64,000 bases of DNA. It comes from Nereocystis luetkeana. Taxonomy: Eukaryota > Sar > Phaeophyceae > Laminariales > Laminariaceae. The translations under genes and the position numbers were made by a program. This document shows, piece after piece, positions 1-64,000 of the stretch (the first letter of the stretch is position 1; each line of letters opens with the position of its first letter). Location of the stretch: positions 8,001,324-8,065,323 of the forward strand of contig JARUPZ010000024.1 of assembly GCA_031213475.1 (NCBI GenBank). The letters run 5' to 3'. A model generated the notes under the pieces. That model was not told where the DNA came from. It saw only the letters and a program-made list of their open reading frames with translations, and made no database searches.

Positions 1-2662
1 GTAGCAAGTAGGTAAAACTGTGGATCATACTTTCATACACACCTTGATCTCCGGTCAAGAGCAATGCCGCACCCAGCGACCCGTTCCCGGCTTCGGCCTT
101 TAGGCCAGGAAGCAGCGCCTCTGCCTTTGCCAGCCCGAGCTGAAGAACAAGGTCTGCGGGATCCGCGGTACGGTCGCCGATGGCCGCCTCGTCGATGTCT
201 GCAGACCTGTCGAGTTTCATGTGTATCGTCATCGCCATGCCGGCATCACCAGGTCGGTGTCGTTTTACAGAGCAGTACCAGGTTTGTGGATGCTACAGAC
301 CGTGGTCTACCTTGAAGGTTGCATTCCTCTTTCGCATAATGAGGTCCCAGGTACGGACAGGAGTTCGGGACACCTGTACTTCGAATATTAAGGGTCATTC
401 TTATCTGGATTTTTTTTTTCTCGTTTCGCGGAAAATTCACGGAAACACGAAAAAAATGCAGTGGGTCCTATTATCGCCTGGTCTTATGTTCCGTGAGGTT
501 GCAACGCTCGTCCATCTGATCGAATCGTCGAAACCAGCGGCGCGCGCGTTGGCTCGTGCCGCTAAAGGTGCCCCGGCTCCTAGAGAGGCGACCATGCCTC
601 GCCGAGCCTCGAGAGCTCAACTTCTGGCGCGACAAAGCCCTCCACGACATGAAAATAGCTGGTGATTTCGTGTTGATCTCGGCTATGTCGGTGAGTCGGC
701 TCTGTCGATTGGACAAATGGAGCTCTCGCTGTGCACGGCGCTTTCCGCGACCAGCCACGGCCTGGGAATGACCCTGGGTATGACCCTGATCTATCCTGTA
801 CAGTGCCGAGTGGTGACACGGCGCACACGGCTCACACGGTGCGCCTACCAGATGTTCTGCGACGATGCGGGACTTTTCCGCGATACGAGAAATTATTGTT
901 TGGGTGTCATGGTATTCATGATCCCGTTTCCCCTCTATTGTCGAGGAGGCGTTTTTTCTGATGAAACGCGCCAAACAAATAATTTATATAAACCCCCCCT
1001 GCTCTCAGAACTCTCTGAGGCCAGTTCTTATGGAGTCGGAAAATAGGATTGAAAAAGCCGGTTTCCGATTGGAGACAAAAAATGGCAAAATCTTATGCAG
1101 TTGAAAAAGCTCCTTTTCAAATTCGACTATGATTTCCAACTGGACCAGACAGACAAAAAAAATGAGATTTCCTATCCAACTCGTCAGTCGGAATCATGCA
1201 TCGGAAATGTTAGAAGTCCCGCCGCATACTCGTACGAGTATCACACACCCACACAACAACACGACATACGACACAACCCCACACCACAACATCGGAGACG
1301 CTGGCTTGGCTGCTGTCACTTCAGCTGCTGCTCGGCTCGAGTCAGCGAGATATATCCTTATCTACGTCCGTCAGCAGCACGTGACAGCATCCGATGGCCG
1401 CAGTGTGCGGAATCGATGACCTTTTGCCAACTGCTGCGCTGGCTGTAGCTTTGGCGACTGTCGAAGAAACCCAGCGTCGAGGACAAGATGGAGGAGAACG
1501 CCCCACGTGTGAAGCTCACAGGCTGCTCGAGGAAGATGCGAGACGCCAGCATGTATATATGGTTGGGCGCAGCTGCTGGAAGATGAAGACCTCTCTTACC
1601 CCACGAGCATTGCGGCGAAGCAGTTTGGAACCGACTTCCGTCGACCCTTTCCTTCTTTCTTGGTGCTACAGCAGTGGTCACGGGCTACGAGTACACTCAC
1701 TCACCTTACATCAAGCATCTCCAGTCTCCAGAAAAATACAAAAACTGTATATTCGATCCGACGGGCGATAAGAAGGGTAGCTATTCACAATCCAGTCGGG
1801 AAAATAACCGATCGGAAACCGGCTTTTTCAATCCTAGTTTCGGACTGCATAAGAAAGGGCTTGAGAGCCAGGAAAGCGGGAATCATCAAGATAAGACAGC
1901 AATCTCTGTGAGTGAGTACACACGTCCTCAGTAGTAGCTCGACCTGCATTACAGCAGTAGTCGGGCCTGCCCCATACTGCCCCTTTTGTTACCCGGTATC
2001 AGCCTATATCCAGGCATACTATCAAACAGGTCTTTTGCCGGGGTTGAAAACATTCCGCGAAATGCAAAAAAAAAAAACGGGAATTGAATTTTCCTCGGAA
2101 CGCGAAAAAAACATCCTGTTAATAACGACCGAACACAGAAAAAAACGGCTGGATTCTTATTTGAGAATGGGTGCGTTCCACACTAAATTCAGTGTAACGA
2201 CTCCCCGGATTTATTATGTTCCAGTAAATCTGAGCCTGTCGTTATTACTGCTCGATTTCTTATTCTGAGTAGATGTCCCGTACTGCTCTACTACCGTTTG
2301 TTTCTCCTCCCCGTTGGCATCTATGTCTACTCCATCAACGCTTACTCTTGTTCCGCGCTATATATTGATGATGGCTATTCCTTTCGTTCATGCTCGTGCA
2401 ACTCGTACTTTTGCGTGTGGATGGCAAGAACGCCGTACGAGCGTACGAGTACGTACATGCGGAATGCAAGAACACAATACCAACAACAATAACAACAACA
2501 ACAACCAGCAACAACAACAACAACAACAACAACAACAACTCAGGCGTCTTACCTTGTGATTGCTGTGAATCCCATCTCTTCTATGATCATCTTTCTCGTG
2601 AAAGACTTGGAGCCCAGTATTATTGGACCTCGCTCACTCGCTCCGGGCTCCGACGATGACAT
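1..2662 (-). CDS. Maf-family nucleotide pyrophosphatase, 3' part beyond left edge
   Basis: Two minus-strand exons are visible: 2662-2553 (start codon at 2662, first residues MSSSEPGASERG) and 206-43. They join in phase (AG|G) across a 2346-bp intron. Exon 1 carries the Maf signature PIILGSKSFTRKMIIEEMGF, equivalent to the family's LAS.S.RR..LL...G. Exon 2 begins SADIDEAAIGDRTADPADLV and continues LQLGLAKAEALLPG, matching the conserved Asp-Glu segment and the LA..KA helix. It ends in GDQ at a gtgtgt donor, and the rest, with the catalytic D-T/Q-V segment, lies outside the window. Maf proteins (ASMTL-type in eukaryotes) are house-cleaning phosphatases that hydrolyse non-canonical NTPs such as dTTP, UTP or modified nucleotides. 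Specificity cannot be judged from this half. An earlier in-frame ATG exists, so the start is provisional. Bases 1-42 are intron. Confidence 0.82.
2481..2538. repeat. AAC/CAA trinucleotide microsatellite
   Basis: An almost uninterrupted run of CAA/AAC triplets in the large intron of the Maf gene, ending about 15 bp downstream of the exon 1 donor in the direction of transcription. Read in frame it gives artefactual poly-Asn/Gln or poly-Leu/Val open frames. Confidence 0.95.
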
Positions 2663-4560
2663 GGAGCATGAGTTACGACTCGTACCAAAGAGATGGCCAA
2701 TAACAGCACCAGCACTTGGCGATCTAAACAAGAACTGCTGTGGTCGGAGTGCCTGCGTGTGGAGCAAGCGCGGCGATTCCAGGGTAGCTATGACTGCCAA
2801 GGTGTGCCCGGGAACACGCATGCGTTCAAAGGGTGGATGGGACTGGATAATATATGTTGCTATAGGCCGCGGTCCATGCCATGGCACCGCTCACAGCACA
2901 TCACGCCACGAGAACCAACACGCCTCCTGGTTCCAGATTACTAACTATCCCGCACCGGACAGTCAGCCATGCCCAGTGCGGGACTGTACAAACGGTTTCA
3001 AGGCTCACAACTGGTTCCCAATTATTTGTCAGCGTTTAGTACTGAGTGAAGTGGTTGTGCCGCCGTTTCCCGTTCGGACCTTTCGAGTCTCGACGCTTTG
3101 GATGCGTCCCGTCTATGAGCTGCTGTAATAAGAAGTCTCTACGGGCTAGTTACCTCACACAGGTCAGGAGATCCGTCGTCGGAAAATGGTTCCCATCCCA
3201 TGATACTCCGAGTAGTACCGAGTACTGAACCCACGCATAGATTGTAGAGTGTTGGCTGTCTCTCGACTGTCAAACTTCGATCGGCAGCGACAGGCAGAGC
3301 ATGTTGTCGGCATGGACTATTAATATTAACCATATCCTCGTGGACACCCACCACGCGTCCTGGGGGTATATATCAACGTGCTGTTGGATTGATACGGGGT
3401 CACTCTCCGTGCTTTGATGGGGGGTGGCTGGCGTGAGGCAGTTATCGGTGACGAAAGCTCCTCGAGATGGGCTGCTGGGGAGGAGAAGCAACTCGACGGC
3501 GGAGCTGCGTATGACTGGGCAGGAGATTCGCTGGCAGTGCCCTCTACCGCCGAGGCTGCTTGCAGGGCGCATCAAGGACACCAAGACCCCAAGGACGAGG
3601 CTATATTATTTGCCAAGGACAAGAAAGCGCGGAGGTATGTACGAGCTCTCCCTATAATAGGAGAAGTAATCAACTGGTCCCGCGCCATGCTCACCACAGA
3701 GCGCAGCCATGATGTATCCCCGTCGAATCGTTTGAATGGCAGCTATCATGTATGACACTCGCACTTTGTCATCCTGCATTGAATTTAAAACTGGGTTTTA
3801 GTGAAAATATTGCTTGTTACTGCCGCATGGTAAATGGTGCACTCCAGCGTCGTGAATCCCGCACCTCTGTTCGTATGTATGGATTGGATCTGCAGAGACT
3901 TCTACACCAAATTTACTGAGCGAGCACTTGCGAATTGTGGAAACACCGCTGAAGTGATAAACGACATCCATAAGGTCAGTAAAGTGAATGTGTGGGAGGC
4001 GCGAATGTACGAATTCCGCAAAATGTACATGAACACCGGCAGGTAGTAAAAGAGTCAGCTATCCGTGGCTGGCACCGCAGTATTGTATAGCTTCAGTGGG
4101 TACTTTTACAGTAGGAGTACACAGCCAGGGTTCAAGACCAGAAATAATTTGTTGGCTACTTAGTACAGTTAAACAGCTCATAGCAGCATACATATCGTGC
4201 CAGTCGTCTTACTATACAAACATCTTGCTAACCTCAGTATGAAGACATTCGTATGACAACTTTCAAAAAGCTCGAAAACATCCCGAAAAGTGAAAGGGTT
4301 TGATCACACGATCCGAAGGGGGGCTCAACCATAACGCCGAATACAAACGTCAGTAAACCGTGTAACACCCTGTGTAGTAATCCCCGTGTTGTTCATTGCC
4401 CAGCCAGTCATTTGTTTTACCGACCCTTGCTGCTTGCACACTTCTTGTCCACGATAACAAGGCTCACAACAAACACTACAGTAGCATTCGCACGAATCGA
4501 GAGCGTTTAGCGAACAGCACAATGTACATGCCAGCTATGAACCTTGAGTCGTCGTCGTGA
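2663..4560. other. Divergent intergenic region between Maf and thioesterase-like genes
   Basis: About 1.9 kb separate the two start codons, which point away from each other, so both promoters should lie here. Open stretches such as 3414-3755 on the plus strand contain no motif I recognise and lack convincing splice partners. No TATA box or other promoter element can be placed with confidence. Confidence 0.5.
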
Positions 4561-7500
4561 ATGATACCGTCGCCTTTCGCTCAGGAAGTGGTATGTACCA
4601 AGCACGAACAGATAGCGAAGTGGCGAACCTGGGTCGATCTCACGCACCGAGTGCCCAATGCATCAGTGCGCTTGTTCTGTTGTCCTTGGGCTGGAGGCAA
4701 TAGCCTTGCGTTTGAATCGTGGCCTGAGCGACTGCCTGGAGTGGAAGTGGTGCCTATCCTTCTTCCAGGAAGACTCACGTAAGTTCACATGGGAGGATAA
4801 ACATGACGGTGGTTTGTGGTCACGCGTAGCTTCGGCATAGTAGATTAGCGGGTGAGTGTTCTCCTACAGTGGTTGGCCTTTTCCTGCCTTCAGCCGGCAA
4901 ACACCTTACAACGCATTGAATGATGAACGCAACACCCAGCGGTCACATCATGGCTGGCAGGTATATCCTGCAGTATGCGTTTGATTTTTTTTTTTTTAAC
5001 TTGCAACACAGCGTAAATCCGTATCACAGTAGCTCACATCGCCCAGGTTTCGCGAGTTTTACCATAGAAGCACTTTAGTGTATCATGGGGCCAACAGTTT
5101 AAGGCGTCCTGGAGACCATTTATCCTTTGAGTTGCTGATCACAAGGGATTATTAGCCCTTTCACTACATGCACTACAGTACAAACATTATAACAGTATTC
5201 CACACTAATGGCAAGTGGGTTGTTCCCAGAAACGTGGGTTCAGTTTTAAAGCGAGTGACGATTCCAGTTTAACTGTGCGTGGCACCCACTACATTCAACT
5301 GACATGCTCTTTACCATATGTTATTTATGTGTGCCTCACTTGCGAAACAATACGGGAAGACGGGCCTACGAGAGCGCCCTCACGAGCATTTCCGACATCG
5401 TAACGATGGTGGTTGAGGCACTCTGTGGGCTGCATCTCCTCGCGCACGAAGGCATCCCGGTATTTGCTTTCGGCCACGAGTTCGGAGCGCTAGTGGCTTT
5501 CGAAATATGCAGAAGAGTACAAGCGGACTTTCCCGTCAAGGGCCTGTTCGTTTCTGGCATGAGCTGTCCTCAGGTGGGAGGTGCCCCCTTTAAAAAAAAA
5601 ACGTTTATATTGTAATCCTCTCGCGGGTGGGTAAAACCTTAACTCAAGAAGATCAAGCTCACCACACTTTCATGAATGTGTCGTGCGAGTCAACTTAACG
5701 TTGTGTTAATACTGCAGTATACAACGATTGTTGTACTGCTTACGGTGCTAACACTGCCCGTTCAATATGCAGCGCATGAGGCAGAAAACGTGGATATATC
5801 CACGATCATTTGTCTATCGAACTGCTAGAAAAAGGGCTGAAGAGCATGCTGGAGTTATCATTACAGGAATACCGTATCCCTAATGTGTTGTCATATACTC
5901 TCCTCTTGTGCAGATGGCGCATGAGCGAGAGAAGATGTCTATCCTCTGCCCGACATCCCCAGACGGGTACGTTCTTCATGCCAAAAACTCCGAGGTACGT
6001 TCAACCTACTTCCAACGTGGCACAGGGGTATACCCGGAGTAAATACCAAATTACGCCTTCAATGCCGCGCTTAGTGTCAACGGGTTGAATAAACAAATGT
6101 AAAATTACTGCATGCACGTGGGAAGAGGCGTGTCGTGTCTGATAAGAATTATTCATCCCCCATATACCATGCCTTTAGAGAAGACCGTTGAATGCCAACG
6201 GGGGGATCCATAACCGTTAGACACGTGTGTCTCAACCTTGCCGAAACATTTTTTTAAAAAGCAGTTTGAGGATGCGATGTTGAGGCGAGGACCTGTGCCG
6301 CTGGAGTTGCGCGAGAACAAAGACTTGATGGGAATATTTACACCTCTTTGGTTTGCGGACCTCAGGTAAGGTGCTACATAGTTAAAAGAGCGTACACCAC
6401 GCATCCAAGCGAGTCTGTCACTCTCACTACTGTGATGAGCTATGGACTTTGTATGGGAATGCCTGCTTCCTATCGATATTCGAAATTCTCGGCTCGTCTT
6501 ATGTCTGACCCTCTCTCAACTCTCCGGCGTGCCTACTGTATATAGCGCGGTGGACTCGTACGAATACCTAAGTGGCACGGCGCTCGAGTGCCCAATCTAT
6601 AGCTTCGGGGGAATACACGACGGCGAACAGGACATCGGTGCTTGGGCAATGGAGACCTCGTCGGACAGGAGTGAAAGTGTGCTGTACCCCGGGGGGGGGT
6701 TCTATTTGCTGGATCCGGACAATGAGGTATCCACGAAGAATAGGTTGTAACCATTTCCACTCGTAGGCGCATTTATCCCATGACGCCATTTTAAAATTCT
6801 GTAAAAACACTACCAGGTATGGAATAATCACTTACACGTACTTGTAGCTCCTTGTCACGTCCGGTTGTGTTTTGACAGGCTGTGAATCCGCATCCGGCAA
6901 GCGTGAGGCACTGCTGACGGTACCTGCAGTAGATTGTAGTAGCTGAAAACGCCTGCTGACGGTCGCTAGCTGAAACGGCTAGTCAGGCACGGTCATTTTT
7001 ATAACGACCTCGACAAGTTGGCGTGCTCAACAACCGGGAGGGGTGGAAAACATGCACACTCACTGTAAATTGGAGGCATGTCCGCAAGTGGGGTAGATGG
7101 AGGTTTTGCGGGCACACTCGCCGTGGGGGGGCTGCTTATCCCAATCGGTATGTTGTTCGTTGACCACCATCGCCAGCTGTGAAGCTGCTCCTTGTGATGA
7201 AGCATCGTCAACTCCCTCGTTTCTCTCGGAGAAGTCGCTTTCACTTGCTGCCGTTGAATATGACAGCTCGGCGATGCCTCAGGTCCCGTTACACCCTTCT
7301 GCCCCGAACCATTCCACTCTAATTCGTAGTTTGTCCCCAAAACGTGGGTACAGGCTATTGGCGGGGGACAAGACAAATGCGATTTTGAATACCGCCTTAG
7401 CTGGGCGGAAGGCGCAGTAGCTCTTCCCCACCTCTTAACCTCTTATAATAGTGTTCTCCGGCCACTGCGCACACGATTCTCGAACGGGTGACGTCAAAAC

Positions 7501-7772
7501 GTGGGCTAATCGGGGGTTTAAAGTGGTCACTCGGGATCTCATAACCGCGTTCCGTCTCTTCCATTGTACTTGTGTAACGCCAATTATGATAGGACGAATG
7601 CACGTCGACAGCGTACCAGACACATCGCATGAAGAAAACAAGAACGACCAACCCTTCTCGTTGGTGTGCTGGCCCTATCTATGGTCAAATAATACAGGAA
7701 AAGGTTCTTCAGTTCTTCAGAGATCGCTTTATCGAAGAAGGAAAGCCGGACGAAGAACCATGGCACATGTGA
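4561..7772 (+). CDS. Type II thioesterase-like alpha/beta hydrolase lacking Ser and His of the triad (probable pseudoenzyme)
   Basis: Six exons join with consistent phases: 4561-4778, 5360-5573, 5914-5994, 6262-6365, 6546-6726 and 7704-7772, giving 288 residues (typical family length about 240-250). Landmarks of the GrsT/surfactin-type thioesterase family (COG3208) are in order: RLFCCPWAGGNSLAFESW (family RLF..P.AGG....W), LPGR, the nucleophile elbow FGHEFGA, the lid segment LRRGPVPLEL, the ALECPIYSFGG strand with HDGEQD, and PGGGFYLL near the end, followed by VLQFFRDRF. Active members hydrolyse acyl groups from carrier proteins of polyketide or peptide synthases. Here the elbow Ser is Glu113 (GAG) and the C-terminal GGH His is Gly257 (GGG); an Asp remains near residue 231. 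I infer loss of hydrolase activity, perhaps with retained acyl or protein binding. The start at 4561 gives a slightly longer N-terminus than bacterial relatives. No synthase gene is adjacent. Confidence 0.86.
5220..5239. repeat. Dispersed CCCAAAACGTGGGT-like motif, copy 1
   Basis: TGTTCCCAGAAACGTGGGTT lies in intron 1 of the thioesterase-like gene. Close copies occur at 7331-7350 and 45398-45418, and the first half recurs in the arms of the inverted repeat at 42229-42313. Confidence 0.6.
7331..7350. repeat. Dispersed CCCAAAACGTGGGT-like motif, copy 2
   Basis: TTGTCCCCAAAACGTGGGTA in the last intron (977 bp) of the thioesterase-like gene. It matches the motif at 45398-45418 with one difference over its core. 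Confidence 0.6.
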
Positions 7773-8341
7773 GCTCGGATAGCGAAAACGCAAAATTACG
7801 CCCACCACATTATCAGAAACCAGGGCCATAATTATGTTTCTCAGGTCTAACCGGGTCGAGAGGTTCGCGATAAAATTCCGATCTATTGATACCAGCACGA
7901 GCAAAAAGAAATGGACGTGCATTATGTCATACCATATATAAAATTAAAGCTATATATCAACCCCCTACCTTCCACTTTTCAGGGAAGAAGGTAACATGTA
8001 CGCCGGAGCCACGAAGGACGACGAAGATTCCAAATCGAGCGGCTGATGGTGTCGCCGGTCGCTATTTGGCGTGTTCAACGGAGTGCACAAGGGGCACTGC
8101 TCCATGTTAGAACATTATTGGTATTATAGCTTCTATTTATATTACAAACTCCAGTCGATCAGAAAGGACAACGCCTCCCGCACGGAGCACCGATCAGTAT
8201 GGCACCGACCCATAATTCGTGAAGTTATTTCGGAGCGCCTCACATAGTCAGCTACATCTATATAAGTTGGTTGCCTTCAATGTGCGCGCCCTATTCTGCT
8301 CGGCCACCACGTGACCCATCTCACTATTATTATGCGTGCGT
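7773..8341. other. Convergent intergenic region
   Basis: 569 bp separate the stop codons of the thioesterase-like gene (plus) and the MDP-1 gene (minus), so both 3' UTRs and poly(A) sites should lie here. The sequence is relatively A+T-rich near 7800-7990. I see no open frame or RNA gene in it. Confidence 0.6.
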
Positions 8342-11300
8342 TCACTTGACATCACATTTCAGCTCGCCATCTACAGAGTGATGTCTCTCGGCATCCTTGT
8401 CCTCGACCTTCGAAGGCAGTGGTAGTGGTTGCAGCCAAGCCCTCATGCTCGACCTAGACAAACAAACTTCTCTGTACTTCTTGAAACCTGACCGCACCGC
8501 GACGAACGTTAGACCTGAGTCCTTGCTGACTCTGAAGCAGCATGCGCCAACCTTTGAGACGGTCTTCACGTTCATCTCATCATCGTCGAAGAACAGCATG
8601 TCTCGATACGCTACTCCGGTGGCAGCCGAGATGTTCTGGAGGGTTGGTTGCACGGGGTAGGATGGGCGCAGCAAGAACGCGTGCGTGACTTAATGATATC
8701 ATGGTTTGTACCGTCGCCGGTTAGCTGTCAGTTCCAAACAGGAAGGGCCCAAGCATGGCGGTGCTTTTTGGAAGGGCGTTGTTCTACACGCTCGCGTTCT
8801 CTCCTTGTTGTCCATTGATGCCGGTCAGCCTCCCGAGTTGTAGGGGTGAATACAGGTGGGGTAGGAAACATTGTGACCTTGATGGGGTCACTATTACAGG
8901 GATGTCTTGCAACGGGAGTGCTTTAACGCACCCGTCGGAACAGTTGTTGCTAAATTGTAACACTGACGCTACCGGTACAGCGTGCGAAAACACGCAATTA
9001 ACGCACCAGAGCCGCGCAATTTCGGGATGTCAGTATCCCTAACCTCAAAAAGAACACCGCACAAGTAGCGCATCACACACAAAGAAGTCAGCAGCAAAAC
9101 ACTTACAACATTTCAAACGTCAACGGCAGTACAAGGCAGCCCACACCTTGAAGTGCGTCGCCTTGCTTCCCCTATGTATCTCCACGCAGCAGAACATATC
9201 CAGGATCCCCAACGCTCGTAATATGCCTCTCGCCGCCCCTTCTATAGGGGAACGGCTAGCGACAGCTAATCGAATCGAGCCCTGACGAGAGGGCACGCGA
9301 GCGAGCAAGGATCGCCTTCCGTTAAAATCTTCCGTTAGGAAAGACACACACATGAGCGGACAAGCGGTCTATAAACGCCAAAACATGTCATGTACTATTC
9401 AATATCTGGTACCCTGGAGGATGTCGCCATTGAAACAGCTCGATCTGAATTGTGATGGCGTACCGGGACAACTTCTTACTTCTTTATATGTACGTAAACT
9501 ACAAGTACGTAAACAGTAGAACGTACCGCTACGAGCTTGAAATTTGAAGCCCCGACTATCACACCACAATATTCTGGAGTGAAACCATGCTTCGGCCAAA
9601 AGCGTGCTCATGAACACGCGAGAGCGTACCCACTCAGTAGAGGGTACTACAGCAGGTGTGCGCCACCAATAATCTCATGATGTGGAGAACACAAACACAC
9701 ACCTGCTGGTTAAGGCGGCGTAGGACATCCAACACCTGCGGGAAAAGCCGCACGACCTTCTCCGCCCCTTGCAGAGATCGGCACTTCACGGCGCAGCCCT
9801 CGTCGCCGAGTCGACTGTAGGGCCCTGCAGTTTGTTCATGGCAGTAAAATGGCCACAGCTACGCGGGCATGACGGTTACGGTTGCAGATAATCAGTGAAG
9901 GCAGATGCCATGTCAAAAACAACAAAAAGACACGGACGACAACGAAATTCCGGGTCTATGAAACGCCACTCAACAATCGGTAACTCCTGCCACGCAAGCC
10001 CGCTCGAGCACGTGGACCGCGCGATCTCGATTTTGTTGTTTTGAGCCTACGTGTTGGTTTGGGCTGTCGAACAAACGCATCGATTCCCGAAAATACCCTA
10101 TGTTCTGGAGGCTGGAGAGGGCCCAAACCTGGCTCGTCGAAAAGCTGACAGGAGCGATAACTACTTTGTGTGCGCACGGCGGTATTGCAACGGCCAGCGC
10201 CCGTTGCATGCAGTGTATCACTCAACTTGACTCCATCCTTCGAATAGGAGCACAGTGGCGGAGATAATAACGTGCGCTTTTTATTTTTTTGTTTCGTACC
10301 GACATCATGTAGGGAACTAAAGGCCCCTTTCAATCATTTGAAAAACGAAAATTCGAATTTCGTAGGTACCACACACCACAACGTCATAACTGTAAGCTCG
10401 AGCATTTTTTTCAGTACAATAGAACCACTGCCGTGCTGCTACGTACTGCTGTGTCTGTTTGTGGATATCACTGCCCCAACCCGCGCCCCGACCAGCTGGT
10501 AAACCCCGTGTGCGTGTCAAGGACGGCCTCTCAGACTCCGTGGACTGTTGATTGCATGTAATCGACAGGAAGCGAAGTCGGTCAGCCGGTCGTTCATGAC
10601 CCTGTTGCAAACAGCAACAGCAGTAAGCGGTATTATTCGTAATTACTGTTCTTGGAGTATTCAGGATGAAGGGGTAGACTCTACAGACACCCTACTGTAC
10701 AGGCAACACACAACACTATAATTACATGATTGATTGCGAAAGCACTACGAATACTGGGAGCGGGTCGGGGCGCAGCCCCTACCCACGCCCGCGCCCCTCC
10801 CAGCCGACCTACCCCGTGTGCAAGTCAAGGGTGGCCTTACTCCGTGGATTTTTTATTGAATGGAAAATCGTCAGAAAGCGGAGTGGGTTAGCCATGAAGA
10901 GGCACTGGGACTCACGTGTAGGGCAACCCCTCTGTACGCGATGACGCCCGTCCCGTCACCACGGACTGCACTGCTGTGACGATGAGTTAATGTGATAACA
11001 ACAAGAAACAACGCTATGATACGTATGAAAAAACGGGGATGGGGAACAAATGAAGACCTGCCTTTCAGCTTCGGTTGGAGCCGTGGATGCACCCTGATGG
11101 TGAATGTTTCGGGGGTTTTCGGCCGTGGTACCTAAAGTCGACCACCCGAACCCTAACACAAACCCGAACGCTATGGGGTGACCAGTGCTTGGATGCTGTG
11201 GCTTGTGAAATCTCTAGGCTGCTTTGGCCGGCTCGGGATGCTGTGGCTTGGAAAAACTCTAGGAGGTTGGTTGCGCCGCTTACAAAACCCCCTTTAGCCA

Positions 11301-11856
11301 ATCAGAGTGCTTAAATAGCCTACCTTGGGAAGATCCACTATCTGGGGGCAACCACTACTGTTTGGTTGGGTGAATTGAAGGCTGGCGAATCGACGAAAGC
11401 GAGCCGTTTGGTGCTGCGTTTCCTTCAGGGCTTGTTCGAAGGAGCATTGATGCCCATGCATGGATATTCAGTACAAAAGCAACGCCGCTCAGAATGGCCA
11501 CATCAAGTGTGAGTGGTTGTCTCTGTAATCGATCCTACTCCTAGGCTGTAATATGTAAGAGTATAGTACCTGGTGCGTACTACTCTGTAGGTCGAACGCA
11601 CCGTCTTGTCCAGGTCAAGCACTACCAGCTTCGGAAGGGGATCGACGAAATCCAGCGAATTCTCCTGTACTGAATGTCGTCCTTCAATCGAACCTTCGTT
11701 CGTGGCTTCTTCGTGATCATCGTGTCTACCACGCCCCCGCCCCGACGCACCCGCACCACCAAGGTCAAACGCCTTCTCTCGTTCATTATGAGACGCTACC
11801 TCGTCGTCCTCCTGAGCTTGCCTACTCCGTTTCCTTGATGCTGATGCTGATTCCAT
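8342..11856 (-). CDS. MDP1: Magnesium-dependent phosphatase-1 (MDP-1) type HAD phosphatase
   Basis: Four phase-0 exons on the minus strand: 11856-11602, 9858-9703, 9281-9147 and 8635-8342, encoding 279 residues. HAD motif I is VVLDLDKT at residues 78-85, split by an intron directly after Thr, and the next exon opens with LWPFYCHEQ, the family's LWPFW..H signature. Motif II is LAVASRS in exon 3, followed by EIHRGSKATHF (family EIYPGSK..HF). The loading-site segment MLFFDDDEMNV is motif IV. MDP-1 proteins are small Mg-dependent protein-tyrosine or sugar-phosphate phosphatases of about 165-185 residues. This one has an extra polar N-terminal region of about 75 residues (KRSRQAQEDDEVASH and following) and a C-terminal tail of about 45. 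Both nucleophile aspartates and the acidic loop are present, so it should be active. It is divergent from the Mrd1 gene. Confidence 0.92.
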
Positions 11857-12280
11857 CGAGTATGCGGCCCAATTAGAGCGGGACCTGACAGTCCCGTACT
11901 CGAAGGCTCGCGAATAAATGGCAGTTCAGTCGCGCCTGAGCACTTCCGGTAATGTACCGGAGTTTACGGAGGGGTGAAGTCTGCGAGTCTGGCAGGGGGG
12001 AGCACGCGATAGAAGTTGGGTGGCGTGGCGAGCTGCTGAATGAGCGAAGGCTGTGCCGATTGATGATTGGAACGAAACACAGGAGTTCCACTCGAGATGA
12101 ATAGCTTGTGGGTGTGGGAAACTTAATCACGCCGCGCGTGGCGTGGCCAGCCTCGGTTTCCTACCCTGGTCTCTCGCTCCCTGCTCTCACCGACAGAAAA
12201 CACAGAGGGCACGCCAACGCCGCTCACTGGAAGGGGAGAGGATAAGAGGCTACGGACGGAGGCCACGAAGCGTGGTCGCG
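11857..12280. promoter_or_regulatory. Short bidirectional promoter region between MDP-1 and Mrd1
   Basis: Only 424 bp separate the opposed start codons of MDP-1 (11856, minus) and Mrd1 (12281, plus), so the 5' UTRs and core promoters of both must share it. It is GC-rich and I see no canonical TATA box. The assignment follows from gene layout alone. Confidence 0.6.
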
Positions 12281-15200
12281 ATGCAGTCATCGAATACTCG
12301 CTTGATAGTGAAGAACGTTCCCAAACACGTAGACGAGCGACGCCTGAGGCAACACTTCGCTGAGAGAGGAGAGGTCAGTTCGCGACAACCGGAGCGGCGT
12401 CAATGCACCACTATAGCCTACAGACCACAGCAGCAGTAACCAACCATTCTGGCGAAAACCAAAGCAATGCACAGACGTCAGACGGCGTTCGAATTTAATC
12501 TCATAGGGGCGGCGCTCTAGACGGTCCCGTTGAGCAGGGCGGCGGCCACTATGTAAGTCGCCACGAATTTGGGTGGGAATTACATTACGATCGCAAGCTG
12601 CTGTCTTGGGCTGGCTTTATGAGTGCAAGTCTTCAGTCTCCTTTCTGCTGGTAAGTCAAACATGGTCTACAGCAGTAGTATTCGTACGTACTTTGTACCT
12701 GCTCGTACCAGTACGACGACGAGCCTACCAGGTACCAGGCACTACCAGGTACCAGTATGTACCAGTATATCTGGCGAGAGGCGGAGAAAGTGGACCAGTA
12801 GGGCTCTGCGCGTAAATTCAATACGGTTGTACAAGGCGCTTCGCTCTGAAGGAATATGTGCATTTTGTTCTCCCCGAAGACGGAAAATAAATAATTACCA
12901 GGTACCTCTATTTCCAGTACGAAATTATTAAAGTGAAACCGAGGTCAGTTCTCAGGTATTTCCTTGTTTTTTTCCGTCTGCTTTTCGCGTACGTACATAT
13001 TCAGTACCTACGGCACGTGCGTATCAACAGTGCGACAGGCAGGGTGTACAGTTTGCCATCCTCTCGGGGGTCAGGTCGGGTCAACGTGCCCAACTGGGCT
13101 AAATTGACACACGACACGAACGTGGAAGTGTGGTGAGCTTAAGCTTTATTTTTACCAATCCGTCGGAGGATAAAAAAAAAAAAAAAAAAAAAATCACGTA
13201 CAGGACGACGCACACACCGGGTAGGTACCGTCAATCAACCAGGAAAGAGCCCTCTTGGGGGAAGAATAAACGAAATATTTGCAGGGCTCTTCGCACCATG
13301 CGAAGCGGACAGTGGTCCTTGATTAAGTATAGTTTTTTTATGATCGTAGTTGCAAACTGGCGACTTGATAATGCCAAGAGTCCCGCCGCCATGCTTCAGG
13401 AGAAAACAGCTCGGACGCCACATACGCTTCGTCTCCCTGGCGGTTGCCGTACGTACGTACACACGCCAGGTAGGGTCCTTATTTTCTTCTTTTGATACCT
13501 GGTATGCTGTACAAGGCGCTTCGCTCCGCGGGCGGCCTCCCGCTGCGCTCGTTCAGGGAGGAAAAATACACCAAATTACTATTGATATGAATATACAAAG
13601 CGGACAGAGGTCCATGATTGAATATAGATTTTTCATGATCGATCGTAGCAAACTGGTGACTTGAGAATGCCAAGAATCCCGCCGCCATGCTTCAGGAGAA
13701 AACAGCTTGGACGCCATATACGCTTCGCGTCGCGAGCGGTTACCGGACGTACGTGGGCCCCTACGCTCACTCACATGCCGTACGTACGTACATACCCGAG
13801 GTAGGGTAATCCTTTTCCCCTTTTGACATGCTTGCTGTATGTACTGCTGTACGAAACACAGCCTTTTCCTCTTTTGACATGGAAAGAGAAAGCACAGCAC
13901 GGCACTGCAGCACCGCAAAAATAATGAAAATGAAACCGAAAAAATTGGAAAGAAAAAAAATCCCCGTCCCCTCATGAAACATTTTTCTGTCTGGTTGGAA
14001 CTTCTTGCACCGGTCAAAAAAATAAAAAAAGCCGTACAGCAGAGCTTCTCTCTCAGCCTCGTACGCCGCCCGCCCCTCTCGCGACCACCTCGCCACCGAT
14101 TCGGTCCGGGTAAAGCTTTCCTTACTCTCTGCCACAGTGAGCCCCGTCGCCCGCCTCGCGTTAAGCCCGGTGCTCACTGTGGCCGTCGCTCGCCAGCTCG
14201 AAAATGTTGTCATTCAGGCAGGGTACCTCCCTCTGTGATTTTCAGCCCGGTCGCAAAAATAAGCACCGTTCGAAGCCTATCTTGCAATTTCGAACGACCC
14301 TTATATCTCGTACACACTCTATCCAAAATCACAAATGGAGGCCAGACAGAGCCCGTTCATGCATCCCTCGTGTCTCGAGGCACGCGCGACGTCTAGGCAC
14401 GAAAGTGGCGACCGCGCTCCTTGCAACCCCCCCTCTACCCGCCAGCACCCGCTGACACCCGCGACGGCGCGGGGCTCTCTCACTATGACGTGCTCGAAGT
14501 ACACGCACGCGCACGAAACGAAAGAAGAAGAAAGGAAGAAAGGACCGAAAATGCCAAGAGAGATGGAGAAAACAAAGAACCGCTGGAAAGGTCCGGCATG
14601 TAATGAAAGGGGGCGATTTCGAAGTGGGAGCTCAAGGAGGCCAGGGGTGTACCAACCGAGCACGCTCAGAGAGTGAGATATCTACAAGTATTTTTATGTG
14701 TAGCAGGAGTTGTTGTAGATTGTGTACCTGGTATGGCCTACATGGTACCAAATGGGATCGGCGTGCCAAGTGGGCCTCCGGCGGCTCCTGCGGAGGGCTG
14801 ACTATTTTTCTGCACACTAAGTGGAAGCAGGGTGCCCAATGGGATGGGCCCACTGCGGGGTAAAAGTACCAAGTGAGAACAGGGTGCCTGGTGGTAAAAA
14901 AAAAATACGTGTGAATCAGAGAGCCTTCCACCTACGTCCAATTTCTCCGCCGGTGCCACATAAGGGAGCTATCGGGCGATGCGTGTATCAGGAGGAGGAG
15001 GGGCTTGGAGGCGCTGTTGCGCAGCAGCTATCTGTACTTCGCAGTAGCAACACTCTACGATCAGCAACCAGTATATTGCGTTTTTCATACAAGACTTTGC
15101 CTGGTAGATAGACTTGCGTACTTAATGCAGATCTCGAGCACACCCTCGACAATTCTCTCACCTCCTCATCCAAGCCTCAGCTCTTGGTTGCCGACTTGAT

Positions 15201-18200
15201 TTTTTTTTCGGGATCGATCCTCGAGTTATTTTACGCCGATTTAGATATCATTCTTCTATTGCTTGCCGGCGAGCCTTTTCCCTTTTTCGGCCCGTTTTAG
15301 AAGAAGAGCCTTCTTTTTCCATGCGTTTAGTTTTTGTGTGGCTTTCCTTCTTACGTACCACAAGCATGCTGTCGTCGAGCATCTACCGCAAGGACACCAC
15401 AATATTGCACAGCCCATCAGTCCTGCACAAAGCAGCAAAGTAAGCAAGTACTGTACGTACCGACCAGAGCGTTACAACGTACGCCACCAGACAAAGTTGG
15501 CGAGAGCCAGCATGTCGTCGAACCTTTATACAGCTCGCTGTGTTCTCAAACGAAGACATCGAAATCTGCCCGGCCTACAAAACTACGTGTCCTCGTACTC
15601 ATAGGAGCTCTTGGCATTTGCAAGTCATCAGTTTACATCTACATTCGTGGACCTCTTACTGTAGCCCGCTTCGCTCGCACTTTGTGTTCGTACTTATGAG
15701 CGAAGCGCCTTACACAAAGTATGACGTACCGGTATACCGGTATGACTCCATGCACCCTCTCGTATCGATCAAACCAAAATGTTGAGGCTAACGCACCACC
15801 GGCGATGTTTCTAATATTCATATACCTGGTATTTGGTACACCGGAGCTGCTTTGCCCAGTCCCCCCACGTTGGTAACATTTAGTTTGGGCAGTACACATG
15901 GATGCGGTTGGCCGCTGCGTTTACAGTATCTCATATTTCGAGAGAACCGTGCATTACCAGGCCCGTGTGATGAGTTGTCTACTGCTGCTGCCAATGGGTG
16001 CCGCACCAACGATATGTTGCAGGTATATATGACTCATATTGATCGCCTAGTATCTTCTATCTGCTTCCATGCACCGCAGGTTTCCGATGCAAAGATCGTG
16101 CGCACCAAAGACGGGAAGTCGCGCCAGTTCGCTTTTGTGGGATTTACTTCAGAGCACGACGCTGAAGAAGCTTTGAAGTACTACAACCGCACGTTTCTCG
16201 ACACCAGCCGGATACAGGTGAGGACTCGCGCCATCAGTCTCGACCTGGCAATAGTGCCGTATGAATTTTGGCCCTGTTATTCCAAGCCGTGTTGCCCTGT
16301 ATTGCGAAGGCTGCGCTTCACACTCTGTTCCACCACTTTTTGAGTTCGCCTTGTTGCCCTATCGTGTACTGAAAAGACCGCCCCGACGCTACCCCTTCGC
16401 AATAACGACCATTACTCCGCGGGCACGGCAATGGACTGTTGGTTGTTCAGGAGTAGATAGGGAGCGTGCCCTGTTGGCCGCACAGTGGCAGCTCTCACTC
16501 TACTACTGCACTAGCAAGCCTACCACGGCTCGCCCAACCTCCCGCCCTCGTGTGCGGTCGTTACTCCGCCAACGTAACCTGTACGCGATGCTTGTTTTTA
16601 TTTAGAGTGGAAGGGAAACATAATTGTATGCATCCTTGTACGTCGGTAGTCATGTTTCAACCACGCGTAGACCGATTGGGTTGGCGGAAGACACATGCCT
16701 CAAGTCTAGGGTGCCCGTAAAAAAAACGTGTGCAATTATAGGATTTTTTGTGTTGTCTTCCTGCGCTAAACTGGGCAACGCCTCGCGTGTCATTCTTACC
16801 CCCGGTCCTTGATTTTTTTGCCTCAGGTCGAGCTCGCGCAGCCTAGAGGAGATGCCGGCATCGCTCGTCCGTGGAGTAAGCATTCCGAGGGTAGCTCTCG
16901 GTCTCAAAAGTTGTCTGACGAGAGAAAACGCAAGGAAGCCAAGGCCAAGGGGAAAAACGATGTCGCCGGTAGCGATGGGAAGGCAAGAAAATCTGCGAAA
17001 GGCAAGGAAGGCAGCGGGCGGGGAGGGGCAGAGAAGGAAGAGTTTATGGCGGCGCTCAAGAAGCGCAGCGAGGCGAGGTTCTGGGACAACGACGACGCAT
17101 TTGCCGACCAACCGCCATCGGAAGCCGTTGCTGCCGACGAAGATGAAGATAAGACAAGCGGGGCAAGCTCGGACGAAGATGACGAGAGCAGCCATGACGG
17201 GGGTGGAAATTCGCGTGGTCCAGGTAATGGTGAGACGAAAACGGTAAGCGAGGCAGACCGCAACAAAAAAAGTGAAACCATGATGTCGAACATGGATTGG
17301 CTCCGGTCCAAGGTGGGTACGGGTAGTGAAGGAGGAGTCGCGCAAGAGACCGCTAGCACTGGGAGCGACAGCGATGAGGGCGAGGAGATGGAAGGGGCAG
17401 AGCCTAGCAAGGGGGCGGTGGGGAACACACGAAGCCCGGGACGACAGTCGCGGGAGAAACAGGGAAGTGCTTTGGTTTCTCCTCCGAGCGCCGCTGCCGC
17501 CGCCGCCGCCGCCGCCGCTGCGGGCGCTGCCGATACCCTCGATGAAGGAAATGACGAAGTGGAAAGCGGGCTGTCGGTGGGGCGGCTGTTTGTTCGAAAT
17601 CTGCCGTACACAAGCACTGAAGACGACCTCAGGGAGTTGTTTGAGGCTTTTGGGGCTTTGTCCGAGGTCCACCTTCCTGTAGACGACGTCAAGAAGGTGC
17701 GACACCTTGGCAGTTGTTGGTCCGTCCATCTTTGATGGAACTAAGTCTGGACTTTGGGACGAGTGCACTTTTATCCAGTCAGTGAAATTTAGGTAGATAT
17801 CACTAAATGCCGGCTGTCGAAGCCCGCAGTTCTAACGCAGTTGTATGTTTGGTTTGTATAGGCGTGCCCACCGTGGCGTTCGATACAGTTAATGCCGAAA
17901 TCGTTAATGATATTCGTTCGCGATTTGATGGCGTCTCTTCTCTTGCATACGCTGTAAGCGAATCAAAGGAATGTAGCATTCAGGCAAACACCCTTACTTT
18001 GTCATACCCATTCAATCTAGGCACCATGGCGTTCGACGACATGATTTGCGAAAGTTATTTATATTTGGTCAACGTTTCAAAAATGAGCACGCAGCGCAAC
18101 GTTAGGGTTTGCCGATTTTGTTTTGAGGTAGGTGGAACGGCCTTTATGTAAACGATGTACCGTCACCGTTGCCGTGTTGCCTTGACCAACCATTGACCAA

Positions 18201-21200
18201 CCAACTCATGCCCTCAGGGAAAAGGCTTCGCCTTCATTCAGTTCGTCATCCCGGAAGATGCTCGGAAGGCGCTGGAGCAGCTGGACCGGCATGCTTTTCA
18301 CGGTAGGTTGCTCCACATCATCCCTGCTAGGAGGCATCCCGGCGCATCGGGAGCAGACGCCCTAGGCAACGCTGCAAGGTACCGTACCGTCATCTCATGT
18401 TGCAGTTTGCCGCTTTGCAGCCAGCGCGTGTTGCAATCGAGCATTTATGGCAGCATGGTCGGCGATATCTGGCGCGCTTGGTGTGTTGGTGTTGGTCGGG
18501 CCCGCATGGCAATCAAATGGTGCCTCTTTGCCAAAAGGAGCACATTTGCAAACCTCACGTACCTCTAGTTGTCAAGGGTGATCTCGCTAAAGTTGCCGAG
18601 CTGTCTTGGGCTACGAAGCACTGGACGATCATCGAATGATTGCGCTACCGTATTACACGCATATGTATAGGGTATAGGGTATACGAGAGCACTGAGCGAC
18701 AGACGTTGATGAGGTGGCAGATGGCTGACGCAGGGGCTCCGTGGATTGTAAGTGATCGGTTCATAGCGTTAACCCTTACGGTACACACCACTGCTAAACT
18801 TGTTGCCCTCTACGAGTAATTCCAATTGCTTGTTCCTAAAACGTGATGCGGGTACGAAGGCACATTTTGTCAGGGGTGTAACTACAGTGCTCACGGGGTT
18901 AAGTTATCGTTCGATCGCGTGGTTGTTTTTCTCTCTCCTCAGTGCCGGGGGCAAGAGCTACAAGGATCAGAAGGAGAGCGATCGCCGAGCGCGAGCCAAC
19001 GATTCCGTAGGATGGAACGCGTCTTTTGTGCGAGCAGATACCGTTGTCGACGCTCTCGCCGACCGCTTGGGAGTGGGGAAGGGGGACATCCTCGACCGGG
19101 AAGAGGTGATCCGCCGTCGCAACCGCCGCACTTGATTTTAAATACTCTCTTATTGTGCTTGGAGCCGACAGTTGGTGCTGGGAGTCGGTCACACACCTGC
19201 CTGCCCCCGCGGTGATGCGGTTGGCTGAGGCGTCTACCGTTGCGAGATGGCGGGGCTCTAGCGTAGGCTGGTCTCAATGAGTGCATCGCACGCGCTTGTC
19301 CGAGCACGCACTTGCCCGAGCTACTTTGCAACGGCCAATTAGACTTGACGTTGCGGTCCAGTTTGTAAATTTCAATAGGAGGCGTGTATTCACCCTGTCT
19401 GGTGTGGGTGCTTTTTGCCCAATCGGGATCGCGTCCCAAAGAGCCTGCATGTTGTTCCATTATGCCATTATTGGCCCTCTTGAAGCTTGAGTTCCGGAAA
19501 ACACGAGGAAAAAAAAAGGGGGCATTGACAGCAGCGTCGGTCACACATAGCAGAGCAGCCTATCATGGCCATAGTTAGAGTGATAGTGATAGTTATAGTA
19601 TGCTAGGCTAAGGGATAGGGGATAAAGGATACCAGGTAGGGAATAGGTGATGCTTTATTTAGTGTGTCCAAAGTGAAACGGAAGGGATGTGCGACGCGCG
19701 CTTAGCTTTCTGGTTTGTATTATGTCAACACGCTGTTCCTGTTAATAGAAGGTTCTAGAAGGTTCTAGAAGGTTCATAGGACCGCGCTTGTCGCTTTTTG
19801 GTTCGCTATACCTGGGTCTAAAATACGGCATGGAACGAAAACATGCCGAGCAACGAAGATGCCAGGCTCGCCGAAACTGTACCCAGTAAACGCCCCCTGG
19901 CATCCCTTGGTATCCCTTGTAAGGGACCCTCCCTCCTACACTAGGCCCACAGACACGTCGCGAGATCCGGCGTGAAAGCTGACAGAAGCCTGTTATCTGC
20001 GTTGTCGGTGCTCAGGGCGACATGGCCGTGCGCTTGGCTTTGGGAGAAACGCATTTGGTCAAGGAGAACAAGGATTACTTCGAGAAGGAAGGGGTGGACA
20101 TTTCTGTTATCGAGAGCTCCAAGGGCAAGGGGGGGGGGGGCAAGGGCGCGGAAGAGCGCAGCAAAACGGTAATTCTGGTGAAGAACTTGCCGTACAGCAC
20201 CGAGGCGGCGGAGCTGGCGAAACGATTCGGGGCCTTCGGAGATGTAAGCACAGTTATGATGTACCCTGGTATGCACAGTTACACGATGTTATGATATTAT
20301 GGTGTTATGATGTTACCAATAGTATGTTCCTGTAATACAGTATGTGTTTAGTGTGCTAGTGTATGTAGTATAACGACGCCTGTTCACAACGGTACGGGTG
20401 CAATTTTATTTTTTTTGTTCTGATTGAGGAGCTTTACGTCTCATCCAGAACTTGACTTGAAAAAAAAAAAGTGCGCATCACCCGATGAACAAACCCTGGC
20501 CGTGTGGCGACTATTGTAAAGATATTGTAAAAACACGCTATTAATAAGTACTGTAATAATGGCAGCCCAACGATAGATAATTGAATGTTTGCTCGTGTCA
20601 GGGGGACGAAATCGTCACCAAGCATCTTGTGGGCGCAGGTAATAAATAGTGTATGGTGCGTAGTGAGTACTGTGTAAAGGGGCCCTCAATACCTAAACAC
20701 ACCCGTGCAAAGATAGGTGTGGCCCTTTTCGGCAAACCTATTTATGAGTGTTTATTAATGGCCTCCTCAACTAAACCCCTGGTGCTTGGTACCAAATAAG
20801 GGCGTGCCGTCTCCCCGAAACATTAATCGATCCGTTGTACTCCCCCCCATGTACAAACTGTAGATGTTTTATCAGATTACCTGATACGTCGTAGGCTTTT
20901 TTTTTTGGTACTCTGGATTACGATATCGATGGTGTTGTATCTTCTGCTTCCAATAATGGCTCCGGTTGGGCGTTCATGAGTCCGTGTATGCCTCCATCTT
21001 TCTGGTTGAGTAGCCCCTGGCTTAACGGCAGAAGGCTACGGCTCTCGGGATTTGTATTGCCTGCTGTTTGAATGCTATCCCCCGCGATGGTCTCGAGCTG
21101 ACGAGCTCTGCGATCTCTTGCCACCCCTTGACTCAACCACCGTGACTCACGTTCATGATGTGTGGAACATGAAAAGGTTGAGGTTTGCCCATTCTGTGTT

Positions 21201-24200
21201 GTGACCATATTATATTTGTGCACACATGTTTTATTGCAACCGGCGTCTTCCCCCAGAGCAAAACAAGGACATTTGAACTTGCTTGGCAAACACATTAACT
21301 TGAAGGCGTTCAAAAAACGTTTTCTTAGCCCGACTGTAGTTATGTGTTCGCCTACTGCAAGTGCGTCTACCTTTTCGTCCTTTCCCGTGGGACTTAACCT
21401 TCGCTCGGTTGGACTACTATTTCGTCGTGCAGGTGGGGCGTGTTCTTCTCCCTCCGTCGAAGGCCGTCGCGCTCGTTGAGTTCCTCGCACCAGCGGACGC
21501 GCGAAAGGCCTTCAAGCGGTTAGCCTACACAAGGTTCCAGCATGTGCCTCTCTACCTAGAGTGGGCCCCCGTCAAGGTACAGTATTTCGGGCGCTTTGAC
21601 CGTCGTGGATACATGTGCCTCTACTTGCTCTAGTGCTCTATTACGGGGGGCCATAGTTGAAAGGACCTATGGTATACATAAAAACCTATATATTTATCCA
21701 TTTTTACTAACAATATTTGGTCCTATTAACTATTGCCCCCCGTAATAGTGTGCTGTAGTGCACGCCCGTAAGGAGTGGGATATCGAGCGTGCCTTGCTCG
21801 GTGTGCCGACCATGATGACATGATGAGGTAGCCCCTGCATCCTGGTGACTTTTGTTTCTACCTCCCTCCCCCCCTCCCTTTCTCATCCCCTTCCTCCCTC
21901 TTTGCCTTCCATCCTCCGAACGCCCGTTTACGGACGTTTCGTCGCGGCCAGGCTTTCCGAGAGACGTTCGAGCCTTCGTCGAAGCCGGCGGCATTGCCAG
22001 CATCAGACAAAGCTGTCGCCGGAGAAGAGGCGAAGGTGTGCCATACGTAAGCATATAGCTGTGTGCTGTGTGCTGCGGCTATCATACAGTATTTAGTACC
22101 GATGCTTCATCAGTGTTTTTATAACGGCCGAAATGAGTTGCTAATTTACACCACCGTCTAAAAAACAGGGGATGGGGGATAGGACATTGACAACGCCATC
22201 ATTTCTCCTGAGAATAACTCTGGCGGCTTGCTCTTGTTGCCTCGGGTGGAAACCGCCTCAATTCCACCATTCAACGTTTTTGCTCCATCACCGGAACAAA
22301 TGTGCACCGGAGTCCTTCATTGATACATATTACTCCGCCCTCGCATACCTGGCACCTGGCAAAGGTACACTTCGTAGGTCATCTTTCAGAGGGTTTTTGC
22401 GTGGACTTTGGTCCTAATCATAATTACCAGCGAAGCTAATTGCTTATTTACCCGGCCGCCTACGCTATAGGGGGCCCTTTTTACCCAGGACTCTCCACGG
22501 GTCATGACCTAACCCTATCCCTAAGGATTGGGTCAGGAAGTTTTCGAAATCTCACGGGTCGGATCGGGTCGGGAGATTTTCAAACTCTCACGGATCGGGT
22601 CGGGCCGCCCTTACTCTAAATTACCCGACCTGGCCCGCAAGGTTTTACCCGACCGGTGAACAGCTCTTGACTAGTAAAACCTCGATGGAACCGGAGATCA
22701 TCCTGTATACTATGTAAAGCCGGAGATCTGAGGCGCCCGACACAAACTCTCCGTTTGTATTCTCTTGCACCAGCACACACAGTTGATGACGGTTACAACA
22801 ATCCACCTGCGGATTTTTCTCGCAAGAACTATTCACCCTATATTTGACGTTAGTTGCAGACGCAGACTGGGAGTCCTCTTGAAAACTCTTCTTGACGAAA
22901 ACCGCTTCCCTGCCGCCCGAATCCCTCTTAACCCTTACCGTCCATCGCCGTTGTCGGTGCGAAGGCGGACGAGGACCAAGTGGCGGCGGGGGGTGCGTCG
23001 AGCGAGCCGCTCACGATGTTCGTCAAGAATCTCGCTTTTTCCACTACGGAGGCGGGGTTGAAGACCTGCTTCGAGAGGGCTGGCCTCACCGTGCGCTCGG
23101 TGTCCATCCCGCGTAAAAAGGGCCACGGCTCCAGCGAGGCCATGCTCAGCTCGGGTTTCGGGTTCGTCGAATGCGCCGACCGGGGGTTGGTCGAAAAAGC
23201 TCTCAAGGTGGACGGGAAGTTAGCATCGACTATCATAGCTCATCATCTCCGGGGTTGTGTCTGCGCGCGCGTCGGGTGTAATTAATGGAAGGCCTTACTG
23301 GAGGTTTTGCAGTATGTCAATACGAGGATTGTGTCGCGCTTCGTGACAACATTCAATTAATAGTGCGTGTGCTTTTGCGATACGGCCAACGAAAAAAGGG
23401 AAGGCGTGGAAGTATACTCGAAGTTGATAGACAAAGTGTACTCCTTGTGCGTTTCGCTGTCCTCAAAAATCGTAGTTCGAGTAAGAACATCATAAGTGGT
23501 CTCATGCGCTTACCTTGCGTTCTGAGCCTTGCCAGGAAGTGGAGAATGGTTGCCTCTTATGTTGGTATTATGGTATCATACAGTAGCTCTCTATGGAAAC
23601 ATCTGCATCTCCGAGTCCACACTTCGTTGTCGATACTTTCAAGAAAATACGACCTGAACGAGAAGAGACGTAACTGCCAGCTGTGGGTAGAGCGTGCACC
23701 GAAAGGAATACTCGCAATAGTTGGCGTATAGTTGGCGTACACAGAAAGCGACCCATGACCTAATCGCGCTGTACCGTTTGTACTGCTGTACGTGCCATTG
23801 CCTCATCGCACGCTGGTCTTGCTCGCTTGGAGCGCAGACCCTGCAGGGAACGGTTCTGGACGGCCACGCGCTGGAGCTGAAGCGCTCTACCAAGAGACTC
23901 ACCAAGACCTCTGCACCGGCCAACGAAATAAAACGATCCAAGCTGATCATCCGAAATGTACCCTTCCAGGTAAACACTCGCCACTGTTTATGTCTTCATT
24001 GTGTGTGTTTACACGTCGGACAGATCATATAGATCACGTAGATCGGACAGATCAGATAGATCAGATAGACCATCTACTGTAGATCCTACGCTGCATATAT
24101 GTTATGTTGTGCAGGATCTGTATACTATTTGTACAGGTCCAACGCAGGAAACCTGTCCTAGACCATGAAGACTATATACGCCTCCCGGGCGGTAACATGA

Positions 24201-26064
24201 GCTAGATCTTGAATATCAGGATTTTCTCTGCTCTGAAAGATCTAGATCATGATCTGTAGATGATCTGTACATGACCTGCCCGATATGTGGAGTGTTTGTA
24301 CTGTCGCGTGTTTTTGCGCTGCCGAGCCACGTAACACCATAGGGTCTCATGTTGCAGCGTTACAGCAGTGAGACAGACGGCTTTGCGTGTGGTCACGGGT
24401 CAGTTACAAGGTGTTGAACTGGAATCTCGCGGTTTTAGTGGCTTAAAGGGTAATACGCTGGTTTATGATCATGCCAACAAGCGTCGGTATTGTCTCGATA
24501 CGGCCTGGGCTTTCTTGTAAGAGCGGGACTATAGGGATATCGGGATCCTTTGTAGACCTTGGTCGTGATAAATCCAGTAGTATCTTCGAGTCGGTGGCAG
24601 TTCTTCTCAATAGGGTGGGATAAAACACTGGCATCACCTCCCGTGGCTAGTGTTGGCAGGCCTCCCATACTCATATCAAAAGCCAGGAGAGACCTCCCTC
24701 CTCCACACGCAAGACTCGCAACTAGATACACCACCGGCGGTTTACGCACACCAGTAGTATATTGCGATACGTTGCTGCTAACTGGCTGTCATGTGTCGAC
24801 GGCATAATGCAGTGTCTCTTCCCCGCCATGATGCTGCACATCACTAAACTGTTCTGCTCTGCTCCCTCCTTATTCAGGCAACTGCAAAGGAGCTTCGCGA
24901 GATTTTCTCTAGCTTCGGTCAGCTGAAGAGGGTACGCTTACCGAAGAAGTTTGACGGCGGACACCGAGGGTTTGCGTTCGTCGACTTCTTGACGTCACAG
25001 GTACATCGGGTTCCATGGGCTGTGGGTTTCTAATTTACACGGCTCCAAAAAACAGGGATAGGGAAGGGGATAGAGACCGCCTTTCGAGAGCTGGCTGAAG
25101 CAGAACCTACGACCGCCGACCTTTTTTTTTCTACTGTATTTGACTCTCCATTTTCTCCAAATCATCCGACGCGCACAAGTTGACGACAGTTACAAATATT
25201 CTGCTGCGCGAGTTCCGTAGCCACAGCCATCCTATCTGATCGCGTGTCTGCTCCGCTACCTTGACACACTCAAGCGCATTCAGCCTGGCGAGTCTGGCTT
25301 CGTTCAGCACGTTGTTTGGGCGCAAAGTTTCAAGTACGCTGTCTGCGCAAAGCAGCAGCTTATCGCTGCTGCTCATGACCATCTCGACGTTTCGAGGAGC
25401 TACTTATGTAGATCGGCGATATTCGCTTGCTACTGTGGAGAAGGACATTTTGTGCCCGCGGTTTTAACTGTGTTGACTGTTAATAATGCGTAAGACACTA
25501 CCGACGTTAACGTTTGTTTTTCCAGTGGTCCTTGCGTTGACTCTTTCTTCATCACGCTTTGATTGCCCCTGCAACATTTTTTTTGGGCTATTATTACTGT
25601 GACTCCAGAAATAGGAGAAAATAGGGACACACTCAATCGTAATTGTCCTATTAATAGAAGCCACATCCTCTCGGACTGTTCCCACAAATTTAATTCAAAC
25701 AAAAACTTTGACTTTCAGATTGCAAGATATAAGATTCCTTCCTCACACTGAAATTTTGAAGTTCTGAATGAATTCAACCCTTTCCCCTTTTCCCGGATTT
25801 TTTACGTGGTTTTCTTTTCGCCCCCCCCCCCCCCCCCCGAATGGTGCACTCGTACCGCAGGAGGCGCTGAACGCAAAGAACTCGTTGGCGCACACCCACG
25901 TCTACGGGCGGCATCTTGTAGGGGAGTGGGCGGAAGACAAGGAGGACGTCGACACATTGAGAGCAAAAGCTGCGAGGGATGTGCGCGGCCCGGCCGACGG
26001 GGCTAGGTCTGTGAAACGGCAAAAGGCTGGAGATGGCGACGATTTCGCGGATATGGACGGTTGA
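12281..26064 (+). CDS. MRD1: Multiple RNA-binding-domain protein Mrd1/RBM19, five RRMs
   Basis: Twelve exons join in phase into 860 codons: 12281-12373, 16080-16217, 16827-17696, 18218-18378, 18943-19105, 20016-20243, 21433-21576, 21952-22035, 22965-23207, 23838-23969, 24878-25000 and 25861-26064 (TGA). Five RRMs are seen: 1, residues about 6-82 ([15 protein letters not shown], followed by the family's TSRIQVELAQ); 2, 327-405 ([17 protein letters not shown]); 3, 525-598 (VILVKNLPY, degenerate RNP1); 4, 643-725 ([17 protein letters not shown]); 5, 742-818 ([17 protein letters not shown]). The linker [19 protein letters not shown] and the VRLALGET element before RRM3 are specific to Mrd1/RBM19. 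Yeast Mrd1 has five RRMs and animal RBM19 six, so this is Mrd1-like. The protein acts in the nucleolus on 35S pre-rRNA for 18S processing in the SSU processome. Between RRM1 and RRM2 lies a charged linker with a poly-Ala tract at 17490-17530. Confidence 0.96.
12690..12775. repeat. Cluster of TACCAGGTA near-palindromes
   Basis: Several overlapping copies of TACCAGGTA and TACCAG occur within about 80 bp. The same motif and its complement TACCTGGTA recur as single copies throughout the window's introns and intergenic DNA. Confidence 0.8.
13295..13800. repeat. Direct repeat of about 190 bp, two copies
   Basis: 13295-13480 and 13593-13800 share long near-identical runs such as CCCGCCGCCATGCTTCAGGA and GGAGAAAACAGCT, in the same order, with scattered substitutions. 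Part of the unit (CGACTTGATAATGCCAAGAG and neighbours) recurs inverted near 43715-43760. They look like two generations of one repeat. Confidence 0.85.
13500..14600 (+). mobile_element. Dispersed repeat, copy A (inside Mrd1 intron 1)
   Basis: This block resembles the reverse complement of 42780-43830. Shared parts, in mirrored order, include the TACAAGGCGCTTCGCTC end (13509), the segment around 14090-14130, and 14330-14500. Short translated matches make the homology visible (for example [14 protein letters not shown] in both, and [16 protein letters not shown] in both), but no reading frame is intact, so this is a non-autonomous or decayed element, not a gene. No target-site duplication could be defined. 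Confidence 0.75.
15655..15745. repeat. Solo end of the dispersed repeat with flanking palindromes
   Basis: GAGCGAAGCGCCTT in inverted orientation matches the TACAAGGCGCTTCGCTC end of copies at 12827, 13509 and 43800. It lies beside CGCTTCGCTCGCA and the palindrome ACCGGTATACCGGT. Confidence 0.55.
19748..19775. promoter_or_regulatory. Perfect six-unit heat-shock element in Mrd1 intron 5
   Basis: GAAGGTTCTAGAAGGTTCTA followed by GAAGGTTC gives six alternating GAA/TTC units at exact 5-bp spacing. Three inverted units already form a canonical HSF-trimer site, so six could bind two trimers. It lies about 270 bp upstream of exon 6, in an intron and not near a recognised start codon. It could also be chance in a simple 10-bp tandem repeat. 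Confidence 0.6.
21638..21748. mobile_element. 111-bp MITE-like inverted repeat in Mrd1 intron 7
   Basis: Left arm 21638-21667 (CTATTACGGGGGGCCATAGT and on) matches the reverse complement of right arm 21719-21748 with about three mismatches over 30 bp. The A+T-rich centre has no open frame. The structure fits a miniature inverted-repeat transposable element or a stable intronic hairpin. Confidence 0.8.
22545..22640. repeat. Short tandem repeat, GGATCGGGTCGGGAGATTTTC type
   Basis: Two to three degenerate copies of a unit of about 33 bp containing CGGATCGGGTCGGG and a TCTCACGG spacer lie in Mrd1 intron 8. Confidence 0.6.
25821..25838. repeat. 18-bp poly-C tract serving as the last Mrd1 polypyrimidine tract
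   Basis: Eighteen consecutive C residues end 22 bp before the last 3' splice site of Mrd1 (exon start 25861), so this homopolymer occupies the polypyrimidine-tract position. Its exact length may be a sequencing uncertainty. Confidence 0.8.
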
Positions 26065-29000
26065 CGAAACGGTGGGGTAGCGTGCAGTGGGTGTGGATGT
26101 ACCGTAGGTCGCGTTTTATGTGTTCGGGTACTTATTATCGTAGGTGAGATAACCTATTCTGGCAAATTATTTCTGGGCTCTAGGAACTAGTTTTTCAGGC
26201 CGAACACACCGGTTTTACTAGGCGGGACAGTCTAAACACCGGTAGACTCCTCAGAATGCTTCCCGGAGCTTTCCGAGAGCTTTCTTGAACAGGGTTCCGT
26301 TTCTCCAGAGCATCAGTTTGGTTTTTGGCGCAGCCAATGAGATTCCTTTTTTTTTTTTTTTTTGAACATCACTTTTAATTTCCAGCGTGACGCGTAGGAG
26401 GTTTTACCCTCGACGATCCTCTGAACGAGCCGTGGTCACAGATGGCGTCCCTTCTGGAGGGTCAAAAATATGATTGTCAGGATGGGGCCAGAAAAAATGG
26501 ATCTTTGAAGATTTCTGATGAAAATTCATGATGTTCTCAGGACAGGCAATATGGACGAACAGTCGAACTACGACTCTGGAGAAACGGAGGATTGCTCAAG
26601 AAAGCTCTCGGAAAACTAAGGGGTGCATCCTGAGGAATCTATCCACCGGTGTTTTCGACCGTCCCGCTGAGTAAATGGCGGGGTTTCGGGGGAAACAAAC
26701 AGTTCTTGGAGCCCTGCAAAAAAATCAGTCGGTCCAAGTGTGCATTTGCTTCCGAAACAATTAGAGCATCAGACGTCGGGGTGAAATCACATAACTACGT
26801 ACAGGATGAGGGACAAGGGGTTGAATGAGCAGGCAGCGTGTACACCGCCTTCACCCAATCGAAGTAGCGCACTATCCCAATAGACGGCCCCAAGAAAATG
26901 TCGGATAGTTTCGCCGCTGGAAAGTAATACGTAATCATTTTCGAAGTTTTATACAACCACGCCATGTAGTGGGGTGAGGAATGAATCAAAATTGCGTCAT
27001 GCATTGTGTGGGCCCATCAGGCACCAATGCACACGCCAAGCCGACCGCGAAAGGACCTCTACCTGTTATACACCGCTAACCTGTCTTGCCGCATTCGCTC
27101 CGTCTATCACAGGAGGGCCGCTCGTAGGTCTTGATGATTTAGCGATTGGCGACGACAGCGCGCATGGCGTCGTTTCGGCCATCATCGAACTACAGTAAAT
27201 GCTTTAGTTTACCAAATCACAAATCGATCGTGTTTGCACGTCGACACGCATCGCCAGCTTCGTCACAGCCGAGCTACAATCAATCGACACGCGAGCAAAC
27301 GATGTCCAGTCTACATACTACGAAGTAGCATCAGGAGGAGCTTGTCTTCGTCAGAATTTTATATAGTGTAATAGCTGCCGCGATCTATTTTTTAAGCCCT
27401 TTTGACTTGATTACAACATAACGACCAGTGCGACCTTGTCAACCGGCAGTTGCAAGAACATGCAGCAGTATAATACAAACATCATCAATCACCATGCTGC
27501 CCTGCGCGTGTTTCGCGCATCTCTTTTTCATACGATAATCACAATGATCACACTTCGGACACACCCCCTATCCCCGTTCCCCTACCCCAGTATATTGCTA
27601 AGGTGCTTGCTTCGTATGGCTGATGGTTGATGCTGTAACCGTCGTTTACTTTTCACATTATTAATAGCTTCTTCTCAAACCCCAACGGTACACCTACAGT
27701 AAGTAGGTATTCATTTGCCACCGGCCGGCGCCGAGTGGTGCTCGTGTTGTTCGCATCCAGTTCCGCGTCCTGTAAGGTGCTTTGGGGTTGGTTCATTCTG
27801 TTTTCGTTTCCGTCCGTCTCGTGCCGCCAATAAGTGCCCTTCAAAATTGGCGGGCAACGACATAATATACAAAACAAATGAACCCCGTGCTCATTTCCAG
27901 CCTTGCCTTGGCAAATTCATTTTTTAAGCATCCGCTTGAAACAATTTTTTCGCAGTTCCACGTGGGAACGGCTAGGCTGCAAGGGCGCTGGGTGCTCCAT
28001 ACAACGACACTATAGTACCAATACAATTCTTGGTAAAACAAACTCCCAGTTAGTATACATTTTACATCCTCTCCCAAACAGTACGTCATTCATGCAACGC
28101 AGAGAAACAAAAGTACAACCAGTACGATACGCCGACCAACCCCGGTCGATCAGCAGGCTATTAAGGAGCACTCCCTTGCGTGGGCGATTAACTGACGGGT
28201 GTGCGTGCCGGCGCTGCAGCACAGGCATTGCTTGCTGCGTTTCCAGCACACGCCTTACTTGAAGCTTTTCCGGGATCAGCATGGGGGCTGCAAATGTGAC
28301 GCAGAATACCCGTGTTAGTCTTCGTGCTGCCGCCGTCGGAACCCAAAACCTGACCAAGCGCCACACCAAACGGGTACGGTGTTACAGGCAGAACACTACC
28401 AGGTACATTAGGTGAGCGCGTCGTCTATTTTGGCGTTTGTGATCCGACAAAAAGGAAAACCCAGCTTGATGAGTGAGAGTACCACAAAGCAACGCATTAC
28501 TATAAAGACGCAAAACTCCAGTTGCCGACAAAAATCAACTACCTGGTACTCCACAGTAGATCTGTACTGAAGGAAATGCCTGGTACATATCATACGAACT
28601 GCAGGTTCTATTCAGCCGCTCACCCGAAACAAAGGCACAAGCAGATGTAGTGGGAGACGTAGCAAAACCAATTCCCCGGAAGTAATCCAGGGTCAACGAG
28701 AGGAAGAAATGGTTTACACTTCCTCGTGTGCTTCATTATAATACTAGGTTCCTCTGAGGGTATAAATATCATGCAGCGTACGGCCGTTCTCCGGGTGGTG
28801 TACTGCGATTTACAGTAAGGAGAAAACCAGCGATACCTTGTACCTGGTATGATATTTCGTAGTATATTTTTTCGCCATCACTAGACTCAAAATCAGGCGG
28901 CTGTGAACAGAGCAGACGTTTCTTTATCGCGGCATTGCCGATTTCGCAACTTCGCCATTGTTCCCATGTGTGGTTAAGACTACGACAAGATCAGCCAGCT

Positions 29001-29236
29001 ACTGCTGTACAGCTGCTCATCGTTTTCACGCAGCCATTTAACCATTGGTACTTACCAGGTATAAAACAACGACTGCATTGAATACAACATTGATAGTTGA
29101 GGGGGGTACAACATAAGTCTTACTTCCCCCTTCTGGCCTACCCCGATTCGTGACATTCTTTTTCGCCCGGCATGGGGTTCATTCAGCACTCCCGACGCTC
29201 GTCAGGTTTTTCGTGCTCATTCCCGCTAGGCACCTT
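26065..29236. other. Convergent intergenic region between Mrd1 and the poly(A) polymerase gene
   Basis: 3.2 kb separate the two stop codons. The left third is a long inverted repeat (26155-26735). The rest (26740-29236) shows no domain, no splice-consistent exon chain and no RNA gene that I can recognise. TACCTGGTA-type motifs occur at about 28545, 28843 and 29050. Confidence 0.6.
26155..26735. mobile_element. Foldback/MITE-like element with arms of about 140 bp
   Basis: The left arm, about 26165-26311, pairs with the right arm, about 26571-26735. For example CTCTGGAGAAACGGA at 26574 is the complement of the left-arm sequence ending at 26311, and CAAGAAAGCTCTCGGAAA is shared, as is the outer GTTC(C/T)T(A/G)GAGCCC. 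The spacer of about 260 bp holds a 17-bp poly-T and no coding frame. No target-site duplication is clear. Confidence 0.8.
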
Positions 29237-32200
29237 CTACGCCGTTCTCTTCTCGGCATTTTTGGGCTCATACTTCTTGAGAGAAACCGGGTAGTCAGTG
29301 TACCAGGTATACAGTATGATGTTCTTCTTCCATTACAGAGATATTGGTGAAGCCTGTCGTGTAGGCACGGACTAGATTTATGGCGATGAGCCAACAATGT
29401 CAGAAGAACAACAACAAAGTAGCATTCAGTATTTACCTCTCTCCCGTCTTGGTTTACGCGCACCATCTTGGCCTTCAGAGTAGTCAGCGCTTCAAACAGA
29501 GCCCGCTGTACTTGACCTATACCAAACGAACCCCTGCCGACGTTGTTCATGCAGTTCAGGGGGTCCTGCGAGCAAAAACACCCAGTAGAATCACGCCATC
29601 TCGTTAATTACGATACCTGACATGGCACATGTCACATTGCAAGGGTGGCAAAAGCTCACGACAATTCCTCGTTGTCTAAAAATATTAAATATTCATAGGT
29701 AGCCTATGCCGACTATGTGCACTGTTGGCAAACGTACATGCCATCGGTACAACAAAGGCGGATACAACGTACGATGGCTAGTGGTCAATCGCAGATTGGC
29801 GTGAGTTGTGTGTTATTCTAGCGATGCAACTGTCGTCGGTCGAACGCGAGCGGCACGTGAGCTTGCTGAAAGACGGTTGAAAACGAGCGTCATCGATACC
29901 ATTTGATACCACGACTGTTATGTTCGGCAGGAAAAGTGCTGCTCCGAGACACGCCCCGACGTGCTCACCACAACGAACAGGCGGTCGAGGTCATCTCCCA
30001 GCGCCACCCTTCTGGAAGCAAGCAAAAACATCGCTGGGCTAATTGATCAGCCGATTATAATTGGAATGGGTGATCACTGAGCGGCGAAAAATGTGTTTGC
30101 CCTCCTCCTACAGAGGACAGTGGCCATCGCGATATTCGAACACAAAAACGAGAGGTCACCGCCTGCACGAATGGGCGGCATCGTCTACGCAAGGCGGCAG
30201 ACAGCGGATTTACCTCCATTGTCAAAATTAAACGACGCGATACATACATGCGTACCTCGATCACGATTGGATCTCCAGCCTGGGGGTGCGGTGGGTGATC
30301 GTGGACGCAGAAGCGGAAACCGCCCCCTCTGACACTGAAGCCCTCTCGCGCCATGTCGAAGTCCTCTCCGAATAGATGCAAGAAGTCAAGTAAAAGCTCA
30401 CCGAGCACCTGCTCACGGCGGCAACGAGCCGATTAGTGCATGCACCGATTGCATCGATTGCAAGGGGAAAGTCGCTCCATTACACGCAACATGACGCGGA
30501 GTGTGAAGTGCGCATGGTGGGTACTTCAAACAGCTTTCACCACTTACTGTAGTAAATCGTTCGTACAACATGGAAACTTCAAAAACGTTTTCTGCTTCAC
30601 TGTAGGACAAATGTGGTGCGTACGACTTGGTCCCCACGTTGTACGCGCAACTCGCGGGATTATGTACGTGCGTAAGTTACACACTACTTCATTCAGGTAC
30701 GAGTAACGACAAAAAACTACCGTGGTAAGACTTAGGACGCACCGGCTCCTCGCCGGATGTGATGTAGGGTGACAAGGGGGGCATCATCGGCTGCAAAGAA
30801 AAATCTGCCACCGGCTGCGGTAGCGGAGGCGGTGGTGGAGGCGGGACTGACGAGATGGGGATGCCGCCGTCACCTCGTGGTTCTATAGCCATCGAACTTC
30901 CGGCCCGGACCTGTCACGAATGAACGAAGCACCAGCGCATGGCAACGAGGAAAAGGAAGGAAACATCGACAACGCTATCTACTATCCCTTCTTCGTTTAG
31001 AGCGCTTCCCCGTTCAGAAGGCCTGAATCGAATAGCTGAGTCAGGGGTACTGAAAATGATCTCCAGCGCTGACAGGGTATGATAGCGTTTATTGTTCTGA
31101 GTGTATCACTTTACCTGATCGCGAGGTCACAGACATGCTCAAACAACTCTGGCGTGGAAGAATACCTAGAGGCAAAGAAACGAAGCAAAAACAAAGGTCA
31201 GGGCGACCAGGACACCGATACCTAAGCAGATGACACTCACTCACCTCAGCGGAAGACTGCTGCTCACTTCCCACTACTAGGGGGGCCGGCGTTGGCGCGC
31301 CAGCATGGAATTCCTGCATCAAAACCGCCCTTGCTGTTCTCGATCCCACCCAATACTGCTGCCTTGGCCTGGAAAAACGCATACAGCAGTTACACCAAAA
31401 ACCATTAGAGGAACAACACGTTTGTTTTATGTTCATCGTCAGGATGCAAAAGTCATCGCTATTACTTGGTCAACCTCAAAATACGCATGCACCTTGCCCC
31501 ACCTGTCCCAAGATGACACGGTTTGCCCATCTACCCCAGCAGCCTGCCTCTTGACCGTCCTGTTCCCCGCTCGCGCATCCCGCGCCAACATTCCCGTGAA
31601 ACCCGAGCCGCCCCTCGCCAGAGAAGGACGCTGCCAGAACCCTCGTTGCCTACCGACCGATGGGGCCAGGGTTTTCTTGCTCGAACTTTGTTCAACTTTT
31701 GACGCCGGCGAAGATTGCAGAATGGGCGTGGGGAAGCCGTCCGAGTGCCCTGGTGACGGAGGAACGGAAAAGTCGTAGTCTTTTACATCCGGCCTATTCT
31801 CCGACACAGAGCGGCTCCGAGGGGACAACGTCGTCGGACCAGTCTCTTCAAGCTGTTCGTCAGGCTGTTCGTCACCACCACGCTCCTCCTTCTCCCGGTC
31901 AAGGGTTGGAGGGGCCGTTCGCCGGCTGGGGGTGCGGTCCGGAGTTGGCCGTTGGATGAAGTCTGCATCGGCGAAGCTCGGTCCGGATGGTATGCCGGAT
32001 GGGGAGGGGGGGAAGTGGTCTCTGCGGAGGAGCGCAAAGGCAACCATCAGCACCAGCCCGTAGCTCGACAGGCCCCCGGTGTAAGGGTCGTTGAGGCCTT
32101 TGCTCTGACAAGCAGAACAAGACAATTAGGATAGAGAACGGGACACGTTACCAATAGTTCCCCGGTGTATGGGTCGATGACGTGCCCTGGCAGCGGATAC

Positions 32201-35200
32201 TACTGTAAGTACTGTATTGACGGAATACTATAGACCATATAGTGGTCCTCATCGATCATGGGAGCAGGAAGGTTCAGTAAGTTCGTTAACCCCGATCTAA
32301 TAGACCTATCACCAATTATGAAGTGTTGTATATTCCACATGGATCATCATCTAGAACCTTCGTTTGGCGCAGCGCAATCACAAAAAAAGGCGCGCGAAGC
32401 GCTCTGGTTTTTGCGCTTGTATTTAGAAATACACAGCTCCGGTGATTGGTCGTTCAGGCCTTCGCTCTGCCCAACCAGAGCAAAGGATTGGGAGAGGGCA
32501 CATTTAGTTCCCCAGTTTACGGGCGGACGCTATACCTGGCAGCGGATACTACTGCTGCACATACGGTACTGTAATATCATAGCACTAGCATAGCACTGAG
32601 CACTGTATACAAAATGGCCTCGAGCGAAAGGGTCGTTGAAACGATATGATTGGGAGAAGGCAGGGTATACACTATTTATGCGGTTGGGTGAACACAGCCC
32701 TGGCAGTGGATACTAATGTGCGTACTGTACCGTCGTATATACGGCAGAAAACAGTATTGTCCATGTAAGCACGGGAAAAAGTGGCACCTGTAGGAGAGAC
32801 TTGAGCACGATCGTCAGCGGGACGAGATTCGGCAGGTGGTCGGCCAGGTAGGAAACGAAAGCACTCGTTGCCAGGCCAGTGTGCGTTGGGCCGTCAACAG
32901 AGATGTCGATGTTCACCCTCAACTTATCGCCGGACTCGCTTCCGCCGTTGCCCGAAGCCACCGCCTTGATGATGGGCACCCTGGCGTGATGGAGAACCTT
33001 CACCACCTCAATGAACGGTGCCTGATCCAGACAACACAAGTTGAAAAGGTCCGGGCAGTGCATTCGAGGAGCGAGTGTTTGAACTAGGCTTCAAGGTCCA
33101 AAATAAAAAGCATAGGCGGGCATATTTCTTAAATATTTACTGCGGAGGACGCCTCACGCCGACCGGATGTCACGGGACGACGGGTTTATGCTATGAATCA
33201 TGTTATATAAATGGCGACCACAGGGGAGGCTCTTGCTCGTGCTCTCACATTGTTTCGGAGATGATCCGCAAGGTCGTGAATTCTGCTCAACACGCCACCG
33301 CCATCCATACGACTCCCTCCCCGCCGACGCTCCCACGACCCGCTCTGGCTGCCATTGCTCCCATAAAGCGTCTGCTTGGGAGACGAGGCCGCGCATCTCC
33401 TCGACTGTCCCTTAGCGCCATGGGCTGTCGCCGCTTCACCCAGGGATGGACTCAGCGATATATGGTCGGCGTCTAGGCCTGGCACCGGGCTCAGTCCGAT
33501 GTGAGCAGGTGTGCGCGGCAGGCCTTCCATGCCTCCCGTCGGTTTGCCTGGTGAGTTGCCAGTTACTCCTGTTGATGGGTTTGCCTTTTCATCTCGCCGA
33601 TAAAAGTTCGCCGTCCTCCCCCCTCGCCCACCCATCGGGAAAACCTATCAATGGCGACACGGGGACCATGGGAGGTAATAACGCGCCGAAATCAGCTGTG
33701 AATGCGGAATGTGGCGTAGTGCTACTCGTACGCACTTTCACCATCACAGAGACGATCCAGATCTAATTTTCAGCAAATATCTAGCAGGTACATAACTACT
33801 TTGCGCCCAATAGGTGGTTTGAGTCGTCGCCCGACTGTCCGTTACTAAAACGGGTGTCCTCACAACGATATCACATGGGAGACCGGGGTGATGAAGGCAC
33901 TGGAGGGTACAAGACACATTAATACGCAGCGTGGATAAGTCAGTCACTTCATTCACCGCGTCCCAAGGAAAATGGCACATAGGACTCCAAAGTACATCCC
34001 CATTTAGATAAAGGGTTTGGCTAATTTGAAGGTGGGTAGGAGATGGACGCGCCAGCTAAAGGCGGGTGGTCGCACAACAGCTCACCACTAAGTCCACGTC
34101 CGAATCTGGCGTCATCATGCCAGACGCGTAGCTTCCGTACTGCAGAACTGAAGCACCAGGCCACAAGTGGCCGATGACGCTTTCAAGCCGACGCCAGATG
34201 TCCTCAAGCTCTTGCTTGCGCCTCGCTTGGATCTGTCTACACCTTCAGGGCGGACGTGTCGAGGGCGCGCACATGCAGACAGAACGAACGGTACCAATTT
34301 GTATCGTGTTGCGGCGTCTTTCGCGTCAATATCGATTTCATCTCTTCATTTTTTCTCCGGTGAACATACCAATTTTACATTCAATACCTTTAGAGCGTCT
34401 ATTTGCACAGAACACGATACTTGGCAAGGTAAACAACGGACATAGCAGAAACGCCCTATTTCATTACGACAGCAGTTCGTTGGATACAACCAGGGCCCAT
34501 GGCCTGTTGGGGAGGGCGCTCTTTCTACGCCATAAACATTGGTCCCACATCTAGGGTTCGGCGCCTTTCACGTTAAATCTCGAGGTCTCACTCTTCCGCA
34601 AGTATCTTCCCGATGGACACATCGATTTCATATTCTGAAGGCATACTCGTATTATACAGTGTAGGTGGACATTGCAGAAACGTCCTTTTTCACCATGACA
34701 ACAGTTTTTATTAGAACTACTAGTAGTGCTGTCCATGTTCTTGTTGCGGAAGGCGCCCTTTCTGTGGCATAAATGCTGCTCGCACATCTACGACCCAGAC
34801 TGTGTAGACCATTGTGCTGTATTATTTGGAATCTATTAGTGGGATTGCTAGGTCCCACCTTGCGGCGCATTCTAGTATCTCCTTGTGCAAAATAACCAGG
34901 GCGGTCTTCATCTGGTCCTCCAACAGACGGTGGAGAAACTGCCGGGTCTTGAGCGCGAGGCTATCGCTTTGCCAGTCTCCTGCGATGCGAGTGAAACCAG
35001 AATGTTACGACTGTTACTACACTAGGTAGGTATCAGGTATGGTATCCTACTCCGCAAATATCGTGACAGCAAGTAGAACAGTGACCTACCTGCCAGCCCG
35101 AATCTTCTGGAAGGTATTGAGGCACATAGTTCACAGAGCACGACAGGCTGACGCACGTAACTATCATTCGGTGCACGGCTTCCGTAGGGTGGACCACGTA

Positions 35201-37859
35201 GGCTAGTAGGCTTAGGCTAAGGCCTGCGTTTAACGCCTCCGGGACGCTGGTGCCTCGGGGGCAAGCGAGTAGAAGCAAGCCTTTTCCAAGCATTAGTGTC
35301 CAGCATCCAGCAGCCGATGAGGCGCAAAGGGAAATGCTTCAGGAGAGTCACGCTCGCACTGTGGTGTCCTCTGCTCAGACAGCGTTCTCACCCTTAGCGT
35401 CATGGGCCACACGTCTAGCCCTTTCTTCTTCCGCTTGTTGCAGCACCATTTTCAGAGATCTCGCCCTTTCCGCCTCCTCTTCCTTAACGTCTGGACCTGC
35501 AAAAATTCATGCACCATCACCATCGCAAACAACAGACATGAGGGAAACCACGGTCGATAGTCTGCCGCGCTGACCCTGTACTGACCCTGTAGTGTGGCCA
35601 ACCACTCCTTACCTGCTATCACCTACGTAATCAAAAGAAGCCTCGCTTGCTATCAACTATTAAGAACAGGAACAAAGGCTACCGATAGTGGTCAGCCCCT
35701 CATACCGGTAAACCGACACGTCTCCAGGTGCTGGGTTAAGGAGCTCCTCGAACAGCTGTGGTCGCAGCCGAGAATCGTGTTGGGACACACCACCTCGTAC
35801 TCGCTTGCATCCACCTGCGCACGCCGCCACCGAGGTCAGTGTTAACCACGCATGCGCTGCAGAGAATGATGGCTGGGTTTGTTCCTACCAGTACAGACAA
35901 GAGTAAGCCGAGGCACCAAAGGTCTCAGCGTGTTTTCCATGAACTCATCGCTGACCGGAATTATCAAAGCGCATGCTCTGCGAACTGCAAGCACTGCACG
36001 ACTCTTCCGTGATGGTGATGATGATGATGATGATCATGATGTTTGCGAATGACCTCATTTCCGTGAAATTTAGCCCGTGATCGAAAAACAAGCTATGTAC
36101 AAGAAAAGCTTCCCGATGGAAGAAAAACAAACACCAGATATTCCGAGCACCGCAGTGCCGTCCGTATCTTGGTACAGTAATGTTGTATTCCTCACGCGCT
36201 CCCAGGCGCGGGGTAATTGACTGTTGAATAGAGGCCTCGTCGTCCAAGCACCCAGCACCCACCAGTGTTTCGAAGTCCGAGTCCTCGGGTTCTTTGTTAA
36301 ACCTGCAGTCCTTCGCCAAGTGCTTGTCCAACTCTGTCCGCAGGCAAATGTGCCGGCAGCCTAGAGAAGAGTACGGGCACACTATTTCGTAGTCCAGGTC
36401 GACGGAGCTGATCGTTCCTTGGAACCAGTTCGTCCCCTCGATCGAAAGTAAAAACTGGCACGAAACGGACGGCGCGGTGTGTAGGGTCACTTAGCAGCCT
36501 TTTCCAAACCAAGACTGACAGGTAGATATAGGCACCCCTGCGGCCCGTCAACCAATACAAAATATGCATGCACCAGGAATCTAAACTCGGCACGTACAGC
36601 AAATGGGGAAAAGTCGAGGAGCGCTGACGGTCACAGCTTCTGCCTTCAACGCACGCTTTGCGAGGTATCGTCTCGGTACGCAGGACATTATTTAGACAGA
36701 TCCTTCGACGGAGCGCCTTCGAGCAAACATTATTGTTAGACGTTTAACAGTAGCAGAAAAAAAACCACCGCCACCGACTGTCGATCGTTTGGGTGCGCAA
36801 GCGTCGGTGGCGCGCAGTGAGGTCACCTGCTGGCTTGCTCTCCGTCGCTGTTCTTCGTCCATTGCCGACAGCGCCCATGCTTGCCTGACCAAGCGCTCTC
36901 GGTGCTCCTCCCGATCCATACCTTCCAGAATCTACGATGCAACCAATGGGCGACGTGGTTGAAATGAAGGTCGACGTATCGCCCGATCACCCAGCGTTTG
37001 ATCAAAATGAGGCGCACGCTTGTAACTTCGCGCGTGAGCAACAGTTTTACCCTTGCTCACCTTCGATGGAGACGCTGCTACTGCACGCTGGCACGCTCTT
37101 CATTAGTCACGCGTGGGGGTTTATCGTGCATCGCGCATATCACACCGTGCATCGAACGCGTCAAGTCAACTTCAAGAATTAATCATTTTTCGCTACGAGT
37201 AGATGGGTCGGCGATCAATGTCACAATTAGGACACAAACCCCCGCTTCCATGTGTTGTTTCACTGACCTGTATCCTGCGCTGCCTTTCGTGCTCGGCCGC
37301 GTGCTTTGCCCATTCCTGCCACCTCCTCCTCTCCGCCACCTCTAGCTCGTTCTCGTCCGACAGAAGACCTTCTCCCTCATGCAGCTCATGCAAAGGTCTC
37401 TTCCACATTGCTCCACCTTCTGGCACATATCCCTGCACAAATATGGAGAGCCGAGCGGTCACAGTATACTCGTACAGTACGTAGTGCACCTAACCACACT
37501 CATGGCAAGCTCCGGCTCAACATCGGAGCGCAGCTCCACGTAGTCATGACCATGCCCACCTGCTCTGCGGCTGAATTAACTTGCGCCGGTAAACCCAGCC
37601 AAAAAGCGCTAGTCGCACCCATCGTTGCCCACAATTCTTGAGAGCTCTCATCTGCATCGCCGTCTCGACGAGAAGGAGTAACCATCGCTGACACCGACGC
37701 TTCCGCTAACCCCTCGCCGGAATTGAACTCCCCGGTCCGTCCGGTATGACCGCTTAACCTGGGGGACATATCGAATACTTGCAGGCCTTCTTGCCCAGAA
37801 CGTGTCCCGCGTTCTTCCTCCCCCCCGTGCCCTCTACGAGGGACCCAGAGGTTTGGCAT
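29237..37859 (-). CDS. Noncanonical poly(A) polymerase (Trf4/PAPD5 type) with N-terminal TRAF-type zinc fingers
   Basis: Minus-strand exons with agreeing phases: 37859-37560, 37432-37268, 36931-36827, 36436-36263, 35814-35706, 35496-35392, 35280-35090, 34947-34859, 34242-34086, 33584-33249, 33021-32788, 32104-31493, then unresolved exons (about 31.4-30.7 kb), 30408-30256, 29565-29437 and 29275-29237 (TAG). Order of parts: a charged helical region; zinc finger 1 (EIVCPYSSLGCRHICLR...H...C); zinc finger 2 (EVVCPNTILGCDHSCSR...H...C); a linker helix with LHKEI; the nucleotidyltransferase core YGSYASGMMTPDSDVDLV (the DxD pair) and VNIDISVDG (third Asp); then LNDPYTGGLSSYGLVLMVAF; an acidic/Ser-Pro insertion; and the PAP-associated domain LGELLLDFLHLFGEDFD...HPQAGDPIVIEDPLNCMNNVGR. 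All three catalytic Asp are present. Trf4-type enzymes add short A-tails for nuclear exosome decay (TRAMP) or 3'-end maturation. The start and exons 8 and 10 are provisional. Confidence 0.85.
32096..32740. repeat. Threefold diverged tandem duplication spanning a splice acceptor
   Basis: Three blocks (about 32085-32215, 32445-32560 and 32625-32725) share GGTCGTT, a GCTCTG segment and CCTGGCAGYGGATACTA, at 32191, 32537 and 32698. The first block contains the genuine 3' splice site of the polymerase exon ending 32104; the others lie in the preceding intron and carry decayed copies. Confidence 0.7.
34433..34800. repeat. Diverged direct repeat within a poly(A) polymerase intron
   Basis: 34433-34552 and 34662-34800 align over about 120 bp: GGACATAGCAGAAACGCCCT against GGACATTGCAGAAACGTCCT, ACGACAGCAGTT against ATGACAACAGTT, and GGCGCTCTTTCTACGCCATAAA against GCGCCCTTTCTGTGGCATAAA. 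Confidence 0.75.
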
Positions 37860-39724
37860 GTGACTTCGGCCCTTCTGCAGAAGCTCTTCTCCATGCTTTC
37901 CGGTAGCCCCTTTGCCCTTGTGTGCGCCATGTCGATATGTAGGTGGCGTACAAGGCCGTGGTCGCCGCTTGCCTGGGGTGTCCTATCACAACACAATAAC
38001 CAGGTACGGGTACGTCAGGAAAAGAAAAACCCCGCACGTGAGAGAAAGCGAGAGGGATTTGACGGTTCGCGGTATGCTGAGTGCTATTTGCATCAATACT
38101 GCTGCAATTGTAGTATAACCTGTTCCGAGCCTCACACGCGCAACACAGCGATAGCTGCAATAATGACATTCTTCTGGCGGTCGGTTTCGACTCCGGAATA
38201 CTGCCTTCCACGTTGTGACAATAGACGACCTACAGGTGTACGACCGCGGAGTGAATTCCCGCCTCCAGCTCAGTAGCCAGCACAGCTTTCATATGCTTGT
38301 CGCGCAGTCTCTTATTTCTCTATGACGAAAGGAATCGAGCAAAGATCATGCACGCGCCGCGAAGTTTGCGACAACAGCAGACGTCGCCAAACGTGATGGG
38401 GAGTAGACGGCAACTTCCTCACCGAAGACGTAGATGGAGAGAGTAGCGACACCGGCAGGAGGTCTTGTCTTGGCGTCAGCGGTGATGCCGGGTCGCTCAC
38501 CGAAATTGCGGCGCAAGTCCGATCTTGTCCATTGTCTGCTCCGCCTTCGCTCGATGCTGCCATTCTGTCTACGCGGAGTTGTCCCAGAGGAGGCCTTCCC
38601 ATACTAGCCGCCGAGCTATTCGAGCGCGAGACGACGACCCACCGCGTATTCTGCGGTTCACGAGCGACCGGCGGCGAACGGTCGTAAAACAACACGATCG
38701 ACCAATACGTGTAGGTTCCGTCAATCACAAGAACGGTAGCGCGCAGTCGGAACGACCTCATTGATACCTGGTAGTAAACAGGTGTAGTCCTCGACACATA
38801 AAATCCTGCTAATATTATACTATTCGTCACAGAGCAGACACAACAGCATGGTATGCGCCACGATTGCCCGTGATTTATATTTTACACACAAAACCGCGGT
38901 GCCCGAGGGACAACTGGTTTCAGACACACGTGCGTACGCCACGCGGATTATACTTTTCATGCATACGAGTTCAACTATGATGCTTTACAGTTTACAGCAC
39001 GTACAACGAACAGTGGTTGTCGACTCCGACCTGCGAGTCTCCGGCAGTAGCTTGGTCTTGGTCATTTAGACCACCTGAGGACGCAGCAGCATCGGGTCTC
39101 CGGAGCCGTCTGCGCGTTCGAGGGTGCGCCCTGGCCTTCTTTTCCTGTACAGGTAGCAAAGTAACAGATTGTAAGCTGGGATATAAGAACGTTCAGTGCC
39201 GGAAGCTGCAGTTGGTGACCCACGAATCATTTGCATTGGCTGTAACGATTTCAGCTCGCGTGAGTGTAGATTAGATCAATGTTTTGTACGAAACATTGCA
39301 GGTATTTGAGTACTGCTGCTGCGTTAACGAGTAGTGCAGCCGTTTTCGCTGCGGGTAAACTTCACGTCTACCAGGTGTGGTGCTGTGCTACACTCCAAGT
39401 ACACTACGACCAGTACCTGGTGCGCGTATGTATTACCAGGTACACAGCAGTACATACGTACCAGGCATGGCTCTGGAAACATGGGCAAGAGAGAGAGAGG
39501 GATTCCCGGATGGTCGACGAAACAGCTGTCCATCGCGTACGCTACTCCGCCCCAAGGAAAAACACAATTGGTGCTACGAATGACATATCATATCATGTGC
39601 ACGTCTTAGGTCTACGATCTTGTGTGCGTATTGCGTACCAGGTACTGCTGCAGTACCAATATAATACCAATATCATACGCCAACAGCAACGTATTTGGTA
39701 TTTGATCAAAAAGGACTATTAACC

Positions 39725-42215
39725 AGGGATCATTACGGTCATCCGTCCGTGCACGGTGCGGTTTCTTCAAATAAAAAATCCTACGGTCCCATTTGGTGCG
39801 GTTTTAGAAAATCGGAAATCTTACGGTGCAGTTCGGTGCGGTTTTCAGATATTGTAAATCCTACGGTGCGGTTCGGTTTTGTGATATATCCTACGGTGCG
39901 GTTCGGTGCGGTTTTCAAAAATCGGAAATCCTACCGTGTGGTTCGGCGCGGTTTTCAGATATTGTGAATCTAGGTGCGGTTCGCTTTTGTGATAAATCCC
40001 ACGGTGCGGTTCGGTGCGGTTTTCAAAAATCGGAAATCCTACGGTGCGGTTCGCTGCGGTTTTAGAAAATCGGAAATATTACGGTGCGGTTCGGTTTTTT
40101 GTGATATACCATACGGTCCGGTTCGGTTCGGTTCCCTGTTGAATCGGTTTTTCTACGGTGCGGTTCCAATCCCCGTAGGGAAAACCATACAACACACGCA
40201 TTTCTCTACGGTGCACCGTATATATAAACCGTACAAAACCGCGGTTTCGTACGGTTCTCAGGCTTTTCATCGGGGCACTAACGAAACCGCTGTTTCTCTA
40301 CGGTGCACCGCATGAATGAACTGTACAAAACCGCGGTTTCGTACGGTTCTCAGGCTTTCTCTCGGGGCACTAATGCAACCGCTGTTTTTCTACGGTGCAT
40401 CGAATGAATACGCCGTACAAAACCGCGGTTTCGTACGGTTTCTGACGCTTGTTCTCGGGGCACTAACGAAACCGCTACAGGCAGCGTATGAATAAATCGT
40501 GCAATAGAGTGTCTGCGCAAAAGAAAAAGTAGTACGAATTTTTCCTCATCTATTCCCCCGTTACCGACGACTCATCAAAAAGCCTAATCGAAATTGCATA
40601 AAAATGACGAAGTTACGCATTTTTGGAAAACATATTATACTCGAGCCACATTTGTGTGATATGAGATTCGACCGCTGCATTCTGTTCGCCGAAAACTCTC
40701 CGGATGCTTTGGATTGGCCAACCTTGACCCGAGAGTGGCCTGGAGCCATGACATGTCTGCTACCGGCGGGGTTTTGCGAGAATTGCTGCCGCTGCTGCTG
40801 CATGCCGACTCTGCTGCCTGCTGCTGCAGCAGAGAGGTAGGTGCTGCTGCAGCTGCTGCTGCACGTCACGGGCTCCTGCTAGTACTGCATGTAGTGTGCT
40901 GCTGCTGCTGCTGCTGCTGAAAGTATGTGTGCTGCTGGCTGTGCAGTGCTGTTGCTGTAAGCGCTGCGGCAAGCAAGCACTTCGGTAAGCAAGCGCTGCT
41001 GCAAACAAGCGCTGCTGCAAGCAAGTGCTGCTTCAAGCAAGAGAGCCACCTCAAGCAAGCGCTGCTGCAAGCGCTGTTGCAGGCGCTGCTACTGCTTTCG
41101 GCAGCTGCTGCTGCTGCTGCAAGCGCGCGCACCCTTGCCGTCACGCTCCTGTGATCTTCGCCGCTCCGACCCCTTTTCGGGCAGAGAGGACAACGAAGAA
41201 GAACGAGGGTCGATCTTCTCGTTGTGGCGGCGTTGCTTGCACAGCGAGTGTCGAGGAGCGTAAGTTAGATCGCACGTCTGCCTGGTGGTGTTTGGTGTTA
41301 CTTACTACTGCTGCTGCTTACTGCTGCTGCTGCTGTGCTGCAGGTAGGTACTGCTGCCTGCACGACTTCTGTTCTGCTGGTTGGGCGCTGCAAAAGTGCT
41401 GCCGCTGCTGCAAGTGTTTATTTTTCAAACTACCTAAGAATCCAATATTGAGCAATTTTTCGTCTCCGATTATGCGCATGCCGGAAGGCTTTCGATTTTA
41501 ACCATCTTTCCGACGGAAATCCTTGATACATGAAAATAGAATGCGCAGACACTCTAATGTTTCTGATAAAATGTTCAGTTTTTACAAATATCCTATTTTT
41601 TTCTGATATTTCATACCGGTATTTCCTCTCTTCCTATTTTCTGGCAGGTGTACTTCCGGAGACTCGGAGTATATCATATATCAGAAATCTATAAATATAA
41701 ACAATTTAACCTTTTTTTGTTTTTCAACCACAAAAATATTCAAAATATGAAATACCATTAGATCAACCAAGCCAGCGGAAACACTTTTGACACCAAACCG
41801 TGCAGAAACCGTCATGAGCCGTGCCAAACCGTGACCCTATTGCACAGTTCCGCGGCCCATGGAACGGCGTTTTTCTACGGTATCGACTTAACCGCACCGT
41901 AAAATAACCGATCTAACGGTTTTTGCACCGTATCTGGACGCACACGGTGCGGTGCGGTTTCTATGGCATTCCTACGGTGCGGTTTCGATGGCATTCCTAC
42001 GGTGCGGTTCGGTGAGGTTTTCAGATGTCGGGAACCCTACGGTGCGGTTTTAAAATATCGTAAATCCTACGATGCGGTTCGGTGCGGTTTTCCTATTTCG
42101 TAAAACCTACGGTGCGGTGCGGTTTTCAAGAGGCAAAAAACCTACGGTGCGGTGCGATGCGGTTAACCGCACCGAACCATACCGAACCGATGGGAAAAAC
42201 CGCACCGTAAACACC
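39725..42215. repeat. G-rich minisatellite (TACGGTGCGGTTCGGTGCGGTTTT), interrupted and end-inverted
   Basis: From 39725 to about 40135 a unit of about 36-46 bp, TACGGTGCGGTTCGGTGCGG plus TTTTCARAWATYGKAAATCC, repeats about nine times. From 40140 to 40480 a related unit (TCTACGGTGCAYCG with AACCGCGGTTTCGTACGGTT) repeats three to four times. The first unit resumes at 41940-42160, and the array ends with its own reverse complement (AACCGCACCGAACC, 42163-42215). Between lie CTG-rich DNA (40770-41430) and an A+T-rich stretch (41520-41790). Confidence 0.9.
40770..41430. repeat. Dispersed CTG/CAG trinucleotide runs
   Basis: Repeated CTGCTG runs, several of five to seven triplets, alternate with a GCAAGCAAGCGCTGCTGCAA unit near 40970-41090. 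They produce long Ala, Leu or Ser-rich open frames in all phases, with no splice or start context that supports a protein. Confidence 0.85.
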
Positions 42216-42228
42216 CCTGCTATTAACC

Positions 42229-42313
42229 CTTCTAGGACTGCAGTCCCGTTTTGGGGACAAACCACTCAAATTATAAGCATTTTGTTCCCAAAACGGGACT
42301 GCAGTTCTAAAAG
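42229..42313. mobile_element. 85-bp inverted repeat with 33-bp arms
   Basis: Arms 42229-42261 and 42281-42313 are reverse complements apart from about four positions, with the core GGACTGCAGTCCCGTTTTGG. It abuts the inverted end of the minisatellite. The inner arm sequence resembles the dispersed TTGTCCCCAAAACG motif at 7331 and 45398. Confidence 0.8.
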
Positions 42314-42779
42314 TTCGAAGCCGAAGCACGTCAATGCAGGCTACAGATGAAGCATATAGGCCAGTCAATGAAGTACTTGCTGCGGCTGTACATATTTGCC
42401 AAGGTACAGAGTACCCATGCACCCATATACAGACCAGTTATACCGGGAACCAGGTACCAGGTACAACAGTCTACATATCAGGTATACTGGTGTTTAGCTA
42501 CTGGGGTTTCATACGCACTCGTATTGCTTCCTGGACCCGCCGGCTGAAGTCACCTTCCCGCATGGAATTGGAAGTTGCATCGCTGATACTATTAATACAG
42601 CAGTACTATACCACAGGTACATACAACACATATGATACTCGTATTTCACATCATGAGCGTTATTCACAACGTAGTGTTATTGTACTATTTGTATCATACA
42701 CATACTTACGTTTATCCTTTTCCTAAAATCACTTGATTATAAGTACCTGCCTCACGCTCAACGAGTCTCCCCCGATTTT

Positions 42780-43830
42780 TTGTCGCTTCTACGATCTTTG
42801 CTTCTTTGCGTTCTTTGCTTTCTTTTGCGTGCTTGCTTCTCGTCCCACCCTTTTTTCCCGGAACAACAGAAAAAAAATCTCGGAAAAAGAAAAAAGTTGA
42901 TTTTGTTTTTTCACCGGTTTGGGAGGCTCTCTTTCGCTTTTATTCACCGACTGGTTGAAATTTCTTTTGCACTTTCTTTTTTCCTTTTTCATTCTTCTGT
43001 TTCGTATGCGTGTGTGTAGTCGGAGCACGGCGACGCGAACGAGCCTGGCGCCGTCGCGGGTGTCGGCAGATGCTGGTGGGTAGAGGGGAGGTTGCAAGGA
43101 GCGCGGTCGCGGTTTTCGTGGCTAGGCGTCGTGTGTGCCTCGAGACACAAGGGAAGCATGAATGGGCTCTGTTTGGCCTCCATCTGAAAAATTAGACTGA
43201 GTATGTACGAGTCCATAGGGGTCGTTCGGGATTGCAAGCTAACATCCAAGCGGTGCTTATTTTTGCGACCACGCTGGACTATGCACAGAGACGTACGCCG
43301 TCTGACCATCGACATCGCCGAGCTGGCGAACGAGGGTCACGGTGGGCGCCGGGCTCCACGCGGCGCGGGCGACGGGGGATCAATGTGACAGAGAGGGAGG
43401 AAAGCTTTACCCGGACCGAATCGGTGGCGAGGTGGTCGCGAGAGGGCTGAGAGAGAAGCCCTGCTGTTCATTTTTTTGGTTCTTCGACTGGCTGCTGGTG
43501 CAAGGTGTTCCAGGGGCAGACAATTATTACACGAGAGGGGACGGGGTTTTTTTTCTCTTTCCGAATTTTTCGGTTTCATTTTCGTTGTTTTTGCGGTGCT
43601 GCTGCTGTGCCATACTGTGCTTTCTCGTTCGTACATACCAGGCACATACAGCATATCAAAAGAAGAAAATCAGTACCCTACTTGGGGTATGTACGTACGT
43701 ACGTACGACATGTGACTCTTGGCATTATCAAGTCGCAAATTTTCAACTACAACACTCATCGACCTTCTGTCCGCCTCGCATATTCGATGTACTTTTCCTT
43801 CCTGAGCGAAGCGAAGCGCCTTGTATATGA
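42780..43830 (-). mobile_element. Dispersed repeat, copy B (inverted relative to copy A)
   Basis: Reverse-complement relative of 13500-14600. One end, at about 43798-43816, is GAGCGAAGCGAAGCGCCTTG. The middle carries the counterpart of [14 protein letters not shown] on the minus strand (about 43390-43440), and the far part matches 14330-14570. Copy B has lost any coding capacity. It lies upstream of the dynactin gene. Confidence 0.75.
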
Positions 43831-44783
43831 TACGTACTGCTGCCTTTGGCAATGACTGCTGTGGCCGAGGGCGAGCTTGCGCGTGCGTTCTCTGTGGAGA
43901 AGGAGTAGCACGTACGAGTATCGTAGCGGCAAACGGTGCGGGCACCAAATGTATTTCGTACCCGGTAACTCATAAATAGTTCTGATAAATACTGCAGATT
44001 GCCCCTGGGTATTTATTCTACGCAATATCCAGATAGCCTACGAGTACACTGCTGTACTCACCCAGCCCATGCCAGAGTAGGACACTGGTGCAGGTCCGCA
44101 ATGGTGGTTGCGTGCAACAGCAGTGACTGTAGACTTAGCGTACTGCTGTTCGGCGCTGTACCAATACACAGCTACAATAGAGAATCATACGTAGGTGTGA
44201 TATGCCCAAACATGATGCTAAAACACTCCTGATAGCGAGTTTAGGGCGGAGAGGTTGTTGCAATAATCTCCTTCCTTCCACGATTGATGAGAGAAAGCCA
44301 GGTCTAGAGGGAAATACGCGAGACTTTACGCACGCATACCTGGTACGAGTATACAGCTGCCGGGAGCACGAGTTTGCTCAAGTCAACGAGCGAGAGTGAG
44401 AAAGAAAGCGTGTTATGCTGTCATGGCCGGTCCGGCCCCATCATAAGGCAAAGTCCAAGAACAAATTCCGTACCTTCTTGGGGGACGCCTGTTCTCCCGC
44501 ACCATCATCGCCTGTCATTCAAAGAGGGCGCTGGAGGAAGTGCGCGAGCGTTCTGGGAAACCTTCCTGACTGTCTGTCCTTCTTCCTTCTGTCGCAAGGT
44601 TGCAAGTGGGGAGTCAAGGGTCAAGGAGCGAAAACAGAACCTTGTGGGGTTTGCAAAAGGTTCGTTTGGCGTTATGGTTCGGGAACTCGGGATACGTGAC
44701 AGTGCTTTGTGTTCCAACGACCAAGAAGAACAGACAGACGTCAGATAGAGGACGAGTACAGGGAGTGTGGGATAGTTTGTCTC

Positions 44784-47700
44784 ATGGCGGCACGCTCACG
44801 TCTGGCGGCAGACTTGGCCGTGGGTTCACGGGTTACGGTTACGGGCAAGAAGGGCGTTGTGAGTGGCTTAATTAAACCACACGCGATGGTACTTTTTCGA
44901 AAGCATGAAGGTCTCCAACTTCCTTCTATTTCCAACTGTAGACTAAAGCAGCAGCCGTCGCGTTTGCCTTTCGCCCACGCCCGGTACCTGATATTGCTGT
45001 AAACTCCCCTATGGTAGACCGACCGTATAAGCTGGACTGCTGTAGACTGTTTTCCGTTAGGATCTGTACCAACGCGCCGATCTTGCGGAATATCATGGCG
45101 GCGTGTCTTCGCAGGTTAAATTCGTTGGAGCAACCGAGTTTGCGGCTGGAGATTGGATCGGGGTGGAGCTTGATTCAACAGAGGGGAAGAACAATGGAAC
45201 CGTGAATGGCGTTCGGTACTTCGACGGCCGCGAGGGGCATGGCCTGTTCGTCAAGAAGGCCCAGGTACGAGTGTCACCTTGCATTCGGAATATGTTTGAC
45301 GGATTGAACGTGTGACCACGTCGTGTCAGCTGTGAGACGCATATACTACCGCACACACATTCCAATTTTAAATTTATTCGAGTACGACTGGAAGCAGTTT
45401 GTCCCCAAAGCGTGGGTGCGGTTCTACATACAGTAGATACAGTAATCGTACGTACCAGTTACAGGCTAAAGGGGTATCTCTAAATACAGTACCTGCAACA
45501 CCACCTTGTAAACAAAATCGTGCAACACCTCTTGGTCAATTTCTGTCTTGCGCGACTGCCCAGGTCCCACCCGACCCCAACCCTAAGCCTAACCCTCGCC
45601 CCAACCCTTGGTGGGTTCGAGGTCGGCAGAGGCTGTCGCGCGCGGCTCCGCCGCGTGTTTGCGTTTGCCCCCCAAATACCAAGTCGATCAACAGTGACTG
45701 AGAATCGTGACGGGACGGGACAACTTGACTTGTTTGGCGGGAAGAGAATTGAAAACGGGACGGTAAAATGAGGACATATTTTTTTTGGCGGGGCGGGACG
45801 GGATGGGTTAGCCGCTGAACAATTTCTTGACGGGACGGGACCGTAAAATTCAACGGGGCAGATTTTCACGACGGGACAGGACGGTTAAGTACAAAACGGA
45901 TTGTTTTTTCGCGACGGTAAAGGACGGTAAAATACAATGGATTCGTTTTTCACGACGGGACGGGACGGTCGGTTTATATGTTTTTCCTCGGCGGAACGGA
46001 TAAAAGATGGGTTATTTTTTTCGCGGCGAGATGGCACGGTACGTACAGTATTTCGTGACGCGACGGGACGGTAAAGCGCAATGGAAGTTTTTTTACGACG
46101 GGGCGGGACGGTAAAAGAAAAGTCGACGACGGGACGGGAGGGCACGCTTCTTCTTGGTGGATGTCGATAGACGGCTGGCCTCGGTCGCCGCCTTATACTC
46201 GGGAATGTGGTACTCTTTCAAATGGCTCAGCAGACGAGTTGCACGTGAAGAGTTTCCTGCACTGCTGGTTGCGCGCTGGGAGCCGTCCCGAGGCAGGTAG
46301 CTCTGTGACCAACGTGCACTTGACGTTCTTTTCCCGACCGACGGCTCAAACTCCGAGGAGTGTTGTCACACAGGCGACGTCTTCTGATCCTTTCCCACCC
46401 CTGCCCCAAGCATTGTTGCGGTGCCAGCTGGTGGCTGTCCTGATGGTTGTGCTTGCGATTTGTTGCTGGTGATTGTGGACGTAGAGGTGGTGGTTGGTGG
46501 AGGTGGTGGCGGCAGTGATGCTGGTGCCGCTGCTGGTCAATCGACCCCGTCCGTGAGATAGGAATCCATGGCCTAATGGCGTCCGTACCGGTCACAGCCG
46601 TACTGATGGCCGTGAGTTGAGCTGGTGGTGGTAGGTGTTGCGCGTGGAATATGAACATTCATGAAATATTATGAAGAATAACGAAAAAAACTATTCGTAA
46701 TTCGTAAGTTTACTTTCGTCAGTTCATTATATAAACGCATCATACCAGCGCGACTTCCGCTAGAAAATACAAGGTAAATCGAGTTTCGTGTTTGTAAAAC
46801 TCTAAATTTCGTAATTTCGTAATTTCTTCGTGGGAATGGACGGGATTAGGCGACGGGTACCAGCTATCTTGGACGGCAAGAGGTAAATTGTGTCGGTGGG
46901 AGGGGACTGTATGTGCAGTGTTTGATGGCGGGACGGGACGGGGCGGTAATTTCCAACGGGAGAGATTATATCGGCGGGACGGGACGGTGAAGTCCAACGG
47001 GAGAGGGTATTTCGACGGGACGGGACGATAAGTGACGACGGTCAGGGGATTTTTCGACGGGACGGGACGGCGGGACCATTTTTACGACGGTGTTGCTGTC
47101 CCGTCCCGTCGCTGCCGTCGTTCCCGTCCCGTCAAAATACCGTGGTAAGCCATGAAAAAAACGACCGGCCGAAAGAAAAGGCCAGCCCCGGCCAATCAGA
47201 CAGTAATGTTGTACGAAACTAATAACAACATGGAGTTGTAATCAAGGCCTCTCGTTCTCAGACGGGTGTCTTCTCCCTCGATCGCAAAGCAGCAAGGCAA
47301 TACGGCGGTGTAAGTACGATACTGCCGTAGACTAATACCAGGTACCTCTGGGTACCTACAGAAATACTCGTACCAGTACCTGGTACCTATTAATGGTACT
47401 TGTTTTGCTCTCACACACAAACCGAGTATCCACAAAGCGCCAAACGATTTGGACCGCAACGAGCGTGAGTATTCAAATCATAGCAAACAACACACGGAAA
47501 GCAACATGGCGAACGGTCAATGTAAGAGTCACAGCTCATGGAGCAGATAGAACGCATGGCCTACGTAGTGTTGAAAGAAAAAACAGTTTTCAGCAGGAGA
47601 TCTAGTCACGGCCAAATTTTCGACCTCTGCTCTGTCACACCTGTTGTGTCACACCATGCCTGCTCGAGGAGGTCGACTTACAACGGGAGCGTCCGTGTGT

Positions 47701-50700
47701 CTCTTCTCGCGTGCAACAAGCAGCTGCGCTTCAAGCTCTCTATTTCGTGACAGCCACGGGGGTGCTATCGTGTGTGGTCACCTGTGTTCCCTCTCCCCTT
47801 TCAAACTTGCGTCACCCCCGGTACTTCAACTTGCCCATATCGCCAAGGATACCTGGTACGATTACGTGGTACGATCTGTAGAGCAGTACGGTCCATGCAG
47901 GACAATTTGTCCATTCACGTTTCAGTCAATATCTTTTGAATAAAAATAATTGCAACGTGAAACAACAATGGCCGTGACCGCCGTCGCGAGCTACGTCGAT
48001 AGCCGCGGACTTTTTTTTTTTTTAGAAAAATGCAACTTTTTCGACCAAAATTACCCCGAAATTATCCCGAAATGCCCCGAAGTGGGCGCTAATGGCACCC
48101 GCACGCACAGCATACCCACAGAGAAAGCCGCACTGCTCTACACGTACAGCGCAATGGCAAGCGACAGACAATTGTACGTACGTACATACGCTGCATGTAC
48201 AAATCGTATGTACGTAAACGATACATACATATACGTAAGTAAATGATACATTCATGTATTGTTACATATGGCTGATATATCAGTCATGGTGTATACCAGG
48301 GGTAAGCCTCACTCAAGCATCACACCGGCAGTGTTCGTACGTTTTTTTTGCACTCACGCCGAAGTCATACCCATCCACAGGAGGGACCTCATGGCCTCTC
48401 GACATGCCAAAACCACACCCAGTCACAGGAGGGACCTCATTGCCTCTCGACACGCCAAAACGATTTTTCCACGAAGTGATGCACTTATTCACCGCACATG
48501 TATCTCACCCTCCCCCCTCCCGACATTGACCACTGCCAGCCGTATCCTTCTCCGCCTCCTCCCTCGCCGTCTTCCTTTTCTACTCCTCCTTCCACTTGTT
48601 GAACACTTGAGTGCTTTGAAGGACGCAAAAAGTCCGGTATTCCTCTGCAGCTGCTAGCCCTATCGCCTCTGCTGACTTCTTGCCCCTCGCCCCCCCTAAC
48701 TCTAACTCTGCTGTGTGCGCGTGTGTGTTGTATCGTACATCGTACATACTATTTATAGTATATACAGTTACATATTCCCTTGTTTAGTGTGTAGGTTCAT
48801 CTGGGTCCGTATCAGGTACAGGCCAAACCATTTTACGAGTATCTCGGGAAGTATCGCTTTTCTCAGGGAAAAAAAACTCTCTGCGTGTGGGAATTGATTA
48901 AAGGAATCGTTTGCCGCACTTTTTTTAAAGGTCGTAGGGCTAGTTATCCTGAATAAAACGAGTGAAGTCGGCCTTTTAGATCCAGTTTTTTTTAAAATAT
49001 ATTTTAATCAAATTTCACGTTTTCAAAATAAAAAAATCGCGTCTCGAGATAATGTTCCGAGCTGTCCGAACCCGTTAAGATATTGGAGATCATGAAAGTT
49101 CCCCGGTCCCGAAAAACGATTCAAGTGTTTCCAGCTAATCTAGGATACAAAGGCTCAGAGAAGAAAAGAAGAAAAAGGTTTTGGAGGCCTGCGCCTAGAG
49201 ACGGGGCGTTTGCCGGTGTCTCTGGATTTCGAAACATCTACCTCCACCCCGAGAAAACTGCTGTGCCTTGCTGCTGGGGAAACTGTGGACAAATTGTCCT
49301 GCATGGACCATACGAGTATTAATAGTAGAGCTGGTAACATCTGCTGGTGTCATACTAATAAAATACTCGTGTTCTTGGTACCAGTAATTTTTTTATTGGC
49401 ACAGTGGGCTTATCACCCACTAGGCAGTATCAGGTACACAAACAAGTGTGTCCGCGGCTCTTTTTCTTTACCATAATTTTGTTTTAGTACAGAGCCATTC
49501 ACGGCCGCGGTTCCGTCCACTCTCGTTCTCGGTGTGTTTTCTGAGGGACCAATTTGGTTCGCATAGCTGCAGGGGTCAATGTGGCCGACAGCTGCAGAGG
49601 TCCGTGTGGCCTTCATTGATTCTCCCCTTCCGAGCATGCTCTGTACCCTGACGAGTTGGATCTCGTGCCATTGGTGCATCGCAACAGTTGTCAGTTGTTA
49701 TGACAGACGTGATTTACATATGGCTGTCGCGATAGGGTACGTGAACTCAGCGCTTCCGTTCTTGCTTGAACTCGTAGCGTAAATGCAGGAAAGTATTCGG
49801 CGATTGCTGTGCCATCCCGTGCTTACATTCCCGTACCATTAGATACCGAGATGCACCAACATACACTTCGGTGTTTCGTTCCCGAAGGTGCGGACGATAT
49901 TTCTTGCGCAAACATCAGTGTAGGTCAGTTTTGCGGCAGAGGATCAGCAGGCGCCCGCTCCTGTACTTACGCATTTTTGTACCTTGCGGCGCCCTGTTCA
50001 TCCAAAGCAATCCCATACAGCCGTGCTAACACAGCCTGTACCTGACGTTTGGCCTGTTTTTTGTGTGCCTTGGCGACACAAACCGTGCAGGTTAGACTTG
50101 ACAGAGGGGTCGCTTCTTCGTCCACTGCAACTACACCATCGGACGGAAGTGCCCGCAGCGGCTCGGTGTCCTCGCCACGGGCTGCTGGATCTGGAAAAGT
50201 GTCTTCCCGCCTCGCCGCCATTCGTGAGAAAAACAAGGCAAGTCTGCTCATGTTATTATGTCTGCTCTTTGCAAGTGCGACTCCCTTCTATTTATGTACT
50301 GGCGGTCTTAGAATTTTCCTAAAACATTCTGGATTTGGGTGACCCGCAGCGACTACGTCGTTTGTGTGTGGGCGCCTTGTTTTTTTGTGGAAGAAGTGTG
50401 ATATCTCTCCTTGCCCCTCGTTGTCTTGCCGGCATGTTGGATGCTCAATGTCTAGGCCCGCAAGGAGACTTTGGCGGCTGGGCAGATGTCCCCGAAGGTA
50501 CAACGCCGAGCGTCTGCCAGCTTGTCCGTTGGTTCGCGTTCTCCTGGCATGGGTTCCCCACAAGGCTTTGCCAATGTCCCGAGCAGCCCGACATCGGTTG
50601 CATCTGTTGGAAGCATTGGGAGTGAAGCCAGGTGAGTCCGACATACCAGTCGTCCTTTCGGCATGTCCTTTTCTGCCCCTTATGTTATACTGCCATGACA

Positions 50701-53700
50701 CGGAGGCGAGTCGAACAAACGCGTGTCCCAGAGACGCCCGTTGAGTTGACTTTTGAGTTGAGTTTGTTCGTTTCTTTTACTCTGTGGCGCCACCTTTTGT
50801 GGCGCGGGTTTTGTCAACTGCATCGATTGCGCCTCAAAGCTTGACAGAGATTATTCAGATCCTCGCAGGTTTGGGTGCGGTTTGTGTCGATGGGTGATAA
50901 ATTTAATATTCATCGAGAACGGATCGCTTCGCCGCTCCGGTGAAATCAACTTTACCCATCGTCACAATGTCACCAACGCTCGTCGCGTCCTGCTCTCCTA
51001 CTTCTGTGACATGTCTCACTCGTCGCAGACGAGCGTCTTATATGCAGCCTATGTCCACCGGCGGTCACGATGTCCAGGAGTCGAAGCCATCAGCCGCGTC
51101 GGGAAAGGACACAGGCGGAGTTGGGTTGACCAGAAAAATATTTGGAGACGCGGCCCCGGCCTCATCCGCTGCACCGCTCGATAAAACGCCGGCCACCAGA
51201 ACCACGGGCATCCCAAGCTTTCGCGGGCGCGTGAGCTTGAGTGCCGACCGCCGCAAGTCTGGGCTTGAATCACCCCCACCGGCGCAGGCTGCAGTCAGCA
51301 TGCCTCCCCCTGCTCCCGCGACAACGCGGGCACCCTCGCGGTCAATTGAGCGGCGAAGCCGGCAAAGCACCGACAGCGAGGTGGACGCACTTCGCGCGAG
51401 GGCCACGGAAGCAGCAAGGTGATCGTTTGGTTGCGGTGTTACCCCTTTGGTATTCATGATAGGTTTTATGATTCTACTGGATACAGAAAACAGGGTTAGG
51501 CCCTGGTCCCCCTGGGCACTATTAATAGGATTGGACAATCGGAACACCCATTCCTGTTGGGCACTGTAAGCTACTGTAGCTTTTGCTCAGTTAGCTTTGG
51601 CGAATTCTGATGATACTAGTCTATCCATCTATCGTTGCACTGGCAGTGCGGCCGAAGAGGCACGTGCAAGGCTGGCCGAGACGGAAACCAAACTGGATGC
51701 GAGCGAGGCTTATTGCCGAGACGTGGAGGGAAAACTGGCATTCTTGGTGAAGAAGTCGGAGCATACCTTGGGGGAACAGCGGCTGAAGGTGGGATATAGT
51801 TGACCACCTACAGTAGGATAGTATTTTATGCTTTGCGGTTTTCCATGCGAGCAGATGAGACGTGCGCCCGTTCGCATTGTTACCGGTGCTCGAAGCACGA
51901 GTTATGCCTTGCTTACTTGTTCATGAATAGAGAATATGGTACTAAGATAGTGTGTGCAGTAGTGTGAAGGTGTCGATACGAATGCGACGACATATGCAGA
52001 TGCCGAAACGCTATTAATAGTGCTGTGGCACGGAGTGACAACATGCCTTGGGTGTCCAACACGGTTAACATGACTGCCTTGATATCGTTTTATGCATCGC
52101 CCGCGTTGACGCGTTCTACGATAGAGGTAGCACATTTCCGCTGCATTGTTTCCTGAATGGCGGGGTTTCTTGACCCCAGAACATCGGAATGACAATCTTG
52201 TTTCGACAAATGACGTTTTTGTATGCTTGGGTCATGGGATTATTCATCGGGAGGCAATTCGTATTTTTATGGAGTCCGTTTTCGGGTATGGTATGGAGCT
52301 CCTTAAGGTCAAGTGAGGAGCTCAGAAAGTTGAGGCGTAACCTCTGTCGTAGAACGCCTCCGTTGTGGAGTAGTTCTCTCGGGAAATCCTTCTTGCCATT
52401 TGATGTATCTATGGTGCATCGTTGCACGCCCTTGCTGGCGGACTAGGGCGGGACTTTGTTTCAACTGCGCGTTTGCCGTTGCCGCTGCCGGCATACCTCG
52501 CACAGCACCCCTCCTGGCAACCTCTGTACTGTATCATGGCGCACGGCTGGCGAATGGCTAGACAAACACCACCGGAATTTTACTGGTTGCACTGATACAC
52601 GAGAGTCGATCACATCACTCTTTCACGTGTCCGTACAGCCTCCAGAAGACACCTAACCATCAAACTAGAATGCCTAGCTCGACGAGCGTACACTTGCACG
52701 CGATGTGCCATCATGAACCGATTCGTCTTATATGTAGTACCTGGTATGTATCAATTGGACATGCATATACTCGGAGCAAAATATGTTTGTCTCGCTCACG
52801 CCTGTCGACTGTAGGCTATGACTATGACTATGACTATGACTATGACTATGACTATGACTATGAGTAGTGGTACACTTGTTCTCGCCAGTGCAGTGTTGCA
52901 GCACACACTTTAACACTTTAACACTTTAACACTTTAACACCTTCACACCGTCTTTCTTGAGCTGTTTCCGTAAGAGCTCCATGTTCTGAGTAACTTTCAA
53001 TGCGTTGCTGCCAAAGGGCTGCCAAAGGAATGATGTGACGGACGCGTGCTGTACTGTAGTCTGCAGTCTGCTGTCTGCTGTTAGCCTACACAGCGTGGCA
53101 GGGGGTTGGTATGGTCGACTACTATCAATGGAACATTTTGCTCTGCTTTATTATTCAAAGCTGGATGTTCACACTCTTCCCCTTGCGTGCTGCGCTAATA
53201 TGTCTGACCCGTGCTTTTCTGCAATCCTGGGCGCCGCAGCTGTCTGCGCTGGCCAAAGAGAAGGCGGCGGGTGCAGCAGCAGGAAGGAGAGAGGCGGATT
53301 TGGAATCGCAGGTACGGGATTCTAATTGACATACCTCGTATTTGGCATACATGTTAATTCATTGCCTACGTGATAGCGTACAGTGAGTAGATTTTCCGCC
53401 GTCTAAAAGGCCGCTCTATACGGGAGGAATACTGAGGGATACAGAGGGAAGGCGTTCCTGGTAGCACTGTTAGACCTATGCCAATGGTACAGCGAAGTTG
53501 CAACAAAAAGTTTGAATTTCAAAGATCCCCGCCAAAAAAAATCAGAACACGCTTCCTATGGGCCACCAAAAAAAAAGAAAAAGTTCCTAACTTTTGGAAA
53601 AGCCCAAAAAAAGCAAATCTGGGGCCGATGTTGGGCCAACATCGGCTTGAGAAAACCTCAGGCCGATCTTTGGTTCGAAGCGGCGAGATTCCGAGTCCTC

Positions 53701-56700
53701 GACAGACATCGATCAACAAAACCAACGATTGCGTCATGAGTTCTGAACGTAGTGCGCTCGTTAGGGGCTCCGACCCACCCTAGGGTCACCGTCTTCACAC
53801 CATGGCCGGCGTCATGTGGCGGGAGCTGACCATTCGTGTGATAAAAAAACATTTGGCCGCTGGTTTGCACAAAACAGAAGACAAAACTTCTCCATCCGTC
53901 TCGAATGGCAAAAAAAACACTTTTTTTCAGGTTTGGGAGGATACCGTAGGACGCCGCCGGCAAGCTCTCGCCCCCTAGACCATGGATCCACCTGATATCT
54001 TCGAGGCCGTCATCTATACTCGTTGGGCTTGCCAGATACCGAGCGGGTTGGCCGTGGGCTGAGTCTATGTGGAGATCGAGCGTCGATCGTCGCACGAGCT
54101 GGTTTCGATCACCGTGTTGACAATTTGCGACCAGAAAAACACAAATTGCGCCGCCTGCAGCCGTTGGGGAAAAAAAAAGAAAAAATCAAACATTTTTCTC
54201 TTTTTTTCCCACAGCAGCGGTACGAGAATTTTTTCGGCTGTTTTTTTAAAGCAATATATTTGAAAAAAAACTTTTGAACTTCGCGTTTCCATTGGCACAG
54301 GTCTTAGGGGTCCTTTTTTTTGTACCGGCTTTTTTGTGCAGACGTTGCTCTTTGTAGATGATACCGAACCCGCCCCCCCGTCCGCGCGACGCCTCCATAA
54401 GCAACGAACCCCGCGGAGCATGTTTTCCAGTGCTCGAGGAAGCACGTGGACGAAGTTGTGGTAGAGCACGTGACACAGTAGGTGTAACGAGTTCGTAGTA
54501 CCGCTGCTTGACACCTACACTCCTTTGGAATGCCATGCATGCATGCATGCATGCATGGGCTACCGTTGTGTTTTGCTCTCCTCGTAACGATGGTGCTGGT
54601 GGCCATCCGCTGCTGTGAGAATTGCACCACCGCGTTTGGCATTTGACCCGTTTTCAATGTGCTCACGGTTTGATGCTACGAGTATTCGTGTTTGTTCACT
54701 TCTCGGCCGGATATGTTGTCCTGCTTGAAAAACAGCTTTCGTAACCATCTTGCGTGGGCACATTCCCTCCCGCCGCACTGCACGTTCACGACAATTCGCA
54801 CAGATGTCGGAGGTTACGGACGCCTGTGAAGCTCTCGCCCTTGACAAGGAGCAGCTGGCGCTAGAAAACGAAGAGTTGCAGGCAAGCTGTTTGTTAAATA
54901 GTCAACGTGCGCGTGCGTTAGACACGAGTGAAAAGGAATGTTGCGTATATATTCTTCCCTCTCGTCTGGATATATCTGGATATATTATTGGTCCCGCCGC
55001 ACTGTGGTTTTTGGCGGTGTCTTGGTAGCGTCGGTTGAGGTTGTGCATTACTGTACACTATTAATACTGCGCACTGCTGCTGGTCGGAGCACATCGTTGG
55101 CCATCGTCACCTACCTGGTAGAATTTATGACGAAATACGAACTGAACGTGCGAACGTGTTTATGACTACGAATACTCTAAAATGCAGGAGAGAATGGACG
55201 AACTTGTGGGGGAATTAGCTTCGACTAAGCTTGACATGGAGCATGCACAGCTTAGCGCCAAGGAGAACGAAGCGGCAGCTCAAGCTTTGAGGTATGGTAC
55301 TTGACAATACCTCAGACAGGAATGATGGAGCACGGGTACAGGCTTGAGAAGTTTGTCACCTTTTTGCTAGAAAGTGCGGATGGACGCAACCCATTTTTTA
55401 TTTCTTGAGCAGGAGGGATGGCTTACCGATCGGAGTTTTTTTGTCCACTGCGTGTCTTTCGTGCTTTCCCGCAGCGCTGCGGGGGGCACCGGTGGCGAAG
55501 GTGGCGTCAATGTGAAACTGCTGGCAGAGCAAAACATGCAGCTAAAGGAGGGACTAAAGCGGTTGCACACCCGCAGCATCGCGGAGAAGACCGATGTAGG
55601 AACATTATTCTAAGCACTATACTATTGATACACGTAAAATCCCATTTACGCTGCCCGTGCTTACCAGGAGTTTCGGTTTGAGCACAGATTACAGGTTACT
55701 ACTAAACTTGTTTCCTCACATTAGATGTGTATCGGTACGTGCTGACACTATTAATACCACGCTATACTGCAGTATTTGTCTATGTAGCTGCCACTTGCGA
55801 AAGGGCCGTCTGACAGGCCATGAACTCTGTGAGACGGTGTGCCCAAAGTATTGTTTTCATTTTCATAGGTAGACGGGTGCGAAGCACCAGATGTGTTTTG
55901 TCCTCTTCACCTATGACAGCGCTGTGGCGATCGATGGCCATGGTGGTGGCGCTCATTTCGGTCAAACCGCATGCATTTCGATCACACCTGCCCCGTTGCT
56001 ACACCAGCTCACCAAAGCTGTTCGAGCGCTGCAAAAGGACGTGGCGTCGAATGCCACGCTCAACGAAGAGGTGGAGAAGCTGCGCTCCTGGAAAGAAAGC
56101 AAGGCGGTCGAAATCGAGGAGCTCATGGAAAAGGTCTGTCGGGATCCACTTGTGGTTGATTGCTGCAACTCAACGACACAGCCAGATAGATTTTCAGACA
56201 GTACCTGGTGGATGGTTTCGTGAATGTATGCGAGCGCTTTAGCTAGCACGGGGTTGACAATATTGGAGATAATCAGGTGTTGGATGTTGCGGAGTTAGTG
56301 AAATCGAAGGTGCAACCCAATGGTACAGGCAGATACTAGTTGGTGGTGTGGTGAAGGTTGAGGCGAGCGCTTCAACACGGTATTGGCGATGTTGAAGATA
56401 CTTCATACTCGTACTAGCGTGTTGAATGTTGCTGAATCGGTGCGTGTCCATTGTGAACTTCAAGGTGGTGTCTACTCTGGCAGTGTCGTCCCGTACTTAA
56501 GTGATGTTGAGGTCCGACTGAAGTATGATACGGTGCTGGTACGCATTAAGGCATGAAGGTTCCTTGATCATGCTTTTTGCTACTTTTGCCGTTCGTTTGT
56601 GTCATGTCATAGCTTGACGAAAGCAAAGCCTACGAGGAGATGGTCGAGACGCTCACGACGAAAAACTTGGAGCTTGGCGAAAGATGCGGCGAGCTGGAGG

Positions 56701-59700
56701 CAATCATTTCTGACCTCGAATCGTCCGTGGAGCTGTCCGAGGAACTCGAAATGGAGCAGGCGGAAGAGATTCAAGAGCTGCAGGTAGCTCTTGAGCACCA
56801 CAGACCAGTAACACTATACCATCAGTATATATTCATACTTGCTATTGCCTATTGCTACACCATAACTTACTTGGTACTATTGAACGCAGGTCATGCCGAT
56901 TTGAACCGCTGTCGACCAAAGCGCATCTCTTTTCTGCCCCTCTGATCATGTACTTGACTCGTTGATATGTTGTGCCTGGCACCTGGTATGTGGTATGTGG
57001 TGTTAGTAGTAATTGTATCCACCCCGTCCTTTTGATGTCGAAGTTTGCAGTAACATCTACCCACATCCTGCGCGGTGAGTGATGGCTTAAGTACCCTTTG
57101 CTTTTTGCCTCGGCCTGCAGCGCAAGCTGACGGGAGGTGAAGTGAGCTTGCACAACCAGAAGCTCGCTCTTAGCTCTGTCATCAAGGAGCTCAACGACAC
57201 CAAACAAACGATCGATCGCTTCAGGTGCGGGATTGCAGCTTCCCGTGGGCAAGGAGGCATAGACAGACTGTCCCTCACGTCGGCCGTACTACCTGGTATA
57301 TAATATGTCTCTGTCTGGATATTGGAACGTTTACGCTCCCATTGATTGATTGACAGCGTTGTCGATACTGTAGTAGCCCGCAGCAATATGAGTAGTAGTG
57401 CCGGGCTGCATGCGTGTGATACAACCCTCTACGTGGCAGTTGAAACTTGAGACATTTCAATTTCCATCTCCCACGCCATCACATCAACTAGCCCAAGTTT
57501 CGTAGTATGGCCGATGCTGTAATCGTCATATAATTTTGTCAATTTTTCTGTCTCAAGTCCCGCAAGGGCAAGTGTTGTGTTTCTACAGTAGTCCATACCT
57601 GCTACTACTTACAGTACGTTCTCACACCTATAGTGTGTTGGGGATATCGTGGACTACAAACCACAAGCCCAAGCATAGGCTTCACCTGTGCTTGCGCAAT
57701 ATATTTTGGACGTGTTGACATGATGTGCGCTCTGTCTTGACAGGGAATACGCGGAACAACTCAAATCCTCCCGCGATGAGCTGGCTACGGCGTCGAGCAC
57801 AGACGTCGACACCTCGGCAATGGCGTACGCGGAGAAACGAACTTTGCTCACGCAGAAAGCCTCCATGCAAAGGATGGCCACAGAGACCCGGAGGTGGGGC
57901 TATTACTATCAATAGGATCATACAAGGTATATGACCAAAATCGACTGATCTTGACTTCAAATAGCACTGCTGTAGGCATATAGGACAAGAGCTCAAGCAG
58001 TGCTATTTTCACGGGCTTGTAAGCCCACAAGGGGGAAGGCGGGCTGCAATGCCTTGACCGCCTGAGGGACGTTCCTGGTGCTGTGTCTGTATCATAACCT
58101 CGCCCTGGTTTGGCTGATGTAGTTTGGGCTCTTTGTGGTCTTTGAACTACTTGAGAAACGCTCGAGCATACAATCGTCGTATCCTGGTTAAGGCCTGTTG
58201 GGCTTGACAACTTGCGAGACTGAGCTTGCCGAGACCTCAAGATATTACCGATGAGGTAGTAGTAGTTCACAACCCTCCTTTTCGCACTCGGTCGAATGTT
58301 GGGGTGTTGGGGTCGCAGAGCAAAACTGTCGGAGCGGTTGCTTCAGGTCGGCCTTCTCGACGCCCAAGCTCGGTCCTCTCGCATGTCCATGCTTATTCCT
58401 GGATCGCTGGTTTCAGCGGAGACGGAGTTACGGTGAGGCTGAACTATTTCGATGGTGGTGCGACGTGTTTTCTGGAATGGCTCGTATTCGTAAAGTGTAG
58501 ATGGAAGGCTGTGGTAGCGTTGTTGGTGTCTTGTGCAGCCAAGCCGACCTGTGGAATACCCAGTATGTATTCATGGTGCTATAGATACTTTGCCGACTTT
58601 TGGTGGTTAGTATTTGACGAGATTGGTTTAACAGGAATCGTTTGGGCGGCAACGGCGTTGAGGGCTTGTCTCTTGTCTCTGCAATTGTGACATCGTCGAT
58701 TTTTTTTGTAGGTAGTATAAGTAATCACGGTAGTAGTAATCTTACCGTAAGGGGTCTACTCGCAATGTGGTACGTGGAACGTGAACTTGATGCGCGGGTC
58801 AGCCCCAGACTTGGTCTGATGAAGCCATCGCTACCGCTGCCCCTGAAACGCGCAGGTACACAGATGCAGACCTCAGCTTGTGCAGGCTGGTAAGGAAAGC
58901 TTGCCTTGCTCTGGAGATCATCGAGCTCCCCGCTATAGAGTTCGTCGACGCCCTCGCCACAGCGGTAAAACGTCTCTCGGCTTCAGTGCAACGTCGTCGT
59001 AAGCGGAGGAGTCAAAAACATCCACCGTCATTGGCCAATTTTCTCACGGGTTGTGTCGTGACTTTCGTATGGTTGATGGTTGTACTGTAGTATTATTAAA
59101 AGTAATCTAGTCAACCTACGGTAGAGGGGGTACATACACTAGTTTCGGGGAGGTTTCAAACATGAAGAGCTCTGCACCTTACCAGGTATCCAATAACCGA
59201 CGTTGATGATATGTATCATATACAATCTGAAGCATCTGAAGCAGATTATCAATTCCATCGGCTAGGCATACAACAAATACAACTGGATAACGCCAATGGG
59301 ATTGCAACTAAATTTGGTAGTTCCTCTCTTCAGGAGCCCCGTCAGACAAAACATCTTGTCGAAGTAGTATTACTAGAGTATAGTATACCCCCCCCCACCG
59401 TAGCATGGGTGAGTACTATACCCTACGAGTACAACCTTAGGTATGCCAGATGTTCGTTCCATCACTTCTTCCGCCACCTAGTATACCGCATCTGAGATAT
59501 TGCGCCCACATGTTCTGCGCCAATGATGCCATGTTGCAGCCTGCTAATTCGTCGGGCGAGGAAGGGGAAGAGGTGCAGGCTGACCCGACGCTGGATCGCG
59601 CAGCTGTGATGGAAGACTGCTCGCGTCTAGCCCTCGAGACTGAACAGTCGTTGCCCATCGCGCAAACCGTGGGGGAGGCACTCGCTGTGCTTGGCTCCAC

Positions 59701-62700
59701 CGTCTTGGTTGCCGGCACCAACCTGTCTCCTCACGCGGTGGCAGCTGTGAGCGCGGAGGTTGCTTCCTCGGTAACCGAGGCGGAGGGGCTCGTGGACGGT
59801 CTCTTGGGAATCATTCAGGTCAGAACATACAGTAGTTGTCTTTCTCATCTCAGCTACATGCTACCAGGTACCTGGTATTTGGTTTGTTCGAATGACGTAT
59901 GACCGGGGCTCACGTTTTTTTGTAGAGTGTTTCGGCTCTCTCTGATGTCCTTCGTTACCTGGTATGTGAATGCACCCGTTCATGATTGTGGCCAGAATCG
60001 TGAGGCGGTATCAGACTGCTTGCTGGCTTGGTTCAATCTGCATGTTGCCGAAGCACTGGCGCTCGGTCTTATAGCGCGCTTGAAGAGCAAATATCGTCGA
60101 ACACGTCGTGTTACATCCATGAGTATTTTCCTTTAGTCTACCGGCGTGTTGTGTACGAATACGGAGTTTTTTTTTCAATGCTGCCGCACGCGATTCTGTT
60201 TAATGGATTCGTTTAATTCCAATAACGGCAGGACGAAGGTGGATTGCCCCCTGCGGGGTGTGCGAGCACCGTCTCTGTTCTCTCAGCAACTGCCAAGAGT
60301 ATCGGCATGCGCCGTTCCGCGGTCATAGCTTCAATCGCCACTGAGGGTGGTGATCCAGCTCACGCTCCACAAGGACGCGAAGGGGACGAGAGCAACGGAA
60401 GCATCGCCGCGGCTGCGGCTGCGGCAGCGGCTGCGGCTGCCTTTCAGGATTGCTTGATTTGCGCCAGACGTGCTGTTCTGGCCGTAACGGGTGCGGTCCT
60501 GCGGGTGAGTTGTGGGGGCATAGTTTTATTCTACGGCTGTACTCTACTCTACTGTACTGTCATATTCTGGTCATAGGTATCCACCTATCACCCAAGACAT
60601 CCGGCGTATCTCCATGGTAGAATTACTTGAAGGGCCACGTGAGGTCGCTTCGCTGAACAACTACAGTAGTTTGCCTCGGGATTGTCTGTTTTCCCAAGCT
60701 AACTACGAGTATTCATACTGCAATCGTCTCTCTACCTTGGCCAGCATGATACAACAGTCTTGACGGTCGACTCTGTTTTTGTTGTCGATTAGTCACGGGA
60801 ACCAACTATGACTGAAAACATTGCAGCTCAGGAAGGAAGGAGGTTATGGGCTGAAATTATGTGGTTGCAGCGTGAACATCGCAATGGAGTGTGCTTGCGC
60901 CCTTACTTATGATATAAGAAATATCATAGCGGGTATCGGTTTTATATTGCTTAGTTGGCCTAAAGTGATTCGCGTCATACTTTTATACTATGCGATTGTG
61001 TTTGTGATTTGTGGCCGTGAGCATAGAGCTACTATAGGCCTTGGCAGTAGCAATGTATACACCCGGCTGATAACCTCTGGGTAGTATGTACTGCAAATAT
61101 GTGTCCGTCCTGAAAGCGTTGCGTGTTGCTTGAAAATGCAGCGCTGCCAGTACCCCAAGAGGCTGGGTTCATACTCGTGCCCATCTCAAGCACAGGTCTA
61201 TGTGCTGTCCTCGTTTCGCTTTGCAGGATACACATCAATCGCGAATTTCTAGCTCAAATCTCAACGCGCGCAAGGACGGACAGGCGGTGCTCTGGCAAAC
61301 CATCCGCGGATTGTGGGGCGATTTGACGGTGAGGGCAAGATTGCCTTCTTATATCATACCAGTACTTGGTATACTTGTTAATAGTGCGACGAACCAATTA
61401 TGATCAAGTGTTGATGAATGCCGACAGTCCCTGAATACTATCGATTGCCTTTTATCGCCGCTCTTTGTTTCGCCCGCTATCGCACGGCGACTCCGTTCCT
61501 TCCAACGTTCTGAGGACTGCTGTGGCATCTTGGTTAATGGGGTTTATTGACCAGCGGGGTGTACGGAATGCCGTAATATAACCTCCCGCTCTTCCCTTGT
61601 GAAACGTAGGCCCTCAGGAGCGCATCTAACGCCGGCGGCAGCAGCTGGTGCGACAAGTTAGAGCAACTGGCAACTGGTGAGAAGCAAATGTGGCCGCCCC
61701 ATATATTACTTGGTGATGGAATTTTACAAAGCAGATGGCGCGCTTTCTCTATTAAGTTCGTCAAGGTGATACGAAGTATGTTAAAATAGCATCAATAGTA
61801 TCAATAGCATCAATAGCATCAATAGTATCAATAGCATCAATAGCATCAATAGCATCAATAGTATCAATAGCATCAATAGCATCAATAGCATCAATAGCAT
61901 CAATAGTATCAATAGCATCAATAGTATCAATAGTATCAATAGCATCAATAGTATCAATAGCATCAATAGCATCAATAGTATCAATAGTACGCGCCCGTGC
62001 GAGGAAGGGGGTGCTGTCGCCCGAGGGAGATAAAACCAGCGTGAACGGATGCTTCGGTGTTTGTTCACGCACCTCCCTTTTCCGTCGAGTCACACCTTAG
62101 CATCCCTGCTGCTGTTGCTGCTGCTGCCACTGCTGCTGTTGCTGCTGCTGCCACTGCTGCTGCCACTGCTGCTGCCACTGCTGCTGCTGATGTACTTGTC
62201 TGGTGATATACTTGCACCGCCGTTGACAGGAGTCAGGGATGTCTCGGGCAAGATTTCAACCCACGCCGCGGACACACAGAAAACCGCCCCAACTGCGTTG
62301 GAGCTCGCCGAACAGGTACATACGGAGGCGGATAGGTCTGATCTTGACGGTTGCGAAGTGTGCATCGATTTTCATGGCGATACTATTAATAGTATTTACA
62401 TTTGATATCAATCGAAAATCTTCCGAACTTGCCCTGCAGACATTTCGAGTACATTTTCGAAGCATCCACTCAGGAAACCCCCCGATATTTTTCAAACGAT
62501 CTTGTTTCTATTTTATTTTCACCAGGTATTTCGTATTTTTACCCGGTATTCTGTATTTAGTAGTCTACAATAGAGGTGGCGTCATCACCAACGGCCAAAT
62601 TGAATATGTTGAATACGTGCAATGTTGATTGGTTGACCTCGAACCGGTAAACTGCAACTTGGAAGGTTGTGTCTCTTCGGCTAACGGCGAAGGAGCTCGC

Positions 62701-64000
62701 GCGGTCACCTCTCATCGGCGCGAACAACGAAGAGGAAGGGTGTGCGCCGGCGCTCTGTCCTATAGCTATATGGCACGCGGTGGCACCTTGGTTGGTAAGG
62801 GGTGCAAGCCGCAGTCCGGGTGGTTCTCGCAGCGGCGGCGGCGATGGGATTGAAGCGCCATGCCTCCCCAGAGCGGAGAGAGTGCGGGCATCGCTGAAGG
62901 AGGCCATGGAACTGAAGCCGGAACTGGAAACTTCTCGGGCGCAGATCGCCGACTTGGTGAGCACTGCGTTGTATTAACCACTTTAATGTTTTTGTCTCCA
63001 GAGTATTTTATCCTTGGGTAACTTGCCTGGGATGGTACTGCTTTGGCCTCCATGTTCGGCGCAATGGGGAAGCGCATGCGCTTTGGCAAAATGGTGTGCA
63101 GACGGAGCTGGTAGTGCAGACACGGATTTTTGTAAGACGTACCCAGATGCATGCAGGTCAACTTTGTCGGGACCTTGCCGCATCCAGCGTTTGGTACCCA
63201 ACCACATAACTGGCGGTCATTCGTAACGGCCTGTGTCACGTTTGCTCTGCTCGCAGACGGCTGAGCTTGCGTCAAGAAGCAAGGAAGTTACCGCGGCGAC
63301 ATCGAAGAGGGAACAGTTGGAAGCCCTGCTGGAAAAAGCGGAAGGGTCTCAGGTCGTGTCCACAGATCTTCGAAACCAGGTGCCCACTGCTCTCAATACT
63401 GTAGTAAAAAACACAATATCAGCGAGATTAACCCTGGTGTTTCCCTCTTGAGGCTTGAAACATATGACAATATGTTGCATCGGAATCCAACCGGTTAAGC
63501 CAAGTTATAATTTCATCAATTTACTGTTTACTGTTTATGTTTTATGTGCTCTGACCCGAGGTCACAAGGTAGTCCTCCCCTCCCCCCTGGCCTACCTCGG
63601 TCACTACTACTTTAGACTGCACACGTACCTTCCTTTTCTGAGTCGCATTAGATTGTTCAGCGAGTGCTCGAATATTGGCTCAATGCGTTGATCTGTGCTC
63701 ATTTATTCTACGTACGAGTGTGAGGCAGGCTCTTTCCGCGAGGTTCTCGTACAGTATCGATGTTTGCCGCAGTGTTGAAGAAACTCCCGCGTGTTTCAAT
63801 ACGGTACTTCGCATAATATTAGTCTACCCTTGCAGAAACGCGAATCCAGGACCATATCACTAAACCTCAAAATGCTGCACAGCTAACGTACTACTACATA
63901 TTCGATGATTTGCCTAATTTTCAACGTGCCGATTCTCACGCCCACCTATCTTCCTCTCCTTCGCGTTGCTTCGTCCGTGCAGCAATGTGTCCTTCTTGAG
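44784..64000 (+). CDS. DCTN1: Dynactin subunit p150Glued (CAP-Gly plus coiled coil), 3' end beyond window
   Basis: Exons joining in phase: 44784-44858, 45115-45264, 50091-50237, 51048-51418, 51647-51788, 53240-53311, 54804-54881, 55188-55291, 55475-55595, 56008-56133, 56613-56783, 57121-57224, 57744-57893, 58856-58964, 59540-59818, 60232-60504, 61227-61328, 61610-61676, 62230-62315, 62879-62956 (start tentative) and 63257-63379. The N-terminal CAP-Gly domain (residues about 13-73) reads VGSRVTVTGKKG, VKFVGATEFAAGDWIGVELD, GKNNG and EGHGLFVKK; EGHG is typical of p150. The usual GKNDG is GKNNG. A basic Ser/Pro linker follows, then heptad-rich coiled coils including YEEMVETLTTKNLEL, and a Dynactin-domain region from about 57.1 kb (RKLTGGEVSLHNQKLALSSV). 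p150 links dynein to microtubules and cargo. Exons between 57893 and 58856 may be missing; a poly-Ala tract lies at 60408-60440. Confidence 0.9.
45398..45418. repeat. Dispersed CCCAAAACGTGGGT-like motif, copy 3
   Basis: TTTGTCCCCAAAGCGTGGGT lies just downstream of the CAP-Gly exon of the dynactin gene. It matches 7331-7350 and, more loosely, 5220-5239. Confidence 0.6.
45700..47135. repeat. GACGGGACGGGACGGTAAA minisatellite, interrupted and end-inverted
   Basis: Degenerate units of about 30-50 bp built on CGACGGGACGGGACGGTAAA fill 45705-46145 and 46925-47090. The array is split by unrelated DNA (46160-46900) and ends in the reverse complement (CCCGTCCCGTC, 47100-47132). The whole array lies in the dynactin gene's second intron and is strongly G-over-C biased on the plus strand. 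Confidence 0.9.
48369..48464. repeat. 48-bp tandem duplication
   Basis: Two adjacent copies of a unit containing CACAGGAGGGACCTCATGGC and CTCTCGACATGCCAAAAC, start-to-start distance 48 bp, with about five differences. Confidence 0.9.
50238..51047 (+). other. Probable GC-AG intron in the dynactin gene
   Basis: The exon ending ..REKNK at 50237 is followed by GCAAGT, the consensus 5' site of GC-AG introns (AAG|GCAAGT). The chosen 3' site before 51048 ends in AG and keeps phase 0. No nearby GT donor preserves the frame as well. Confidence 0.6.
52815..52865. repeat. Hexanucleotide microsatellite (CTATGA)n
   Basis: About eight exact tandem copies of a 6-bp unit in a dynactin intron, followed 40 bp later by the 8-bp array at 52905. 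Confidence 0.95.
52905..52938. repeat. 8-bp tandem repeat (CACTTTAA)n
   Basis: Four exact copies plus a partial one, in the same dynactin intron as the CTATGA array. Confidence 0.9.
53624..53646. repeat. 23-bp palindrome GCCGATGTTGG-N-CCAACATCGGC
   Basis: Two perfect 11-bp arms around a single central G. It could form a hairpin in the dynactin pre-mRNA or mark an insertion scar. Confidence 0.9.
54534..54557. repeat. ATGC tetranucleotide microsatellite
   Basis: A self-complementary run of GCATGCATGC units, about five copies, in a dynactin intron. Confidence 0.9.
54882..55187 (+). other. Second probable GC-AG intron in the dynactin gene
   Basis: The exon ending ..NEELQ at 54881 runs into GCAAGC (CAG|GCAAGC). 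The next exon starts after TGCAG at 55188 and continues the coiled coil in phase 0. Confidence 0.6.
61785..61989. repeat. 9-bp minisatellite (ATCAATAGY)n
   Basis: About 22 tandem copies of a 9-bp unit, AGCATCAAT or AGTATCAAT, in a dynactin intron. The T/C variant position is distributed irregularly. Minus-strand frames give Ile-Asp-Ala/Thr repeats that have no gene context. Confidence 0.95.
62106..62190. repeat. CTG/CTGCCA trinucleotide array
   Basis: About 28 CTG, TTG or CCA-type triplets in the same intron as the ATCAATAGY array, ending 40 bp before the exon starting at 62230. In the exon's frame it would read poly-Leu, but a phase-consistent acceptor lies after it, so I treat it as intronic. 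Confidence 0.85.

What the first reader, a model, noticed from the sequence alone, without database searches (positions are those of the whole stretch)
4561..7772. Thioesterase fold with both catalytic Ser and His replaced
In a six-exon model whose phases all agree, the nucleophile elbow reads GHEFGA where the family has GHSxG, and the terminal GGH motif reads GGG. The surrounding fold motifs (AGG, LPGR, LRRGPVP, the Asp strand) are well kept. The gene is spliced and open, so it looks like a maintained pseudoenzyme and not a decayed gene. A carrier-protein-binding or regulatory role is possible.
Basis: partly seen in the sequence, partly recalled or inferred. Interest (0 to 1): 0.72.

Follow-up and report, generated by a model that had tools for sequence, protein, structure and literature searches.

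The report
Thioesterase-like gene lacking catalytic Ser, His
A spliced gene in a large eukaryotic genome encodes a type II thioesterase-like protein whose catalytic serine and histidine are replaced, while a related gene with the full active site sits elsewhere in the same genome; it looks like an enzyme copy that lost its chemistry but kept its shape.

Summary
Six exons (4561-7772, +) give an open 289-residue protein matching Pfam Thioesterase PF00975 (E 1.7e-25) and human OLAH and RifR. Glu113 (GAG, 5478-5480) replaces the nucleophile Ser and Gly256 (GGG, 6697-6699) the catalytic His; Asp230 is kept. Ser is found in 85 of 85 relatives and His in 84; 17 of 17 not chosen by this motif have both. 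The protein keeps 33 of 39 positions conserved in the family. New here: the same 465 Mb genome has a paralogue with Ser, Asp and His intact, sharing three intron donor positions and phases. So a duplicate seems to have lost its chemistry beside an intact sibling. Ser loss is solid. His loss is weaker: its codon lies in a nine-G run, so one G-run event or a base-calling fault could explain it. Expression, selection since the loss, and binding partners are untested; the organism was not identified. A plausible pseudoenzyme: interesting, not a new kind of system.

The parts
4561..4778 (+). exon 1: start codon, N-terminus, AGG and LPGR motifs
   Evidence: model; Pfam PF00975 match begins at residue 37
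5360..5573 (+). exon 2: nucleophile elbow strand and helix (GHEFGA)
   Evidence: the own-genome PF00975 match lies in this exon
5478..5480 (+). GAG, Glu113 in place of the nucleophile Ser
   Evidence: Ser in 85 of 85 relatives at this column
5914..5994 (+). exon 3: start of the lid region, longer than in bacterial relatives
6265..6365 (+). exon 4: lid end, RRGPVP and FADL
6546..6726 (+). exon 5: Asp strand (GGIHDG, Asp230) and terminal PGGGFYL
6691..6699 (+). G9 run that covers Gly254, Gly255 and Gly256; GGG at 6697-6699 replaces the catalytic His codon
   Evidence: His in 84 of 85 relatives
7698..7772 (+). exon 6: C-terminal helix and stop codon

Best explanation
The gene is a eukaryotic paralogue of a stand-alone type II thioesterase (TEII) that lost its Ser-His chemistry after a gene duplication, while a sibling on another contig kept the triad. 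Shown: the fold-level homology by sequence, the two replacements, the retained Asp and fold positions, the intact paralogue and the shared intron sites. Inferred: the protein is made, folds as a TEII, and now works without thioester hydrolysis, most likely by binding an acyl carrier protein or acyl-thioester (or the active sibling) and so protecting a chain or tuning the sibling. The binding role is the weakest step.
For: PF00975 E 1.7e-25; OLAH E 4.8e-21 and RifR E 5.7e-21. Ser 85/85, His 84/85 in relatives; both in 17/17 plasmid relatives not chosen by the elbow, five of which are also among the 85. Window protein keeps 33 of 39 positions conserved at 90% or more, and the six lost include Ser113, His256 and Arg201. 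The paralogue with Ser, Asp and His keeps 37 of 39. Three donor positions and phases shared: after LPGRL/LPGRM phase 2, after SCPQ/SPPN phase 0, in FADL/RADY phase 2. The pair is split from 43 bacterial rows at 88.4/99 support. Neutral-drift simulation: by 0.2 substitutions per site only 0.65% of 2000 runs have no stop, while five of six changes at the two codons would still be rare.
Against: No expression, orthologue or activity data. The paralogue pair is saturated at synonymous sites (15 of 49 fourfold sites identical), so selection after the loss cannot be dated. The window tip is 1.66 times longer than the paralogue's (1.22 against 0.73), which fits relaxed constraint as well as new function; four further conserved positions are changed. 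Two of the window's five introns are not matched in the paralogue, and the paralogue has two that the window gene lacks; its model has one inferred and one missing exon. His lies in a G9 run. The exon 2 acceptor is weak.
Confidence: 0.62

Rival explanations
1. A recently silenced gene on its way to becoming a pseudogene: catalysis was lost when selection relaxed and the frame simply has not broken yet.
For: Longer tip branch than the sibling; further conserved positions lost (F107V, A108F, G181P, R201F); a weak acceptor at exon 2.
Against: No stop, frameshift or broken splice dinucleotide in 289 codons and five introns; the Ser codon needs two or more changes and the His codon three, which under drift would tend to be joined by stops; 33 of 39 conserved positions kept.
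Confidence: 0.2
2. Partial artefact: the His is really present and the G9 run is a base-calling or consensus error; the Ser to Glu change is real, so the enzyme is still without its usual nucleophile.
For: The His codon is replaced only by G's that extend a G run; the intact paralogue reads GGAGGACAC at the same nine bases, so all five differences are to G. G9 is one of four G/C runs of at least eight in 64 kb.
Against: The frame is right on both sides of the run, so a simple run-length error does not restore His; the run lies within a coherent exon.
Confidence: 0.13
3. An enzyme with altered chemistry: Glu113 at the elbow acts on acyl-thioesters (as nucleophile or base) without the His.
For: The elbow frame GHxFG is otherwise intact and an acid sits exactly at the nucleophile site; Asp230 is kept. 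Acid residues act on acyl-thioesters in other folds (hot-dog thioesterases, CoA-transferases; recalled, no call).
Against: No relative with Glu here among the 85 or the 13 further loci; narrow paper searches showed no precedent in this fold (searches listed nothing; one search listed two papers, not read); the His is gone.
Confidence: 0.05

Closest known systems
Human OLAH (S-acyl fatty acid synthase thioesterase, medium chain; PDB 4xjv)
   Same: Same family and order of motifs over residues 28-271, with near-identical end PGG-FYLLDP-NE.
   Different: OLAH has GHSMG and GGHFYLL; the window protein has GHEFG and GGGFYLL, and Phe for Arg in RAD.
RifR and other bacterial type II thioesterases (PDB 3fla, 3qmw, 2k2q)
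   Same: Sequence relatives over most of the domain; Asp kept.
   Different: RifR triad is Ser94, Asp200, His228 (passage of PMC6568194); the first and last of the three are missing here.
Paralogue on contig C2 of the same genome (L102)
   Same: 37% identity over 234 columns and three shared donor positions and phases.
   Different: Paralogue has Ser, Asp and His (GHSFGS, GGDEDG, PGGHFFL) and two introns that the window gene lacks. One small lid exon of it was not found and its third exon is inferred.
PacP TE0 domain of the pacidamycin assembly line
   Same: A thioesterase domain believed inactive because the usual triad is missing (passage of PMC8748450).
   Different: It is a domain inside an NRPS protein, not a separate spliced gene; no residue comparison was made here.

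Membership tests
Type II thioesterase (PF00975, COG3208-like) | Thioesterase-family profile match across the domain | tested here: met
   E 1.7e-25, 91.1 bits against a cut-off of 26.4, residues 37-274, profile 2-224 of 226
Type II thioesterase (PF00975, COG3208-like) | Nucleophile Ser in GHSxG | tested here: not met
   GHEFG; Glu113; 85 of 85 relatives have Ser
Type II thioesterase (PF00975, COG3208-like) | Catalytic His in the terminal G-x-H-F motif | tested here: not met
   GGGFYL; Gly256, with the G9-run caveat
Type II thioesterase (PF00975, COG3208-like) | Catalytic Asp | tested here: met
   Asp230 in GGIHDG, Asp in 85 of 85 relatives
Type II thioesterase (PF00975, COG3208-like) | Hydrolysis of acyl-ACP or acyl-CoA | not testable with these tools
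   needs purified protein
Pseudoenzyme | Homologue of an active enzyme with catalytic residues lost | tested here: met
   paralogue with the triad
Pseudoenzyme | Maintained as an expressed protein under selection | tested here: inconclusive
   open frame and 33 of 39 conserved positions kept, but dS saturated and no orthologue or transcript

The most novel reading that the evidence does not exclude
Glu at the nucleophile elbow is a working residue: the protein forms an acyl-glutamyl intermediate or uses Glu113 as a base, and so moves acyl groups between carriers by a chemistry not known for this fold.
Probability: 0.05. Interest if true: 0.75.

Novelty: new variant of a known kind. Interest (0 to 1): 0.42.

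Why it matters
TEII proteins are the editing partners of fatty acid and polyketide assembly lines. A copy that kept the fold and lost the chemistry, beside an intact sibling in the same genome, would offer a natural test of whether TEII proteins have a binding or regulatory role apart from hydrolysis. Stand-alone TEII pseudoenzymes were not found by the narrow paper searches made here, though a triad-less TE domain (PacP TE0) is described (passage).

Tried and rejected
Hidden second exon with Ser or His in an intron: no tblastn match over those residues on the window at E up to 10. Close relatives in viral contigs and in bacterial and archaeal genomes by single-protein patterns: none confirmed (4 and 24 pattern matches). 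A second copy of this gene in its own genome by PF00975: none among the three matches at E up to 0.001, with 11 candidates scored exon by exon; the third match, L101, reads as a lipase-like GHSLGGA frame, not TEII (my reading, no profile of its own was run). The protein search of the own genome did not complete, so further diverged copies are not excluded. A tree with 87 rows left the window on a long unplaced branch; a smaller one with the paralogue joined the two, using 43 of the 85 bacterial rows (every second). dN/dS of the pair: dN 0.70, dS 2.08, saturated, so not used as proof. NCBIfam gave no family. No tRNA or Rfam match helped to name the organism. The paralogue's third exon (L102 4938-4995) was picked from 59 candidates by its fit; it ranked fifth by a weak profile score, so it is an inference. 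In one search the fourth exon of the paralogue was ended one base early; one search used 5325-5477. Paper searches on brown algae, stramenopiles and polyketide synthases and passages of PMC3853752 gave no stand-alone TEII without its triad in what was listed.

Full report
The six exons join in frame, all introns are GT-AG, and the 289-residue product ends at TGA 7770-7772. It matches Pfam Thioesterase over residues 37-274 at E 1.7e-25. The best solved structures are human OLAH (4xjv, E 4.8e-21) and RifR (3fla, E 5.7e-21) among 14 distinct sequences matched at E up to 1. NCBIfam gave no match.

At the nucleophile position the codon is GAG (5478-5480), giving GHEFGA; at the catalytic His position it is GGG (6697-6699), giving PGGGFYLLD where OLAH has PGGHFYLLD. 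The catalytic acid Asp230 is kept. In PMC6568194 (passages seen) the TEII triad is mapped to RifR Ser94, Asp200 and His228; that these are the residues aligned here is my reading of the alignment.

How unusual is it? With five plasmid relatives, 85 of 85 have Ser and 84 of 85 have His. Because that scan fixed most of the elbow motif, I also looked at plasmid relatives found by whole-protein search: 17 of 538 records (fetched; the first five are also among the 85). Ser and His are present in 17 of 17 (one reads GYS in place of GHS). The 17 were picked by hand from the listed rows. The one viral-contig relative also has both.

The window protein keeps 33 of the 39 positions that at least 90% of the 85 share. 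The six lost are Ser113, His256, Arg201 of the RAD motif, Gly181, Phe107 and Ala108. So the fold skeleton is largely kept and the active site is hit, but not only the active site.

The most useful new fact came from the window's own genome, 465 Mb in 1987 contigs. PF00975 matched three places: this gene; a place on contig C2; and a place on C24 that reads as a lipase-like frame (my reading). The C2 gene (L102) has GHSFGS, GGDEDG and PGGHFFL, that is, Ser, Asp and His. It is 37% identical to the window protein over 234 columns and keeps 37 of the 39 conserved positions. Three of the window's five introns have the same donor position and phase in it: phase 2 after LPGRL/LPGRM, phase 0 after SCPQ/SPPN, and phase 2 in FADL/RADY. 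The window's other two introns are not matched, and the paralogue has two that the window gene lacks. One small lid exon of the paralogue was not found and its third exon is inferred. A tree of 45 rows (the pair and 43 of the 85 bacterial rows) puts the two together at 88.4/99, with the window tip 1.22 and the paralogue tip 0.73; both are long branches, so the intron sites are the better evidence of common descent. An earlier tree without the paralogue left the window unplaced.

Is the gene decayed? From any Ser codon to GAG takes at least two base changes, and from a His codon to GGG three. In a simulation of neutral drift on this reading frame, 5.7% of 2000 runs had no stop at 0.1 substitutions per site and 0.65% at 0.2, while the approximate chance of five of six changes at these two codons was 4e-05 and 0.00085. 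The two codons were chosen after the fact, so this is a guide and not a test. It argues that the rest of the gene was held while these codons changed. If the His codon changed in one G-run event, the argument rests on the Ser codon alone and is weaker. The paralogue pair gives dN 0.70 and dS 2.08 with 15 of 49 fourfold sites identical, that is, saturated, so selection after the loss remains unmeasured.

The weak point is the His. Its codon is the last third of a nine-G run (6691-6699), one of only four G or C runs of eight or more in 64 kb. The paralogue reads GGAGGACAC there, so all five differences in nine bases are to G. A run-driven change in the DNA, or a base-calling fault, could do this in one step. 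A simple miscount of G's would not restore His in frame. The Ser to Glu change has no such excuse.

Function. The best account is a TEII paralogue that lost hydrolysis and kept the fold, acting if at all by binding a carrier protein, an acyl-thioester or the intact sibling. Only the sequence part is shown. The genome has 11 exon-level ketoacyl synthase matches on three contigs, so a fatty acid or polyketide pathway with carriers is likely present; the carrier-protein and PKS searches did not complete. In Ectocarpus an incomplete multimodular type I FAS/PKS gene is described (passages of PMC4661987), but the window's organism was not identified. PMC8748450 (passages) names PacP TE0, a TE domain thought inactive for lack of the triad, and LgnA, a TEII with intact triad that moves an aminoacyl chain between carriers: both show that TE folds can do or be put to other work.

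Novelty. No paper held both type II thioesterase and pseudoenzyme, none held the phrase catalytically inactive thioesterase, and none held pseudoenzyme with nucleophile elbow; these are narrow word searches in an open-licence library. I rate it a new variant of a known kind.

Noticed in passing
window 8342-8689, - strand: Exon-like frame matching Acid_PPase (PF12689, E 2.2e-9), a phosphatase-like neighbour downstream on the other strand.
   Followed up: partly
window 15792-16340, + strand: Frame with an RNA recognition motif (PF00076, E 3.6e-8).
   Followed up: no
window 14074-14542 and 42976-43446: Long inverted repeat arms in three blocks, 74 to 93% complementary, about 29 kb apart, perhaps two copies of one mobile element.
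   Followed up: no
window 61785-61990: Array of a 9-base unit, AATAGCATC and AATAGTATC, more than 20 copies.
   Followed up: no
window 40201-40476: Three tandem copies of a 92-base unit, 63 to 89% like the first.
   Followed up: no
L102 3840-4600: The second intron of the intact paralogue holds repeated stretches and long C runs, seen by eye in the sequence.
   Followed up: no
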